DNA of 64,000 nt from Calditrichota bacterium (GCA_008501765.1 QQUE01000006.1:248001-312000); one strand, 5' to 3'; positions 1-64,000 are shown, counted from the stretch's first letter. Numbers and translations: made by a program. The notes: a model not told the origin generated them from the sequence alone.

Positions 1-1
1 A

Positions 2-3000
2 AGTGCCTTTCGTCGCAACATTAAAGCAATCGGCATTAAACTGGCATCGCCAGATAAAATTCTTGAACGTTCTCACGGTGAAGTAACCAAGCCTGAGACA
101 ATAAATTACCGCAGTTTTAAACCAGAAAAAGACGGTTTATTCTGTGAAAAAATCTTTGGACCCGTTCGCGATTATGAATGCCACTGCGGCAAATACAAAC
201 GAATCCGTTATAAAGGAATCATTTGTGATCGCTGTGGTGTTGAGGTTACAACTAAAAGTGTTCGTCGTGAACGCATGGGACACATTTCCCTTGCTGTTCC
301 TATCGTCCACATTTGGTTTTGGAAATCACTTCCATCAAAGATCGGCTACATCCTTGGTATCAGCCCTAAAGACCTCGAACGAATTATTTACTACGAGTCT
401 TATGTTGTCACAAAACCTGGAACCACGGGATTGCAGCCTGGTGATCTGATTGCTGAAGAAGATTATTATAATTATTTGACGGAAGCTGAAAATCTCCCGG
501 AAGATGATGAGAGTGAAAAGTTTGAAGCCAAAATTGGCGGCGGCGCCATTCTCGAACTTCTGAAAAACGTTGATCAGGAACCGTTGTCACGCGAGCTGCG
601 TCATGCCGTGAATACTGAAACTTCAGCGCAGAGAAAAAATGATGCTCTGAAGCGCCTTAAAGTAGTTGAGTTGTTCAAGAAAAGCGGAAATAAGCCGGAA
701 TGGATGGTAATGTCGGTCGTGCCGGTTATTCCACCCGAATTACGCCCGCTGGTTCCCCTCGAAGGCGGCCGCTTTGCAACAAGCGATTTAAATGATCTTT
801 ATCGCCGTGTTATTATTCGAAATAACAGACTTAAAAAATTGATGGAAATCAAGGCCCCGGAAGTTATTCTGCGTAACGAAAAGCGAATGCTGCAGGAAGC
901 TGTCGATGCACTTTTTGACAATGGTCGAAAAGCCGCCGCAGTGCGTGGCGATGGGAATCGTCCACTCAAATCACTCTCCGATATGCTTCGTGGGAAGCAG
1001 GGACGTTTTCGTCAGAACTTGCTCGGAAAACGAATTGACTATTCAGGTCGTTCAGTTATTGTTGTTGGGCCAGAATTGCGCCTGCACGAATGCGGACTGC
1101 CAAAATATATGGCGCTTGAATTGTTCAAGCCGTTCGTCATTCGACGTCTCGTGCAAAACGGGCTTGTGAAGACAGTTAAAAGTGCAAAAAAACTTGTGGA
1201 TAAAAAGAGCGCCGAAGTCTGGGATTTACTGGAAGATATTATTAAAGATCATCCTGTAATGCTCAATCGTGCGCCAACATTGCACAGACTTGGAATCCAG
1301 GCATTTCAACCCATTTTGGTTGAGGGAAAAGCTATTCAGGTTCATCCGTTAGTTTGTGCGGCGTTTAACGCTGACTTTGATGGTGACCAAATGGCCGTTC
1401 ACTTGCCGCTATCGAGTTACGCCCAGGTTGAAACACGTCTGCTGATGCTTTCGAGTCATAATATTCTTTCTCCAGCAAGTGGAAGGCCACTTGCCATTCC
1501 GAGTCAGGATATTGTACTCGGGTTATATTATATGACCAAAAGCCGCAAAGGATCAATGGGCGAAGGCAAGCTGATGTCGAGCCCTGAGGAAGCGTTAATT
1601 GCATATAATAACAGGAAGATATCTCTTCATGCAAAGATAAAAGTCCGTTTTAGCGATAAGAAACGCGAAACTACCGCAGGCCGGATTATTTTTAACATGA
1701 TCGTACCTGATGGTATCGGATATATTAATGAGTTGTTAACGAAAAAACGCATTGAAGAAATTATCTCAGATGTGTACAAGGAACTTGGAAATTATGAATG
1801 TGCCAACTTCCTGGATAATATTAAGCGTATGGGATTTGAATTCGCAATGCTCTCCGGGTCCACGGTTGGCATCGAAGATGTTAAAATTCCTGAAGAAAAA
1901 GCTGCGTTATTGGAAGATGCGACCGCCCGCGTTGATACTATTCAAAAGCAGTATGAAAACGGTATAATCACCGATGGTGAACGCTACAATAAAATTATCG
2001 ATATCTGGACACACGTCACAAGTGATGTTGCTGATAAGTTGTTTGCTCACCTCGAACAAGATCAGGATGGTTTTAATCCGGTTTATATGATGGCCGACTC
2101 TGGCGCCAGAGGTTCAAAAGAACAAATCCGGCAGCTTGCCGGTATGCGCGGACTTATGGCGAAACCGCAAAAGAAAATGACCGGTCAGATGGGTGAAATA
2201 ATTGAAAACCCAATTACGGCAAATTTCCGTGAAGGTTTATCCGTGCTCGAATACTTTATTTCAACACACGGTGCGCGTAAAGGTCTCGCAGATACCGCGC
2301 TTAAAACGGCTGATGCCGGTTATCTGACGCGTCGTTTAGTCGATGTGGCGCAGGATGTTATCATTTCGAAAGACGATTGTGGGACAATTCTGGGCCTTCG
2401 TATTGGTGATTTAAAAGAAGGCGAAGAAGTTATTGAACCGATTCGTGATAGAATCCTTGGCCGTGTTGCTGCTGAAGATGTTTACGACCCTGAATCTGGT
2501 GATATAATTGTTGAATCTGGCAGTCTGATTAGCGAAGAAACATCCGATTTAATCTCCGATGCTGGAATTGATAATGTTTATATACGTTCAGTGCTCACCT
2601 GTGAATCTGAACGAGGTGTGTGTGCCAAATGTTATGGGCGCAATCTGGCAACTGGAAACATCACGAACCATGGCGAAGCGGTTGGTGTTATGGCTGCCCA
2701 GTCTATTGGCGAGCCGGGAACACAGTTGACTCTGCGTACTTTTCACATCGGCGGTACAGCTTCACGTATTGCTGCTCAATCCCATATTACGGCACGTCAG
2801 GCCGGGAATATTGTTATTGAGAACCTGAAAGCTGTTCAGCAAGAAGACTTAACAACAGTTGCTGTAGGCCGAAATGCCAAGCTCAAGCTTATCGATGACA
2901 ATAATCGTGTAATTTCCCAATTTATTGTCCCTTACGGAGCAGCGGTCAATGTACAGGATGGTGATGTAGTTGAGAAGAATAAGGTCCTATTCAATTGGGA

Positions 3001-4189
3001 CCCTTATACGGCGAGCATTATCTCCACTACCGATGGTTTTATTCGCTATGATGATATCAAAGAAAACGTGACGATGCGAGAAGAGCTCGATGACACAACT
3101 GGTTTGAAGCAACGTGTAATAATTGAATCACGCTTGCGTAACCTGAGTCCATCTGTAACAATTGTAGATGCTGAAGGCGTAAAGCGGGCCTCATTTATAT
3201 TGCCAACACGTGCTCATTTGCAAGTTTCGGACGGACAGGCTATCCACGCTGGTGATGTGATTGCAAAGATTGCCAGAAGTATAGCGAAAACACGCGATAT
3301 CACAGGTGGTTTACCACGTGTCGCCGAACTTTTTGAGGCCAGACGCCCGAAGGAACCTGCTGTTGTCAGTGAGATTGACGGAACTGTTCGCTTTGGTGAA
3401 ATTCGACGCGGTATCCGACGAATTATCGTTACCGCCCGCGATGGTCATGATGAACGCACCTATCTCATTCCTTACGGAAAGCATGTTTTGATTCATGATG
3501 GTGACAGTGTTGAAGCGGGTGAAAAATTATGCGAAGGTTCGATCGCCCCACATGATATTTTAAATATTCTTGGGCCGAATAAAGTTCAGGAATATCTGGT
3601 GAACGAAATACAGGAAGTTTATCGCCTGCAGGGTGTGCGAATTAATGACAAGCACATCGAAACTATTGTGCGACAGATGTTGCAGAAGGTTAAAATCGAA
3701 GACCCTGGTGATACGCCATATTTGGAAGGCGATCAGGTTGACAAAATCCGCTTTTTACATGAAAATGAAGATATTCGTCATAAAGTTGTCGTTACGGATC
3801 CTCGTGATAGTGAATATGGACTTGAAGAGGTCGTGGATAAAGAATCGCTGAATGAAATAAATGCTGAACTTCGAAAAGAAGGGAAAGAACCGGCAGAATT
3901 CAGACAAGCTGTACCCGCGACTTTCCAACCACTGTTACTTGGAATAACAAAAGCATCTTTGACGACGGAAAGCTTTATTTCTGCTGCCTCGTTCCAGGAG
4001 ACCACACGAGTTCTGACAGATGCGGCAATTTCTGGCAAAAAAGATTACCTGTTTGGATTGAAGGAAAATGTCATTATGGGTAATTTAATTCCTGCCGGAT
4101 CCGGACTAAATCGATACAAAAATGTGCGTGTTAAAAGGAAAAGCGAATCGCTTGAATATGAAGATGGTGCCGAATTTATAGTTCAGTAG
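2..4189 (+). CDS. rpoC: RNA polymerase beta' subunit (5' end outside window)
   Basis: Largest catalytic subunit of RNA polymerase. The reading frame is open from base 2; about 8-20 N-terminal residues lie upstream, judging by alignment to the usual start (the conserved segment IKLASPDKI and [12 protein letters not shown] are present). The first zinc-binding domain is seen as CHCGKYKR followed by CDRCGV. The Mg-binding catalytic loop [12 protein letters not shown] is encoded at about 1367-1402. The second zinc site is the Cys set in [15 protein letters not shown] near 2605-2645. The bridge helix and trigger loop region ([13 protein letters not shown], then [15 protein letters not shown]) is intact. 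It is the upstream neighbour of rpsL, as in most bacteria, where it follows rpoB. Only the missing 5' end is uncertain. Confidence 0.98.
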
Positions 4190-4228
4190 CTATAAATAGT
4201 TTTTAATAGTTATTAAGTGAAAATTTAT

Positions 4229-4257
4229 TTGCATTTACGGTGATGGTTACTTATATT
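4229..4257 (+). promoter_or_regulatory. Candidate promoter of the rpsL-rpsG-fusA-tuf operon
   Basis: TTGCAT at 4229-4234 is followed after exactly 17 bp by TATATT at 4252-4257, giving a start of transcription near 4264, about 20 nt before the rpsL start. The gap after rpoC is 94 nt. The -10 hexamer is shared with several other candidate promoters in the window. It is an inference from motif and position only; the region is AT-rich. Confidence 0.45.
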
Positions 4258-4283
4258 ATAAGTCTGTAACCAAAGGAGGAGTC

Positions 4284-4655
4284 TTGCCTACAATTAATCA
4301 ACTTGTTCGAAAAGGTCGGAAGCGGCAAATTAAGAAAACAACTTCTCCCGCTTTGGCCGGATCGCCACAACGTCGAGGTGTTTGTACTCGCGTTTATACA
4401 ACGACACCTAAAAAACCAAACTCTGCCCTGAGAAAAGTGGCAAGGGTTCGGTTGACGAATGGTTTTGAAGTGACTGCTTATATTCCTGGCGAGGGACATA
4501 ATCTTCAAGAGCACTCAATCGTTTTGATACGCGGTGGTCGGGTTAAGGATTTGCCAGGTGTCCGTTATCACATTGTGCGTGGCGTTTATGATACAAGTGG
4601 TGTGCAGGATAGACAGCAAGGTCGTTCGAAATATGGTACAAAACTGAAAAAATAA
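4284..4655 (+). CDS. rpsL: 30S ribosomal protein S12
   Basis: S12 sits at the decoding centre of the 30S subunit and controls accuracy. The 123-residue product starts [12 protein letters not shown] and has normal family length. The start is TTG, chosen because a strong AAAGGAGGA Shine-Dalgarno lies 3 to 11 nt upstream and the protein then begins exactly as the family does. The streptomycin-site lysines are wild type: K43 in [12 protein letters not shown] and K88 in [12 protein letters not shown]. The modified aspartate position D89 is also present. rpsG follows after 11 nt, so the two are co-transcribed. Confidence 0.97.
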
Positions 4656-4663
4656 GAGCTTGA

Positions 4664-5134
<471 letters not shown>

Positions 5135-5180
5135 ATTTGCCAGGATTATAGTTTGAATTTAAGGCGGGGAATTAAACAGA

Positions 5181-5209
5181 TTGCTGGTTTTTTTCCCCTT
5201 ATTTATGAA
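5181..5209 (+). promoter_or_regulatory. Weak candidate promoter before fusA
   Basis: TTGCTG (5181-5186), 17 bp, TATGAA (5204-5209) lies in the unusually long 116-nt gap between rpsG and fusA. A short GGGGAA/TTCCCC inverted pair (about 5166-5171 and 5194-5199) overlaps it and could be a weak hairpin. Motif match only; it could be chance in AT-rich DNA. Confidence 0.25.
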
Positions 5210-5250
5210 TAAATGATTTGATTGCTTTGTTGAAGGACGACATCGTTAAA

Positions 5251-7341
5251 ATGTCTAAAAATACGTTAGCCAAGACACGTAATATCGGTATTATGGCTCA
5301 TATTGATGCTGGTAAAACAACTACGACGGAAAGAATTCTTTATTATACAGGAATCCTGCACCGCATGGGAGAAGTCCATGACGGTGGTGCTACAATGGAC
5401 TGGATGGAGCAGGAAAAAGAGCGTGGTATTACTATCACCTCCGCTGCTACGACTGCCATGTGGAAGGATCATGTTATTAATATAATCGATACACCTGGGC
5501 ACGTTGATTTTACGGTTGAAGTTGAAAGATCGCTGCGTGTGCTTGATGGCGCTGTTGCTTTGTTTTGTGCCGTTGGTGGGGTTGAGCCCCAATCTGAAAC
5601 TGTCTGGCGTCAAGCTGATAAATATAGAGTACCTCGCATTGCCTTTATTAATAAAATGGATCGTGTCGGCGCAGATTTTAATCATGCCGTCGAAATGATT
5701 CGTGATCGGCTTGGTGCGAATGCAATTCCATTGCAAATTCCAATCGGTGACGGCGAAATGTTCACCGGGTTGATTGATTTAATAAAAATGCGCGCCGTGA
5801 TTTATAGCGATGATACGCTCGGTGCAAAATGGGATGAAATGGATATCCCTGATAGTATGCAAGAAGAAGCAAAAGATGCAAGAACTTACTTGCTTGAATC
5901 GATTTCTGATTACGATGACACCCTGATGGAAAAATATCTCGATGGCGTTGAAATCGAAGCAAAAGAAATCATGGCTGCTGTTCGCAAAGCAACAATTGAA
6001 GTGAGTATTATTCCTGTGCTTTGTGGTTCGGCCTTTAAAAATAAGGGTGTGCAGCGGCTGTTGGATGCGATTAACGCCTATCTTCCATCCCCGGTTGATC
6101 TTCCGGCGATTCATGGTGTGCATCCCAAAACAGGTGAAGAGATTGAAAGAAACGCCGATGTGAATGATCCATTTGCAGCGCTGGCTTTTAAAATTATGAC
6201 GGATCCGTATGTGGGACGTTTGACATATTTTCGTGTTTATTCGGGTAAAGTGAAATCAGGTTCCTATATTTTTAATTCATCTTCAGGTAAAAAAGAACGT
6301 GTTGGTCGGTTATTGAAAATGCATGCCAACAAACGGGAAGAAGTTCAGGAAGCCGAAGCAGGTGATATTCTCGCAGCCGTTGGTTTAAAGCATACAAAAA
6401 CCGGGCATACGCTTTGTGCGGAAGATAAGCATATTCTACTTGAAGAGATGGTATTTCCTGAGCCTGTAATTCAGGTTGCCATCGAGCCAAAGAGCAAGCA
6501 GGATCAAGATAAGCTTAGCGAGTCGCTGGTCAAATTGGCCGATGAAGATCCAACATTTAAAGTCTCAACGCACGAAGAAACTGGGCAAACTCTTATCGCA
6601 GGAATGGGCGAGCTTCATCTCGAAATTCTTGTTGACCGATTGATTCGCGAATTTAATGTGCATGCAAACGTGGGTAAACCACAAGTTTCCTATAAAGAGA
6701 CAATCCGTGCAAAAGCTGAAGCTGAAGGCAAATTTGTTCGACAGTCCGGCGGGCGTGGTCAGTACGGTCATTGTGTTATATCAATTGAACCTGCTGCGCC
6801 GGGTCAAGGGCTTGTCTTTGAAAATAAGATTGTTGGCGGTGTGATTCCGCGAGAATATATAAAACCAGTATCCGAAGGAATAAAGGATGCCATGTCTAAT
6901 GGTGTTTTGGCTGGATATCCTTTGATTGATGTCAAGTGTGAGTTGCTGGATGGTTCCTATCATGATGTGGATTCTTCTGAAATGGCGTTTAAGGTTGCAG
7001 GTTCGATGGCTTTAAAGGCTGCTTGTAAAAAGGCGAATCCTACTTTGTTGGAGCCAATAATGGATGTAGAAGTTACTGTTCCAGAGGAGTATATGGGAGA
7101 TGTGATGGGTGACTTGAATTCTCGCCGTGGTAGAATACGGGGAATGATTCCAAGAAACCAGGTTCAGATCATTTCCGCCTCTGTTCCGCTTGCCGAAATG
7201 TTCGGTTATGCCACAACCCTGAGAAGTTTAACACAGGGACGTGCAATTTATTCAATGCAGTTTTCTCATTATGAAGATGTCCCTCGTTCCATAGGTGATA
7301 CCATTATGGAAAATGTAAAGGGTGTGCAGTCAGCAAAATAA
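5251..7341 (+). CDS. fusA: Elongation factor G
   Basis: GTPase that drives tRNA-mRNA translocation and, with RRF, ribosome recycling. The start at ATG 5251 gives [24 protein letters not shown], the usual EF-G N-terminus; an in-frame TTG at 5218 would add 11 residues unlike the family and is rejected. AAGGA lies about 13 nt upstream. G motifs are visible: [12 protein letters not shown] (P loop), RGITI (switch I), DTPGHVDF (G3), NKMD (G4) and GSAF (G5). Domain IV shows the [11 protein letters not shown] segment. The 696-residue length is normal. It follows rpsG by 116 nt and precedes tuf by 49 nt. Confidence 0.97.
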
Positions 7342-7390
7342 ATTTTGATTGCAAAAAAAATTAATATGCTTCAAACCTGGAGGACCAATA

Positions 7391-8581
7391 ATGGCAAAAG
7401 AAAAGTTCGAACGAACTAAACCTCACGTTAATATCGGTACTATTGGTCATGTTGACCACGGAAAGACGACGCTTACAGCGGCAATTACGCAAACTCTCGC
7501 AGCGGCGGGTCTCTCGGATTTTGTTCCTTTTGATCAAATTGACAATGCGCCTGAAGAACGTGAGCGTGGAATTACTATCGCGACCGCACACGTGGAATAC
7601 GAGACGGAAAATCGTCACTATGCACACGTTGACTGTCCTGGTCACGCTGACTATGTAAAAAATATGATCACTGGCGCTGCACAGATGGATGGAGCAATTT
7701 TGGTTGTTAGCGCTGCTGACGGCCCTATGCCTCAAACACGGGAGCATATTCTGCTCGCACGTCAGGTGGGTGTGCCTTATATTATCGTTTATTTAAATAA
7801 AGTTGATATGGTTGACGATGAAGAGCTCCTCGAACTGGTCGAGCTTGAACTTCGTGAGCTGCTCGATGAGTACCAGTTTCCCGGCGATGATATTCCAATT
7901 ATCCGTGGAAGTGCTCTCGAGGCTTTGGAAAATCCTGGCAATGCAGAAAAAGAAGCCTCGATTTTCGAACTTATGAAAGCTGTTGACGAAACAATCCCAA
8001 CACCAGAGCGCGATGTTGATAAACCATTTATTATGCCGGTGGAAGATGTATTCTCAATCACAGGCCGTGGCACCGTTGCTACCGGTCGTATTGAGCGCGG
8101 TGTTGTAAAAGTTGGTGAAGAAGTCGAGATCGTTGGCCTGGGTTCAAACCGCAAAACTGTTTGTACGGGTGTTGAGATGTTTAGAAAACTCCTTGATCAG
8201 GGTCAAGCGGGTGACAATGTCGGGCTGCTATTGCGTGGTGTCGCGAAAGAAGATATCGAGCGTGGAATGGTCATCGCCAAACCAGGTTCAATTACGCCAC
8301 ACACCAAATTTAAAGGTGAAGTCTACGTTCTGAAAAAAGAAGAAGGCGGACGTCATACACCATTCTTTGGTAATTATCGCCCTCAATTCTATTTTAGAAC
8401 AACAGACGTAACAGGTGTTGTTAATCTTCCTGAAGGTACAGAAATGGTTATGCCTGGTGATAACGTGACGATATCCGTCGAGTTGATCACCCCAATTGCC
8501 ATGGAGCAAGGTATTCGTTTTGCTATCCGTGAAGGTGGTAGAACAGTTGGTTCTGGTGTTGTTTCTGACGTTATTGAATAA
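7391..8581 (+). CDS. tuf: Elongation factor Tu
   Basis: GTPase delivering aminoacyl-tRNA to the ribosomal A site. ATG 7391 is preceded by GGAGGA at 7379-7384 and yields [28 protein letters not shown] motifs [39 protein letters not shown] and SAL are intact, as are the C-terminal barrels ([25 protein letters not shown]). The length of 396 residues is typical. Only one tuf copy lies in this window; many bacteria carry another near rpoB, which would be outside it. Confidence 0.98.
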
Positions 8582-8592
8582 AAAATATTTAA

Positions 8593-8620
8593 TTGTGCGA
8601 GTGTCGTTTCGCTCGCACAA
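8593..8620 (+). promoter_or_regulatory. Stem-loop between tuf and rpsJ
   Basis: A perfect 9-bp inverted repeat, TTGTGCGAG (8593-8601) and CTCGCACAA (8612-8620), encloses a 10-nt loop. It starts 11 nt after the tuf stop and ends 32 nt before the rpsJ start. No T-run follows, so it is more likely an mRNA processing or stability element, or part of an S10 leader, than an intrinsic terminator. Function is inferred. Confidence 0.45.
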
Positions 8621-8652
8621 ATAAAATTCTCATCATTCTTGGAGATAGTTTC

Positions 8653-8961
8653 GTGGTTGGTCAAAAGATCAGAATAAAATTAAAGGCTTATGATTATCGT
8701 TTAATCGATAAATCGACTGATAAAATCATTAGAACAGCCAAAACGACTGGTGCGGCCATTTCAGGGCCAATTCCGTTGCCAACGAAACGTTCTGTTTATA
8801 CGGTGCTACGGTCACCACATGTGAATAAGAAGTCTCGTGAACAATTTGAAACTCGAATTCATAAAAGGCTGATCGATATTTTAAATTCAACACCGAAAAC
8901 AGTGGATTCTTTGATGAAATTAGAGCTACCAGCAGGTGTAGACGTAGAAATAAAAGTCTGA
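8653..8961 (+). CDS. rpsJ: 30S ribosomal protein S10
   Basis: S10 belongs to the 30S head and, as NusE, to the antitermination complex. The start is GTG 8653, giving [21 protein letters not shown] and the standard 102 residues; GGAGA at 8641-8645 supports it. A longer in-frame extension starting at 8593 begins within the tuf-rpsJ hairpin and lacks family similarity. Conserved PIPLPTKR and [13 protein letters not shown] are present. First gene of the S10 operon. Confidence 0.96.
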
Positions 8962-9068
8962 CAATATATATTTCAGGACGTTTCCAAATTCGTGGCGCAT
9001 GCCCCGTCATGCTAAGCGGTAGTCCTCTGCGTAGTTATTAACTTTAAGCAAGATACTTGGAACATTAG

Positions 9069-9689
9069 ATGAGTGCAATCATTGGAAAAAAGATAGGGAT
9101 GACCTGCCTGTTTTCAGAATTAGGTGAAGCAATCCCCGTTACAGTTATAGAAGCAGGCCCATGTTTCGTTACAGAAATACGAACAGCGAGTAAGAATGGG
9201 TATGATGCCGTTCAGCTCGGTTATGGAGCTGCAAAGGAATCAAAGCTAACCAAGCCTGAATTGGGGCTTTTCAAAAAGCATAGTATCGAACCCCTCCGCC
9301 ATCTCAAGGAATTTCGCTTTTTCGAAAACTCTTCCGAACTCAATATTGGCCAGGAAATTAAAGCAGATATCTTTACTGAAGGTGATTACGTAAAAGTCAC
9401 CGGAACCAGTAAAGGAAAAGGCTTTCAAGGTGTATTGAAGCGCCACGGCTTCAGTGGTTCTCAACAAACGCACGGCCAAAAATCAATGCTCCGTTCTCCG
9501 GGTTCTATCGGGCAGTCTGCCTCTCCAGCACGCGTACTCAAAGGTGTGAAAATGCCCGGGCGTACCGGAAATAAGACAGTTTCTGTTAAAAATCTTGAAA
9601 TTGTAAAAATTGATACAGATAAAAATATTTTGATGGTGAGAGGAGCTGTTCCTGGCGCCAAAAACGGAATCGTTTATATTGCCAAGTGA
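9069..9689 (+). CDS. rplC: 50S ribosomal protein L3
   Basis: Early-assembly 23S rRNA binder near the peptidyl transferase centre. The 206-residue protein begins MSAIIGKKIGMT, the normal L3 start, and has GTSKGKGFQGVLKRHGF with the family HG...SPGSIGQSASPARVLKG region; the glutamine corresponding to the methylated Gln of E. coli L3 lies in GSIGQ. A 107-nt gap separates it from rpsJ, the longest within the S10 operon, and might carry leader structure that I could not define. rplD begins 8 nt downstream. Confidence 0.96.
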   Translation: MSAIIGKKIGMTCLFSELGEAIPVTVIEAGPCFVTEIRTASKNGYDAVQLGYGAAKESKLTKPELGLFKKHSIEPLRHLKEFRFFENSSELNIGQEIKADIFTEGDYVKVTGTSKGKGFQGVLKRHGFSGSQQTHGQKSMLRSPGSIGQSASPARVLKGVKMPGRTGNKTVSVKNLEIVKIDTDKNILMVRGAVPGAKNGIVYIAK

Positions 9690-9697
9690 GTGACTAT

Positions 9698-10324
9698 ATG
9701 AAAGCAGAAATTTATGACATAGAAGGCCAGTCGACGGGAAAAAAAGTCGATTTGCCTGGAGCAATTTTCGAAACACCAAAGCATGAACATGCGGTTTATC
9801 TTTGTGTGAAAGCGCAGCTTGCCAATATGCGCCAAGGAACACACGCCACAAAAAATCGCTCCGCAGTTCGTGGCGGTGGCAGAAAACCATGGCGACAGAA
9901 AGGCCGTGGTGTTGCCCGTGCTGGTACGATTCGCTCCCCTTTGTGGGTTGGTGGTGGCCGCATATTTGGACCGCAACCACGCGATTATTCTCAAAAAGTA
10001 AATAAAAAATTGAAGAAATTAGCCCGACGTTCTGTTTTGGCTGAGAAATTTCGCGAAGGTGCTCTGAAAGTTATTCAAGACTTTAGCATTGATACGGGCA
10101 AAACAAAAGAATTGATGCCCATCGTGAATTCATTGGAAATCGGAAAAAATAAAGCGCTGTTCTTGACGACTGATTTTGATATGAAATTGGTTCAGGCTTG
10201 CAACAATATTCCGCGGGTCCGTGTGTTGCGCGCTGATCTGGTTTCAACCTATGATTTGATAAATGCGAAAAATATATTTGTACAAAAAGGTGCAATTGCT
10301 AAACTGGAGGAGGTGCTGGTATGA
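9698..10324 (+). CDS. rplD: 50S ribosomal protein L4
   Basis: L4 lines the exit tunnel and in E. coli also regulates the S10 operon. The ATG at 9698 (MKAEIYDIEGQ) is preferred because L4 proteins begin at this strand; a GTG 12 nt earlier overlaps the rplC stop and adds only MSDY. The central tunnel loop is conserved: GGGRKPWRQKGRGVARAGTIRSP with GGGRIFGPQPRDYSQ. Length about 208 residues. Its stop overlaps the rplW start as ATGA, so the two are translationally coupled. Confidence 0.95.
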   Translation: MKAEIYDIEGQSTGKKVDLPGAIFETPKHEHAVYLCVKAQLANMRQGTHATKNRSAVRGGGRKPWRQKGRGVARAGTIRSPLWVGGGRIFGPQPRDYSQKVNKKLKKLARRSVLAEKFREGALKVIQDFSIDTGKTKELMPIVNSLEIGKNKALFLTTDFDMKLVQACNNIPRVRVLRADLVSTYDLINAKNIFVQKGAIAKLEEVLV

Positions 10325-10626
10325 AAGCAATCGAAACAGTGATCCGGCATCCACTTTTGACCGAAAAGATGTTGATTGCTCAAGAAAAATTAAATCAATA
10401 TGGTTTTATGGTTGATAGAAATGCAAACAAAATTGACATCAAAGCGGCGATCGAAGCGAAATTTGATGTGCGTGTTGAAAATGTTTGTACGATGTTTGTT
10501 AAAGGTAAAAGCAAGAGAATGAATACCAAGCGTGGTCTTACCACAGGTAAACGCGCTTCATGGAAAAAAGCAATCGTCACTCTCAACAAAGACGATAAAA
10601 TTGATTTTTTTCAGGGTATAGCTTAA
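10321..10626 (+). CDS. rplW: 50S ribosomal protein L23
   Basis: L23 sits at the tunnel exit and docks trigger factor and SRP. The 101-residue product shows IRHPLLTEKM, then VDRNANKIDIKAAIEAKFDVRVENVCTM, the family signature. The 4-nt ATGA overlap with rplD indicates coupling. rplB follows after 22 nt. Confidence 0.95.
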   Translation: MKAIETVIRHPLLTEKMLIAQEKLNQYGFMVDRNANKIDIKAAIEAKFDVRVENVCTMFVKGKSKRMNTKRGLTTGKRASWKKAIVTLNKDDKIDFFQGIA

Positions 10627-10648
10627 ATAGCTGAGGAAGGACTTAGGA

Positions 10649-11470
10649 ATGGCAGTCAGATCTTTTAGACCATATACGCCAACGTTGCGATTCAAAAAGC
10701 TATCCACCTTTGAAGAAATTACGTGTACAACACCTGAAAAAAGTTTACTGGAGCCTTTAAACAAAACAGGTGGCCGTAATAATCATGGGAGAGAAACGGC
10801 GCGACATCGTGGTGGTGGTCATAAACGTAAATACCGAATCATCGATTTTAAACGCAATAAAGATGGTATTCCAGCACGTGTTGCGACAATCGAATACGAT
10901 CCAAATCGCAGCGCACGCATCGCCTTGTTACACTATGCCGACGGGGAAAAAAGATATATCATTGCCCCACAGGGATTGAAAGTAAATGCCACGGTCCATT
11001 CTGGTGAAAATAGCCCAATTGGTGTTGGCAATTCACTGCCAATTCATAAAATTCCGGTTGGTTCAATCGTTCATAATATTGAACTGAAACCTGGAAAAGG
11101 CGCCCAGATGGCACGCAGTGCAGGCACTTCGGCGCAGGTCATTGCTCGTGAAGATAAATATGCACAGTTAAAGTTGCCTTCCGGCGAAGTGCGTATGATT
11201 CGAGTTGAGTGTCGCGCTACCCTCGGGCAAGTTGGTAATGTATCTCATTTAAATATAGTCAGTGGAAAAGCAGGGCGCACCCGCTGGTTGGGACGCCGTC
11301 CACATGTTCGCGGTGTTGCAATGAACCCAGTCGATCACCCGATGGGTGGTGGCGAAGGAAAATCTTCCGGTGGTGGGCATCCAGTGTCACCTTGGGGTCA
11401 GAAAAGTAAAGGTCTCAAAACACGAGGCAAAAAACAGTCTGACCGATTCATTGTAAGAAAAAGAAAGTAA
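10649..11470 (+). CDS. rplB: 50S ribosomal protein L2
   Basis: Universally conserved L2 is needed for subunit joining and peptidyl transfer. The protein has 273 residues and the usual landmarks: [33 protein letters not shown], and the C-terminal [18 protein letters not shown], including the histidine implicated in catalysis. AGGAAGGACTTAGGA precedes the ATG. rpsS starts 9 nt downstream. Confidence 0.97.
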
Positions 11471-11479
11471 GGAATTGAT

Positions 11480-11767
11480 ATGCCACGTTCTGTAAAAAAA
11501 GGTCCTTTTATTGACGAAAGCCTTGCAAACAAAGTCGAAGAACTCAATAAAGTTAATCAGAAAAAAGTGATTAAAACCTGGGCTCGTCGTTCCACTATAA
11601 CCCCGGATTTCGTCGGGCATACATTTGCGATACATAACGGGAATAAGTTTATACCTGTATTTATATCTGAAAATATGGTTGGACATAAACTCGGTGAGTT
11701 CGCACCAACGAGGACTTATAGAGGACATATTACCAAGTCAGAGAGATCCTCTCGAGTAGTAAGATAA
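11480..11767 (+). CDS. rpsS: 30S ribosomal protein S19
   Basis: 30S head protein that contacts S13 and the A-site tRNA region. 95 residues, starting [15 protein letters not shown], with [22 protein letters not shown] and the C-terminal [11 protein letters not shown]. Family-typical in length and position between rplB and rplV. Confidence 0.97.
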
Positions 11768-11788
11768 GATTAAGCCTCAGGAGCAGGA

Positions 11789-12133
11789 ATGGAAGCAATA
11801 GCAAAAGCAAGATATGTACGAATGTCACCGCGTAAAATGCGCCAGGTGGTTGATCTCATCCGTGGGAAAGGTGTTGACGATGCAATCAATGTTTTACACT
11901 TTTCCGGGAAACGTGCTGCGACGCCGGTTGAAAAAACATTGCGGTCAGCCGTTGCCAACGCTATGAGTAGCGAAGAGCATGGAAAATTGGATCCGCATTC
12001 ACTTTATATTAAAGAAGTTCGTGTTGACATGGGACCTTCACTTAAGAGATTTAAAGCCGGAGCAATGGGTAGGCCGATGCGTATCAGAAAACCCACATGT
12101 CATTTAACTTTAGTCGTAACAGACATAAATTAA
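11789..12133 (+). CDS. rplV: 50S ribosomal protein L22
   Basis: Exit-tunnel protein. 114 residues, MEAIAKARYVRMSPRKMRQVVDLIRGK at the start (given here as the recognised signature region 1-28), with a long beta-hairpin ending in GRPMRIRKPTCHLTLVV. CAGGAGCAGGA lies just upstream of the ATG. rpsC follows after 15 nt. Confidence 0.96.
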   Translation: MEAIAKARYVRMSPRKMRQVVDLIRGKGVDDAINVLHFSGKRAATPVEKTLRSAVANAMSSEEHGKLDPHSLYIKEVRVDMGPSLKRFKAGAMGRPMRIRKPTCHLTLVVTDIN

Positions 12134-12148
12134 CTTTCAGGAGGTCCT

Positions 12149-12778
12149 TTGGGTCAGAAAACACATCCAATCGGATTTCGACTTGGAGTAATAAAAGACT
12201 GGGAATCAAATTGGTTCGAAGAGAAGAATTTTTCAAATCTTCTAGCGGAAGATTTAATGCTTCGAAAATATATTCGCAGTCGATTGCGTCGTGCCGGTGT
12301 TTCTGGACTGCAGATCGCACGAACAGCGCAAAAAATTACTTTAACTATCAACACGGCCCGTCCCGGTATCGTTATTGGGCGTAAAGGCCAGGAAGTCGAT
12401 AAGCTTAAAGAAGAATTGCAGCGGTTAACAAAGAAAGATATTCAGCTGAATATCAACGAAATCAAGCGACCCGAGCTCGATGCCTATCTGGTGGCAGAAA
12501 ACATTGCCAATCAGCTCATAGCTAAAATTTCTTTTCGCCGTGCGATGAAAAAAGCACTCGTGAGCACAATGCGCATGGGAGCAGAAGGAATTCGCGTCCA
12601 ATGCAGTGGCCGGCTCGGTGGCGCCGAAATGGCTCGAACCGAACAATACCGGCAAGGCCGTGTTCCGCTTCACACACTCCGTGCTGATATCGATTATGCC
12701 ATAGCCACAGCCCATACAACTTATGGCGCCATTGGAGTCAAAGTCTGGATTTGTCGCGGTGAAGTTCTCGGTTCCTGA
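12149..12778 (+). CDS. rpsC: 30S ribosomal protein S3
   Basis: S3 helps form the mRNA entry tunnel. The TTG at 12149, preceded by CAGGAGG, gives [20 protein letters not shown], the standard N-terminus; there is no nearby ATG. The KH domain motif [14 protein letters not shown] and the C-terminal [11 protein letters not shown] and [10 protein letters not shown] are present. The 209-residue length is normal. Confidence 0.97.
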
Positions 12779-12816
12779 TTTTTTATTTATGATTTCATTG
12801 ATGGAGTAGTAATAAA

Positions 12817-13227
12817 ATGTTAATGCCCAAAAGAGTTAAATATCGCAAAAAACACCGTGGCCGCATGCGTGGGAAAGCTGTACGGGGTTCAACAATAGCT
12901 TTTGGAGAATATGGCCTGAAAGCGCTGGAGCCAGGGTGGATTACTTCCCGGCAAATTGAAGCGGCTCGTATCGCGATGACCCGTCATATCAAACGGGGCG
13001 GTAAAGTTTGGATTCGTATTTTCCCAGATAAACCGATTACTGAAAAACCAGCAGAAACACGCATGGGTAAAGGAAAAGGTTCTCCGGAATATTGGGTATC
13101 TGTTATCAAGCCTGGCCGGATTATGTTTGAATTAGCCGGTGTAACTCCTGAGCTGGCAAAAGATGCGATGCGTCTGGCAGCTCACAAATTACCGCTGAAA
13201 ACAAAATTTGTCAGCCAGGAAAATTAG
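12817..13227 (+). CDS. rplP: 50S ribosomal protein L16
   Basis: L16 organises the A-site elbow of the 50S subunit. 136 residues beginning [17 protein letters not shown], with [21 protein letters not shown] and [12 protein letters not shown]. The first of two closely spaced ATGs is taken because many L16 proteins keep the leading MLMPKR. Followed 11 nt later by rpmC. Confidence 0.97.
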
Positions 13228-13238
13228 GAGAATATCTG

Positions 13239-13460
13239 ATGAAAATGTGGGAAATTAATCAACTCTCTCGTTCAGATATAGAGCAGCAATTGCTTGATTT
13301 GACCGAAGAACACCAGAATTTGAGATTCCAGCACGCTACAAAACAACTCGATAATCCGTTGCAACTGCGTGCCGTTCGCCGGGATATCGCCCGGTTGAAA
13401 ACTGTTTTAAAAGAGATGGATTTAAAGAAAAGGCCTGAAATGGCTACTGGTAATAAATAA
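13239..13460 (+). CDS. rpmC: 50S ribosomal protein L29
   Basis: Small helical-hairpin protein at the tunnel exit beside L23. 73 residues; the signature is LTEEHQNLRFQHATKQLDNP followed by RRDIARLKTVLKE. The start at ATG 13239 is preceded by AGGAG at 13227-13231. Confidence 0.93.
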   Translation: MKMWEINQLSRSDIEQQLLDLTEEHQNLRFQHATKQLDNPLQLRAVRRDIARLKTVLKEMDLKKRPEMATGNK

Positions 13461-13486
13461 GAAATTAGTTGCCAAGGAATAATAAA

Positions 13487-13741
13487 ATGGAACGTGGTCG
13501 TCGAAAGACAAGGGTCGGAAAAGTTTTAAGTAATAAGATGGATAAAAGTATTGTCATTGGAGAAGAGCGGCGTGTGCAGCATCCGATCTATGGCAAATTT
13601 TTTCGCAAGACATCGAAATTTATGGTTCATGATGAGAAGAATGAAGCCAACATCGGTGATAAAGTTCTCATAATGGAAACACGACCTCTCAGCAGACGCA
13701 AACGCTGGCGCCTGGTTGAAATTATTGAAAAAGCAAAATAA
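13487..13741 (+). CDS. rpsQ: 30S ribosomal protein S17
   Basis: Primary 16S rRNA binder of the 30S body. ATG 13487 gives [21 protein letters not shown] and 84 residues, the normal size; AAGGA at 13473-13477 is well spaced. An in-frame TTG at 13469 would swallow this Shine-Dalgarno and is rejected. Motifs [19 protein letters not shown] and [13 protein letters not shown] are typical. Last gene of the S10 set; a 6-bp hairpin (13746-13765) lies in the 47-nt gap to rplN. Confidence 0.95.
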
Positions 13742-13788
13742 TCGCCCTCGCGTGAATTGGCGAGGCTGCGAATTGATGGAGAATTGAA

Positions 13789-14157
13789 ATGATTCAAGAG
13801 TATACGCGCCTAATCGTTGCTGATAATACAGGTGCTAAATCTGTCATGTGTATCAAAGTTCTGGGCGGAAGCAAAAGACGATACGGACGGATTGGTGACC
13901 AGATTGTGGTGGCTATTAAATCTGCAATTCCTGGGGGGACAGTAAAAAAAGGTGAGGTTGCCAAAGCGGTCATCGTCCGCACGAAGAAAGAAACACGCCG
14001 TGCTGATGGTACATATATTCGATTTGATGAAAATGCAGCCGTTTTGATCAATGATCAGAAAGAACCGCGAGGCACCCGTATTTTTGGTCCTGTTGCACGT
14101 GAACTGCGTGAAAAACAGTATATGAAAATTGTTTCACTAGCACCTGAAGTGCTCTAA
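13789..14157 (+). CDS. rplN: 50S ribosomal protein L14
   Basis: Subunit-interface protein. 122 residues, [43 protein letters not shown] and [11 protein letters not shown] are all conserved. ATGGAGAATTGAAATG shows a GGAGA Shine-Dalgarno. It opens the spc-type cluster. Confidence 0.97.
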
Positions 14158-14183
14158 GTATAGTTTTGTAAACGGAGCTTGTA

Positions 14184-14519
14184 ATGCATATTAAAAAGAA
14201 CGATCAAGTCGTTGTAATTTCTGGAGCCTATAAAAATAAGCGCGGCAAAGTGCTTAAGGTTTTTCCTGATACGAATCGTGTCATCATTGAAGGTGTTGGA
14301 CTTATAAAGCGGCACATGCGCCCAAGCCAACAATATCCCAATGGTGGTATTATCGAAAAAGAAGCAGCAATTCATGCTTCAAACGTCATGGTAATTTGTC
14401 CGACTAGCAACGCACCTACCCGTATTTCAAAAAAAATAATGGAGGGCGAGGGAAAGCTGAGCCGTAGACGGGTACGTTACTCCAAAAAATATGATGAAAT
14501 TCTTCCTTCTGGTGATTAA
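14184..14519 (+). CDS. rplX: 50S ribosomal protein L24
   Basis: Assembly-initiator protein with a KOW motif: [25 protein letters not shown]. 111 residues, slightly longer than the E. coli protein, with the extra length in the C-terminal half around the segment [12 protein letters not shown]. The rplE start lies only 2 nt after the stop, suggesting coupled translation. Confidence 0.95.
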
Positions 14520-14521
14520 TA

Positions 14522-15109
14522 ATGGCTAAGAAAGCAAAAAAAGTACAGAAAAAAATCGTGGTGAAAGGGTATACACCCAACTTGCAAAAGTTTTATAAAT
14601 CCACGGTGGCGCCAGCTTTGTTAAAACAATTTAAGTATGACAATGTTATGGAAATTCCCAAGCTGGATAAAATTGTTATTAATATTGGTGTTGGTGAGGC
14701 AGTCGATGACCGTAAGAATCTTGATAATGCAATTGCTGATCTGGTTATAATAAGCGGTCAAAAACCACAAATAACAAAAGCCAAAAAATCAATTTCTAAT
14801 TTTAAACTTCGCGAAGGCATGCCGATTGGCTGCCGCACAACATTGCGCAAAGTACGAATGTGGGAATTTCTCGAAAGATTTATCTGTGTTTCCGTACCAC
14901 GAATTCGAGACTTTCGTGGCTTGCCTGCCAAGCTTGATGGTCGTGGAAATTATTCTATGGGCGTACGAGAGCAGATCATTTTCCCTGAAATTGATTATGA
15001 TAAAGTCGATAAAATTCGTGGTCTGAACATTACCTTTGTCACCACAGCGAAAACGGATGAAGAAGCCTCAGCTCTTTTGGCTGGTTTCGGCATGCCGTTT
15101 AAAAAATAA
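14522..15109 (+). CDS. rplE: 50S ribosomal protein L5
   Basis: Central protuberance protein that binds 5S rRNA and touches P-site tRNA. 195 residues with an N-terminal Lys-rich lead ([16 protein letters not shown]) a little longer than usual, then [39 protein letters not shown] and the C-terminal ADEEA-like [13 protein letters not shown]. Position after rplX is canonical. Confidence 0.96.
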
Positions 15110-15129
15110 ATTGAACTGAGAGGATAAAA

Positions 15130-15315
15130 TTGGCTCGTAAAGCGTTAATAGAGAAGGCAAACCGCACACCTAAATTTCGTGTGAGAGCTTATAACCGTTG
15201 CTCACGTTGCGGGCGTCCAAGAGCATATCTACGAAAATTTGGAATTTGCCGTATTTGCTTTCGTCAATTGGCTCTGGAAGGGCAAATTCCAGGCGTAAGA
15301 AAAGCAAGTTGGTAA
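15130..15315 (+). CDS. rpsZ: 30S ribosomal protein S14, zinc-binding short type
   Basis: 61-residue short S14 of the zinc ribbon class: two CXXC pairs in [16 protein letters not shown] and CRICFRQLA. The TTG start at 15130, preceded by GAGAGGA, gives [16 protein letters not shown]; no ATG is available. The final segment [11 protein letters not shown] is the family end. Presence of the Cys form implies zinc-replete growth or a second zinc-free copy elsewhere. Confidence 0.96.
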
Positions 15316-15347
15316 AGTAGCCACGTAAAGAAAGGAACGAAAGTTCG

Positions 15348-15746
15348 ATGAGTATGACAGATCCCATAGCGGATTTTCTAACAAGAATCCGCAATGCCGC
15401 GAGAGCAAATCATCGCAAAGTTGATATACCAGCATCGCGCATGAAAGTAACACTCACCAAGTTGCTGTTAACATATGGCTTTATCAAAGATTATTTGCTC
15501 ATACGCGATAGCAAACAAGGTATAATTCGAATTTATTTGAAATACGATGAGGACGAGAAAAGTATCATCAATGGCTTGAAAAGAATTAGTAAGCCAGGCC
15601 AGCGGAAATACGTTGGTGTTGATGGAATTCCGCGCGTTTATAATAATATTGGCTTAGCTATTCTCAGTACTTCCAAAGGTGTTATTACCGATCGCGATGC
15701 ACGGAAATTAGCTGTTGGCGGTGAAGTACTTTGTTATGTCTGGTAA
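15348..15746 (+). CDS. rpsH: 30S ribosomal protein S8
   Basis: Central-domain assembly protein; in E. coli the translational repressor of the spc operon. 132 residues, MSMTDPIADFLTRIRNA at the start and GVITDRDARKLAVGGEVLCYVW at the end (key residues in the final 20). Position between rpsZ and rplF is standard. Confidence 0.96.
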   Translation: MSMTDPIADFLTRIRNAARANHRKVDIPASRMKVTLTKLLLTYGFIKDYLLIRDSKQGIIRIYLKYDEDEKSIINGLKRISKPGQRKYVGVDGIPRVYNNIGLAILSTSKGVITDRDARKLAVGGEVLCYVW

Positions 15747-15772
15747 ACATTGAAACCTGAAGGATAAATGCT

Positions 15773-16312
15773 GTGTCTCGAGTAGGTAAAAAAATTGTTG
15801 AATTGCCCGCCGGTGTGTCTGTATCCCGCGAGGGCGAAATTGTAAGCGTAAAAGGCCCAAAAGGCGAGTTGTCAACCCCGATCAGTTTAGCTATGAAAGT
15901 GAAAATTGACGGCAATGAATTGACAGTGGAACGTCCTTCAGAAAGTAAAGAGCATCGCGCTCTGCATGGTCTTTCACGCGCATTGATCGCAAACATGGTT
16001 GAAGGTGTCACAAACGGCTTTGAAAAGAAATTAGAGATTCGGGGTATAGGATACCGGGCGGAAATGCGCGGAAATAATGTAATATTTAGCCTTGGATACT
16101 CGCACCCTATAATATTTATTCCGCCTAAATCGATATCGGTTAAAGCGGAAGGTAATACAAATATCACGGTCGCTGGAATTGATAAGGAATTGGTGGGACA
16201 TGTTGCCGCCAAAATTCGCACTTTTCGCAAACCTGAGCCTTATAAAGGCAAAGGCATTCGGTACGTTGGCGAATATGTACGTGAAAAAGCTGGTAAGACT
16301 GCAGGAAATTAA
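15773..16312 (+). CDS. rplF: 50S ribosomal protein L6
   Basis: L6 sits near the sarcin-ricin loop and the factor-binding site. GTG 15773 gives MSRVGKKIVELPAGV; GAAGGA lies upstream. 179 residues, with EHRALHGLSRALIANMVEGV and the C-terminal KPEPYKGKGIRYVGE signature. An 83-nt gap and a possible internal promoter separate it from rplR. Confidence 0.96.
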   Translation: MSRVGKKIVELPAGVSVSREGEIVSVKGPKGELSTPISLAMKVKIDGNELTVERPSESKEHRALHGLSRALIANMVEGVTNGFEKKLEIRGIGYRAEMRGNNVIFSLGYSHPIIFIPPKSISVKAEGNTNITVAGIDKELVGHVAAKIRTFRKPEPYKGKGIRYVGEYVREKAGKTAGN

Positions 16313-16341
16313 TTGCTGCATTAAAATAATTTTCGTATATT
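16313..16341 (+). promoter_or_regulatory. Candidate internal promoter of the spc operon
   Basis: TTGCTG (16313-16318), 17 bp, TATATT (16336-16341) directly after the rplF stop, in the only sizeable gap (83 nt) of the spc cluster. It could boost expression of rplR through secY. Motif-based inference. Confidence 0.35.
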
Positions 16342-16395
16342 GAAAGCTATGCTCATTAGCTGGCATATTAAATCTAACCTTTTTGGATTACTGAA

Positions 16396-16770
16396 ATGGG
16401 CTTTAAAAAAATAAATAAAGCAGAAGTCAGAGCGCGGAAACACCGCTCTGTGAGAAAGAAAATAAGAGGCACGAGTGAACGCCCCCGTCTTTTCGTTTTT
16501 CGGAGTGCAGATAATATTTATGCACAACTGGTAGATGATGTAAATGACAAAACGATTACAGGAGCTTCAACTCTAAGTGCCGGCCTGAAAGCAGAAGCTG
16601 GGAAAGCTGAAGGAAAGATAGCCAAGGCTAAATTGGTCGGAAAAGCTATCGCGGAAAAGGCCAAAGAATTAAAAATTGAAAAAGTCATTTTTGACCGTGG
16701 CGGGTATTTGTATCATGGACGCGTTAAAGCGTTAGCCGATGCTGCTCGTGAAGGCGGCTTAAAGTTTTAA
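16396..16770 (+). CDS. rplR: 50S ribosomal protein L18
   Basis: 5S rRNA-binding protein of the central protuberance. 124 residues; signature [24 protein letters not shown] near the N-terminus, then [24 protein letters not shown] at the end. Upstream sequence has no strong Shine-Dalgarno, unlike the neighbours. Confidence 0.95.
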
Positions 16771-16786
16771 ACTGGAGTTAAGTCAC

Positions 16787-17308
16787 GTGAGTAAAGTAGA
16801 AAGATTCTCTCCCGGCGAATTCGATTTAAAAGAAAAAGTCGTTCAAATAAATCGAGTCGCCAAAGTTGTAAAAGGTGGACGGCGATTTTCATTTAATGCT
16901 ATCGTTGTTTGTGGCGACGGAAATGGTCATGTTGGTATTGGCCTCGGAAAAGCAAATGAAGTAGCAGATGCCATTGCCAAGGGTGCGGAAAATGCCAAAA
17001 AAAGTTTGCGCAAAATTCATTTGATCAAAGGCACGATCCCCCATGTGGTGAATGGAAAATATGGCGCCGGAAAAGTTTTTCTTAAGCCTGCAAGCCCTGG
17101 TACAGGGGTTATTGCCGGCGGTCCTGTGAGAGCTATCATGGAATCTGTTGGCATTACTGACATACTCACGAAGTCAATCGGCTCATCGAATCCTCACAAT
17201 ATGGTGAAGGCGACGATGTCGGCTCTGGAAGGACTCTACGATGTTGGGGCAATTGCTCGCAAACGCGGGATGACTGTGAGCGAATTATACACAAAAACAA
17301 CTGTTTGA
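16787..17308 (+). CDS. rpsE: 30S ribosomal protein S5
   Basis: S5 lies at the mRNA entry and affects fidelity. GTG 16787, preceded by ACTGGAGTTA, gives [19 protein letters not shown]. Conserved [27 protein letters not shown], and [19 protein letters not shown] (spectinomycin-loop region upstream) are present. 173 residues, normal. Confidence 0.96.
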
Positions 17309-17324
17309 GCTTCGGAGTATTAAA

Positions 17325-17519
17325 ATGGCAAAAAAGAAGCAAAAGAAATTGGTCATCAAGCAAGTGCGCAGTAAGATTGGCCACAAACAAAATCAAAAAC
17401 GCACACTTGAAGCACTTGGATTGCGAAGGATTGGGCACAGTGTTGAAAAAGTTGATTGTGAGCAAATCCAGGGCATGATTAATGTTGTCAGGCACCTTGT
17501 CACTGTACAAGAAGCATAA
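17325..17519 (+). CDS. rpmD: 50S ribosomal protein L30
   Basis: Small 50S protein of 64 residues. Family features are LVIKQVRSKIGHKQNQKRTLEALGLRRIGHSV (residues about 10-41). Position between rpsE and rplO is diagnostic. CGGAG lies upstream of the ATG. Confidence 0.94.
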   Translation: MAKKKQKKLVIKQVRSKIGHKQNQKRTLEALGLRRIGHSVEKVDCEQIQGMINVVRHLVTVQEA

Positions 17520-17530
17520 AAAGGTGAGAA

Positions 17531-17974
17531 ATGGATCTTAGTACACTTACATACGCAACAAATTCGCGGAAGAACCGCAAAAAAGTTGGCCGGGGAATTG
17601 GTTCCGGGCATGGTAAAACATCCTGCCGTGGGCATAAAGGACAAAAGTCTCGCTCCGGCGGCAGTATTCCCCCCTGGTTTGAGGGTGGGCAGATGCCTTT
17701 GCAACGACGTGTGCCCAAACGTGGTTTTACAAATATTTTTAGAAAAGAATACCAGCAGATTAATTTATCTGAATTTACTCGTAAATCTGTAGAAGGTAGC
17801 GTTGGTCCAGAGCAACTTGTCGAATTGGGATTAATTAAAAATACCAAAGTAATGGTTAAAATTCTTGGAAATGGTGAAGTGCCAAAGGGACTTGAAATTT
17901 CAGCCCATAAATTCACTAAATCTGCTATTGCGAAGATTGAAAAAGCCGGAGGGAAGGCAATAACGTTATGTTAA
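17531..17974 (+). CDS. rplO: 50S ribosomal protein L15
   Basis: Late-assembly 50S protein, 147 residues. The glycine-rich N-terminal arm KKVGRGIGSGHGKTSCRGHKG and the FEGGQMPLQRRVPKRGF segment are typical. The 3' end overlaps the secY start by 7 nt, so SecY translation is likely coupled to L15. Confidence 0.96.
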   Translation: MDLSTLTYATNSRKNRKKVGRGIGSGHGKTSCRGHKGQKSRSGGSIPPWFEGGQMPLQRRVPKRGFTNIFRKEYQQINLSEFTRKSVEGSVGPEQLVELGLIKNTKVMVKILGNGEVPKGLEISAHKFTKSAIAKIEKAGGKAITLC

Positions 17975-19293
17975 GCAGTCTGCAGAGCGTCTTTAAAATA
18001 CAAGATCTCAGAAACCGAATATTGTTTACGCTGGGAATCCTGATTGTTTATCGCATTGGTAGTCATATAACCCTTCCTAATGTCAATCCGGAAGCTCTTA
18101 TGAGCTTTTTTGACCAAGCGGGTGGGGGCGGATTGTTTGGCCTTTATGACATGTTTGTCGGTGGTGCTTTTAGCCGTGCTACAATTTTTTCTTTGGGGAT
18201 TATGCCCTATATTTCTGCATCTATCATTATTCAGTTGCTTGGTGCAGTTATGCCTTATTTTCAGCGCCTGCAAAAGCAGGGTGAAGAGGGAAGGCGCAAA
18301 ATTACTCAATATTCACGCTACGGTACTGTGTTAATTTCACTGATGCAAGCATATGGCGTTAGTGTTTTTATTGAAAGTATAACCACCAATCAAGGATTAC
18401 CGGTAGTTCCATCGCCAGGTTGGGGCTTTCGAATTATGACAATGGTCATTCTTGCAAGCGGCACCGTTTTGATTATGTGGTTCGGCGAACAACTTACTGA
18501 ACGTGGAATCGGGAACGGCATAAGTTTAATAATTTTTGTCGGGATTATTGCCCTATTTCCAAATTCTGTTCTCGATGAATGGCAGCAACTCATTGGCGGC
18601 AACCGTGAACTCATCGTCGAGGTTATTTTACTCGGAATAATGGTAGTCTGTATCGGTTTTGTGACGATGCTGACGCAGGGTACGCGAAAAATACCCGTTC
18701 AATATGCCAAACGTGTTGTGGGTAGAAAAATTTATGGCGGTCAAAGCACGCACATTCCCCTGCGCGTTAATACAGCCGGTGTTATGCCAATTATCTTTGC
18801 TCAATCCCTGATGTTTGTTCCACAAACAGTGACATCTTTTTGGCCGGACAGCGAAATTATGGGTTTAGTGAACATTTATTTTAATATGAATTCAGCAATT
18901 TATCAGGTCGTTTATGCGATACTGATTATATTCTTTACATATTTTTATACTGCAATCGCATTCAATCCTGTTGATGTTGCAGATAATATGAAAAAACACG
19001 GGGGATTTATTCCTGGTGTTCGACCCGGAAAAAAGACTGCCGAATATATAGACAATATTTTGACACGGGTTACATTACCGGGCTCTTTTTTCCTTGCTGC
19101 TGTCGCTGTGCTCCCATATTTCATTATTAAGTTCACGAATGTATCCTACAGCTACGCATCCTTTTTTGGTGGAACTTCATTGCTGATTATCGTAGGCGTT
19201 GCACTCGACACGTTGCAACAGATGGAGTCTCATCTTTTGATGCGACACTATGACGGCTTTATGAAGGGCGGAAAAATTAAGGGTAGACGATAG
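17968..19293 (+). CDS. secY: Protein translocase subunit SecY
   Basis: Channel subunit of the Sec translocon in the inner membrane, working with SecE, SecG and SecA. 441 residues with ten hydrophobic segments; RNRILFTLGILIVYRIGSHI is the start of TM1, and conserved PYISASIIIQLL, GEEGRRKITQYSRYGT, ERGIGNGISLIIFVGI and cytosolic-loop residues near PVQYAKRVVGRK are visible. The C-terminal tail MKGGKIKGRR is basic. Both SecY and the downstream adk are in the usual spc order. Confidence 0.97.
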   Translation: MLSSLQSVFKIQDLRNRILFTLGILIVYRIGSHITLPNVNPEALMSFFDQAGGGGLFGLYDMFVGGAFSRATIFSLGIMPYISASIIIQLLGAVMPYFQRLQKQGEEGRRKITQYSRYGTVLISLMQAYGVSVFIESITTNQGLPVVPSPGWGFRIMTMVILASGTVLIMWFGEQLTERGIGNGISLIIFVGIIALFPNSVLDEWQQLIGGNRELIVEVILLGIMVVCIGFVTMLTQGTRKIPVQYAKRVVGRKIYGGQSTHIPLRVNTAGVMPIIFAQSLMFVPQTVTSFWPDSEIMGLVNIYFNMNSAIYQVVYAILIIFFTYFYTAIAFNPVDVADNMKKHGGFIPGVRPGKKTAEYIDNILTRVTLPGSFFLAAVAVLPYFIIKFTNVSYSYASFFGGTSLLIIVGVALDTLQQMESHLLMRHYDGFMKGGKIKGRR

Positions 19294-19317
19294 GCATAAC
19301 TGAAGCATATTGTCCAA

Positions 19318-19983
19318 ATGGAACTTATTTTTATTGGATATCCAGGATCGGGAAAAGGAACACAAGCCTCATACCTGGCAGAAAAATACGGCATACCACA
19401 GATCTCGACCGGCGATATTCTACGCAAAGCTGTGGCCGAACAAACACCCTTGGGAATTGAAGCTAAAAAAGCAATAGATACAGGAGAGCTCGTTCCCGAT
19501 AATGTCGTGATTGGAATGATTGAAGAGCGGCTGAAAGAGAAAGATGCCCAGGCAGGTTTCATACTCGATGGATTTCCACGAACCATCAAGCAAGCTCAGG
19601 AATTCGATCGGATTTTATATAAAATAGGCAGGTATATTGGCGCAGTTCTTTCGCTTGAAGTTTCGAAAAGGCGAATTTTAAAACGATTGACAAGTCGTCG
19701 GGTATGTTCAGATTGTAACCACGTTTATAACCTGATTTATGATCCGCCCCCTGATTCAGGCGTGTGTGTCAGTTGCAAAAAAGCAGTAACGTTCTTTCAA
19801 AGAAAAGATGATAGCGAGTCGACTGTAAAACACCGAATGGATGTTTACGAAGAATTGACCCGGCCACTCAAGGAATATTACGATGGCCAGGGCAAACTAT
19901 GTGAGGTTGATGGTTCTCTGAATATCGATAAAGTTCGTGAGAAAATCATTGCAATCACCTCACCTTTGGGAAAAAGACTATGA
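19318..19983 (+). CDS. adk: Adenylate kinase (zinc-lid type)
   Basis: Catalyses ATP + AMP to 2 ADP in the cytoplasm. 221 residues: P loop GYPGSGKGTQA, AMP-binding STGDILRKAV and LDGFPRTIKQA. The LID is the long form and carries CSDC and CVSC cysteine pairs (about residues 130-155), indicating structural zinc as in Gram-positive and many FCB kinases. The gene overlaps map by 4 nt (ATGA), consistent with a secY-adk-map unit. Confidence 0.96.
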   Translation: MELIFIGYPGSGKGTQASYLAEKYGIPQISTGDILRKAVAEQTPLGIEAKKAIDTGELVPDNVVIGMIEERLKEKDAQAGFILDGFPRTIKQAQEFDRILYKIGRYIGAVLSLEVSKRRILKRLTSRRVCSDCNHVYNLIYDPPPDSGVCVSCKKAVTFFQRKDDSESTVKHRMDVYEELTRPLKEYYDGQGKLCEVDGSLNIDKVREKIIAITSPLGKRL

Positions 19984-20729
19984 TACACATTCGGAACCAA
20001 AGTGAAATAGACAAAATTCGGGAAAGTTGTCAAATAGTTGTCGAATCCATTTTAAAAGCGGGTGACGCTCTTAAAGAAGGAGTCACCTCGAACGAATTGG
20101 ATACTATCATCGAGCAAAATATCCGTTCTCATAATGCCGAACCGGCCTTCAAAGGGTACCAGGGATTTCCGGCGTCCGCTTGCATCTCGATAAATGAAGC
20201 TGTCGTTCATGGTATACCTGATGATAAGCCAATCAAAGCGGGAAGCATTGTGAAAATAGATGTCGGAGTAAAGAAAAACGGATATTTTGGCGACGCAGCA
20301 AAATCATTTTGTGTCGGCGCTGTGTCTGAGGAAAATAAAAAACTTTTAGAAGTAACTCGAGAATCCTTATACAAAGCTATCGAAGCTGCACATTGGGGTA
20401 ATCGATTATCAGATATTTCATATGCTGTTCAAAGTCATGTGGAAAAGTATGGATATTCTGTGGTGCGGCAGCTTGTCGGACATGGAATTGGTACTGAATT
20501 GCATGAGGAACCCCAGGTTCCCAATTATGGCAAACCGGGACGCGGTCCCAGATTGAAACCGGGAATGGTTCTGGCCATCGAACCAATGATAAATATTGGC
20601 GGATGCGAAGTTGTCACAGCCGATGATGGATGGACAGTTAAAACAGCAGATTCTACTATCTCCGCTCATTTTGAGCATTCGATAGCGATTCAAAAAGGAT
20701 CTGCCGAAATACTAACGCAAGGTTTATAA
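19980..20729 (+). CDS. map: Methionine aminopeptidase, type I
   Basis: Removes the initiator Met from nascent proteins. 249 residues of the pita-bread fold. Metal ligands are recognised as the Asp residues in [19 protein letters not shown], His in [12 protein letters not shown], Glu in [10 protein letters not shown] and the final Glu in AHFEHSIAI. The short form without an N-terminal extension is class Ia. infA begins 5 nt downstream. Confidence 0.96.
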
Positions 20730-20734
20730 TATAC

Positions 20735-20953
20735 ATGGCAAAAGAAGAAGCAATAAGGGTTGATGGAACGATTTACGAAACTTTGCCCAATGCATCTTTT
20801 CGTGTGGAGCTTGAAAATGGGCATAAAGTTCTCGCGCATATTTCAGGCAAAATGCGGATGCATTTCATCAAGATTTTACCTGGTGATAAAGTTACAATCG
20901 AGTTATCCCCTTATGATCTTTCAAGAGGCCGTATCGTCTATCGCTACAAATAA
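20735..20953 (+). CDS. infA: Translation initiation factor IF-1
   Basis: 72-residue OB-fold protein that occupies the 30S A site during initiation. Signature: [20 protein letters not shown], then [19 protein letters not shown] and [15 protein letters not shown]. Placement between map and rpmJ is canonical. Confidence 0.97.
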
Positions 20954-20967
20954 GCAGGAAAACGACC

Positions 20968-21081
20968 ATGAAAGTAAGATCTTCCGTAAAAAAAATGTGT
21001 GATGCGTGCAAGATTATCAAAAGAAAAGGTAAGATCCGCGTCATCTGCAAAAATCCGCGCCATAAGCAGCGCCAAGGATAA
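20968..21081 (+). CDS. rpmJ: 50S ribosomal protein L36 (zinc ribbon form)
   Basis: Very short gene of 37 codons: [20 protein letters not shown] then [17 protein letters not shown]. The zinc ligands C11, C14, C27 and H32 are all present, so this is the C+ form. AGCAGGAAAACGACC lies upstream of the ATG, with 14 nt after infA and 25 nt before rpsM. It fits the family in both length and place. Confidence 0.97.
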
Positions 21082-21106
21082 TTAACAAGAAATTTGGAGG
21101 AGTATC

Positions 21107-21478
21107 TTGGCTCGTATACAAGGCATTGACCTTCCACGTGATAAGAGACTTGAAGTTGCACTGACATATATATATGGAATTGGACGTCGTTCAGCTCGCG
21201 AAATTCTCGTAAAAGCTAAAATCGACCCCAATATTCGTGTCAAAGATATGTCCAGTGAACACATCGCACAAATTCGTGCGGTAATAGGCGCCGACTATAA
21301 AGTGGAAGGTGCCCTTCGTACAGAAATTCAGATGAATATCAAACGTCTGATGGACATTGGCTGCTATAGAGGAGTTCGGCATCGTCGTGGTCTACCTGTT
21401 CGTGGGCAACGCACGTCAACAAACGCACGTACGCGAAAAGGTAAACGCCGTACGGCAGGCATTGGTAAAAAACGCTAA
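21107..21478 (+). CDS. rpsM: 30S ribosomal protein S13
   Basis: 30S head protein touching L5 and P-site tRNA. TTG 21107 with GGAGGAG just upstream gives [24 protein letters not shown]-like start (key residues 1-20). [30 protein letters not shown] and the basic tail are conserved. 123 residues. Confidence 0.97.
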
Positions 21479-21521
21479 GGCGTAAATACGAATACTTTAT
21501 CTATAATTATGGAGTTTCCCA

Positions 21522-21911
21522 TTGGCTAGTGCAAAAGGAAAAAAGACTAAAAAACGTGAAAAGGTAGAAGCAAACGGGCTGGCAACAGTTCATGCTACTT
21601 TTAACAATACAATTATCTCTTTAAGTGACATTTATGGCAATACAATCTCATGGGCGACCGGTGGGAAAGTTGGTTTTAAAGGATCAAGAAAATCAACCCC
21701 CTTTGCTGCTCAGGTTGCTGCAGAAAATGCGGCAAAAATTGCCATGGATCTCGGTTTAAGACGTGTTGAAGTATTAATTAAGGGTCCTGGCGCTGGCCGT
21801 GAATCGGCGGTGCGTGCTTTACAGGCTGCAGGGCTGGAAATTACTGCGATTAAAGATGTAACCCCTATCCCACATAACGGGTGTCGTCCTCCAAAACGTC
21901 GCAGAGTGTGA
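21522..21911 (+). CDS. rpsK: 30S ribosomal protein S11
   Basis: Platform protein of the 30S subunit near the E site. TTG 21522 preceded by ATGGAGTTTCCCA gives [56 protein letters not shown] and the C-terminal [15 protein letters not shown] are diagnostic. 129 residues. Confidence 0.97.
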
Positions 21912-21964
21912 ATAATTAATTCGTTGAAACTCAAAAGTTTAATGGGTTGGAGGTTGTAAAATAT

Positions 21965-22594
21965 ATGGCACGCTACACAGGGCCTGTATGTAAGCTTTGC
22001 CGTCGCGAAGCTCAAAAACTTTTTCTCAAGGGTGCAAAATGTACCTCACCAAAGTGCCCGATTGAAAACAGAAATTTTCCACCGGGACAGCATGGACGTG
22101 GTCGGTTTCTGAAGAAATCCGAATACGGCATCCAGCTGCGGGAAAAACAAAAAATGCGCAGAATGTACGGATTGCTGGAAGCACAGTTTAGAAATTATTA
22201 TGAAAAAGCCAACAAGCAAAGTGGAATTACAGGTGAAAATCTGCTTAAATTCCTTGAACGGCGATTAGACAATATCGTTTACAGATTGGGATTTGCCCCG
22301 TCACGCAAAGCAGCACGCCAGCTTGTTAGCCACCGCCATTTTATGGTTAATGGTCGAAGAGTTGACATCCCGTCATTTCAGGTGAAACCGGGTGATGAGA
22401 TTAAAGTATGTGATGGAAGCAAAAAACTTGAACTTATCCACCAATCATTGCGCCGTATGCGCGATGGCCGTCAACTGCCTTGGCTTGACTTAAACAAACC
22501 TCAACTCACCGGAAAATTGCTGGAAATTCCTGCCCGGGATGACATACCTGTTGAAGTCAATGAATCATTAATAGTTGAGCTTTACTCGAAATAA
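21965..22594 (+). CDS. rpsD: 30S ribosomal protein S4 (zinc-binding form)
   Basis: Nucleates 30S body assembly; S4 also regulates the alpha operon in E. coli. ATG 21965, with GGAGG at 21949-21953, starts MARYTGPVCKLCRREAQKLF; an in-frame TTG at 21947 is upstream of the Shine-Dalgarno itself and is rejected. The four cysteines C9, C12, C26 and C31 (VCKLC, GAKCTSPKC) make the zinc form. The S4 domain RLDNIVYRLGFAPSRKAARQ is intact. 209 residues. Confidence 0.96.
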   Translation: MARYTGPVCKLCRREAQKLFLKGAKCTSPKCPIENRNFPPGQHGRGRFLKKSEYGIQLREKQKMRRMYGLLEAQFRNYYEKANKQSGITGENLLKFLERRLDNIVYRLGFAPSRKAARQLVSHRHFMVNGRRVDIPSFQVKPGDEIKVCDGSKKLELIHQSLRRMRDGRQLPWLDLNKPQLTGKLLEIPARDDIPVEVNESLIVELYSK

Positions 22595-22647
22595 GGGTAA
22601 GGATTTATTACCAATAGGATTTTTTACAAATATATGGAGATATTTCT

Positions 22648-23634
22648 ATGAATTGGCCTAATCTTCAAATGCCAGAAACTGTGGAGATAGATGAAGCTGT
22701 ATATTCAACCACATTTGGCCGTTTCATAGTTCAGCCGCTTGAACGTGGATTTGGAACAACATTAGGAAATGCATTGCGTCGTGTATTGCTTTCCTCTCTT
22801 CCTGGTGCAGCTATCACACAAGTTAAAATTGATGGTGTGCATCATGAATTCTCGACTGTTCCAGGTATGGTTGAAGATGTTGCTGACGTAATTCTCAACC
22901 TGAAGCAAGTTCGATTTAAGATGATCAACAAAAAACCGGACAAGGTTGTTATTGAAGCGACCGGACCCGGTGTGATCAAAGCTGGAGATCTGCAAAACGG
23001 TACCACTGATTTCGAAATTCTTAATCCGGATCTGCAACTTGCTACACTCGATAAAGAGGCTAACTTCCGCATGGAACTGCGAATTGGTCGTGGACATGGC
23101 TACGTTTCTTCTGAAGAAAACAAACTGCCTGATCAACCAATCGGAACCATCGCAATTGATTCGATTTTTACTCCGGTAACCAATGTTAGTTACACTATTG
23201 AGAACACGAGAGTTGGTCAACGCACTGACTATGAAAAACTTATTCTTGAAATTACGACTGATGGCAGTATTACGCCAGATGATACACTGACTTACGCCAA
23301 TAAAATTCTGCTTGAGCATATCCAGATTTTTATCAACTTTGACATTGAGCCGGAAGAAGAAGAGCCGGATGAAGTTGATGAAGAGGTATTGCGTATCCGT
23401 AAATTACTGAAAATGCCGGTTGATGAGCTCGAACTTTCGGTTCGCTCTCACAATTGCCTCATGGCCGCAAATATTAAAACTATCGGCGACCTGGTTTCCA
23501 GAGACGAAGCTGTCATGTTGAAATTTCGGAACTTCGGACGCAAATCTTTGCAGGAATTAACTCAAATTCTTGATGAGAAAAATCTGCATTTTGGCTATGA
23601 TGTTGAAAAATATCTCAAGAACGATGAAGACTGA
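22648..23634 (+). CDS. rpoA: RNA polymerase alpha subunit
   Basis: Dimerises to start RNA polymerase assembly; the C-terminal domain contacts UP elements and activators. 328 residues: N-terminal domain with PLERGFGTTLGNALRRVLLSS, an acidic linker (EPEEEEPDEVDEE), and a C-terminal domain with ELSVRSHNCLMAANIKTIGDL including the DNA-contacting Arg and Asn-Cys. ATG is preceded by ATGGAGATATTTCT. Confidence 0.97.
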   Translation: MNWPNLQMPETVEIDEAVYSTTFGRFIVQPLERGFGTTLGNALRRVLLSSLPGAAITQVKIDGVHHEFSTVPGMVEDVADVILNLKQVRFKMINKKPDKVVIEATGPGVIKAGDLQNGTTDFEILNPDLQLATLDKEANFRMELRIGRGHGYVSSEENKLPDQPIGTIAIDSIFTPVTNVSYTIENTRVGQRTDYEKLILEITTDGSITPDDTLTYANKILLEHIQIFINFDIEPEEEEPDEVDEEVLRIRKLLKMPVDELELSVRSHNCLMAANIKTIGDLVSRDEAVMLKFRNFGRKSLQELTQILDEKNLHFGYDVEKYLKNDED

Positions 23635-23652
23635 AAAGAAGGATTTAGATAA

Positions 23653-24129
23653 ATGAGACATGGCAAAGATCATAAAAAATTAGGTAGAACTGCAAGCCAC
23701 AGACGCGCGATGCTTTCAAATTTAGTCACCTCACTTTTTGAGCATAAGCAAGTTCGCACTACATTGGCTAAGGCAAAAGAAGGACGTCGATTTGCCGAGC
23801 GCTGCATTACATTTGGTAAAAAAGGCGATGTTGCCTCGAGACGGCATGTCTATAAATTTATCCCTCAGCATAAGGTCATTCAGTTGTTGTTTGATGAAAT
23901 TGCACCAGCCTATGCAGAACGGAATGGTGGTTACACTCGAATAATAAAGCTTGGTCGCAGAAAAGGGGATGGCGCCGAAATTGTCATTCTCGAGCTGGTT
24001 GGCTATGAAAGCACCCAAATCGAAAAGCAACACCAGGCTGCTGAAAAACGTGCCGAAAGAAAGAAACGTAAAGAAGAGCAGGAAGAAGCAGAACCGGCTC
24101 AACAGCAAACTGGCGAAAAAGCTGAATAA
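23653..24129 (+). CDS. rplQ: 50S ribosomal protein L17 with extended charged tail
   Basis: Exit-side 50S protein. The core MRHGKDHKKLGRTASHRRAM is standard. The protein has 158 residues, about 30 more than E. coli L17; the excess is a Lys/Glu/Gln-rich tail from residue ~125 (RKKRKEEQEEAEPAQQQTG). Such tails are common in Bacteroidetes and relatives. Last gene of the block; a strong terminator follows. Confidence 0.96.
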   Translation: MRHGKDHKKLGRTASHRRAMLSNLVTSLFEHKQVRTTLAKAKEGRRFAERCITFGKKGDVASRRHVYKFIPQHKVIQLLFDEIAPAYAERNGGYTRIIKLGRRKGDGAEIVILELVGYESTQIEKQHQAAEKRAERKKRKEEQEEAEPAQQQTGEKAE

Positions 24130-24169
24130 AATTTTTCGAAACAGTTTAAGAGTGATTTTCTAAAAATTT

Positions 24170-24205
24170 GGCCAAGAGGACCGTTTGTCTTTTTGGCCTT
24201 TTTTT
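24170..24205 (+). terminator. Intrinsic terminator of the ribosomal protein block
   Basis: A 12-bp stem, GGCCAAGAGGAC (24170-24181) against GTCTTTTTGGCC (24187-24198) with two G-T pairs, a 5-nt loop CGTTT, then seven Ts (24199-24205). It lies 40 nt after rplQ and 33 nt before the next gene, marking the end of the operon. Confidence 0.9.
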
Positions 24206-24238
24206 GTGGTAAAACTTAAAGAATAGTGGAGTGCTCGT

Positions 24239-24733
24239 TTGAAAGTTGCCATATTCTCTGATATCCATGATAATTTGAGCAATTTGGATTTAGCGCTTGA
24301 TGCAGTAGATCAATGCGAGACGCTTATTTTCTGCGGTGATTTCTGTGCACCTTTTACACTCAAGCATTTGGCTGATCGCTTTTCGCATCCGATTCACGTG
24401 GTCTTCGGCAACAACGATGGCGATAAATTCCTATTAACAACTATCGCAACGCAACATGACCACGTTACCTTGCATGGTGAAATGATGAGCATTGAAATTG
24501 CTGATTTAAAAATTGCCGCAAACCACTATCCGCAAATAGCACGACAAATTGCCCTGGCAGCGGAACATAATGTGGTGTTCTATGGACACAATCATCAGCA
24601 TAATATTGAAACGGTTGGTGAAACTCTCTTTATTAATCCCGGCGAAATAATGGGCCGATTTGATGATCCCACGTTTGTAATTTTTGATACGGTGAACCTG
24701 CAGGTTGAGTTGAAGCACATACGCGGGCGTTGA
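24239..24733 (+). CDS. YfcE/MJ0936-type metallophosphoesterase
   Basis: Small calcineurin-like phosphodiesterase (164 residues), cytoplasmic. The metal-binding motifs appear in order: DIH at residues 8-10, GDFCAP (GD), GNNDGD (GNxD), and GHNHQHN near residue 120. Members of this family hydrolyse phosphodiesters such as bis-pNPP; the physiological substrate is unknown. The TTG start at 24239 gives MKVAIFSDIHDNL, with GTGGAG upstream; no ATG fits. It stands alone after the terminator, probably with its own promoter. Confidence 0.85.
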   Translation: MKVAIFSDIHDNLSNLDLALDAVDQCETLIFCGDFCAPFTLKHLADRFSHPIHVVFGNNDGDKFLLTTIATQHDHVTLHGEMMSIEIADLKIAANHYPQIARQIALAAEHNVVFYGHNHQHNIETVGETLFINPGEIMGRFDDPTFVIFDTVNLQVELKHIRGR

Positions 24734-25048
24734 TTGCAGTGGGCGAAACAGGAAGTATCTCTGATTAAATATAAAATTCAAATCGAAATTTGACATTGTA
24801 GCGTCTAACTATAGTTCGCCATTTTATCGCGCTTGTTTTAGTTGCATTGGAAGGAAATCTATTGTAATTTTATCTTTCTGTTTTTTGCATAAATGCGTGA
24901 CCCAAATTATTAAAATCACGGATCTAAATTCATAATTTTGCGTTCAATATTGAAAATTTGGGAATGATAAGTCAACTATAAAATGCTATCAGAGTTTTTC
25001 TGATTTAGTGGGTGTTTTTAACTTTTGTGAAAGAGTATTTGGAGAAAA
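24734..25048 (+). other. 315-nt intergenic region without a gene
   Basis: AT-rich stretch between the phosphodiesterase and the lipoprotein gene. I see no plausible coding sequence or tRNA. It holds a weak promoter candidate (listed separately) and a TATAAA at 24977-24982 lacking a matching -35 box. AATTTTGACATTGTAGC around 24786-24802 carries TTGACA but no -10 box at proper spacing. Confidence 0.6.
24885..24913 (+). promoter_or_regulatory. Weak candidate promoter for the DNRLRE lipoprotein operon
   Basis: TTGCAT (24885-24890), 17 bp, TATTAA (24908-24913), about 136 nt before the ATG at 25049. The -35 hexamer equals that proposed for rpsL. Low information content in AT-rich DNA. Confidence 0.25.
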
Positions 25049-26197
25049 ATGATTAAAAAATGTATCGGGCTCTTGTTTCTGTTGTTCCTGTTTTCTTGCA
25101 CAGAAAAAAAGCCGCTTCCTTTAGCGAATGACGAAAATGTTGGAGAAATCTTTGTCCGTACTTTTTTGGCAAGTACGAGCAGTACGGGCAATCCTGAAAT
25201 TATTAATACCGGATTAAGTCAATATCTCTATCTCGGAGAAGTTGATGGTAAAAAATCGGCAATCCTCATGCGGTTCAACGATCTTCCGGATAGTTCGGTT
25301 ATTATATCTGCAAAAATCGAACTTATTTCACAGGACACACTTATCCACAATGCTGTCCCTTTTGATGCCGTACTCTATAAATCCCCGCAGCATTTCGAAT
25401 CTCTTGAAGTCACCAGTAAAGATTTTCCTTATGGTTCCTGGAGTGAAGAGATGGCGCGTGCGACCGTAAGTACGGCCGACTCGGATACGGTTGTTTTCGA
25501 ACTTGATCCCGCGTGGGTGGAAACGTGGAAAGACTCGTTAAATAATCCGGGTTTTGTCATTGCGACGGATGATCAGGGCGTTGCGCGGCGTTTCGGTTCA
25601 ACTTCGGATAGCCATGTGGCGCCGGTTTTAAATTTAATCTACCGAAAAGAATCGGCGACGCAGGATGATACAGTTTTAACTGTGCCAGTCGCGGATACAT
25701 TTATTTACGAGCAGGTACAAACACTCCACCCGGTCGGGCCGATGTATATCGGAACCGGGGAAGAATACCGCTCGATTCTCCGGTTTGATTTATCGCAAAT
25801 ACCGGACAATGCTACGATAAACGAAGCTGAAATATTTTTAACGGTCGATTCGGTTAATTCCTTTTTAACTAATGAGGGCATTACAATAAATGCATTCCAT
25901 CTCGAAACTTCTGCGACCGATCCATTTACTGCTGACGCGGACTCATCGTTCAATATCGGCTCCGATGTATTCATTTATCCCGCAATTGAAGAAATTATCC
26001 TTGATATTTCTTTTATGGCGCAACAATGGACGAGGCAGGACACCTCTGGTTTTGTGAACAATGGCATTTTGCTATATTCAAGAGCAAAATACAATATATT
26101 TTCACGCGTTGCCTTTTTTAATACCGATGCAGACTTCGGTAAAGCCCCCAAATTGACGATTCATTACACCACTCCGCCAAGCTACGAACAGGATTGA
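25049..26197 (+). CDS. Secreted lipoprotein with two DNRLRE/CBM96-like beta domains
   Basis: 382 residues. A lipoprotein signal peptide ends in the lipobox LFSC (Cys17), so it is anchored to a membrane. Two similar beta-rich halves follow, each with the pattern YLYLGE/PMYIGTGEE - ILMRFNDLPDSSVI / ILRFDLSQIPDNATI - AEI; this resembles the DNRLRE (carbohydrate-binding-like) fold. Other typical pieces are WVETWKDSLNNPGFVI and the near-terminal KAPKLTIHYT. No catalytic motif was seen. The stop overlaps the spacer of the following outer-membrane gene, so they are an operon. Likely a surface protein, maybe polysaccharide-binding; the exact role is unknown. Confidence 0.7.
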   Translation: MIKKCIGLLFLLFLFSCTEKKPLPLANDENVGEIFVRTFLASTSSTGNPEIINTGLSQYLYLGEVDGKKSAILMRFNDLPDSSVIISAKIELISQDTLIHNAVPFDAVLYKSPQHFESLEVTSKDFPYGSWSEEMARATVSTADSDTVVFELDPAWVETWKDSLNNPGFVIATDDQGVARRFGSTSDSHVAPVLNLIYRKESATQDDTVLTVPVADTFIYEQVQTLHPVGPMYIGTGEEYRSILRFDLSQIPDNATINEAEIFLTVDSVNSFLTNEGITINAFHLETSATDPFTADADSSFNIGSDVFIYPAIEEIILDISFMAQQWTRQDTSGFVNNGILLYSRAKYNIFSRVAFFNTDADFGKAPKLTIHYTTPPSYEQD

Positions 26198-26202
26198 TTA
26201 GT

Positions 26203-27414
26203 ATGAAATTACATAAAGATTTAGCAAAAATTGTTTTTTTAGGCCTGGTGTTGTGTCTGGGAATTGGTACTGAGATGCAGGCGAATTCGCTTTATTCCAG
26301 ATTTGGGATAGGTATTTTGCGACCCTACGCTGGAGCATCTTATTTTGGGCAGGGAAATATTGGTATCGCATCGTACAGTCCCATAGCCCTCCAATATTTG
26401 AACCCGGCATCACTGGCATTTTTAAAACGTACCCGGTTTGAGGGCAGTTTCCTTTACGAGCAAGCCGATGTCAAAATTGGCTCGGCAGAGGGTAAGTTTT
26501 CCGATTCCGGATTTAATACCTTGCACATTGGCATCCCGATGACAAGAGGATATGCCCTTTCTTTTGGGTTGATGCCGTACAGTATCATTTCCAATAATTA
26601 TGAAGATATAGTTGAGGGATCATACCGTAGTGAGCTGGTCGGAACCGGCGGGCTGGAGCGTGCTTTCTTACGTCTTTCCGGGCAAATCGGCAAACGATTT
26701 TCGTACGGAGCCGGCCTTGATGTCTATTTTGGACGGCTCGAACGTACCTGGCGCGTTTTTTATGATGATGCAAGCTATGTCCGCACAGAAGATATTACGT
26801 CAACCACGGCCATCGGAATGGGTGGCCATGCCGGAATTTTGCTGCAAGTCTCGGAAAAAATAAGTTTGGGCGCCGTTATGACTGCGCCAGCTACTTTGAG
26901 TACAAAAAGGCAAGAAGATTATGTGTTTCGCACAGAAAATTCTATCATCGAAGGTGAAATGAAGTTACCTTTCATTCAGGGCTATGGGGTGAATTATCGC
27001 CCCAATGAGAAAGTGACAGTTCTCGCAGATTTTGAAGCTGGAAACTGGGGAAGCCTGGATAAAGACGATATTTTGGGCGCCGAAACAACAAATACCACCC
27101 GCTATGGCATTGGTTTGGAATATGCGCCGTCGCGAAAACTATATGCGAGTTTGTTGAAGAAAATGAGTTATAGAATCGGCTTTAATGCGGGCAATTTACC
27201 CTACCTGCTTGACGGCAAAAAAATTGATGAGAAATTTTTTACCGCTGGATTAACATTGCCATACAATGCATTCAACAGCCAGTTGGAAATTGGAATGGAA
27301 TATGGCAAACGCGGAAGTCAAAGTGAAATAGGCTCGGAAGAAACAGTATTTCGATTTGTATTTGGAATTGCGAGTGGTGAAAAATGGTTTAACAGGCCGA
27401 AAGGAAGAAAGTAG
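26203..27414 (+). CDS. Outer-membrane beta-barrel protein, FadL/PorV-like
   Basis: 403 residues from ATG 26203 (AGGA 10 nt upstream); a TTG at 26194 that overlaps the previous stop is less likely. A signal peptide (LAKIVFLGLVLCLGIGTEMQA) precedes the mature start NSLYSRFGIGIL. The segment ALQYLNPASLAFL resembles the NPA(S/A) motif of FadL-superfamily proteins of Bacteroidetes and related phyla. The rest alternates amphipathic strands with aromatic ends and turns. The upstream lipoprotein abuts it by 5 nt, suggesting a joint role at the outer membrane. Substrate unknown. Confidence 0.65.
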   Translation: MKLHKDLAKIVFLGLVLCLGIGTEMQANSLYSRFGIGILRPYAGASYFGQGNIGIASYSPIALQYLNPASLAFLKRTRFEGSFLYEQADVKIGSAEGKFSDSGFNTLHIGIPMTRGYALSFGLMPYSIISNNYEDIVEGSYRSELVGTGGLERAFLRLSGQIGKRFSYGAGLDVYFGRLERTWRVFYDDASYVRTEDITSTTAIGMGGHAGILLQVSEKISLGAVMTAPATLSTKRQEDYVFRTENSIIEGEMKLPFIQGYGVNYRPNEKVTVLADFEAGNWGSLDKDDILGAETTNTTRYGIGLEYAPSRKLYASLLKKMSYRIGFNAGNLPYLLDGKKIDEKFFTAGLTLPYNAFNSQLEIGMEYGKRGSQSEIGSEETVFRFVFGIASGEKWFNRPKGRK

Positions 27415-27494
27415 ATTTTCTTAAAATGCGCGATTGCTGCTCCACGGAAATTTATTATATGGCTTTTATTTCACAATTACTTTTTGGACTTTAT

Positions 27495-27543
27495 AAAGTT
27501 GAAAGCAGGAAACAAGCGTTTATGATTTAATGCGTTCAACTTT
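27495..27543 (+). terminator. Possible hairpin after the outer-membrane gene
   Basis: Perfect 9-bp inverted repeat AAAGTTGAA (27495-27503) and TTCAACTTT (27535-27543) with a 31-nt loop. The 3' arm ends in TTTTAATTTA, a weak T-rich tract. It lies in the 265-nt gap before the TPR lipoprotein gene. The long loop makes terminator activity doubtful. Confidence 0.3.
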
Positions 27544-27679
27544 TAATTTATCCCGTTGGTTCAACATGGTTTTGCTTGATTTTGCAGTTCAGTTTGGCTA
27601 TTATTAGCTTTCGTTTATACCTTTTGGATGTAAAAATACTTAAATAAATTTAAATTGATCGAGGGAGGACGTTAGAAAA

Positions 27680-28954
27680 ATGCGTTCAAAAAAAGAAAGA
27701 TTTCACAAATTAAGTTTTGTTTTCGTACTTCTCGCATTTATCTGGTTGGTTGTCTGGGGGTGCGCTCCCACGACAAAAGTGACGCAAGCCCAGATGGATG
27801 CCCAGTCACGCGAAGCAGCCAGACAAGACTCAATTAAACTGGATTACGAATTAAAGAAAAATTGGAGTCTTGGCTACGAGAATTACAAAAATAAAGAATA
27901 CACGCGCGTCGTGCCTTATTTTTGGAAAGTTGTCGAGCTGGATAAGTACAAAGCATTTTTGTCGGTTTATAATTTGTTGGGACGCACATATTTTGAATTG
28001 GGAAAACCGGATTCTGCACAGGCTGTCTATGAGTATGGCCTGAAAGAAAACCCGGACAATGTTTTTCTCAACCGCAGCCTCGGACATATTTATGCAAGCC
28101 GGTATATGGATGACAAAGCCATTGCCTCTTACGAAATAGTTGTGCAGCTTGAACCTGGAAAAGAAAGTGATCTAATTGCATTGGGCACTCTTTATCGTAA
28201 AACAGAAAACCTTGAAAAAGCAATCGGCGTTTATAAGCAACTCTGCGACATGAAACCGGAAAATCTTGAATATCGCACAACGTTGAACGGCCTATATAGC
28301 CAAACCGGGGATGAAGACGCTGTTGTTGAGGGCTTGTTGGAAATCATTGAAAAGGATCCAACCAATAAACAAGCGCTCTGGGATTTGACAAATTTCTACC
28401 GCAATCAGCGCGAGTGGCCAAACGCAATTGTTTATTTGAATAAAATTCTGGTTGTAACACCGGATGATCTGAGTGCACGCAAAGAATTGGCTGGAATGTA
28501 TAAAACAAACGAACAGTTTAACAAAGCCATTAGCGAATATTCCACAATTCTTAAGAGCCATCCAAACGATGCGGCAATATTGACTGAGCAGGCTGATTCT
28601 TACAAGGAGTTGGGCAATTTGACAAAAGCCCGTAGCATAGCCCGGAAAGCGCTGCGTGCCGAGCGTGGTTATGGTCAGGCAAATATTGTAATTGCCCAGT
28701 GTTATGAATTGTCCGTTGATAATTGCCAGCTAAAGGCAGGACGGTCTGGTGCGAACTATTATGATAAATTAGCCTATGAAATGGCAGCCGCAGAATATGC
28801 ACAGGCGTTACGGGATAATCGTATTGCAGAGCGGGCGCGTGCATTGAAAGATGCATTGGCTCCTGTATTACCGACGACCGGAGATAAATTCCTGCATAAA
28901 AACAAGAAATTATCTGATCCAGCAGCATCCTGTTATCATTGGATGGTCAAGTAA
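27680..28954 (+). CDS. TPR-repeat lipoprotein
   Basis: 424 residues; a lipoprotein signal ends at Cys28 (WLVVWGC). The mature part is built from about eight to nine tetratricopeptide repeats, for example GRTYFELGKPDSAQAVYEYG, LGHIYASRYMDDKAIASYE and LAGMYKTNEQFNKAISEYS. TPR solenoids mediate protein-protein contacts; similar lipoproteins take part in outer-membrane assembly or secretion. A strong GGGAGG Shine-Dalgarno at 27663-27668 precedes ATG 27680. The C-terminal ~60 residues are not TPR-like. Partner unknown. Confidence 0.8.
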   Translation: MRSKKERFHKLSFVFVLLAFIWLVVWGCAPTTKVTQAQMDAQSREAARQDSIKLDYELKKNWSLGYENYKNKEYTRVVPYFWKVVELDKYKAFLSVYNLLGRTYFELGKPDSAQAVYEYGLKENPDNVFLNRSLGHIYASRYMDDKAIASYEIVVQLEPGKESDLIALGTLYRKTENLEKAIGVYKQLCDMKPENLEYRTTLNGLYSQTGDEDAVVEGLLEIIEKDPTNKQALWDLTNFYRNQREWPNAIVYLNKILVVTPDDLSARKELAGMYKTNEQFNKAISEYSTILKSHPNDAAILTEQADSYKELGNLTKARSIARKALRAERGYGQANIVIAQCYELSVDNCQLKAGRSGANYYDKLAYEMAAAEYAQALRDNRIAERARALKDALAPVLPTTGDKFLHKNKKLSDPAASCYHWMVK

Positions 28955-29000
28955 CAGAATTGTCTCTATATAACCAACTGAAAAATATCGCTTTAAGTTT

Positions 29001-29023
29001 GTGCCCGGCACAGTCCCGGGCAC
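29001..29023 (+). terminator. GC-rich hairpin between the TPR gene and glyA
   Basis: GTGCCCGG (29001-29008) pairs perfectly with CCGGGCAC (29016-29023) over a 7-nt loop. It lies 46 nt after the TPR stop. Only a loose T-rich stretch (ATTCAATTTAAAT) follows, so termination is plausible but not certain. Confidence 0.45.
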
Positions 29024-29077
29024 ATTCAATTTAAATATCTTCACTTCTATTGATCTCTCATCCTAAGGAAAAACAAG

Positions 29078-30364
29078 GTGGAATCCCTGCAGAAATTTGA
29101 TCCTGAAGTTTCTCAATCTATAAAAAATGAGATAGACAGGCAGAATAATACACTTGAACTCATCGCCTCTGAAAATTTTGTAAGCCGCCCGGTACTTGAT
29201 GCTTTGGGACAGCCCATGACCAATAAATATGCCGAAGGGTATCCCGGCAAAAGATATTATGGCGGCTGCGAGCAAGTCGACGTTGTTGAAAATCTGGCGC
29301 GAAATCGTGCGAAAAAAATATTTGCTGCAGATCATGCCAATGTGCAACCCCACTCCGGTTCACAAGCCAATATAGCCGCATTTTTCTCGATTTTGAATCC
29401 GGGTGATACCGTTTTGGGTATGGATCTCGCCCATGGTGGTCACTTGACCCATGGCAGCCCGGTCAACTTTTCCGGGCGTGTTTTTCGAATCGTATCCTAC
29501 GGTGTTAGTAGCGAGACCGGCCTGATTGATATGGATCAAGTCCGTGATAAGGCCCGACGTGAAAAACCGAAAATGATAATCGCTGGAGCCAGTGCATATT
29601 CCAGGGAAATCGATTATAAAACCTTCCGCGAAATTGCCGATGAAGTTGGGGCCAAACTCCTTGCAGATATGGCACATCCAGCCGGACTTATCGCGGCTGG
29701 TTTGTTGCAGAGTCCGCTCCCGCATTGTCATATCGTAACTTCAACGACGCACAAAACATTGCGTGGACCGCGTGGTGGACTAATTCTGATTGGCAAAGAT
29801 ACCGACAACGATCTCGGCATAGTGACGCTGAAGGGCCGCAAGAAAAAATGGTCGGAAATCGTCGATTCCAATATTTTTCCCGGATTTCAGGGGGGACCGC
29901 TGATGCACGTTATTGCTGCGAAAGCCGTAGCTTTTAAGGAAGTTTTGCAGCCCGAGTTTAAAATATATGCGAAACAGGTTGTCAGCAATGCTAAAACCCT
30001 TTCCAGAAATCTGTTAAATCTTGGATACAATATCGTTTCGGGTGGAACTGATAACCATCTTGTTTTGCTCGATCTAAGGTCACACAAACTCACGGGAAAA
30101 GTTGCTGAAGCTGCATTGGAAGAAGCTGGAATTACAACAAATAAAAATATGGTTCCTTTTGATTCGGAAAGTCCATTTATCACCAGTGGAATTCGCATCG
30201 GGACAGCGGCTCTATCAACACGCGGCATGAAAGAAAATGAGATGAAGGAAATCGCCTTCCTAATCGATACTGTACTCAATAATCTCAACAGTAAAAAAAC
30301 ACGGGACAAGGTTCGCGAGCAGGTTTTTGATTTGTGTAAACGGTTTCCATTGTACGATTTTTAG
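29078..30364 (+). CDS. glyA: Serine hydroxymethyltransferase
   Basis: PLP enzyme interconverting serine and glycine while making 5,10-methylene-THF. The GTG start at 29078 follows CTAAGGAAAAACAAG and gives [13 protein letters not shown]. Typical motifs: [37 protein letters not shown], and [14 protein letters not shown] with the PLP lysine at K226. 428 residues. nrdR follows by 14 nt; this glyA-nrdR pairing links one-carbon and dNTP metabolism and is seen in other bacteria. Confidence 0.97.
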
Positions 30365-30378
30365 TGGGGTAGGAATAT

Positions 30379-30828
30379 ATGAATTGTCCATTTTGCGACT
30401 TTAATAACAGCAAAGTCCTGGATTCTCGTTCGAGTAGTGAGGGGCGAGTTATTCGTAGACGGCGTGAATGTTTGTCTTGCAATCGGCGATTCACGACAAA
30501 AGAATTCGTCGAGGAAGTACCTATGATGGTTATCAAGGACGATAACCGACGCGAAGTATTTGATCGGGAAAAAATACGATTCGGTCTCCATTTGGCCTGT
30601 AAAAAGCGCCCTGTTTCCATCGAAGGAATTGAGGGCCTTGTCGATAAAATCGAACTGAAAATTAGAGATAAGCACCAGTACGAAGTTCTGACGACCGATA
30701 TTGGTAAGATGGTGATGAACGAACTCCGGACTATTGACGAGATTGCTTATGTCCGGTTTGCCTCAGTTTATCGAAAATTTCAGGATAAAGAAGAATTTAT
30801 TAACGAGTTGCGCGGACTCGAAGGGTGA
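30379..30828 (+). CDS. nrdR: Transcriptional repressor NrdR
   Basis: ATP/dATP-sensing repressor of ribonucleotide reductase genes. 149 residues: zinc ribbon with C3, C6, C31 and C34 (MNCPFC, CLSC), then an ATP-cone domain (about 49-139; VIKDDNRREVFDREKI and LRTIDEIAYVRFASVYRKF). The NrdR boxes it binds would lie upstream of nrd genes, which are not in this window. Co-transcribed with glyA. Confidence 0.95.
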   Translation: MNCPFCDFNNSKVLDSRSSSEGRVIRRRRECLSCNRRFTTKEFVEEVPMMVIKDDNRREVFDREKIRFGLHLACKKRPVSIEGIEGLVDKIELKIRDKHQYEVLTTDIGKMVMNELRTIDEIAYVRFASVYRKFQDKEEFINELRGLEG

Positions 30829-30846
30829 TGGAAAGACCTTCACCCG

Positions 30847-30872
30847 TTCATCGACTTTAAATAGTCGGTGAA
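30847..30872 (+). terminator. Hairpin after nrdR
   Basis: TTCATCGACT (30847-30856) pairs with AGTCGGTGAA (30863-30872), 10 bp with one G-T, and loop TTAAAT. It begins 19 nt after the nrdR stop. No T-run follows, so it may be a Rho-dependent end or an mRNA-stabilising hairpin rather than a classic terminator. Confidence 0.5.
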
Positions 30873-30927
30873 ATGTTAGCTGGCTAAACATGCGGTTTAG
30901 ATTGATTTGTAGGTCTGTTTAAAATTT

Positions 30928-30956
30928 TTGAGAAGTTCTGAATAGTACTCAATAAT
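30928..30956 (+). promoter_or_regulatory. Candidate promoter of the tatC-PHP-MBL operon
   Basis: TTGAGA (30928-30933), 17 bp, AATAAT (30951-30956): five of six matches to consensus in both boxes with ideal spacing, downstream of the nrdR hairpin and about 118 nt before tatC. Confidence 0.5.
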
Positions 30957-31073
30957 ACCCGCTTTTTTACGGACCTGATTTTAATATAACAGCTGCAATA
31001 AATTTCCTTTTCCCGGTAAATATTCTCCTGCGAATTAAATATTATCAGCACCCAAACGAATGGTTTATTAAAT

Positions 31074-31898
31074 ATGATTGATGAAAACGAATCTCAATCT
31101 GAAAAAGAAAATGACACTGTGGAAATGCCTTTTTTGCAGCATTTGGAGGAATTACGCTGGCGGCTCATTCGCAGCGTTGTTGCTGTGCTGGTCGGCGCTA
31201 TTGTCGCGTTCTTTTTTGCAGACTATATTCTATATTTCCTGCAGGTTCCCTTTGATGCCGCCGTCCAAATGTATGCGGAAAGAAGCGGCGGTGAAGCTGT
31301 TGAGCGAGCTACGCTGGTTTATCTGGCTCCAACCGAAGGATTTATGATTCAGATAAAAGTTTCCATTTTTGCCGGCTTAATTTTTATGCTGCCGTATATT
31401 TTTTATCAAATCTGGCAGTTTGTTGCGCCGGGTTTAATGGAAAAAGAGAAAAAAATAGTCCCGAAAATAATTGCCGCATCGACATTGTTTTTCCTTCTCG
31501 GAGCTTATTTTTGTTGGGCTGTTGTCCTGCGTTTCGGGCTCGCATTTCTTCTTGGTTTCCAGAGTGAAAGTTTGCAGGCCACGATTACAATTAATGAATA
31601 TATGAGTTTTGTTGTATTGTTGATCCTCACATTTGGATTGGTTTTCGAACTGCCAATTTTATCTTTCTTTCTCACGAAAATGGGTTTGGTGACCTCCCAG
31701 GGTATGCGCGATAAACGCAGTTATAGCATAGTGGGAATATTTATCGTTGCAGCGTTAGTAACACCACCAGATGTTTTTACTCAAATGGCGCTGGCAGTTC
31801 CCCTGCTAATTTTATATGAAATCAGTATTTTCGTGAGTCAGGCTGTTGAGAAAAAAAATAAAAAAGCAGAGCCGGAATCCACAGCTTTGAAACAATAG
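31074..31898 (+). CDS. tatC: Sec-independent protein translocase TatC
   Basis: Inner-membrane receptor of the twin-arginine pathway for folded proteins. 274 residues with six hydrophobic segments. Signatures: MPFLQHLEELRWRLIRSVVA, LAPTEGFMIQIKVSIFAGL, PYIFYQIWQFVAPGLMEKEK with the conserved cytosolic Glu, and FGLVFELPILSFFLTKMGLV. The C-terminal tail is Lys/Glu-rich. No tatA/B gene is adjacent, so these lie elsewhere. The Shine-Dalgarno is poor. Confidence 0.95.
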   Translation: MIDENESQSEKENDTVEMPFLQHLEELRWRLIRSVVAVLVGAIVAFFFADYILYFLQVPFDAAVQMYAERSGGEAVERATLVYLAPTEGFMIQIKVSIFAGLIFMLPYIFYQIWQFVAPGLMEKEKKIVPKIIAASTLFFLLGAYFCWAVVLRFGLAFLLGFQSESLQATITINEYMSFVVLLILTFGLVFELPILSFFLTKMGLVTSQGMRDKRSYSIVGIFIVAALVTPPDVFTQMALAVPLLILYEISIFVSQAVEKKNKKAEPESTALKQ

Positions 31899-31939
31899 AT
31901 TTGGATGCTATTTAATAAATTATTTGAAATAAAGAGTTT

Positions 31940-32806
31940 ATGATAAATTTTAAAACCGCTGCCCCAAATATCGAATACGCCGATCTGCATATTCACACCT
32001 CCGCCAGCGATGGTGATTTTAGCCCTGAGCAGGTTATAAAACTTTGTGCAGACCTGGAAATCAAAACCATTTCTATCACAGATCACGATACGGTTTCGGG
32101 GGTGATGCCCGCAGCAAAGGCAGGTAGAAAAGTTGGAGTCTCCGTTGTGCCCGGTGTTGAATTGGGGACCAATGCGGATGATTTGGAAATTCATATTCTT
32201 GGCTATTTCATCGATATAAAAAGCACAGCGCTAAATCACTATCTTACCGAAATAAATGAACAGCGACTTCGACGCACAGAATTGATAGTTGAAAGTCTGG
32301 CCAGGCATGGGATAGAAATAAATCTTGATAAAATTATTGATAAAGCCGGCAATGGAACAATAGGCAGGCCGCATATTGCCAAAGCCATGGTAGAAGCCGG
32401 GGTAGTTCAATCATATCAAGCTGCATTTAATAATTGGATTGGTGACGGTGCACCGGCCTGTGAAAAGAAAAGCCGGCAAGAACCCGCTGAACTGATCGAA
32501 GTTATCCATCAAAGTGGCGGAGCGGCGGTGCTGGCCCATCCTGGAAATCAGTGGACGGGCGAAAGTATTCGCCAGTTGAAACGCCTGGGATTGGATGGGA
32601 TCGAAGTTGTGCATCCGCGCCACACAAAAAAAATGGAAGCTGCATATCGGAAACTCGCTTTTGAGTGCAATCTGTTTATCACCGGTGGCTCTGATTTTCA
32701 TACACTAAAGCGCAAAGTTAACCCACTCGGAAAATATAAGATTGATGTGACAAGTGTAAAGCGTTTAAAAAAGCATTGTGAAAGGCGAATTGATGCCAAA
32801 TATTGA
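31940..32806 (+). CDS. PHP-domain phosphoesterase (RNase AM / YciV-TrpH family)
   Basis: 288 residues with a PHP fold. Metal-ligand motifs are visible: DLHIHTSASDGDFSP, ITDHDTVSG, PGVELG, an inserted helical part, then AVLAHPGNQW and GSDFHTLKR. The order and size match the YciV/TrpH family, in which E. coli RNase AM is a 5'-3' exonuclease acting on short RNA and 3',5'-bisphosphate nucleotides. The 3' end overlaps the next gene by 14 nt. Biochemical assignment is by family only. Confidence 0.85.
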   Translation: MINFKTAAPNIEYADLHIHTSASDGDFSPEQVIKLCADLEIKTISITDHDTVSGVMPAAKAGRKVGVSVVPGVELGTNADDLEIHILGYFIDIKSTALNHYLTEINEQRLRRTELIVESLARHGIEINLDKIIDKAGNGTIGRPHIAKAMVEAGVVQSYQAAFNNWIGDGAPACEKKSRQEPAELIEVIHQSGGAAVLAHPGNQWTGESIRQLKRLGLDGIEVVHPRHTKKMEAAYRKLAFECNLFITGGSDFHTLKRKVNPLGKYKIDVTSVKRLKKHCERRIDAKY

Positions 32807-33422
32807 GTGGAAAAGAATGCCGGTAGGCCCGCTTGCGATGAATTGTTATATTTTCATTTGCCGTGAAACCGACCGTGGATTGATTATAGATCCCGGCGAT
32901 GATGTTGAAAATTTATGGAAGACAATCCAGGGCCTTGATTTTACGCTCGAGCACATTTTGATGACACATGGACATTTTGATCATATATTGAATTTGCAAA
33001 AATTTCAGACTCTTGCGGGATTAAAGGCCAAAGCCCACCCGGATGATAAAGCTTTGTTTGAAAATGTAAATGCGATGGCATCAATGTATGGCTTGCCTTC
33101 TTCCGGCCCCGCTGAAGTGGATTTTACCCTGGCGGAAGGACAAGTTATTGAATTCGGGAAGCACAAGTTTGAAGTATTTCATACCCCCGGCCATTCTCCG
33201 GGATCTGTATCGTTTGTCGGAGGTGGCGTGGCTGTGGTTGGCGATGTCCTCTTCCGTGATTCTATTGGCCGTACCGACCTTCCCGGTGCATCATTTGAAC
33301 AATTGATAAATTCAATTCGATCAAAACTCTTTGTTTTGAATGATGAAACCGAGGTTTTAAGCGGCCACGGCGAGACGACAACTATCGGTTATGAAAAAAA
33401 ATATAACCCATTCTTGCGCTGA
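32793..33422 (+). CDS. Metallo-beta-lactamase-fold hydrolase (glyoxalase II-like)
   Basis: 209 residues from ATG 32793 (GAAAGGCG upstream); a GTG 15 nt earlier is possible but less fitting. The MBL signature is THGHFDHILN, with HTPGHSPGSVS, GDVLFRDSIGRTDLPG and SGHGETTTIGYEK. The short form lacking the HAGH C-terminal domain is the YcbL type of glyoxalase II-related hydrolase; thioester hydrolysis is likely but substrate is unknown. Overlap with the PHP gene suggests translational coupling. Confidence 0.85.
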   Translation: MPNIEWKRMPVGPLAMNCYIFICRETDRGLIIDPGDDVENLWKTIQGLDFTLEHILMTHGHFDHILNLQKFQTLAGLKAKAHPDDKALFENVNAMASMYGLPSSGPAEVDFTLAEGQVIEFGKHKFEVFHTPGHSPGSVSFVGGGVAVVGDVLFRDSIGRTDLPGASFEQLINSIRSKLFVLNDETEVLSGHGETTTIGYEKKYNPFLR

Positions 33423-33589
33423 TTCGAATGTAAGTGGCACTGCATCTTCTTTCCTTAAAGAAAAATCTTGCATTATAGACTTGCTTTTACTACTTTTTAC
33501 ACTCATTTGGAGATTTGTATCCAGATGAAAAAATGTATGTTTTTACATCGTGCAAATCATAGTGTTGAAAAACGCTTTGAAATGCTGCG

Positions 33590-33612
33590 AGGGATCTCGG
33601 AATCCCTTTTTT
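33590..33612 (+). terminator. Intrinsic terminator in the leader before rng
   Basis: AGGGAT (33590-33595), loop CTCGGA, ATCCCT (33602-33607), followed by a run of six Ts through 33612. It is 168 nt after the hydrolase stop and 67 nt before rng, so it may end the tatC operon or attenuate a leader transcript into rng. A weak promoter-like pair TTGCAT-17-TACTTT lies upstream at 33468-33496. Confidence 0.65.
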
Positions 33613-33679
33613 ATTGTTCCTTGAGAATTAGGGCTATTCTTTTAAATCAAAGATAATCAAGAAGTAAAAAGGTTGTTCA

Positions 33680-35212
33680 TTGGCACGAAGAAAAACAAAC
33701 GGCCCTGTACGTGAGATTTTTATCAACTCGACAATGGCAGAAACTAGAATTGCCATCCTTGAAGGTGGCACGCTGGTGGAGCTTTTTGTAGAGTTACCCG
33801 ACAACGAAAGAATGGTCGGTGATATTCATCTTGGCAGGGTTGTTAATGTTGTAAAAGGTATGCGTGCCGCTTTTATTGATATCGGACAAAAACAAGATGC
33901 GTTCTTGCATTTCTCCGATATAGGTGAAAATCTTGCTGAATACAGCGCTTACATCGATCTTGATTCGATAATAAAAGATACGTCTCGACGCACAAGAAGA
34001 CCAATCCCAGTTGAAGGACAGGAAATTCTGGTTCAGATAATAAAAGAACCAATCAGCAAAAAAGGATCTCGTATTACTACCGAGATATCCATTCCTGGCC
34101 GATTTTTTGTTCTTGTACCCAATTCAGATATGATTGGCGTATCCAAGAAAGTTGTCAGCATAGCTGAAAAGAGACGGCTTAAACATGTTGGTCGCTCAAT
34201 TTGCCCAAAGGGTTTTGGTTTAATTATCCGTACAGTCGCTGCTGGAAAAGATGAAGCACTATTGCGACAGGATTTAGCGAATTTATTAAAAACATGGCGC
34301 CAGATTGAAAAAAAACTTAAAACGTTGCGCCCACCAAATTTGGTTTTTAAAGATGTAGGGATGGCATCCAGTGTAATCCGTGATCTGTTTACGACCGATA
34401 TTAACCGGGTTGTAGTCGATTCACAGAAACAGTTTAAGGAAACTGTTCGTTACATGCGGGATATTTCCCCACAATTAATGAATCGCGTCGAGCTATACAA
34501 AGAGCAAAAACCGCTCTTTGATACTTTTAATATTGAATCCGAGATTGAAAAAAGCCTGTCACGCAAAGTATGGACACGGAGTGGCGGCTATATCCTTTTT
34601 GATCACACAGAAGCACTTGTTGCGATTGACGTCAACAGTGGAAAATTTATTGGCAGGGGAACTCATGATGAGAATTCGTTGCGAATAAATCTCGAAGCTG
34701 GAAGAGAAATTGCACGTCAATTGAGATTGCGGGATATCGGTGGCATTATCGTTATCGATTTCATCGATATGATTGATCCTGCAAATAGGAAAAAACTATA
34801 CGACGAGTTCTGTAAAGAACTCCACAGTGACCGGGCCCAGTCCAGCATCAGCCCAATTAGTACTTTTGGTCTAATTGAGATGACGCGTGAACGGATCCGG
34901 CCAAGTTTGATGCACACGTATTCCGATCCATGTCCATCGTGCAACGGGACGGGCAGGATATATTCGAAAAATACCATTTTGACCCAAATCGAACGCAGTT
35001 TGAGTCGTATAAAGGCCGATGGCAAGGAACGTAGCATTAAACTAAAAGTGAACCCGGAAGTATCGAGTTATCTTGGAACCGGACTTCGCAGCCATATTCG
35101 TCGCTTGATGTGGCGTTATTGGGTTAAAATTGAGGTCGCAGAAGACGAAAACTGCGCTCTTGATGATTTCTATATTTTCTCGAAAAAAACAGGGAAATCT
35201 ATAAATATTTAA
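33680..35212 (+). CDS. rng: Ribonuclease E/G family protein (RNase G type)
   Basis: Endoribonuclease for rRNA maturation and mRNA decay. 510 residues: an S1-like domain (about 37-130), catalytic Mg ligands D317 (VAIDVNSG) and D360 (IVIDFIDM), and the zinc-link cysteines in DPCPSCNGTG (C418, C421). These align with D303, D346, C404 and C407 of E. coli RNase E at a constant offset of 14. The large RNase E C-terminal scaffold is absent, as in RNase G. TTG start at 33680 gives MARRKTNGPVREI. rplU follows after 43 nt, a common grouping. Confidence 0.95.
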   Translation: MARRKTNGPVREIFINSTMAETRIAILEGGTLVELFVELPDNERMVGDIHLGRVVNVVKGMRAAFIDIGQKQDAFLHFSDIGENLAEYSAYIDLDSIIKDTSRRTRRPIPVEGQEILVQIIKEPISKKGSRITTEISIPGRFFVLVPNSDMIGVSKKVVSIAEKRRLKHVGRSICPKGFGLIIRTVAAGKDEALLRQDLANLLKTWRQIEKKLKTLRPPNLVFKDVGMASSVIRDLFTTDINRVVVDSQKQFKETVRYMRDISPQLMNRVELYKEQKPLFDTFNIESEIEKSLSRKVWTRSGGYILFDHTEALVAIDVNSGKFIGRGTHDENSLRINLEAGREIARQLRLRDIGGIIVIDFIDMIDPANRKKLYDEFCKELHSDRAQSSISPISTFGLIEMTRERIRPSLMHTYSDPCPSCNGTGRIYSKNTILTQIERSLSRIKADGKERSIKLKVNPEVSSYLGTGLRSHIRRLMWRYWVKIEVAEDENCALDDFYIFSKKTGKSINI

Positions 35213-35255
35213 ACCATCTCAATTTAAAACCAAATTGGGTAGAAGGAGATTTTCG

Positions 35256-35570
35256 ATGTACGCTGTTGTTGAAGTCGGCGGAAAACAATTTACTGTATCC
35301 AAAGATGCAAAAATACTCACAGAAAAAATAGCGGGCAAAACCGGCGATACCGTCGAACTGGACCGTGTATTGATGTGCGTTGATGGGGACGATGTAAAAG
35401 TTGGAAAACCTGTCATCGATGGTGCAGTGGTTAAAGCCACAATCGAAGATGAGCTTCGTGCGAAGAAGGTCATCGTGTTTAAAAAGAAGCGCCGCAAGAA
35501 ATACCGCGTAAAGAACGGTCATCGTCAGAGTCATGTTTCGTTACGAATTAACGATATTTCTGTGGGATAA
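35256..35570 (+). CDS. rplU: 50S ribosomal protein L21
   Basis: 104 residues beginning MYAVVEVGGKQFTVSKDAKI. ATG 35256 is preceded by AGAAGGAG at 35241-35248; an upstream in-frame TTG at 35235 would include that site and is rejected. KVIVFKKKRRKKYRVKNGHRQ and RINDISV complete the family signature. Pairs with rpmA. Confidence 0.96.
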   Translation: MYAVVEVGGKQFTVSKDAKILTEKIAGKTGDTVELDRVLMCVDGDDVKVGKPVIDGAVVKATIEDELRAKKVIVFKKKRRKKYRVKNGHRQSHVSLRINDISVG

Positions 35571-35612
35571 AAAGAGAGTATAAATTAAAATATATAAACA
35601 AAGGAGCGCCTC

Positions 35613-35867
35613 ATGGCTCATAAAAAAGGTGTGGGTAGTTCGAAAAACGGCCGTGATTCGAACCCCCAGTATCTGGGTGTCAAGCGTTTTGATGGGCAGG
35701 TTGTAACTGCCGGCAGCATCCTTGTTCGTCAGCGTGGAACTCGTATCCATCCTGGTGAAAATGTTAAAAAAGGACGCGACGATACATTGTTTGCCGTCAT
35801 CGATGGTTCTGTCAAATTTGAAAGAAAAGGCAAAACACGAAAAGTGGTCAGCGTTTTCGCAAAGTAG
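35613..35867 (+). CDS. rpmA: 50S ribosomal protein L27
   Basis: 84 residues, [43 protein letters not shown]. The N-terminus begins directly with AHKKG, the mature form that reaches the peptidyl transferase centre, with no Firmicute-type cleavable leader. The ATG has a strong AAAGGAG. The unit ends with a terminator. Confidence 0.97.
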
Positions 35868-35904
35868 AAAAAAAGCCAATAGATAATATCTGTTGGCTTT
35901 TTTT
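35868..35904 (+). terminator. Intrinsic terminator after rpmA
   Basis: AGCCAATAG (35874-35882) pairs with CTGTTGGCT (35890-35898) around a 7-nt loop, with an A-run before and T-run after (35898-35904). The stem has one G-T pair. It starts right after the rpmA stop and may work in both directions. Confidence 0.88.
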
Positions 35905-35940
35905 ATTAATAAACTAATAAATGCTATTTAATAAGTTAAT

Positions 35941-35969
35941 TTGAATTAAAACTTTTATTCGTGTATTTT
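35941..35969 (+). promoter_or_regulatory. Candidate mdh promoter
   Basis: TTGAAT (35941-35946), 17 bp, TATTTT (35964-35969), located after the rpmA terminator and 139 nt before mdh. Both boxes match consensus at four of six places. Plausible because a promoter is needed here, but the region is AT-rich. Confidence 0.3.
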
Positions 35970-36107
35970 TAGCTGCTCTAAATATTAAATTACCATTTTC
36001 TAAGTTAAATTTCAGTTTCTTACATTCTCCTTGGCAAGGAAATTTAGTTTATTCCTTCTCACTACAAAGTAAGAATATCTAATAACCGTTTACGAAGAGG
36101 AATTTCT

Positions 36108-37031
36108 ATGAAGATAAGTGTTATTGGTGCAGGTAATGTTGGCGCCACATGTGCCCAGCGCGTCGCTGAAAAAGATTTGGCGAATGAAGTGGTTCTTGTT
36201 GACATAATCGAAGGTGTTCCGCAGGGAAAAGGCCTTGATATGTGGCAATCCGCTCCTATCGAAGGTTTTGATACTCGGGTAATCGGTACAAACGGTTACG
36301 AAGAAACAAAAGGCTCCGGTGTTGTAATTATCACTGCCGGGCTGGCACGGAAACCTGGAATGAGTCGCGATGATTTGCGCGACACAAATGCAGGAATCAT
36401 CAAAAGTATTTCTGAGCAAGTTGCAAAATATTCTCCAGATGCAAAAATTATTCTCGTCACCAATCCTCTGGATGTTATGACTTACGTTGCATTCAAAACC
36501 ACCGGTTTTGATTCGAAAAATGTCTTTGGCCAGGCAGGAGTTCTCGACACAGCGCGATACAGAACATTCCTTTCGATGGAATTGGGCATTTCCGTGAATG
36601 ATATTCAAGCAATGGTTCTCGGTGGCCACGGTGACGACATGGTGCCGCTGCTCAGCTATACCACAGTCTCTGGGATTCCAATTACTCAACTTGTACCACA
36701 AAACAGACTCGATGAAATTATCGACCGTACCCGCAAAGGCGGTGGTGAAATCGTTAAATTCCTGAAAACAGGCAGTGCTTTTTATGCGCCATCTGCAGCT
36801 GCGGTAGAAATGGCCGAAGCAGTAGTACGCGATAAAAAACGCCTGTTGCCATGTTCAGCCTGGTTAAGTGGCGAATTTGGCATTGAAAATACCTACGCCG
36901 GTGTCCCCGTTATTCTCGGAAAAGATGGTGTTGAAAAAATTGTTGAAATTGATTTGACCAGTGCTGAAAAAGACATGCTGCACGCCTCAGCTAATTCTGT
37001 GAAGACAAATATATCCCAGCTCAATATTTAA
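36108..37031 (+). CDS. mdh: Malate dehydrogenase (LDH-like type)
   Basis: NAD-dependent oxidation of malate to oxaloacetate in the TCA cycle. 307 residues; MKISVIGAGNVGATCAQRVAEK is the Rossmann start (GAGNVG). The specificity loop is LARKPGMSRDDL, with Arg rather than Gln, favouring malate over lactate. Catalytic His lies in MVLGGHGDDMVP. NPLDVMTYVA and AEKDMLHASANSV are typical of the LDH-like group. Monocistronic between two hairpins. Confidence 0.95.
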   Translation: MKISVIGAGNVGATCAQRVAEKDLANEVVLVDIIEGVPQGKGLDMWQSAPIEGFDTRVIGTNGYEETKGSGVVIITAGLARKPGMSRDDLRDTNAGIIKSISEQVAKYSPDAKIILVTNPLDVMTYVAFKTTGFDSKNVFGQAGVLDTARYRTFLSMELGISVNDIQAMVLGGHGDDMVPLLSYTTVSGIPITQLVPQNRLDEIIDRTRKGGGEIVKFLKTGSAFYAPSAAAVEMAEAVVRDKKRLLPCSAWLSGEFGIENTYAGVPVILGKDGVEKIVEIDLTSAEKDMLHASANSVKTNISQLNI

Positions 37032-37040
37032 GATTGTGTC

Positions 37041-37075
37041 AATTGATTCCATCACTTTAAGTGATGGAATCAATT
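37041..37075 (+). terminator. Long perfect hairpin after mdh
   Basis: A perfect 16-bp inverted repeat, AATTGATTCCATCACT (37041-37056) and AGTGATGGAATCAATT (37060-37075), with a 3-nt spacer. It starts 9 nt after the mdh stop, as a terminator would, but is followed by AATTATTTCC rather than a clean T-run. It could also be an mRNA stability hairpin or a protein-binding palindrome. Confidence 0.55.
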
Positions 37076-37193
37076 AATTATTTCCCATCCCATTTTATAC
37101 TCCCCATTTTCCATTTCTTTAGTTTGGTATCTCAATACTTTTACCTTAGAATCAATCATTTACAATAATTATGCCAATACCTTTAAAATCGCC

Positions 37194-37222
37194 TTGACAT
37201 AATATAGCGATTATCATATATT
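37194..37222 (+). promoter_or_regulatory. Strong sigma-70-type promoter of the gatC-kdsB-pyrG operon
   Basis: Perfect consensus -35 TTGACA (37194-37199), exactly 17 bp, and -10 TATATT (37217-37222). It sits 74 nt before the gatC ATG and after the mdh hairpin. This is the best promoter match in the window and the reference for the others. Confidence 0.75.
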
Positions 37223-37295
37223 ACGCCTTGTTGAATTTAAACCATACCTGCTGGACTAATATTTAAGTGAGTATCCAATTTTTTCGAGCGTAAAA

Positions 37296-37586
37296 ATGAC
37301 TATTTCAATTGAAGACGTCAAGCGAACTGCTAAACTGGCGCGCCTCGAGTTTTCCGATGACGAATTAAAAAATATGACCAAGGAAATGGGAACAATCCTT
37401 GGTTATGTTGAAAAATTAAACGAACTCGATTTAAATGATGTGCCTGAAACTGCGCACGTCCTGCAACTTTCCAATGTTTTTCGGGAAGATGAAGTAAAAC
37501 CGGGCTTGTCCAATGAAGAAGCACTGGCCAATGCACCGCGCGTGAAAAAAGGGCATTTCAGTGTGCCTAAGGTTATCGGCGAATGA
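37296..37586 (+). CDS. gatC: Asp/Glu-tRNA amidotransferase subunit C
   Basis: Small linker subunit of GatCAB, which converts mischarged Glu-tRNA(Gln) or Asp-tRNA(Asn). 96 residues, ISIEDVKRTAKLARLEFSDDEL, ILGYVEKLNELDLNDVPET and FREDEVKPG are the family features. gatA and gatB are not next to it. Its stop overlaps the kdsB start (ATGA), an unusual linkage to LPS synthesis. Confidence 0.93.
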   Translation: MTISIEDVKRTAKLARLEFSDDELKNMTKEMGTILGYVEKLNELDLNDVPETAHVLQLSNVFREDEVKPGLSNEEALANAPRVKKGHFSVPKVIGE

Positions 37587-38341
37587 ACAAAGCCGTTGGA
37601 ATTATTCCTGCACGCTACGCTTCGACTCGCTTCCCTGGCAAACCTCTCGGGTTGATTGGTAACAAACCAATGATCCAGCATGTTTACGAGCGGGCAAGCC
37701 ATGCGAAAAGTTTGGATAAAGTTATCGTTGCCACAGATGATGAACGCATCATGCAGGCTGTAAAATCATTTGATGGCGATGTCTTTTTAACCCGGACTGA
37801 CCATCAAACTGGAAGCGACCGTATTGCTGAAGTTGCTGAAAATTTAGACTTTGCGATCATCGTCAATATTCAAGGGGACGAACCCTTTGTCGATCCGGAT
37901 GCAATCGATCAAACAGTGGAATTGCTCCAAAATTCTCCGGATGCAGCGATAAGCACGTTAGTGGCTCCAATCCGAAATTCCTCGGATTTACATAATCCGG
38001 ATGTTGCTAAAGTTGTGCTCAACAATAACCACGAAGCATTATATTTTTCACGTGCTGCTATTCCGTACAACCGGGATGAAAAGAATCCTGGCAAGTGGTT
38101 GGAGTACGGAAATTATTATCAGCATATCGGCTTTTATGTGTATCGCAAAGAAATTCTCATGCAGTTTGTAAAATGGCCATTGGGTACTTTGGAAAAAAGA
38201 GAAAGCCTCGAACAATTGCGACTTTTGGAAAATGGCTATAAAATTGTTTGTGCGGAAGTTCCACAAACAGCCATGTGCGTCGATACCCCGGAAGATTTGG
38301 AAAAAGCACAACAATATTGGGAGGAACAACAGCTTGTCTAA
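37583..38341 (+). CDS. kdsB: CMP-Kdo synthetase (3-deoxy-manno-octulosonate cytidylyltransferase)
   Basis: Activates Kdo with CTP to CMP-Kdo for lipid A inner core. 252 residues: IIPARYASTRFPGKPL, VATDDERI, RTDHQTGSDRIAE, IVNIQGDEPFVDP and the GFYVYRKEIL part are typical. It overlaps gatC by 4 nt and pyrG by 8 nt; PyrG supplies its CTP substrate, making the order functionally sensible. Confidence 0.96.
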   Translation: MNKAVGIIPARYASTRFPGKPLGLIGNKPMIQHVYERASHAKSLDKVIVATDDERIMQAVKSFDGDVFLTRTDHQTGSDRIAEVAENLDFAIIVNIQGDEPFVDPDAIDQTVELLQNSPDAAISTLVAPIRNSSDLHNPDVAKVVLNNNHEALYFSRAAIPYNRDEKNPGKWLEYGNYYQHIGFYVYRKEILMQFVKWPLGTLEKRESLEQLRLLENGYKIVCAEVPQTAMCVDTPEDLEKAQQYWEEQQLV

Positions 38342-39959
38342 CGAAAACAGGACAAAATTTATTTTTATAACCGGTGGTGTCGTCTCAGCGCTGGGCAAAG
38401 GGATTGCGGCAGCCTCCATCGGCAGTTTGTTGCAGGCGCGCGGACTGAGAGTCACGATGCTCAAATTTGATCCCTACATCAATGTTGATCCCGGAACCAT
38501 GAGTCCATACCAACACGGCGAAGTTTATGTCACCGACGACGGCGCTGAAACAGATTTGGATTTGGGGCACTACGAACGTTTTCTCGATGTCAGCATGACC
38601 CGCAGCAACAATGCGACGACGGGCCAGGTTTACAACGAAGTTATCGCCCGCGAACGCCGCGGTGATTATCTGGGAAAAACGGTGCAGGTGATTCCGCATA
38701 TTACCAATGAAATAAAAAGCCGAATCTACGCAGCAGCGAAATCTCTCCCACGCTGCCAGGTATTAATCGTGGAAGTTGGCGGCACAGTTGGGGATATCGA
38801 AAGCCTGCCATTTATCGAAGCTATCCGGCAGTTTTGTCTGGAAGAAGGCCAAGAAAATACCTTCAACATACACCTGACTTTAGTGCCATACATTAAAGCT
38901 GCGGGCGAATTTAAAACGAAACCAACTCAGCATTCAGTTATGCGGTTGCGAGAAATCGGCGTGCAGCCCAATGCCTTGCTTTGCCGTTGTGAAGAGCCAG
39001 TCAATAAAGAATTGCGTGATAAAATTGGCTTATTTTGCAGCGTGCAATCCAGCCACGTTATCAGTGCGCCGGATCTGGATTCGATCTATAAAATCCCACA
39101 GCGTTTTGAGGAAAATGGGCTCGGTGAAATTATTACAGAACATCTTAAATTGAATAGCAAAAAACCCGATCTGAAATCCTGGAAAAACTTAGCAGAAAAA
39201 ATTGAAAATTTACCCCATGAAATCGATATCGCCATTTGTGGAAAATACGTCGGTTTAAAAGATTCCTATAAAAGTATTATCGAAGCCTTCGTCCATGCCG
39301 GCGTTGAAAACGATGCCAAAGTTAATTTAAAATGGATTGACATGGAAGAGGTGGAAAAGAAGGGGCTGACCAATCAGTTCGATGCTGTTGATGGCATGCT
39401 GATTTGTCCGGGATTTGGCAGCCGTGGGACGGAAGGGAAAATATTATCGGCAGAATATGCACGTGTCAATAATCTGCCATTTTTGGGTATCTGCCTCGGA
39501 TTGCAATGCGCGACCATTGAATTTGCGCGCAACGTTTGCAATTTAACGGATGCCAATAGCGTTGAGTTCGATGAATCAAGTCCGCACCCGGTTATCGATT
39601 TGATGGAAACGCAAATTGATATTTCACAGATGGGAGGTACCATGCGGCTGGGTGCTTACAACTGCAAACTTGAAAAGGGCACAAAAGCATATAAAGCGTA
39701 CGGAAAAAGCCAAATCCGCGAACGCCACCGTCATCGATATGAGGTCAATAATAACTATTTGGAAAGATTGAAAAAACAAGGTCTTACAATTGCGGGATTA
39801 AATCCGGAAACCGGGCTGGTTGAGGTTATCGAAATTAAAGACCATCCCTGGTTTGTCGGCGTGCAATTTCATCCGGAATTGAAATCGCGCGCTTTGCGAG
39901 CACACCCGCTCTTCCGTGAATTTGTCGCAGCAGCTTTGCGAAATAAATTGAAACGATAA
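38334..39959 (+). CDS. pyrG: CTP synthase
   Basis: Makes CTP from UTP, ATP and glutamine. TTG 38334 (GGAGG at 38320-38324) gives MSNENRTKFIFITGGVVSALGKG and 541 residues; the frame is open further upstream inside kdsB but that extension is not family-like. The synthetase domain has KFDPYINVDPGTMSPYQHGE, and the class I glutamine amidotransferase domain shows LGICLGLQCA with nucleophile Cys and the C-terminal VGVQFHPEL with His-Glu. Coupled to kdsB. Confidence 0.97.
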   Translation: MSNENRTKFIFITGGVVSALGKGIAAASIGSLLQARGLRVTMLKFDPYINVDPGTMSPYQHGEVYVTDDGAETDLDLGHYERFLDVSMTRSNNATTGQVYNEVIARERRGDYLGKTVQVIPHITNEIKSRIYAAAKSLPRCQVLIVEVGGTVGDIESLPFIEAIRQFCLEEGQENTFNIHLTLVPYIKAAGEFKTKPTQHSVMRLREIGVQPNALLCRCEEPVNKELRDKIGLFCSVQSSHVISAPDLDSIYKIPQRFEENGLGEIITEHLKLNSKKPDLKSWKNLAEKIENLPHEIDIAICGKYVGLKDSYKSIIEAFVHAGVENDAKVNLKWIDMEEVEKKGLTNQFDAVDGMLICPGFGSRGTEGKILSAEYARVNNLPFLGICLGLQCATIEFARNVCNLTDANSVEFDESSPHPVIDLMETQIDISQMGGTMRLGAYNCKLEKGTKAYKAYGKSQIRERHRHRYEVNNNYLERLKKQGLTIAGLNPETGLVEVIEIKDHPWFVGVQFHPELKSRALRAHPLFREFVAAALRNKLKR

Positions 39960-39971
39960 AGTGAAAAATAA

Positions 39972-40820
39972 ATGAAAAATATCGCTAAAACCCGGCTTGT
40001 TGAAGTTGGATCCGTTAAAATAGGTGCCGGCAATCCGATGGTACTTATCTGTGGGCCCTGCGTAATTGAAGATGCCGATGTCATGAAACGCGCGGCAGAT
40101 AGTATTTGTGCTATCGCGGACAAACTGAAAATGCCGCTTATTTTTAAATCATCCTATGTAAAAGACAACCGCTCGAGCGAGGAAAGTTACCAGGGCCCGG
40201 GGCTGGAAAAAGGGCTTGAAATATTGGCCCATATTCGCGAGCAATATAAGGTGCCGGTATTGTCTGACGTGCACACGCCGGAAGAAGCAAAACGCGCCGC
40301 CGAAGTGCTGGATGTATTGCAAATCCCGGCTTATCTCTCGATGCAGACTTCGCTGGCTATCGCCGCTGGCAAAACCGGAAAAGCGGTGAATATCAAAAAA
40401 GGCCAGTTTCTCGATCCGGCTGATATGGAAAAAGTTATCGGCAAAATTGAGCGTACGGGAAATAAAAATATTTTGCTCACTGAGCGTGGCGCCAGTTTTG
40501 GCTACCACAATTTAGTGGTTGATATGCGTTCGCTCGTCACCATGCGAGCGCTCGGCTATCCCGTGGTTTATGATCCGACGCACAGTGTGCGAGTCTATGG
40601 AATCTCCTCCAGCGATCCTGCTGGCGGCCGCCCGGAATTTATCCCGGCTTTGACCCGGGCCGGTGTCGCCACCGGAATAGACGTGCTATTTATCGAAAGC
40701 CACCCGTGTGTCGCGGAGGCTAAATGCGATGCTGCCAGCCAGTTACCCATCGATCAACTTGAAAATTTATTGCGGCAATCCTTGGAAATTGATGCCGTCG
40801 TCCGGGCACAGGGAAATTAG
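39972..40820 (+). CDS. kdsA: Kdo-8-phosphate synthase, metal-dependent class
   Basis: Condenses arabinose-5-phosphate with PEP. 282 residues, LICGPCVIEDADVM, FKSSYVKDNRSSEESYQGPG, LSDVHTP, QTSLAIAAGKTG and VYDPTHSV are the family marks. Cys30 in CGPC is the metal ligand that defines the metal-dependent class (Asn in E. coli). It sits 12 nt after pyrG and just before kdsD, which makes its A5P substrate. Confidence 0.96.
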   Translation: MKNIAKTRLVEVGSVKIGAGNPMVLICGPCVIEDADVMKRAADSICAIADKLKMPLIFKSSYVKDNRSSEESYQGPGLEKGLEILAHIREQYKVPVLSDVHTPEEAKRAAEVLDVLQIPAYLSMQTSLAIAAGKTGKAVNIKKGQFLDPADMEKVIGKIERTGNKNILLTERGASFGYHNLVVDMRSLVTMRALGYPVVYDPTHSVRVYGISSSDPAGGRPEFIPALTRAGVATGIDVLFIESHPCVAEAKCDAASQLPIDQLENLLRQSLEIDAVVRAQGN

Positions 40821-40823
40821 AGT

Positions 40824-41837
40824 ATGCAGAAAAACAGCACAACAGCACAAGCACCCACACCACAACTGTACTCTGCTGACAAATGTATTGAAGATGCGCG
40901 GCGGGTAGTTCGCATCGAGGCGGCTGCGGTTGCAGCGCTTGAATCACGAATCGGCGCCACTTTTACCGCTGTCGTCGATTTACTTTATAATTGCACCGGG
41001 CGAGTCGTAGTGACAGGTATAGGCAAAAGCGGGATAATCGGGAAAAAAATAGCGGCCACTCTCAGCAGCACCGGCACGCCGGCGTTTTTCCTGCACGCTA
41101 CTGAAGGTCTGCACGGCGATTTGGGGATGTTGCGCAGCGAGGATGTTGTGATTTGTATTTCCAAGAGTGGCAGCAATTCTGAGTTTGATTTTCTGGTACC
41201 GCAATTTCGTCGGCTGGGCGTCACCATTGTCGCATTTGCCGGTAATCTAAAAAGCAATTTGGCGCAAAATTCAGATTTTGTCATCGATATTTCAGTCGAG
41301 GAAGAAGCCTGCCCGCTCGATCTTGCCCCGACAGCCAGTTCCACAGCCACGCTGGCCATGGGTGATGCGCTGGCAATTGCCGTTTTAGGAAAAAGACAAT
41401 TCAGCGTGGAAGATTTTGCTGCCCGACATCCGGGGGGTGCGCTGGGACGGCGGCTTTTTCTGCGGGCTGATGATTTGGTCGATAAAACCAGAATTCCGAT
41501 GGTTGTGCCGGATGCCAGTTTTGATCATGTTTTAGCAGAAATATCGAAAAAAAGATACGGCGCTACCTGTGTGATCGGTGATGGCGGGAAAATAATCGGG
41601 TTTATTACCGACGGTGATTTACGTCGAATTTTAAGAAAAAATTCAGATCATTTAAGTATTCAGGCGCGTGATATTATGACGAGCACCCCGCGAACGATTG
41701 CGCCCGGAACGATGGCTGTCAAAGCCCTGGAAATTATGGAAGAATTCAGCATCACTCATCTCGTCATCGTTGACGACAAGCAAATTCCACAGGGATTGGT
41801 GCACATCCACGATTTGATAAAGGCTGGAATTTCATAG
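40824..41837 (+). CDS. kdsD: Arabinose-5-phosphate isomerase
   Basis: Converts ribulose-5-phosphate to arabinose-5-phosphate for Kdo. 337 residues: a SIS domain with TGIGKSGIIGKKIAATLSST, HATEGLHGDLGML, SKSGSNSE, the ARHPGGALGRRL linker, then two CBS domains (about 208-265 and 275-335). This architecture is that of KdsD/GutQ. It begins 3 nt after kdsA. Confidence 0.95.
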   Translation: MQKNSTTAQAPTPQLYSADKCIEDARRVVRIEAAAVAALESRIGATFTAVVDLLYNCTGRVVVTGIGKSGIIGKKIAATLSSTGTPAFFLHATEGLHGDLGMLRSEDVVICISKSGSNSEFDFLVPQFRRLGVTIVAFAGNLKSNLAQNSDFVIDISVEEEACPLDLAPTASSTATLAMGDALAIAVLGKRQFSVEDFAARHPGGALGRRLFLRADDLVDKTRIPMVVPDASFDHVLAEISKKRYGATCVIGDGGKIIGFITDGDLRRILRKNSDHLSIQARDIMTSTPRTIAPGTMAVKALEIMEEFSITHLVIVDDKQIPQGLVHIHDLIKAGIS

Positions 41838-41840
41838 AAA

Positions 41841-42773
41841 ATGGCACGCTTTCGTCTCCTGAAAAAGGCAAAAAATACACTTATTTATTGGTCGGTTTTG
41901 GCGCTGGTAAAAGTGATTCGTGCTGTACCCGAAGCAATAGCGCAAAATTCTATGGCTTTTCTTGGTCGATTCGCCTACCGTGTGGCGAAGGGTGAGCGAA
42001 AAAAGGTATTGCGTAATTTGGAATTGATCTTTGAAGACAGGCTTTCAGAAAATGAGCGCAGCGAAAAAGCGGAAAAGATATTTGAACTGATTGCCCGAAA
42101 TGCTGTGGCCGCATTGCGAATTCCAAATTATTTTAACAATGGAATTGAAAATCACGTCACTATAAATGGGAAAACATATCTTGAAAATGCTATGGCCAAA
42201 GGCAAAGGTGTTCTCGGACTCACCGGCCATATCGGTTCGTGGGAGTTGTTGGCAGCCAGTATTTCCCAGGCTGGATTTCCGTTGGCTGTGGTCGGGAAAA
42301 AACTTTATGATAAGCGAATTGACAAGTTGCTTATTGGCTGGCGCACCGCAGCCGGCATGATTTATATTTCGCGCGATGGCGCTGCCCGCCGCATGTTACA
42401 ATGGCTGAAAAAAGGTAAAATGCTGGGCGTGCTCATCGATCAGGACACAAAAATTGAAAGCGAATTTGTTCCTTTTATGGGACATTTGGCGCGGACACCG
42501 ATAGCGCCTATGCTGCTGGCGCAACGCTTGGGCGCTCCGATCGTGCCAATGGCGATTCATTTGCAGGAAGACGGTAAGCACATCATCACGATTCTACCGG
42601 AATTGGAACTCGAGCCGAATGATAAATCCCTGGAGACGCGGCAACGGAACCTGGCGCGCTGCAACGCTGCGTTGGAAAAATTGATCTCAATTGATGACCG
42701 CCAGTGGGTGTGGATGCACGAGCGCTGGAAATCAAAACCTGCTGAACTAGTGCCGAGTGCCATTACGAACTGA
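41841..42773 (+). CDS. Lipid A acyltransferase, LpxL/HtrB family
   Basis: 310 residues. One N-terminal hydrophobic segment (LIYWSVLALVKVIRAV) anchors it to the inner membrane. The acyltransferase HX4E motif is H130-IGSW-E135, followed by the GAARRMLQWLKKGKMLGVLIDQD block and QRLGAPIVPM; the end WVWMHERWKSK is typical of HtrB proteins. It transfers a secondary acyl chain to Kdo-lipid A or a precursor. The exact acyl chain is unknown. It begins 3 nt after kdsD and closes the Kdo subcluster. Confidence 0.88.
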   Translation: MARFRLLKKAKNTLIYWSVLALVKVIRAVPEAIAQNSMAFLGRFAYRVAKGERKKVLRNLELIFEDRLSENERSEKAEKIFELIARNAVAALRIPNYFNNGIENHVTINGKTYLENAMAKGKGVLGLTGHIGSWELLAASISQAGFPLAVVGKKLYDKRIDKLLIGWRTAAGMIYISRDGAARRMLQWLKKGKMLGVLIDQDTKIESEFVPFMGHLARTPIAPMLLAQRLGAPIVPMAIHLQEDGKHIITILPELELEPNDKSLETRQRNLARCNAALEKLISIDDRQWVWMHERWKSKPAELVPSAITN

Positions 42774-42918
42774 CACTGTGATATTTAATTTTGCGTAGTG
42801 ATTTAAGTATAAATTGTGCATATTCTCGCAGGTGTTCAGCAATCAATTTTTGAAAAGAAAATGGATACCTATTTAGCCTGCATTAGTCATATATATATTT
42901 CTATATAAAATTAAACTA

Positions 42919-42948
42919 TTGATAATTATGTCGTTACAATTAGATTAT
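42919..42948 (+). promoter_or_regulatory. Candidate lptC promoter
   Basis: TTGATA (42919-42924; five of six), 18 bp, GATTAT (42943-42948; four of six). It precedes the palindrome, which would then be part of the lptC leader. Confidence 0.35.
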
Positions 42949-42970
42949 AGAAAAAATAAGTTTTCCCAAA

Positions 42971-43059
42971 AAAAATCTCACGCAGAGCCACGGAGTACGC
43001 AAAGTTTTATTTCTTTAAATCTTTTCTCTGCGCGCTTTGCGACTCTGCGTGAGAATTTT
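42971..43059. repeat. Imperfect palindromic repeat with CGCAGAG units
   Basis: AAAAATCTCACGCAGAG (42971-42987) mirrors CTCTGCGTGAGAATTTTT (43043-43059 region). The core 12 bp TCTCACGCAGAG (42976-42987) and CTCTGCGTGAGA (43043-43054) are perfect complements. Inside, weaker units ACGGAG, ACGCAAAG and TCTGCGCGCTTTGCG continue the pattern. This resembles a CGCAGAG-unit intergenic repeat seen in many unrelated bacteria, and should fold into a long hairpin. It is higher in GC than its surroundings. Confidence 0.75.
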
Positions 43060-43114
43060 TCAGGTTAGAATAACCGTAGTTTCTCAAATTTTTTATTAAG
43101 TTTGATTTTAATTT

Positions 43115-43753
43115 ATGCGAAATTTACCTGTAAAAATATTGATAATTGGTTTCACCCTTGTCGCATGCGAAGATTTTGACAGCCGTGCTTTGCAGCAGCC
43201 GAACGAAAAACCACCGGATCAGGAGGGGTGGAATTCGGTCATTGTATTAACAAATTTGGGCCAGCCTACGGCTGTCATTAAATACAAGCACATGACGAAA
43301 TATCTGAATAAAAAACAAACCCATTTTGATGGTGGGATTCTGGTTGATTTCTTTAATAAAGAAGGTGAGCATGCCTCGCATTTGACGGCCGGGCGGGGCG
43401 TGGTTTATGACTCGCGTAATAATTTCGATGCTTATGAAAATGTAATTCTGGTTTCCGACAGTGGTTCCGTGCTGATGACGGAGGAGTTGAAATGGGATAA
43501 TGCCCGCAAAAAGATATTTTCCAATGTTTTTTCGACGTTTACCACTGCGGACGGGGATACTCTTTATGGCGATAGTTTTGAGTCCGACGCGCGCATGCAG
43601 AACGTGAAAATCAACCAGCCGCGTGGTGTAACGCATACGGAATTATCGTTAGTGGAGCTTGACACAGATGCCGATTCACTTGATTCTGTGCTGCCGGATA
43701 CGACCGTTGCCACCGATTCTTTGCGTCGACAGCAACCGGCGGTTGAGGAGTAA
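43115..43753 (+). CDS. lptC: LPS export protein LptC, lipoprotein form
   Basis: 212 residues; signal ends in LVAC with Cys18, so a lipidated form rather than the bitopic E. coli LptC. The beta-jellyroll part includes TAVIKYKHMTKYLNKKQTHFDGGILVDF (about residues 53-80) and HASHLTAGRGVVYDSRNNFDAYENV, the LptC/YrbK pattern. A C-terminal tail rich in Asp, Thr and Ser follows. It starts the lptC-lptA-lptB-rpoN unit, 3 nt before lptA. Shine-Dalgarno is weak. Confidence 0.85.
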   Translation: MRNLPVKILIIGFTLVACEDFDSRALQQPNEKPPDQEGWNSVIVLTNLGQPTAVIKYKHMTKYLNKKQTHFDGGILVDFFNKEGEHASHLTAGRGVVYDSRNNFDAYENVILVSDSGSVLMTEELKWDNARKKIFSNVFSTFTTADGDTLYGDSFESDARMQNVKINQPRGVTHTELSLVELDTDADSLDSVLPDTTVATDSLRRQQPAVEE

Positions 43754-43756
43754 TCA

Positions 43757-44902
43757 ATGAGAACCGTGCGGTTTGTTTTGTTCTTTCTTATTTCTATTAC
43801 GGTCCTGGTTGCTTCACAATTAAACCTGCAAGCCCAGCAGGGAAAAAAAGAGCGGCTGCAGTTAAAACATGCCAATCAGGCTGAAAGTTATTTGAAAAAT
43901 AACGAACTCATTCGTAAATTCTATGGCAATGTCATTTTTTCTCAAGGGGAAATGAATTTGCAGTGTGATGAGCTTTTTAGCTTTGAGAAAAAGAACGAAT
44001 ATCTGCTGCGCGGGCATGTAAAAATTCAGGATCCTGATTTTAAACTGGTGGCAGATTCCGCCAGATATTTTGCGGAGAAAAAAGTGTTTCAAGCCTACGG
44101 GGATGTGACTCTCAGTTCCGATGATTCTAAGTTGAATGCACGAACAGTGACCTATTTTCAAACTGAAAAACGGGCGGTGGCTGAGAAAGACGTACAGATA
44201 GATGATAAAAAACAGCGTGTTGAAATAACCGGGCAACGAGCTGAACTGGTGCGGAAGAAAAAGTACACCAAAATAACCGGCGATCCGCTTTTTATCCAGT
44301 ACGATTCCACCGGCCGGGAAGAAATGCGAATTGTCGGCGAAAGTATGGAATCTTTTGATCAGGGTAAACATTTTGAGATTAAGAAAAATGTGAAAATAAC
44401 CCGGGATTCGACGGTTGCCACCTGCGGCTTTGCGTCTTATTTTGCGGATTCGGAAATTATCGAGTTGCAGGAAAATCCCGTGGCCATCAATGCCAGTGAT
44501 AAAATTACCGGCGAAAAAATGCAACTGCAAATGCGCGATAAAAAATTGCAACATATTCTGGTGACGGGTAAATCGAAATTCGTCTCGACTCCGGATTCAT
44601 CAATCCGTGAAGTTGCGAAAGAAAATTATCTGACCGGCCAAAGCATCCAACTTTATTTCGTTGAAAATGAGGTCCGCAAAGTACATGTCAACGGTACGGC
44701 AACCAGTGTTTATCATATTGTCAACGAAGACGGTGTGTATCAGGGACAAAATTGGGCGCAAGGCGATACGATTATAATCTCAATTGCAAAAAAGGCGATA
44801 AATCGAATAAAAATAAAAAGTGAGCCCGGCAACTCTCAAGGCAAATTTTCACCGCCGGAAGGACAAAAAGCGGATAGCAGTACCGTTGGTAAAACTCTAT
44901 GA
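43757..44902 (+). CDS. lptA: LPS transport periplasmic protein LptA/OstA-like, enlarged
   Basis: 381 residues, about twice E. coli LptA. A signal peptide (FVLFFLISITVLVASQLNLQAQ) precedes repeated OstA beta strands: NNELIRKFYGNVIFSQGEMNLQCDE..., HVKIQDPDFKLVADSARYF, AYGDVTLSSDDSKLNARTV, then similar units to residue ~340. It should bridge the periplasm between LptBFGC and LptD. The extra strands could make a longer bridge in one chain. Its stop overlaps lptB (ATGA). Confidence 0.85.
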   Translation: MRTVRFVLFFLISITVLVASQLNLQAQQGKKERLQLKHANQAESYLKNNELIRKFYGNVIFSQGEMNLQCDELFSFEKKNEYLLRGHVKIQDPDFKLVADSARYFAEKKVFQAYGDVTLSSDDSKLNARTVTYFQTEKRAVAEKDVQIDDKKQRVEITGQRAELVRKKKYTKITGDPLFIQYDSTGREEMRIVGESMESFDQGKHFEIKKNVKITRDSTVATCGFASYFADSEIIELQENPVAINASDKITGEKMQLQMRDKKLQHILVTGKSKFVSTPDSSIREVAKENYLTGQSIQLYFVENEVRKVHVNGTATSVYHIVNEDGVYQGQNWAQGDTIIISIAKKAINRIKIKSEPGNSQGKFSPPEGQKADSSTVGKTL

Positions 44903-45624
44903 TTTTAAAAGCCACAAATTTAGTTAAAATATACGCCAAAAGACGTGTCGTCAACAATGTGAATGTCGAGGTGAGTCAGGGTGAAATAGTCGGTTTGCTT
45001 GGGCCAAATGGCGCCGGGAAAACCACAACTTTTTACATGATTACCGGAATGGTGGCCCCTTCGGCCGGGCAAATTACTCTTGATGACGAGGAAATCACCC
45101 GATATCCTATGTACAAGCGCGCACGGCTTGGTATTGGATATCTGGCGCAAGAAGCATCCATTTTTCGACAGCTAACTGTGGCAGAAAATATCATGGCAAT
45201 ACTTGAAACGTTGCCGTTGTCACGCAAGGAACGCAAAGAAAGGCTGCTTGAGTTGTTAGATGAATTGTCCATTGCACATTTGGCAAAAAGCAAAGCCTAT
45301 ACGCTTTCGGGAGGGGAAAGAAGGCGGCTGGAAATTACGCGCTCGTTGGTGACGAAACCAAAATTTATTTTATTGGATGAACCCTTTGCAGGCGTTGATC
45401 CAATCGCCGTGGAAGATATTCAAAGTATTGTTCATGGATTAAAAGACAAAGGCATCGGCGTTTTAATAACCGACCATAATGTGCATGAAACTTTATCGAT
45501 TACCGATAGAGCCTATTTATTATTTGAAGGCAATGTATTGCTTTCGGGCACGGCGGAGCATTTGGCCAACGATCCGGAAGCAAGAAAATTATACCTCGGG
45601 GATAAATTCAAATTGGATCGATAA
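44899..45624 (+). CDS. lptB: LPS export ABC transporter ATPase LptB
   Basis: 241 residues, ATPase that powers LptFG. Walker A GPNGAGKTTTF, Q-loop YLAQEASIFRQLTVAENI, signature LSGGERRRLEI, Walker B FILLDEPFAGVDPIAVEDI and switch His in ITDHNVHETL are all in place. The GYLAQE and DPIAVEDIQ forms are LptB hallmarks. rpoN follows after 63 nt. lptF/lptG are not adjacent. Confidence 0.95.
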   Translation: MILKATNLVKIYAKRRVVNNVNVEVSQGEIVGLLGPNGAGKTTTFYMITGMVAPSAGQITLDDEEITRYPMYKRARLGIGYLAQEASIFRQLTVAENIMAILETLPLSRKERKERLLELLDELSIAHLAKSKAYTLSGGERRRLEITRSLVTKPKFILLDEPFAGVDPIAVEDIQSIVHGLKDKGIGVLITDHNVHETLSITDRAYLLFEGNVLLSGTAEHLANDPEARKLYLGDKFKLDR

Positions 45625-45687
45625 TTTTTCCGATCTGTGGAGTGAGTTTATGGTTTTTTATAGGATTTTAATAAGGGCTTAGGAATT

Positions 45688-47178
45688 ATGCTTAGTATTC
45701 ATCAGCGACTTGTACAAAAACAAATTCAATCACCGCAGCAGGTCCTCTTGTCTTCCCTTCTGCAATTGCCGTTGTTAAAATTTGAGCAACGGCTGAAGAT
45801 GGAGCTCGAAGCCAATCCTATGCTTGAAATTAGCGACGAGATGGAAATGGAGCAAGACCAGGAGCTCGAGGAAAACGAGGAACAGGAGCTAAAAGAAGAA
45901 AAGGAAGAAAAAGCCGAGGCAGAATCCAAAGATGGAGAACTGGAAGAATCTGGTGAAGCAGATAGCGGTGATGCCGTAGAAGATATTGATAAACATGAAG
46001 ATATTGATGACTCCGACTGGGAAGCTATTTTAGGTGATGATGGAACTCTCGATACACGGGCTCCAAAAGACAACAGCGCGGAGGTTTATGAGCGTCCTGA
46101 TATTGCGACAAGCAATTTATACGAGCACCTCCTGGAGCAACTTCATCTCCTTAATCTGAATCTGGAAGATAATGAAATAGGCGAATATATAATTTGGAAT
46201 ATCAATGAAATGGGCTACCTGGCTTGTGATGTACCTGTAATCGCCCATAATCTCGACGTTGAAGAAGCCGATGTTGAGCGAATATTAACACAAATCCAAC
46301 GGTTTGATCCGGTAAGTATTGGTGCCCGCAATTTGCAGGAATGCCTGTTAATTCAGCTTTTAGAACAGAGTCCGCCAGATAAACTTACAATCGAAGTAGT
46401 TCGCGATCACTTTGAAGATTTTTCAAACAAGCGCTACGAGCGCATCACCAAAAAAATGGATATGGATATTGAGGATTTGCGCGGGATTATCGAAGCGATT
46501 AAACACCTCAATCCAAAGCCGGGTGAAGGCTATGTAGCCTTCGCAGATACTTTAATCGTTCCGGATTTAGCCATCGTGCGCAAAGACGATGAATTTGAAA
46601 TCGTGATGAATGACTGGAACATTCCAAATCTGCGAATTAACAGTTCCTATAAAACACTGCTGTTTGATAAGAAATCGACGTCGCGGGAAACAAAAGATTT
46701 TGTGCGCAAACGCCTCGAATCTGCCCGCTGGATGATCAACTCAATCCATCAACGGCGGATGACCATCCTGAAAGTAGTCGAAACTTTGATCGAAAAACAA
46801 TACGCCTTTTTTGAAAAAGGAAAAGACCACATCAAACCAATGATTTTAAAAGACATTGCCGATGAGATTAATATGGATATCTCAACTGTTTCACGGGTGA
46901 CGAATGGAAAATACGTGCAGACGGAATGGGGCGTTTTTGAGTTGAAATATTTTTTTAGCGAGGGCATCAAAACCGATTCTGGTGAGGATGTTTCCAATCG
47001 CCGGGTGAAGCAACTCATTAAAGATATCATCGATAAAGAAGATCAGAAAAAGCCACTCAATGATCAGAGAATTGCCGACATGCTCAACAAGCAGGGGTAT
47101 ACATTAGCCCGGCGGACTGTCGCAAAGTACCGTGAGCAAATGGATATTCCGGTTTCCAGATTGCGGAAGGGATTGTAG
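45688..47178 (+). CDS. rpoN: RNA polymerase sigma-54 factor
   Basis: Directs RNA polymerase to -24/-12 promoters, opened by enhancer-binding ATPases. 496 residues: Gln/Leu-rich region I (RLVQKQIQSPQQVLLSSLLQL), a markedly acidic region II (about 52-118, Glu/Asp-rich), core-binding domain, and the C-terminal helix-turn-helix with RpoN box ARRTVAKYR at 474-482. Placement after lptB matches Proteobacteria; hpf and ptsN do not follow here. A terminator lies 49 nt downstream. Confidence 0.96.
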   Translation: MLSIHQRLVQKQIQSPQQVLLSSLLQLPLLKFEQRLKMELEANPMLEISDEMEMEQDQELEENEEQELKEEKEEKAEAESKDGELEESGEADSGDAVEDIDKHEDIDDSDWEAILGDDGTLDTRAPKDNSAEVYERPDIATSNLYEHLLEQLHLLNLNLEDNEIGEYIIWNINEMGYLACDVPVIAHNLDVEEADVERILTQIQRFDPVSIGARNLQECLLIQLLEQSPPDKLTIEVVRDHFEDFSNKRYERITKKMDMDIEDLRGIIEAIKHLNPKPGEGYVAFADTLIVPDLAIVRKDDEFEIVMNDWNIPNLRINSSYKTLLFDKKSTSRETKDFVRKRLESARWMINSIHQRRMTILKVVETLIEKQYAFFEKGKDHIKPMILKDIADEINMDISTVSRVTNGKYVQTEWGVFELKYFFSEGIKTDSGEDVSNRRVKQLIKDIIDKEDQKKPLNDQRIADMLNKQGYTLARRTVAKYREQMDIPVSRLRKGL

Positions 47179-47226
47179 ACTGTGTGTGTCGCTGCAGAAT
47201 GGCAGTAAATTTTCAGATATGAAACT

Positions 47227-47263
47227 AAAAACGGTGTTGGAAATTCCCTTCACCGTTTTTTTT
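47227..47263. terminator. Bidirectional terminator between rpoN and the lamin-tail gene
   Basis: AAAAACGGTG (47227-47236) pairs with CACCGTTTTT (47251-47260) around a 14-nt loop, with further Ts to 47263. The A-run on the left gives a T-run on the minus strand, so it can serve both convergent genes. Confidence 0.82.
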
Positions 47264-47293
47264 GTGTCCCGCCAATTGCATTTTGCGGCAGAA

Positions 47294-48604
47294 TTATTTC
47301 ATCAAGATAAGCTTCTTGGATTTGACGTATCCTTGACTTTGCAATTTGTACACGTAAACACCGCTCGGCACAATAGTGCCGGCATCGTCTTTGCCCTGCC
47401 AGCGAATCGAATGCGTTCCCTCAGCAACAATTTTATGCACCAATGTGGCGACACGTTGTCCCAAAAGATTGAAAACTTCCAATGTGATGTGCGACTGTTC
47501 TGATAGTGTGTACTGGATCGTTGTTTCCGGGTTAAACGGATTGGGATAGTTTTGGTGCAATGCGAAATCTGCGGGCATTTCCGAATTACTCTCGCTGGCA
47601 ACGGCTGTTGTCGTGTTGGAAGCCCCGGGTGTTGCTTCGACAAAATAGGCCCAATCAGAACTGCCGTCCGGTGTGCGGCCGTAGGAGGTGTCGGCAAATT
47701 GGGCGGTGTAAGTGAGTGAATCAATTATGGTGATCCCATCTGCGGCAACCAATCCAATTTGCTCGCCAATCCCCGATAGCCTGATATCCACATGTAAAAC
47801 ACCCTGATGTTCTTCTTTATCAGCGTAAAGCAGCAGAAAATCGCCGGCTGCAATTGTGGTTTTTGCCGGATCTGTGTCTGGAATTAACCACTGACTTAAA
47901 TCGGTTAAATCGTCAGTGATGAACATGCCGCCAATATCGACAGCTTCGCTTCCGGGATTGTAGATTTCAATCCAGTCCTCATAGGGATCTCCGTCATCGG
48001 CATCCTCATCAGGATCTACGAGCGATGCATCGTTGCTGGCTAAAAATTCATTGATATATAAAATCGGCAATTCGAGTGTGCCATTGGACGCGCCCGGAGT
48101 TGGCTCTGTAAAAAATCGCCAAACTGGGCCGCCGTCCACCGATCGGCCAAAGGATGTGTCTGCAGATTGATCGGCGTACGTCAGAGAATCGATCACCGTT
48201 GTTCCGTCCGAGGCAGTCAGGCCGATCTGTTCGCCGCCACCCGATAATTTAATATCGAGATGCAACACGCCCTGATGGGTTTCTCTGTCGGCGTACAGCA
48301 CCAAGAACCCACCAGCGGGAACGGTTGTTTTGGAGGCTTGATTGGCGGGAATTTGCCATTGCGTTAAGTTTGTCAAATCATCGGTGACATACATACCACC
48401 AATATCGACCGCATTCGTTCCCGGATTATAAATCTCGATCCAGTCTTCGAAAGGATCGCCATCAACTGAATCTTCTTCGGGATCGACTAGCGATGCATCA
48501 TTACTGGCAACAAATTCATTTATAACCAGGTTTTGTGCTTGTAAATTAGAAATAAACAGGAGAATGGTTCCTGTAATAAATATGAGGCTCGTAAATTTTC
48601 GCAT
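47294..48604 (-). CDS. Secreted protein: two lamin-tail domains plus type IX sorting domain
   Basis: 436 residues. Signal peptide (MRKFTSLIFITGTILLFISN). Two near-identical lamin-tail domains follow (about 25-172 and 181-328), each starting INEF(V/L)ASNDASLVDP with an acidic loop and EDWIEIYNPG, and ending in TPGASN. The C-terminal ~85 residues (ALHQNYPNPFNPETTIQYTL, LEVFNLLGQRVATLV, GVYVYKLQ) are a FlgD-like type IX secretion sorting domain. The product is therefore exported through the outer membrane and perhaps surface-attached. AGGAGG upstream of the ATG is strong. Ligand unknown. Confidence 0.85.
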   Translation of the reverse strand: MRKFTSLIFITGTILLFISNLQAQNLVINEFVASNDASLVDPEEDSVDGDPFEDWIEIYNPGTNAVDIGGMYVTDDLTNLTQWQIPANQASKTTVPAGGFLVLYADRETHQGVLHLDIKLSGGGEQIGLTASDGTTVIDSLTYADQSADTSFGRSVDGGPVWRFFTEPTPGASNGTLELPILYINEFLASNDASLVDPDEDADDGDPYEDWIEIYNPGSEAVDIGGMFITDDLTDLSQWLIPDTDPAKTTIAAGDFLLLYADKEEHQGVLHVDIRLSGIGEQIGLVAADGITIIDSLTYTAQFADTSYGRTPDGSSDWAYFVEATPGASNTTTAVASESNSEMPADFALHQNYPNPFNPETTIQYTLSEQSHITLEVFNLLGQRVATLVHKIVAEGTHSIRWQGKDDAGTIVPSGVYVYKLQSQGYVKSKKLILMK

Positions 48605-48823
48605 CCTGTTTCCTCCTGGAATAAAATAAAAGAATGATATTCGAGTATTAAAAATTATCCGTTAAAATAAGGAATAAAATGTAGCGTAAAACTAATCAAA
48701 AACTGCATAAAAATAAATGTAAATTATTGTGCGCATGCCGATCTGATCCATTCAATTATCGGCTCAAATATCAAAAAAAATTGATGGTTTTTCAATGTCA
48801 AGTGCAATAAAAGAGTCTCTTTT

Positions 48824-49288
48824 CTACCATTTTGTAAACGGATTTATAACCAAATTTGAGTTATAATAACGCGGATCTGCCGACACTTCTTCGCCAATCC
48901 AGTCCGGGAAAATTATCGTTTGATTTTCTTCTTGCAACTCCACTTCAGCGATGATAAGCCCTGCATTTTCACCCTGAAATTCATCGATTTCCCATGTTAA
49001 TCCGGCGTATTCCACGTGATAGCGGACTTTCTCAATTAATGGTTTTTTGCATAAATTTTCTAACAATGAATTTGCATCTTCAAGTGGGATTTCATATTCA
49101 AATTCGCTCCGCGTTACTCCATCTGTTTCCCCTTTTATCGTTAATAATCCTTTGTTTCCAACTACACGTACGCGGACAATTCGTTTCTGATTTGTCGATA
49201 AATAACCTTGTCGATAAACAGTTCCAATGGCATTGGCTCGCCAGGTATTATTTTTTAATAAATATTTGCGTTCAATTTCAATACCCAT
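48824..49288 (-). CDS. CYTH-domain protein (triphosphate-tunnel family)
   Basis: 154 residues from the ATG at 49288, giving MGIEIERKYLLKNNTW; the frame is open 26 codons further, but EIERK is normally at the very N-terminus. The signature EIERKYL, alternating charged strands (RIVRVRVVGNKGLLTIKGET, RSEFEYEIPL, KVRYHVEYAGLTWEIDEF) and the C-terminal AEVELQEE match bacterial CYTH proteins, which hydrolyse inorganic triphosphate or cyclise ATP. Substrate cannot be told from sequence. It stands alone. Confidence 0.85.
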   Translation of the reverse strand: MGIEIERKYLLKNNTWRANAIGTVYRQGYLSTNQKRIVRVRVVGNKGLLTIKGETDGVTRSEFEYEIPLEDANSLLENLCKKPLIEKVRYHVEYAGLTWEIDEFQGENAGLIIAEVELQEENQTIIFPDWIGEEVSADPRYYNSNLVINPFTKW

Positions 49289-49425
49289 ATAATTTCCCGG
49301 TGAAGTATGAACAGTTGAGAAACTCATCAATTTGTGGCAACCGATCAGCTTTGGCAATTTAATCAAATATCCTATATTTAGCCACTTTCTATTTTTTATT
49401 CAATAAAAATCAGGCATCCCGTCAT

Positions 49426-50520
49426 TCAGAATATGATTATTTCTCCCGGAAGCAGACGGGTCGAAAAACGGTATTTTTCAACGCCATTAAAATCAAAACA
49501 AACGACTTCGCCATTGGTGGAGAAATTGCGGGCATTGCTGACAAATATTTCTTGCTGTTCTGCGTCGACAGCAATGGCATAAAGATACGCGGCCGCATCA
49601 ATTTTCGTGGTTGATATAAAGTCCACATTTTCAACGGCCCGGGTTTGCAGTGAAAATTGCACGACGCCATCGTCAGTTAAAACATAGCCTTTGTCCGTGC
49701 CATTAAATGCAAAATCCCGTGGGTGATTGGCGATTTGAATTGTATCGAGTACAGCCTTTTGCAGGGGATCGAAGACGACAATCCCGGAGACTTTTTCGCT
49801 TGCATACGACCCACCGCCGCCAATATAAATCAGCCCATCCGGTCCTTCCTGAATCGAATTGCAATTAAAAATGACTGGAATTCGGGAAATCTCGGTGCTG
49901 TTTTTCGGGTTGATAATGCTTAACGTCCCGGCGTCTTTTTCCGCCCCGCGAATATCGCCGAGCCCGCTGTTGGTCACGAATAATAAATCGTTGAAAATCA
50001 GCGCTCCTTCCGGTGCCGGGCCGACAGGAATCGTTCCCAAAATTTTTTTTGCGCCCAAATTTATGTGGATAATTTCATCGTTATACAGTGAAGTTACAAA
50101 GCCGATGGAATCATCCATCACGGCCATCGTCCGCGGACTTGGATTATTGGGAAGGGCAATTCTCCCCTGGCTGGTGAATGTCGGTAAGTCAATAATTTCA
50201 ATAGTGTTGGAGCCATTCATAACCACGTAAATCAGGTTGCCGGCAACTGTCATGCTGTTTGCTGTATCGCCAAGGCGCAATCCGGGGTTCTGACTTTGAA
50301 AGTAGGAATGCTCGACGGTGTGATCCGATCGGTCGTAATGGGTTATTGTGGCATTATCGCCACCCCAAAGTCCTTCGTTTATAATCAGAATATCATTTTC
50401 GTTCAATGGTTTTTTTGAAGAATCGGGCGCTTGTGGATTATCTGTACAGGCGGAAAGGATGCTAAGAAATATTAAAACTAAAAATTGTACCGCTGCTTTT
50501 TTGATGTGGATATACTTCAT
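49426..50520 (-). CDS. BtuG-like cobalamin-binding beta-propeller lipoprotein
   Basis: 364 residues with a lipobox SILSAC (Cys25). The mature part is a YncE-type seven-bladed beta-propeller. The opening ILIINEGLWGGDNATITHYD and RLGDTANSMTVAGNLIYVV plus NGSNTIEIIDLPT closely follow the DUF5074/BtuG pattern of gut Bacteroidetes, where BtuG is a surface lipoprotein that captures vitamin B12 with very high affinity and hands it to BtuB. Its start overlaps the end of the TonB receptor gene (ATGA). Position downstream of a cobalamin riboswitch supports the function. Other ligands remain possible. Confidence 0.75.
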   Translation of the reverse strand: MKYIHIKKAAVQFLVLIFLSILSACTDNPQAPDSSKKPLNENDILIINEGLWGGDNATITHYDRSDHTVEHSYFQSQNPGLRLGDTANSMTVAGNLIYVVMNGSNTIEIIDLPTFTSQGRIALPNNPSPRTMAVMDDSIGFVTSLYNDEIIHINLGAKKILGTIPVGPAPEGALIFNDLLFVTNSGLGDIRGAEKDAGTLSIINPKNSTEISRIPVIFNCNSIQEGPDGLIYIGGGGSYASEKVSGIVVFDPLQKAVLDTIQIANHPRDFAFNGTDKGYVLTDDGVVQFSLQTRAVENVDFISTTKIDAAAYLYAIAVDAEQQEIFVSNARNFSTNGEVVCFDFNGVEKYRFSTRLLPGEIIIF

Positions 50521-52760
50521 ATTTTTACCTCAATTTCTAATCGCCACATGCGCATTGGCATGGGGTAATTGTGGATTATTTCGTATGATTTGTCAGTGAT
50601 ATTTTCTATTTGTAGATTTATTTGGCCTTGCGCATGCGCAAGCGGAAAAGAATATCCGGTTTTTAAATCCCAGAGCGTATAAGTCGGCATTAAGCTGTCA
50701 AAATCATTTTCCGGCAAACTATAGCGATAGCTGAGATGCCGGACTGCCAGAGTCGCAAATATGTTGTTTCGTGCACGAAACGGCAGCGATGCCGTGGCGA
50801 TCATTGTGGCAATACCCTGAGGAATATAAATCAGGCGTTTGCCAAAAGTCCGGCTGCCGGGCGTTTGGTCTTCAGCCTGCTGTAAAGTGTAGGTGGTTCG
50901 CAAGCGCAGAAGTTCATTCGGGTGCTGCCATTCTCCCTGCCACTCCAGCCCGATCGTGCGTGTTTTACCGATATTTTGTGCACTCCAAACAACGGGCGAG
51001 CGCGGAACGGAAATTATCTGATCGCGTACATTCAAAGCAAAAACAGCGATATCTGCAAACCAGTTTCCCCAGTGATGCACCGTGTAGTTAGCGCCAAAAT
51101 CAACAGAATAACTCGTTTCCGGTTTCAGTTTTTGGGTGCCATAATTGAGATAATATTGTTCGGCAAAAGTGGGCACGCGGAAGTTGTGCGCCGCATGCAT
51201 TCGCAGATGCAATGGCGCGGCAAAGGGTTTCCAATTGATGCCAGTGCTGGGGCTGAGCGCACCGCCGACATCGGAATATTCACTGCGGCGTAATCCAAAT
51301 TGCAGGGCAAGAAAATTTTGATCGGTCTCATTGATGTACTCAAATGTTGTTGCGGCGTGTGTGAATATGCGTTGGACAGAATCGATTAATTTGAAGCTGT
51401 TCGAACCGGGATTTGTGAGATTGTTTCCAGTGAGTTCGCTAAACCCGGTTTCCAATTTGCCAAGCAGGCGGAATTTTCGAGCAGTCCATTCATATTCTGA
51501 TTGATAAAATAACGACCGGGTTTTGTAACGATCATTAATTCCCCCGGGTTTGATTTTTATGAGGGGATCGCGGTAGTGTAGCTCATTGTGCTGCCATCGC
51601 AGTGCTGAATGCAGATTTTTTCCGGGTGAAAAGCGCCATTTTATAATAGCTGTTCCAACCAAATATTTATCTTTTTGACGCGCTTCAGATTCGACAAAAC
51701 TCCCTTGCAGAACCGCATTTGGGATTTCCCGGTCACCGTGGTGATACATAAAGCTCAGCGTGTAATCGCGTTTTTCTCCTTCTTTCTGGAAAGAAGAAAG
51801 AAGATTTAGGTTTTGAAATGCAGCGTTGCTGCGGCGTAAAATTTTATCATCCCCAAAGGCGTTAAATCGATAGCGATGATCTCCCTCTGCCTGACGGAAA
51901 GCGCCTGCAAATGCCGTAGAAATTCCCGCTGGAGCTTTTCCTGTCGCCCGAAATCGGAGGGCGTGTAATCCATATTGTCCACGACTTTCGCTTATTTTCA
52001 AGCTGCGTTGGCCCGAAGCGCCATGCGATTGTAAATTGATAATTCCCGCAAGCGCATTGGCGCCGAACCGGGCGGCATCCCCTCCCCGAAAGATATTGAT
52101 ATTCTGAAAAGCTGTGATATCCAGTGTTGAGAAATCTACGACCCCGCTTTGATAATTATCAAACGCCACACCGTCAATTAGAATTTTTGACTGTGTTGCA
52201 GAGAGGCCGCGCAGTGAAACAGTTTGCAAACCTCCCATTCCACCATAGTTTTTGATGAATATTCCAGGTGCGTATGTCAACACATCCGCGGGGCTGTCGG
52301 CGAGAGTCTCTTCAATTTTCCGGGCTGAAAAACGCGTCACAGCATGGGGTGATTTTTGTGTCAATAAAAGCCGCGGTTCTTTATCAGAAGTGATGGTGAC
52401 ATCCGGCAGCGGCAGCGGCTTTGGGCTTAAAATTATGGAAAACGAGGTGTCATTGGAAATATTAATTGGCCGTTCAACGCTTCGATAGCCCATGCGATAA
52501 AAAATCAGATTTGCAGGAGATGCCTGTGGAAGGGAGATTACAAACTTCCCATTTTTATCAGAATAAAAATAATTTGCAGATTTTTCATCGTCTATGAATA
52601 TAATGACCCGGTCGATCCCGACGCCTGATTCAGCGTCCGTAATTTGGCCGCTGATTTTCAGGTTTTGCGCCAATACACACTGAAATAAGATGCCCGAATT
52701 CACGAAAATAGAGCAGGCAAATGTGGTATAAATCCAGATTTTTTTGATCGCAAAAAACAA
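50517..52760 (-). CDS. TonB-dependent outer-membrane receptor, probable cobalamin importer (BtuB-like)
   Basis: 747 residues. TTG start at 52760 has AAGGAT six nt upstream; signal peptide to about residue 32. An N-terminal carboxypeptidase-regulatory-like beta-sandwich (residues ~33-115, ISGQITDAESGVGIDRV) precedes the plug (about 120-240; ADVLTYAPGIFIKNYGGMGG, TVSLRGLSATQSKILIDGV) and the 22-strand barrel ending in LQIENITDKSYEIIHNYPMP. The upstream cobalamin riboswitch shows the substrate is very likely a corrinoid. BtuCDF and TonB are not nearby. Confidence 0.85.
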   Translation of the reverse strand: MFFAIKKIWIYTTFACSIFVNSGILFQCVLAQNLKISGQITDAESGVGIDRVIIFIDDEKSANYFYSDKNGKFVISLPQASPANLIFYRMGYRSVERPINISNDTSFSIILSPKPLPLPDVTITSDKEPRLLLTQKSPHAVTRFSARKIEETLADSPADVLTYAPGIFIKNYGGMGGLQTVSLRGLSATQSKILIDGVAFDNYQSGVVDFSTLDITAFQNINIFRGGDAARFGANALAGIINLQSHGASGQRSLKISESRGQYGLHALRFRATGKAPAGISTAFAGAFRQAEGDHRYRFNAFGDDKILRRSNAAFQNLNLLSSFQKEGEKRDYTLSFMYHHGDREIPNAVLQGSFVESEARQKDKYLVGTAIIKWRFSPGKNLHSALRWQHNELHYRDPLIKIKPGGINDRYKTRSLFYQSEYEWTARKFRLLGKLETGFSELTGNNLTNPGSNSFKLIDSVQRIFTHAATTFEYINETDQNFLALQFGLRRSEYSDVGGALSPSTGINWKPFAAPLHLRMHAAHNFRVPTFAEQYYLNYGTQKLKPETSYSVDFGANYTVHHWGNWFADIAVFALNVRDQIISVPRSPVVWSAQNIGKTRTIGLEWQGEWQHPNELLRLRTTYTLQQAEDQTPGSRTFGKRLIYIPQGIATMIATASLPFRARNNIFATLAVRHLSYRYSLPENDFDSLMPTYTLWDLKTGYSFPLAHAQGQINLQIENITDKSYEIIHNYPMPMRMWRLEIEVKI

Positions 52761-52987
52761 TTTTTATCCTTGCCGAACGAAGAAGAAAGTTGTGTTTCGC
52801 ACTTGTTGAGCAGTCCCAAAATAGAAAATGCAAAAAATTGGCTACTGGCAACTAAAACACGAAGTTCTGATTGGATCGCTGATAAAAAAAGGAGATTTCA
52901 GGGAGGAAAACGAAGATGGAAAATTCGATCAAAGAAGCTACAGGAATGCTGACGCTTGCCCTCCCTCGAAGGCCTCGATAGCGAAAA

Positions 52988-53153
52988 TTTACAGGCAGGT
53001 TTCCTGACTCACAGCGGAATTGACAATGGCCTTCCCATTTCGCATGCGGCAAAACAGTGGCGCAAAGTCTCCATTTGCTGTTTACAGTTGCGGGGCAGTT
53101 GCCGTTTTTCACGGCATTCCCTTTTAATCTATTTTGATATAGACACCTGTAAA
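52988..53153 (-). ncRNA. Cobalamin (B12) riboswitch aptamer
   Basis: Read on the minus strand, the canonical parts appear in order: P1 5' arm TTTACAGG (53153-53146), GGGAATGCCGTG, ACTGCCCCGCAACTGTAAAC (the L3/P4 core), GCGCCACTG (the GCCACTG block), GGGAAGGCC, then the B12 box AGTCAGGAAACCTGCC and the P1 3' arm CCTGTAAA (52995-52988). P1 pairs perfectly over 8 bp. The element starts a few bases after a minus-strand promoter and lies upstream of the TonB receptor gene, as expected for repression by adenosylcobalamin. Confidence 0.95.
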
Positions 53154-53162
53154 GCTTGGCGA

Positions 53163-53190
53163 AATATAAAAACAATTTATGAAATTGCAA
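53163..53190 (-). promoter_or_regulatory. Promoter of the riboswitch-btuB-btuG operon
   Basis: On the minus strand TTGCAA (53190-53185), 16 bp, TATATT (53168-53163). Transcription would start near 53156, just before the aptamer P1 stem at 53153. The exact fit between promoter and aptamer start supports both calls. Confidence 0.6.
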
Positions 53191-53317
53191 GAAAGAATTG
53201 TCTCGGTGAAACTAATTCCGTATGGGTCAGTTAAACAACCATTCCAGATTTGAACTCATATTACAGCCTGAATTTGCAGCCAAATATTTTTTAAAAATTA
53301 TAATTTGGGAATGTCAA

Positions 53318-54277
53318 ATGAGACACTTTATACTTTTCCTGCTTGTTTTCTTTTTCGTCGGAAACGCTTCGGTTTGTCAGGCGCAAGATGAACAGAATAA
53401 GAATAAAAGGAGCAAACGCGAAAAACTGTCTGATACCTACAAAGACGACAGGAAAAACGTTAAAAAGGAAAAAAGGAGCAAACGCCGAAAACTTTCTGAT
53501 ACCAATAAAGACGACAGGAAAAAAGTAAAAAAGAAAAAAAGGAGCAAACGCCGAAAACTGTCTGATACCAATAAAGACGACAGAAAAAACAATAAAAAGT
53601 CAAAAAAAGGCAAACTTGGAAAATTGCCTGATACCCATAATGACAACAGGATAATCAATGACAGCGATGATGGATGGTGGATTGAACTGTTTCTCGATCC
53701 GGAAATGATTGTGCATGCTGTTTCTGATACGCGTCCCGGCCCATATCCCTACAACGGAGTGGCCGCAAATTTTTCTCCGGCCGATCCCTATCCTGGGGGC
53801 ATTTTGCAATTCCAATCCAGCTATTTTCGCCATGATGCGAACCTGTTCGGCTTGTTGTGGCGGATTAATTATTATTATCAGCGATTCGGTGTGGATGTCG
53901 ATTTAATTAATTTAATTGAGGATCTGGGCAAAGAGAATGATTACATGAATTTGTCCGGCTGGCGCGTTTCGTGGGATTTTATCGGCCAGGCTGACTTTCG
54001 GTTTGGCGGGCAGCTGGGTTTGCGAAATTTATCTTATGGGGGTGTAAGCAACACCGGACCGGAAATTGGCTTTCGTCTTGTTGGTCTGCCTGAAAAACCA
54101 TTTATATTTGAGAGCGCTGGAACTATTGCACGAATCAATGGAAATCAATTTTCCACGTTGAGCGGAACACTTGGCCTGATGATAAAACGGGTGCATTTGT
54201 TCATCGGCGGACAGATTATCCGTTCATCGGATATATCTATCGATGGGTTGAAAATTGGATTTAGACTTTGGTTGTAA
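53318..54277 (+). CDS. Exported protein with four basic 22-residue repeats and a beta-rich C-terminal domain
   Basis: 319 residues from ATG 53318 (MRHFILFLLVFFFVGNASVCQAQ signal peptide, cleavage after AQA-like VCQAQ); the frame extends 32 codons upstream without signal-like sequence. Residues ~30-115 hold four repeats of 22 residues (KRSKRRKLSDTNKDDRK type), strongly basic. The rest (from ~125) is beta-rich and Gly/aromatic-rich (WRVSWDFIGQADFRFGGQLGL) and ends in FRLWL with a terminal aromatic/Leu, fitting a small outer-membrane barrel or surface protein. Not recognised as a known family. Confidence 0.6.
   Translation: MRHFILFLLVFFFVGNASVCQAQDEQNKNKRSKREKLSDTYKDDRKNVKKEKRSKRRKLSDTNKDDRKKVKKKKRSKRRKLSDTNKDDRKNNKKSKKGKLGKLPDTHNDNRIINDSDDGWWIELFLDPEMIVHAVSDTRPGPYPYNGVAANFSPADPYPGGILQFQSSYFRHDANLFGLLWRINYYYQRFGVDVDLINLIEDLGKENDYMNLSGWRVSWDFIGQADFRFGGQLGLRNLSYGGVSNTGPEIGFRLVGLPEKPFIFESAGTIARINGNQFSTLSGTLGLMIKRVHLFIGGQIIRSSDISIDGLKIGFRLWL
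53405..53668 (+). repeat. Four tandem 66-bp repeats
   Basis: Units begin at 53405, 53471 and 53537 with the shared AAAAGGAGCAAACGC and a fourth, degenerate unit about 53603; GATACC recurs at 66-bp steps (53564 and 53630, and earlier). The period is a multiple of three, so frame is kept. Adjacent units 2 and 3 are nearly identical in DNA, pointing to recent duplication and possible copy-number variation. Confidence 0.85.
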
Positions 54278-54362
54278 TAATAATTCATCCACCAAGGTTA
54301 CGCTATATCATTTTTTTTTATGGCTGAAATACAAAATTATATTACCAGTTTTAAAAAGTTAC

Positions 54363-54391
54363 TTGCAATGCAGAGCCAGAACACTTATATT
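54363..54391 (+). promoter_or_regulatory. Candidate promoter for the SCP2-like gene
   Basis: TTGCAA (54363-54368), 17 bp, TATATT (54386-54391). These are the same two hexamers as in the riboswitch promoter. Predicted start near 54398. Confidence 0.5.
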
Positions 54392-54412
54392 TTCACGTGA
54401 TTTAGATTTCTT

Positions 54413-54457
54413 CCCTCATGCCGATAGTTTTAGTGTGCGCGAAATTTCCCGGCAGGG
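54413..54457 (+). promoter_or_regulatory. Stem-loop in the leader of the SCP2-like gene
   Basis: CCC-TCA-TGCCG (54413-54423) can pair with CGGCA-GGG (54450-54457) leaving TCA bulged, over a 26-nt loop. It lies about 15 nt after the predicted transcription start. It does not match a riboswitch class I know; function inferred only. Confidence 0.3.
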
Positions 54458-54608
54458 ATTAAATTAATATCCCCAAATTTCCATGTCCTTTTCGCTGTAA
54501 ATAATCCAAAGTAAGCAGAGTCCTTGCCCGGTTTCTGGTCTGGTATAAATTCCAAAATTGTGACTGAGAAATATAATTGATAACGAACAGTAATACGAGG
54601 TTAAAAAC

Positions 54609-54968
54609 GTGGCGCAAGTAAGTACAATCCCAGATGAAATTGCTCTGTTTCTGGCCAACAATTCATTGAACACAGAAGAGCTGCCCGACGTCATCAATCT
54701 CGCTTTTAGTGGCGAGAGAAAACCGGAAGCCTGGCACATTCGTGTCGCAACAAAGCAAGTTATTCGTGGTTTTAACAAAGTTGCACCGGTAACGGTGATG
54801 TTACCTTTGGTAACTTGGAGAAAACTGTTGAAGAAGAAGGATCTGGGGCTTTGGAATCAGGCAGTAAAAGATGGATATATTCATATCCATGGTGATAAAA
54901 CGGCCGCAGTCGCGGTAGGGAATATCTTTAAAACCAATGGCAAAACAGAAGCTGTGGAATTAAAATAA
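54609..54968 (+). CDS. SCP2 sterol-binding-domain-like protein
   Basis: 119 residues, GTG start at 54609 after ACGAGGTTAAAAAC. The pattern AWHIRVATKQVIRGFNKVAPVTVMLPLVTWRKLL (residues ~40-75) then DGYIHIHGDKTAAVAVGNIF resembles an SCP2 fold: a central sheet with the IxIxGD turn. Such domains bind lipids or acyl chains. No signal peptide, so cytoplasmic. Similarity is weak, judged by eye; it could be another small alpha/beta protein. Faces the PP2C phosphatase gene convergently. Confidence 0.5.
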   Translation: MAQVSTIPDEIALFLANNSLNTEELPDVINLAFSGERKPEAWHIRVATKQVIRGFNKVAPVTVMLPLVTWRKLLKKKDLGLWNQAVKDGYIHIHGDKTAAVAVGNIFKTNGKTEAVELK

Positions 54969-55167
54969 TCGGCTATATGAATATCTTTGCCGCTAATTCA
55001 TCTTCAAATTTCACCATTCTGCATCAGAGTCTAACAATGTTTTACATACAACATTCCGCACGTATAAATCTGTGTGGAAATTAGAATTAGTAAAACTCTG
55101 GCCATTTAAGATTTAATACACGATAGCGGATTTGCTGTGATCGACTCTCCAGATATTTTAGAGCGGA

Positions 55168-57720
55168 TTAAGTTGTGCGCTTGATAACAAATATCGTATA
55201 ATCATCGGCAAGGGGTGCCTCACCATAAAAAGAGGTGAGCTCCTGAACAATTTCATCGATAAGCTTTCCGGCTGCCAAATCACGATGATTTGTCAATAAA
55301 CTGTGCAATCTTTCTTCCCCAAAAAACTGGTCATTTCCCTCAATTGTTTGGCCGGTTTGTGCTTCAACTACACCGTCTGTATAGCAAAAAAGCATATCTC
55401 CGGGTGCGAGGCGCGCTGTAACCGGTTTGAGAGTTTTCTCTAAATGCTGGCTGTTGCGAGCCAACCCAATACCTATTCCAGTACACGCAAGCTCACGTAT
55501 GGGTATTTTTACATCACCCGAAACGAGTACCGGCAAGGTATGTCCCGCCCGAATGAATTCAATGGAATGTTTTCTGGCATCAAAAATCCCGATTATCGCA
55601 GTAATAAACATCTGCCGGTCGATTGCCGGATCGGCAAAATACTGATTGAGGCGCTTGGTAATTTCATGAACATTTTGCGTGAATTGCGGGGCAAAGCGAA
55701 GCAGGCTGACACACTGCGCCATGTAAAAAGCCGCCGAGGTGCCTTTCCCGGAAACATCGCCGATCGTGAATAAATATTTATCCTTTCCCAACGGCAGCAT
55801 ATCATAAAAATCACCGCCGACCTCGGTCGCGGTTTCAAATCTGGCTTCAACCGAGTAGCCGGGAACCTGCGGCAATTTTGTTGGCAGCAGACTTAACTGC
55901 ACTTCCCGGGCAATTTTTAATTCGTGTTCCAGACGTCCTTTTTCCCGCGCTTCGGCGATTGTTTTGTTAAGCCGGTCGCCCATGGTATTAAAATGGCTTG
56001 CCAGTTCGACAAATTCATCTTGCCCCTCGACTTTTACTTTAAAACCGAGATTTCCTGAAGCTATTTCACGAATCCCACCCTGGAGCTGATTGAATTTCTG
56101 CACAATCATTTGATTGATTTCCGCGCCAAATCGAACCACGCGTTTGATGAGGAGCGTATTTATCAGCAAATATGCGATAAACAAGAAGAGAATATTCCGG
56201 AAAACAGCCGATGAAAAAATTGCCACATTGGGTTTTAGAATGACATCATAGGCGAAATAGCCATCATTGGTGAAAGCACTGCCATAAAAATCGATAAAAA
56301 GTCGGCCAAAAACGATTTGATCCTGTCCGAAAATTGTGAACCTGACATCTGAAAAATCGTCTCCGGATTCCTGATTTTTTCTGTAAAATTGTCCTGAGAG
56401 CGGGGCTTCATTTTTATATGGAATCAAACTAAACGGGAAAATACGGATCGATTCGTCCTTTTGCCAATAATCCAGTGAATGAATATACTTTTCCCAGCGG
56501 TAAGGTTTATATCGATACCCCATAATACCGTTGCCGATGACAGGAACGAATGCGGAACCGAGATAATCGAGAAACGCATTATCCATGCGCACGAAGAAGA
56601 CAGAGTTTCTGTTGTTTTCACTGCGATGAAATAAAAACATGGCTTGTTTCTCATTCGCATCATTTTCTACAAATTCGGTTCTTTCGAGTGAAATTATTCC
56701 CGCAGCCGGGATTGCGCCGTAATCCTGCTGCAAAAAATATTCACCAAGTTGGACACCATAGCGCAGATCGGAATTTCTGAACGCGTAGCTTTTTATTCCT
56801 GCCGGCGTTCGGTTTTCTTCTATGCGTTCAAAAAGATCGCTCATGGCGAGGCGAACCTGGTCGGCCTGCCAACCGGAAATAAAAAATTGAAATACCAGCA
56901 GCAACAGGGCGAATTGAAAGAATTGTGGAAATGTTGATTGAAATAGGCTTGATATCCAGAGTTTTCTCGCCAGTTTTGCGTGGTTATAAACCATCACAAC
57001 AGGAATTTTTATGGCAATCGCAAGCATGTATGCGAGCATTAAATAGTGTGCGAAGGAAGCGATACCCAGTTTAAAACCCGGAACAGACCCAGCAAAGGCG
57101 CTCATGTCCAGCGGAGCGCTGTCAAAAAGTTGGCGGAAAATAAAAAGTGAAGTAAAAAAATAAATCCAACATTCTGTTTTCGAAAGGCTTTCCAGCCATT
57201 TCAGTCTTTTGATGAGGCTGGCAAAAATAAAGACTTTGACTATAAGTTGCAGAAATTCTAACTCAGACTGGTGAAATTCGAGAAAGAAATAGCCTAAAAT
57301 GATAAGAGCGATCAACGTAAGCAGCCGCCCTTCCCGGTTCTCGAAAATAATCAAGCTGAAGGTTATTGCAAAACCAAACAGGCAAAAATTGTAAAAAAGT
57401 ATGCCGGCACCGCTTGTTAGCGATGCATTTTGCACAAGGATGAAAAGAAACTGGATAGCCAGCAAAATTAAAATTTCAGAGGGTGGATTAAATTCATCCC
57501 GGATGAGCGTGATGAACTGTAGCCAAAAGAATCCAAAAATAAAATAAGCCATGAGTGCTTTAATCCCGAAGTTGAATTCGGGGAGCGTAATCACGGCGAG
57601 AAATCCTACGAGGCTGCCGATTGAATATATCAGGAATGGCCAGGATTTATAGTCAAAATTCTTACAAGCCTGCCAAAATTTGCGCAATCGTTGATCGATA
57701 CTAAAGTTTTTCTGCTGCAA
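55168..57720 (-). CDS. Membrane-bound PP2C-type phosphatase (SpoIIE/RsbU family) with HAMP
   Basis: 850 residues. The first ~300 residues hold about eight to ten hydrophobic segments; a ~220-residue extracytoplasmic sensor segment follows, then a last TM (FRNILFLFIAYLLINTLL) and a HAMP domain (about 545-600; IREIASGNLGFKVKVEGQDE). A short coiled linker (LEHELKIAREVQLSLLP) leads to the SpoIIE phosphatase with TEVGGDFYDML, GDVSGKGTSAAFYMA, AGHTLPVL, TDGVVEAQ and LADDYTIFVIK: all four metal-Asp motifs. It likely dephosphorylates an anti-anti-sigma factor on an unknown signal. No STAS or RsbW partner is in the window. TTG start with GGAGA upstream. Confidence 0.88.
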   Translation of the reverse strand: MQQKNFSIDQRLRKFWQACKNFDYKSWPFLIYSIGSLVGFLAVITLPEFNFGIKALMAYFIFGFFWLQFITLIRDEFNPPSEILILLAIQFLFILVQNASLTSGAGILFYNFCLFGFAITFSLIIFENREGRLLTLIALIILGYFFLEFHQSELEFLQLIVKVFIFASLIKRLKWLESLSKTECWIYFFTSLFIFRQLFDSAPLDMSAFAGSVPGFKLGIASFAHYLMLAYMLAIAIKIPVVMVYNHAKLARKLWISSLFQSTFPQFFQFALLLLVFQFFISGWQADQVRLAMSDLFERIEENRTPAGIKSYAFRNSDLRYGVQLGEYFLQQDYGAIPAAGIISLERTEFVENDANEKQAMFLFHRSENNRNSVFFVRMDNAFLDYLGSAFVPVIGNGIMGYRYKPYRWEKYIHSLDYWQKDESIRIFPFSLIPYKNEAPLSGQFYRKNQESGDDFSDVRFTIFGQDQIVFGRLFIDFYGSAFTNDGYFAYDVILKPNVAIFSSAVFRNILFLFIAYLLINTLLIKRVVRFGAEINQMIVQKFNQLQGGIREIASGNLGFKVKVEGQDEFVELASHFNTMGDRLNKTIAEAREKGRLEHELKIAREVQLSLLPTKLPQVPGYSVEARFETATEVGGDFYDMLPLGKDKYLFTIGDVSGKGTSAAFYMAQCVSLLRFAPQFTQNVHEITKRLNQYFADPAIDRQMFITAIIGIFDARKHSIEFIRAGHTLPVLVSGDVKIPIRELACTGIGIGLARNSQHLEKTLKPVTARLAPGDMLFCYTDGVVEAQTGQTIEGNDQFFGEERLHSLLTNHRDLAAGKLIDEIVQELTSFYGEAPLADDYTIFVIKRTT

Positions 57721-57833
57721 AGAAATCTCCGCATATTGTGTTAAATTACCGCCGGAAATCGGTAATTTTATTTATGCTAAATTCTTAATCATGGCGGAAG
57801 GTTCGTAGGGACAATTCTTTTAACTCCGTATAA

Positions 57834-57862
57834 ATAATACCTTAATGAGTCCAATGAAGCAA
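57834..57862 (-). promoter_or_regulatory. Candidate promoter of the PP2C phosphatase gene
   Basis: On the minus strand TTGCTT (57862-57857), 17 bp, TATTAT (57839-57834; five of six). It leaves a leader of about 107 nt. Confidence 0.35.
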
Positions 57863-57955
57863 GCGACTTTTATTGGGAAGTCAAGTTTATTATTGGTCGC
57901 GGTTCCATTGTGATGCCGTTGTTGCTTTAATAAGTATTTATTTATATGTTTTCAG

Positions 57956-57985
57956 TTGTTAATTGAAGCCAAAATCTTATATATT
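57956..57985 (+). promoter_or_regulatory. Candidate promoter of the LEA-lipoprotein operon
   Basis: TTGTTA (57956-57961), 18 bp, TATATT (57980-57985), with a predicted start about 23 nt before the ATG at 58015. GAGGGCAGGA supplies the Shine-Dalgarno. Confidence 0.45.
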
Positions 57986-58014
57986 TCAAAACCATTTCCC
58001 GAGGGCAGGAAAAG

Positions 58015-58875
58015 ATGAAAACCAACAGGATGTTTTTTTTAATAATGCTATGTACTCTCATTTTGCTCAATAGTTGTGCTGATTTACAAAAATTAGCGTC
58101 ATTGCAGAAACCGACGGCTAAAGTAACGAACGTGAAATTTGCCGGGATATCGTTTGATGATCTCAATCTGATTGCTGATGTGCAAATCAAAAATCCCAAT
58201 GCACTTGCTGTCACCTTGGCCGGCTTCGATTACGATCTGCGGGTGGCCGGTGCCTCATTTTTATCGGGCGATCAGACGGAAACTTTGCGTGTCGAAGCAA
58301 ACGGTGCCAGCTCAGTTCAAATCCCGCTGACAGTCAATTATAAGGAATTGTATCAAACCTTCAAAACTTTGAAAGACAAGGATAGCACCCAATATAAAAT
58401 CGCGGCCGGTTTGAAGTTCGACGTGCCGGTATTGGGCCCCATTCGTATACCTGTTAGCCATACAGCATATTTGCCTGTTGTGAAAATCCCAAAAATAAAA
58501 TTGGGCAGTCTGCGTCTGAAAAAACTCGGTTTTACAAGCGCCGATCTGGAACTAAAATTGGATATAAACAATCCAAACACCTTCGGTTTTGTGGTCAATA
58601 GCCTGAATTATGATTTTAAAATTAACAATCAGAATTGGGCAAAAGGACAGACAGCAAAAGAATTGCGAATCGCGAAAAAAGGGAAAAGCAGCGTCTCGAT
58701 CCCGGTGTCTTTAAACTTTAGCCAGGTTGGGCAAACAGTTTACAATATTCTCAAGGGTAATAAATCACTGGATTATAATTTGGCTGGTGATGTCGGGCTG
58801 AAAACCTCTTTCCCAGGTTTTAAATCGGTCAATTTACCAATAAATAACACCGGCAAAGTGAAAATATCCCGTTGA
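58015..58875 (+). CDS. Lipoprotein with two LEA14/WHy domains
   Basis: 286 residues; lipobox LNSC with Cys21. Two copies of the LEA type-2 (WHy) beta-sandwich follow (about 35-150 and 160-280). Each has the pattern (L)xxDVQIKNPNALAVTLAGFDYDL / LKLDINNPNTFGFVVNSLNYDF and a later SSVQIPLTV / SSVSIPVSL strand. Bacterial WHy lipoproteins are linked to desiccation or stress tolerance, but no reaction is known. It is 1 nt away from the PAP2 gene, so they form an operon. Confidence 0.85.
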   Translation: MKTNRMFFLIMLCTLILLNSCADLQKLASLQKPTAKVTNVKFAGISFDDLNLIADVQIKNPNALAVTLAGFDYDLRVAGASFLSGDQTETLRVEANGASSVQIPLTVNYKELYQTFKTLKDKDSTQYKIAAGLKFDVPVLGPIRIPVSHTAYLPVVKIPKIKLGSLRLKKLGFTSADLELKLDINNPNTFGFVVNSLNYDFKINNQNWAKGQTAKELRIAKKGKSSVSIPVSLNFSQVGQTVYNILKGNKSLDYNLAGDVGLKTSFPGFKSVNLPINNTGKVKISR

Positions 58876-58876
58876 T

Positions 58877-59710
58877 TTGCCCAAAGTCCAACTAAACCCG
58901 GTGATATTCAATTATTCTTGCTTGAGATTGAATTTGAACTACCTGATAAAATTAAGACTCGCGGCTGGTTTTGTTGTCATAGCTTTGTTTTTTTGCCTAC
59001 AAATTTCTGTTTTAGCTGGAATTGGCACGACAAAACTTTGGGATGACCAAAAACAATTTTACACGATGCAAAACGCAAGATACATCGGCGGATTGCTCGT
59101 TTTAGGCGGAATTTTGGCCCACAGCAAAGCCGATGGGGAAATACAATACTGGTATCAAGCCAACTATAAAAATGAAAGTCGCGATGATTTTTCCAGGATT
59201 GTAAAATCGTTTGGAGGTGGCAAAGAAACGCTGCCGATCTACCTTGGAATTTGGGGAGTGGGGCACCTGTTTACGAAAAATAAAATGGTTGCACCAATGC
59301 GTGAATGGAGCGCATTTTCACTGCGAATGATTCTCATCGGCGCCCCCCCTACTGTAATGTTGCAGCGTATTTTGGGGGCTTCGCGCCCCACTGAAAATGA
59401 TTCTCACTGGCGTCCGTTTAAAGATGACAATGCGGTCAGCGGACACGCATTTATGGGAGCTGTTCCGTTTCTTGCTGCTGCAAAAATGATGGAACCGCCT
59501 GTCTTGAAATTTGGATTTTATGCAGCATCGACTCTTACATCCTGGTCACGAATTCATGATAACAAACATTATTTTTCACAGGTGCTGATGGGGTGGGCAA
59601 TGGCTTGTTTATCATCATACAGTTTGCAAAAAGATCGAGAATCGAAGATGGTTTTTTTTCTCAAACCCGGTATAGCTAATTGGTCTGCAGGAGTCAGGCT
59701 ACTATTTTAG
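58877..59710 (+). CDS. PAP2-family membrane phosphatase
   Basis: Up to 277 residues; the start is unsure (TTG 58877, or a TTG about 20 codons later that begins closer to the hydrophobic segment AGFVVIALFFCLQISV). Motifs: C1-like LGASRPTEND, C2 VSGHAFMG, C3 SRIHDNKHYFSQVLMGW with Arg and His in normal spacing, but Gln where the last Asp is common. It should dephosphorylate lipid phosphates such as undecaprenyl or phosphatidate species in the envelope. Co-transcribed with the LEA lipoprotein. Confidence 0.8.
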   Translation: MPKVQLNPVIFNYSCLRLNLNYLIKLRLAAGFVVIALFFCLQISVLAGIGTTKLWDDQKQFYTMQNARYIGGLLVLGGILAHSKADGEIQYWYQANYKNESRDDFSRIVKSFGGGKETLPIYLGIWGVGHLFTKNKMVAPMREWSAFSLRMILIGAPPTVMLQRILGASRPTENDSHWRPFKDDNAVSGHAFMGAVPFLAAAKMMEPPVLKFGFYAASTLTSWSRIHDNKHYFSQVLMGWAMACLSSYSLQKDRESKMVFFLKPGIANWSAGVRLLF

Positions 59711-59835
59711 AATTTATATCTCGTGTCCAGTTCGGAAAATTTTCCTAAACTATTGTGATTTTTAATCTGCCATAAATCATTAAAATCCTTATTTTACCGA
59801 TGATTAGCAGATGGGTAAGAATTGTTTTACTCTGC

Positions 59836-59865
59836 TTGCAAATCATTGCATTTTGCCAATCTAAT
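59836..59865 (+). promoter_or_regulatory. Candidate promoter for the HTH-EIIA/ClC operon
   Basis: TTGCAA (59836-59841), 18 bp, TCTAAT (59860-59865; five of six), 135 nt before the HTH-EIIA gene. A perfect TTGACA at 59873-59878 lies next to it but lacks a well-placed -10. Confidence 0.3.
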
Positions 59866-60000
59866 TCATACCTTGACAAATTTTGAAAATTATATTCAAC
59901 TATGCATTTTGCATGAAATTCACCAAACCTTGTGGTAAAAAATCGCGTAAAGATGACAACAATTTGATTTACTACCGACCGTACTATTTAACCGATTGAA

Positions 60001-60681
60001 ATGAAGAAAAAATTATACACAGAAAATGAAATCGCTGAATTATTAGGGATTTCTCCGATTACGGTTCAACGTTGGGAGCATCAGGGGAAAATACCCTTTA
60101 AAACGCGAAATAATAAAATTTATTTTAACAAGAATGATATTTTGCTATGGGCAAAAGAACATGATATTCATGTTCAGGGCGAACTAATGGCAGACACCCA
60201 GCCACGGAAAAACCCCTGTTTTCTTAGCGATGCCATCGAGCGCGGCGGGATTTATTACAATGTCGCTGGAAATGATGTTTATTCTATTTTGAAAAATGCG
60301 TTGCTTGAACTCACATTTCTTAAAAAAGCCGATCGTGGCATGTTGTTAAATGAATTGTTAAACAGGGAGGAGCTTGCCTCGACTGGTATCGGTAACGGGG
60401 TTGCTATCCCGCACACACGAAACAGGTTGAATTTAAATTTGGACGGTGCTCATTTGCCCGTCCTTTTCACCGCGAAGCCCGTTGAATACAATGCTATTGA
60501 TGGCGTTCCGGTTTTCGCTTTGTTTATGATGTTCTCAACGACGACGAAAGAGCATCTCAAATTACTATCAAAAATTAGCTATGTGCTGCAGATTCAAGAA
60601 ATTCTCCCGGAGCTGCAAAAGAGAAATGATGATAATTTGCTAATTGAAAAAATTAGGAAGATTGAAAGTGAATCTGAATAA
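60001..60681 (+). CDS. Helix-turn-helix / PTS EIIA(Ntr-Fru) fusion protein
   Basis: 226 residues. The N-terminus (about 5-55) is a MerR/excisionase-type DNA-binding helix-turn-helix: YTENEIAELLGISPITVQRW and the wing KTRNNKIYFNKNDILLWAK. After a linker, residues ~74-220 form a PTS EIIA type-2 domain with the phosphorylatable His138 in GNGVAIPHTRN. EIIA(Ntr) proteins sense PTS phosphorylation and control ion transport in E. coli. Here the domain is joined to a DNA-binding module and its gene overlaps the ClC gene by 14 nt. This suggests a regulator of that operon. No HPr, EI or EIIB gene is nearby. Confidence 0.85.
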   Translation: MKKKLYTENEIAELLGISPITVQRWEHQGKIPFKTRNNKIYFNKNDILLWAKEHDIHVQGELMADTQPRKNPCFLSDAIERGGIYYNVAGNDVYSILKNALLELTFLKKADRGMLLNELLNREELASTGIGNGVAIPHTRNRLNLNLDGAHLPVLFTAKPVEYNAIDGVPVFALFMMFSTTTKEHLKLLSKISYVLQIQEILPELQKRNDDNLLIEKIRKIESESE

Positions 60682-62407
60682 TTTTATAAAAATAAGGTCG
60701 TTGTTTGCCAGCATTCGGCAATTTTTAATCAATTCTGATCCCCGTTTTAAATTAAGTTTAATCGGTTTTATTGTCGGCATCACAAGTGGCCTGGCTGCGA
60801 TTGGATTAAATTTTAGCCTGAAATTTTTTCATCATTTTTTATTGCGATTTGAAGGCGATATCTGGGTAATCCTGTTTCCTGTCATCGGATTGGTGGCGAC
60901 AGTCGTACTTTTAAAATATGTTATCAAAGATTTCGACGGCCACGGTTTGCCGGAAGTAATCCATAGTATCAGTTTAAAAGGCGGGAATATTAAACTCAGA
61001 TCGTCTTTTTCCAAATTGCTTGGCAGCCTGATAACAATTTCCAGCGGTGGTTCAGCAGGCCCGGAGGCGCCGGTGGTGGTGAGTGGCGCGGCAATCGGGT
61101 CAAATTTTGTCCGCTTTTTTAAGGCGGATGAGAAGATAAAAATTGCCGTATCCGGATCAGGCGCTGCCGCCGCGATTGCTGCCATTTTTAACGCGCCAAT
61201 TGCCGGAATAATATTTACGATGGAAGTGATTATCGGCGAGTGGGCACCAATTTACATGCTGCCTGTGGCCATCGCTTCGGTTACAGGGACTGAAATCAGT
61301 CGCTTGCTCAACGGAAATCAAATTCCTTTCACTCAGAATTTAAACGCGGTATCCATTTACGATATCGTCGCTACCATTGGCCTCTCCGTGGTGTGCGCAC
61401 TGGTATCCATTTTGTTCATCAAGACTTTACGAAACACCTCCAAATTTCTGGATAAATTTTTTAAGAGCGCACTTTTCAAAGCGCTCATCGGTGGTCTGTT
61501 GGTTGGATTGCTATCATTTAACGTCCCGTCGATTCGTGGTGAAGGCTATGCTTTTGTCCAGCAACTCATTTCAGGTGAGTTTTCAGCTGGAATTGGCTTC
61601 ATATTTTTGATTGTGATTTTGAAAATATGTGCTACCTCACTGACGCTGGGAGCCGGTGGTGCCGGCGGAGTCTTCGCTCCGGCGCTCGTCATTGGCAGCG
61701 CCTCGGGATTTCTATTTTATTCCATACTTCGTTACTTTTTCCCGGAACTACCGCTAAATAACTATGCGCTGTTTGCATTGGTTGGCATGTCCGGGGTGAT
61801 CAGTGGAACTCTCAACGCTCCATTGACAGGCATGTTTTTAATTATTGAAATTACCAATGGTTATGATGCTATTTTGCCGTTATTGCTGGTTGCATTTTTA
61901 ACGACGACACTCGTTAAAATTGTTGAGAAACATTCCATTTACCACTATGAGCTGATAACAAAGGGTTTTTTGCACCGGCCAAGAACCGATGGCAGAATTC
62001 TCGCGGATATCAAACCTTTGGAATTGCTCGAACAGGATTTAATTACCGTCGAACCGGAAATGCTATTACGGGACATGATTCCAACGATTAAGAAATCAAA
62101 ACGAAATTATTTTCCGGTGGTGGATAGCAAGAACGATCAGTTTTACGGCATGGTTTATTTTAACGATCTCAAGGAATTTATATTCAACAAGGAAATGCTG
62201 AATTCAATTCTCGTCGAAGAAGTAATGCATTCTGATCTGACGACAATTTCACTTGCAGATAGCTTGCTGGACATTCAAAACAAATTTGAGATGACAAAAT
62301 CATGGAGTTTGCCTGTTGTTGAAAGTGGCACGTTCAAAGGCCTGATCTCCAAGGCAACGATGTTGGATCTTTATCGAAAAGAACTCAGAGTACAGACGGA
62401 TAAATAA
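60668..62407 (+). CDS. ClC-family chloride channel/antiporter with CBS pair
   Basis: 579 residues from GTG 60668 (AGGAAG at 60655-60660); TTGs at 60644 and 60662 are alternatives. The transporter domain has the ClC landmarks: GHGLPEV (His at the usual central Ser), SSGGSAGPEAPVV with the gating Glu, and GAGGAGGVFAPALVIG (GxFxP). The C-terminus has two CBS domains (about 440-575; LITVEPEMLLRDM, SDLTTISLADSLLDI), which usually bind adenine nucleotides. Inner membrane. Whether it is a channel or H+/Cl- exchanger is unknown. Co-transcribed with the HTH-EIIA gene. Confidence 0.92.
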   Translation: MNLNNFIKIRSLFASIRQFLINSDPRFKLSLIGFIVGITSGLAAIGLNFSLKFFHHFLLRFEGDIWVILFPVIGLVATVVLLKYVIKDFDGHGLPEVIHSISLKGGNIKLRSSFSKLLGSLITISSGGSAGPEAPVVVSGAAIGSNFVRFFKADEKIKIAVSGSGAAAAIAAIFNAPIAGIIFTMEVIIGEWAPIYMLPVAIASVTGTEISRLLNGNQIPFTQNLNAVSIYDIVATIGLSVVCALVSILFIKTLRNTSKFLDKFFKSALFKALIGGLLVGLLSFNVPSIRGEGYAFVQQLISGEFSAGIGFIFLIVILKICATSLTLGAGGAGGVFAPALVIGSASGFLFYSILRYFFPELPLNNYALFALVGMSGVISGTLNAPLTGMFLIIEITNGYDAILPLLLVAFLTTTLVKIVEKHSIYHYELITKGFLHRPRTDGRILADIKPLELLEQDLITVEPEMLLRDMIPTIKKSKRNYFPVVDSKNDQFYGMVYFNDLKEFIFNKEMLNSILVEEVMHSDLTTISLADSLLDIQNKFEMTKSWSLPVVESGTFKGLISKATMLDLYRKELRVQTDK

Positions 62408-62475
62408 GTAGAAACAGGCACGGAAATATTTTGAATATCTCAAGAAACTTTTTCGAAAATTAGTTGAAAACAGGC

Positions 62476-64000
62476 ATGACACGCATAACAAGATTATTTA
62501 AGAAGTTCGTTGTCGCAAGTATCGGCTTCACGCAGACGGCTGCCCGTAAGTTCAAAACCACGGAACACACATTTATCGTATTTATCGCTATTATCATTGG
62601 ATTGCTGGGAGGCCTCGGTGCGGTTGGAATTTACTACGCGATTCGATTTTTTAGTGATGTCTTTTGGGGCTCCCCTGATCTGGATATATCCTACTTTGCT
62701 TCTTTAAGCTGGTACATGAAAGTTATTACGCCCACCGTTGCCGGCTTCATTGTCGGGCTGATAATCCACTTTGTTGCAAAAGAAGCCAAGGGACACGGTG
62801 TCCCGGAAGTTATGGAAGCAATCGCGCTGCGCAATGGTATTATCCGCAAGCGGGTCGCAGCCGCAAAGCTGGTTGCCTCCTCGCTTTACATTGGTGGCGG
62901 TGGCTCTGTGGGGCGCGAGGGGCCGGTGATTCAAATCGGTTCCGCAATCGGCAGTGCGATTGGCCAGTTTTTTAATGTAAATTCGCAGCGGATGAAAACA
63001 TTTGTCGCCTGTGGCGCGGCGGCAGGAATCGCGGCAGCGTTTAACGCCCCGATTGCCGGAGCACTTTTTAGTCTGGAAATAATTCTCGGAGATTTCGCTG
63101 TCCCCAAATTCAGCCCCATCGTTATCGCCGCCGTGACAGCCACGGTTGTCTCGCACACGTTTTTAGGCGACCACACCGCATTCCAGGTGCCGGAATACCA
63201 TCTCGTGAGCGCTTACGAATTGATTCCCTATGCGCTGTTGGGAATATTTGCCGGACTGGTAGCCTGGCTTTTTATAAAAACTTTGCACAGCAGCGAAGAA
63301 TTTTTTGATAAATTTAAGTATCCCATCTATGTCAAAACGATGGTAGGCGGCCTTATAATCGGTATCATAGGTTGTTTTATTCCCCATATTTATGGTGTCG
63401 GTTACGATACGATGGACAATGCCCTTAAAGGCAACCTCATGGGGTATACTTTGCTTCTTCTGGTCTTTGCAAAAATATTTGCCACCTCCGTAAGTCTCGG
63501 GTCGGGCGGTTCAGGGGGGATTTTTGCCCCATCCCTGTTTATCGGCACTTCGGCCGGGGGGTTTTTCGGCGTTGTCGTGCATTCCTTATTTCCCGAAGTG
63601 ACGGCCACACCGGGAGCCTACGCGCTCGTTGGCATGGGAGCGGTTGTCGCGGCAACAACCCACGCTCCAATCACCGCGATATTGATCATCTTTGAGATGA
63701 CCAATGATTATAACATCATTTTGCCACTGATGATTTCGGTGACAATCGGCACGATTTTTCGCGGCAAGTTGATGCAGGAATCTATTTATACTATCAAGCT
63801 TGTCGCCAAGGGTATCGATATTTTTCGTGGTCAGGATGCCAATGTATTGCGTGCCGTCAAAGTGCGATCGGTGATGGATATTGATATTGAACTGATGCCA
63901 GAACATATGCCGTTTAAAGAAATCATCCGTAAAACATTGGAAACGCCGCTGCATCATTTTTGGGTTGTCAACAAAGATAAACAGTATATCGGTGCCATTT
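62476..64000 (+). CDS. Second ClC-family transporter (3' end outside window)
   Basis: Open frame from ATG 62476 to the end of the window (508 codons), starting MTRITRLFKKFVVASIGF. Landmarks: GHGVPEVMEAI, GGGGSVGREGPVIQIGSAIG with the classic gate GREGP, GSGGSGGIFAPSLFIG, and HAPITAILIIFEMTNDYN. The final visible part (SVMDIDIELMPEHMPFKEII) begins a CBS domain. It differs clearly from the first ClC (GPEAP gate), so this is not a recent duplication. Begins 68 nt after the first. Confidence 0.93.
   Translation, partial: MTRITRLFKKFVVASIGFTQTAARKFKTTEHTFIVFIAIIIGLLGGLGAVGIYYAIRFFSDVFWGSPDLDISYFASLSWYMKVITPTVAGFIVGLIIHFVAKEAKGHGVPEVMEAIALRNGIIRKRVAAAKLVASSLYIGGGGSVGREGPVIQIGSAIGSAIGQFFNVNSQRMKTFVACGAAAGIAAAFNAPIAGALFSLEIILGDFAVPKFSPIVIAAVTATVVSHTFLGDHTAFQVPEYHLVSAYELIPYALLGIFAGLVAWLFIKTLHSSEEFFDKFKYPIYVKTMVGGLIIGIIGCFIPHIYGVGYDTMDNALKGNLMGYTLLLLVFAKIFATSVSLGSGGSGGIFAPSLFIGTSAGGFFGVVVHSLFPEVTATPGAYALVGMGAVVAATTHAPITAILIIFEMTNDYNIILPLMISVTIGTIFRGKLMQESIYTIKLVAKGIDIFRGQDANVLRAVKVRSVMDIDIELMPEHMPFKEIIRKTLETPLHHFWVVNKDKQYIGAI

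Follow-up and report, generated by a model that had tools for sequence, protein, structure and literature searches.

BtuG was reported in Bacteroidetes only, from 313 gut genomes (Wexler et al. 2018, PMC6143338), a restriction restated in PMC12751083, and competition within the crowded gut was offered as the explanation (PMC6143338). The 64,000-nucleotide stretch of DNA analysed here (the window) carries a locus that an initial annotation described, from the sequence alone, as a cobalamin riboswitch followed by the genes of a BtuB-like receptor and a BtuG-like lipoprotein, with the remark that such a pair outside Bacteroidetes would have to be older or more mobile than assumed. The locus thus raises the questions of whether its two proteins belong to the BtuBG type, whether the organism lies outside Bacteroidetes, and how the gene pair came to be there. 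The coordinates of the features discussed are listed in Table 1.

Table 1. Features of the B12 locus of the window and of related proteins encoded in other KSB1 loci
Feature	Position	Strand	Basis
Promoter-like TTGCAA-16-TATATT	53163..53190	-	9/12 matches; weak
Cobalamin riboswitch aptamer RF00174	52977..53165	-	cmscan, 112.5 bits, E 2.2e-27
Leader, aptamer to btuB start	52761..52976	-	No clear expression platform found
btuB, TonB-dependent B12 receptor	50517..52760	-	Pfam domains, best PDB match BtuB1, tree
TonB-box-like PDVTITS, BtuB residues 119-125, ahead of plug	52386..52406	-	Putative; sequence reading, position from alignment
Trp592 of BtuB	50985..50987	-	W/F/Y alignment column; may be the EL8 aromatic, mapping uncertain
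btuG, lipoprotein, seven-bladed propeller, 364 aa	49426..50520	-	Sequence and predicted fold
Lipobox cysteine Cys25 of BtuG, LSA-C	50446..50448	-	Invariant in 26 aligned BtuG proteins
NEGLWGGDNAT loop, BtuG residues 48-58	50347..50379	-	Aligned with BtuG2 loop Asn54-Thr64
~630-aa riboswitch-linked secreted proteins	L144-L150, L152-L157, L159, L160, L162, L163 (KSB1 loci)		
Double-BtuG-like protein	L035:9046-11433, L036:9120-11262, L037:9091-11544		

A cobalamin riboswitch precedes the btuB and btuG genes

The full cobalamin aptamer proposed by the initial annotation was confirmed by the Infernal search, which matched the RF00174 model over its whole length (1-189 of 189) with a score far above the gathering value of 31.5. 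This match is the sole one in the window and in the whole 5.9-Mb genome, and riboswitches also lie upstream of the btuBG genes in three related loci of the candidate division KSB1 (L035-L037). The promoter claimed ahead of the aptamer fared less well: both hexamers are present, and the pattern by itself is no better than chance, since shuffled sequences yield about as many such matches (1.4 ± 1.2, vs 3 in the region); its location, where the aptamer begins, is suggestive. In the leader, no terminator-like site was found on the btuB strand, the fold of aptamer plus leader has a z-score of -0.25, and an AGGGAGG/CCUCCCU helix precedes a U run that does not directly adjoin it.

The receptor gene, which overlaps btuG by ATGA as had been annotated, encodes a protein of 747 amino acids (TTG start) comprising an N-terminal carboxypeptidase-regulatory-like domain (CarbopepD_reg_2) and the Plug and TonB_dep_Rec domains of Pfam. 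In agreement with its description as a BtuB-like TonB receptor, its best match among the solved structures is BtuB1 of Bacteroides thetaiotaomicron (E 3e-41), followed by BtuB2, BtuB3 and the Escherichia coli BtuB, while the equivalog model TIGR01779 gives it 127 bits, far under the cut-off of 599.7. Similarly to the E. coli BtuB, with which the plug region matches, it is by these criteria a TonB-dependent B12 receptor; unlike the E. coli protein, it has a BtuG partner. An aromatic residue of EL8 in BtuB1, BtuB2 and BtuB3 of B. thetaiotaomicron is thought to dislodge B12 from BtuG (PMC10404256). Trp592 of the window BtuB falls in a W/F/Y column of the alignment with these three proteins and may be its counterpart, an uncertain mapping since the published loop-tip numbering did not fit the chain.

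Sequence and predicted fold identify the lipoprotein as a BtuG

The btuG reading frame carries a DUF5074 domain (Pfam), and its product has BtuG1 (8blw_B) as top PDB match (E 4e-25, phmmer), followed by BtuG2 and BtuG3; the 12 best PDB chains are all BtuG or BtuG-like, and 1l0q follows at 1.7e-9. Because the window protein scores higher with BtuG1 (91.6 bits) than BtuG1 does with its own paralogue BtuG3 (only 47.7 bits), it lies well inside the spread of the accepted BtuGs. The AlphaFold model, calculated with 26 window and locus sequences, has a pLDDT of 92.6, and BtuG entries take the first eleven places among its structural matches (Z 37.7-40.0), with other propellers from 33.8 down; Foldseek agrees (1e-21 or better for the BtuG entries, vs 1e-15). 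BtuG2 and BtuG3 (BT1954 and BT2095) are, like the window protein, single-domain seven-bladed propeller lipoproteins (Z 38-40), whose clamp loop aligns with that of the window in spite of an identity of 20-22%. The motif singled out by the initial annotation, INEGLWGGDNAT, occupies residues 47-58 and corresponds to the loop with which BtuG2 is reported to grip B12 'like a pair of pliers' (PMC10404256).

One may object that DUF5074 is a broad family, so that the propeller could be a generic YncE/DUF5074 surface protein that sits beside a B12 receptor and binds no B12. We consider this very unlikely, for the following reasons. First, the top sequence and structure matches are all BtuG, with YncE, 1l0q and lactonase-like propellers clearly behind. 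Second, the B12-clamp loop is conserved. Third, operon and riboswitch are arranged as in Bacteroidota. By sequence and predicted fold, the lipoprotein is thus a BtuG, with a putative role in B12 capture, as the initial annotation had supposed.

Trp194 and Trp272 of BtuG2 cannot be conserved in the window protein, since Trp52 is its only tryptophan; the aligned propeller segment of BtuG1 has no tryptophan either. As regards a surface export signal (LES), the lipobox cysteine is followed by TDNPQAPD, with one early acidic residue, and the rules for such signals come from Bacteroidetes only (PMC6143338). Such distant BtuG proteins could be useful for finding the residues behind the extreme affinity.

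The locus belongs to a KSB1 genome

Two MAGs in the GTDB family of the window genome, G003 and G005, bear the name 'candidate division KSB1 bacterium'; their BtuG proteins are identical to those of L036 and L037. The NCBI taxonomy places the name KSB1 under Ca. Zhuqueibacterota, in the FCB group. From this family membership and this placement, the window genome belongs to KSB1 and not to Bacteroidota, which answers the question that the initial annotation had raised and disposes of an ordinary Bacteroidetes genome. In a search of genome contigs, 'bacterium isolate Dive96_bin3.88' was nearest (58%), followed at 49 and 47% by two MAGs called 'candidate division KSB1 bacterium', which share the BtuG proteins of G003 and G005; beyond these came Ignavibacteriaceae (33%), Chlorobiota, Melioribacteraceae and Kapaibacterium, and then Bacteroidia (about 25-31%). 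A close BtuG was found in four of the 82 KSB1 genomes, all within the family of the window.

A further phylum seemed to be indicated by a Desulfobulbaceae BtuG record (L063, MAG CROMO_A_116), which we dropped because its contig is colinear over 17 kb, with 86% identity, with an Ignavibacteriae contig (L062); it is almost surely misbinned. This case shows that misbinning of such a kind happens, and the btuBG locus of the window could likewise be a Bacteroidota fragment that strayed into a KSB1 MAG. That is extremely improbable, in view of the position of the locus about 300 kb inside its contig (C11), of the CYTH gene, the LTD gene and the divergent upstream gene that the window shares with L035, and of the occurrence of the btuBG pair in four MAGs from two genera. 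As the BtuG locus lies in a KSB1 genome, a BtuG assigned on sequence and modelled fold is present outside Bacteroidota, to which publications had confined it. Our literature search found no paper linking BtuG with KSB1 or Ignavibacteria.

Proposed B12 uptake pathway

Similarly to the window, the B. thetaiotaomicron BtuB1-BtuG1 system (BtuGH, 8blw), which supplies the best sequence matches for both window proteins, combines a riboswitch with adjoining genes for a TonB receptor and a propeller lipoprotein. It differs by its phylum, by an identity of only about 27%, by the BtuH domain fused to BtuG1, which the window BtuG lacks, and by its BtuFCD transporter, of which no homologues were found in the window genome.

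We propose that the locus is very probably a functional B12 uptake locus of the BtuBG type in a KSB1 bacterium. Under B12 shortage the riboswitch, as the RF00174 match suggests, would permit the production of BtuB and BtuG from one transcript. The lipid-anchored BtuG, presumably at the cell surface, would use its NEGLxxxxNAT loop and its central cavity to capture corrinoids; placed over BtuB like a lid, it would pass the ligand to the receptor upon closing, and TonB-driven transport would then move B12 into the periplasm. This lid and transport mechanism is transferred from B. thetaiotaomicron; in the window it is known through sequence, predicted fold and gene order. An ECF transporter would probably take over at the inner membrane, a step that we suspect because no homologues of BtuC (FecCD) and BtuF (Peripla_BP_2) were found in the window genome, which is 98.9% complete. 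This genome has one CbiQ/EcfT and two ECF S-components, both sub-threshold, and in two other KSB1 genomes (L156 and L170) the B12 loci contain ECF S-component genes or have them next to them. No CbiC homologue was found in the window genome at the same completeness, and the B12-binding domain PF02310 gave nine hits, seven of them over the cut-off, including a protein of MetH size and proteins of mutase size. The organism probably scavenges B12 and uses an ECF transporter for the inner-membrane step; a genome of 98.9% completeness could hide a gene.

Riboswitch-linked proteins with a type IX tail in the wider KSB1

The window locus is a known system in an unexpected phylum; the newer part is a type IX-tailed protein of other KSB1. 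RF00174 is present in 71 of the 82 KSB1 genomes, and 28 of them encode a full-length protein of ~630 amino acids, a count from which the many matches consisting of the type IX tail only were excluded. In 26 of these 28 genomes a cobalamin riboswitch lies on the same strand, 2.3-3.4 kb ahead of the gene start; the 17 such loci that were fully read all have a BtuB-like receptor gene between the two. The protein has a signal peptide followed by a distant relative of the BtuG propeller, to which a BtuH-like domain and a type IX sorting tail are joined. Weak propeller hits of ~640 amino acids elsewhere in KSB1 had first the appearance of NosZ-like noise, a reading that was rejected on finding them downstream of riboswitches.

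In the family of the window, the BtuH-like domain of L035-L037 is encoded by a separate first gene with a type IX tail of its own (that of L036 being known only through a match at G003). The model of this domain from L035 (pLDDT 74) is closest in fold to BtuH2 (7biz, Z 13.3); the BtuG1 H domain (8blw_B) comes next with Z 12.6, and the first unrelated structure follows at Z 9.4. A PDB search with the BtuH-like protein as single sequence gave no match, and a profile search found 7biz and 8blw_B weakly (E 0.003 and 0.038). What distinguishes the KSB1 domain from BtuH and BtuGH is the type IX sorting tail, and its position either behind a propeller or in a gene of its own. Directly after btuG, L035-L037 also encode a protein of 714-817 amino acids with two BtuG-like stretches. 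The two are BtuG-like N-terminal halves, apparently placed after stretches that resemble C-terminal halves, with a type IX tail where the protein is complete; a circular permutation is possible. The window has, as L035 does, the CYTH and LTD genes on the downstream side and the divergent gene on the upstream side, and differs from L035 in lacking both the first gene and the double-propeller gene; the BtuH-like domain is absent from the window. In the Ignavibacteria/Kapabacteria loci L043, L044 and L062, a BtuH-like gene lies just upstream of btuG; btuB was not recognised in the retrieved flanks of L043 and L044.

Since it joins a propeller to a BtuH-like domain, the ~630-aa protein resembles the B. 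thetaiotaomicron BtuGH with another anchor, and we regard it as a predicted analogue of BtuGH, so far unreported, and as a candidate capture protein. No paper joining BtuB, type IX secretion and a cobalamin riboswitch was found in our literature search. We lean towards the view that KSB1 bacteria widely capture B12 at their surface by this undescribed riboswitch-linked family, which would be anchored through a type IX tail and not through a lipid, and that the family of the window replaced or supplemented it with a BtuB-BtuG lid of Bacteroidota type, to which three relatives added the double-BtuG-like protein. If so, two-site B12 capture would be a strategy of the whole FCB group and not a gut adaptation. 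Together, the btuBG pair in KSB1 and the riboswitch-linked propeller/BtuH-like proteins encoded by one in three KSB1 genomes suggest that surface capture of B12 is not limited to the gut, and it seems that the anchor of related capture domains differs, being a lipid in some and a type IX tail in others.

Origin of the btuBG pair

In the BtuB tree, the family of the window forms one clade, which groups with Bacteroidota/Ignavibacteriota BtuBs (99), apart from the other KSB1 BtuBs. The BtuG tree agrees, and both put the family beside the Ignavibacteriota/Kapaibacterium entries. In the concatenated tree, a long branch with 100% SH-aLRT separates the pair of this family from the other KSB1 pairs. 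From the Bacteroidota type of the pair and its restriction to one family, we favour, as the probable course of events suggested by the sequences, the transfer of btuBG of Bacteroidota/Ignavibacteriota type, both genes together, into one KSB1 family.

Alternatively, BtuBG could be an ancient FCB trait, kept in the family of the window and lost or replaced in the remaining KSB1. The branches of the trees are long, and a tree in which the family is sister to all Bacteroidota pairs, outside their single clade, was not rejected (p 0.18-0.19) with the concatenated set without the E. coli BtuB. An AU rejection (p 0.0003) was obtained in one set that also included the E. coli BtuB and L042/L062/L063; these sequences may drive it, and we do not take it as proof of transfer because the former set does not repeat it. 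The propeller plus BtuH-like protein of other KSB1 is also compatible with retention, as both systems could stem from an old B12-capture repertoire. Against retention speak the small number of carriers (4/82, one family), the strongly supported branch and the neighbours of the family in the two single-protein trees, which make this explanation a possible but rather unlikely one. Of the two readings offered by the initial annotation, mobility is therefore favoured, and the older origin also stands.

Other genes of the window

Upstream of the riboswitch, the divergent gene (53318-54277, + strand; MRHFILF...) contains 66-nt tandem repeats that encode basic KRSKRRKLSDTNKDDRK-like units. No Pfam family was found for it, and similar divergent genes occupy the same place in L035-L037. 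At 43757-44902 (+ strand), a protein of 381 amino acids matches both the LptC and the LptA models and is possibly an LptC-LptA fusion.
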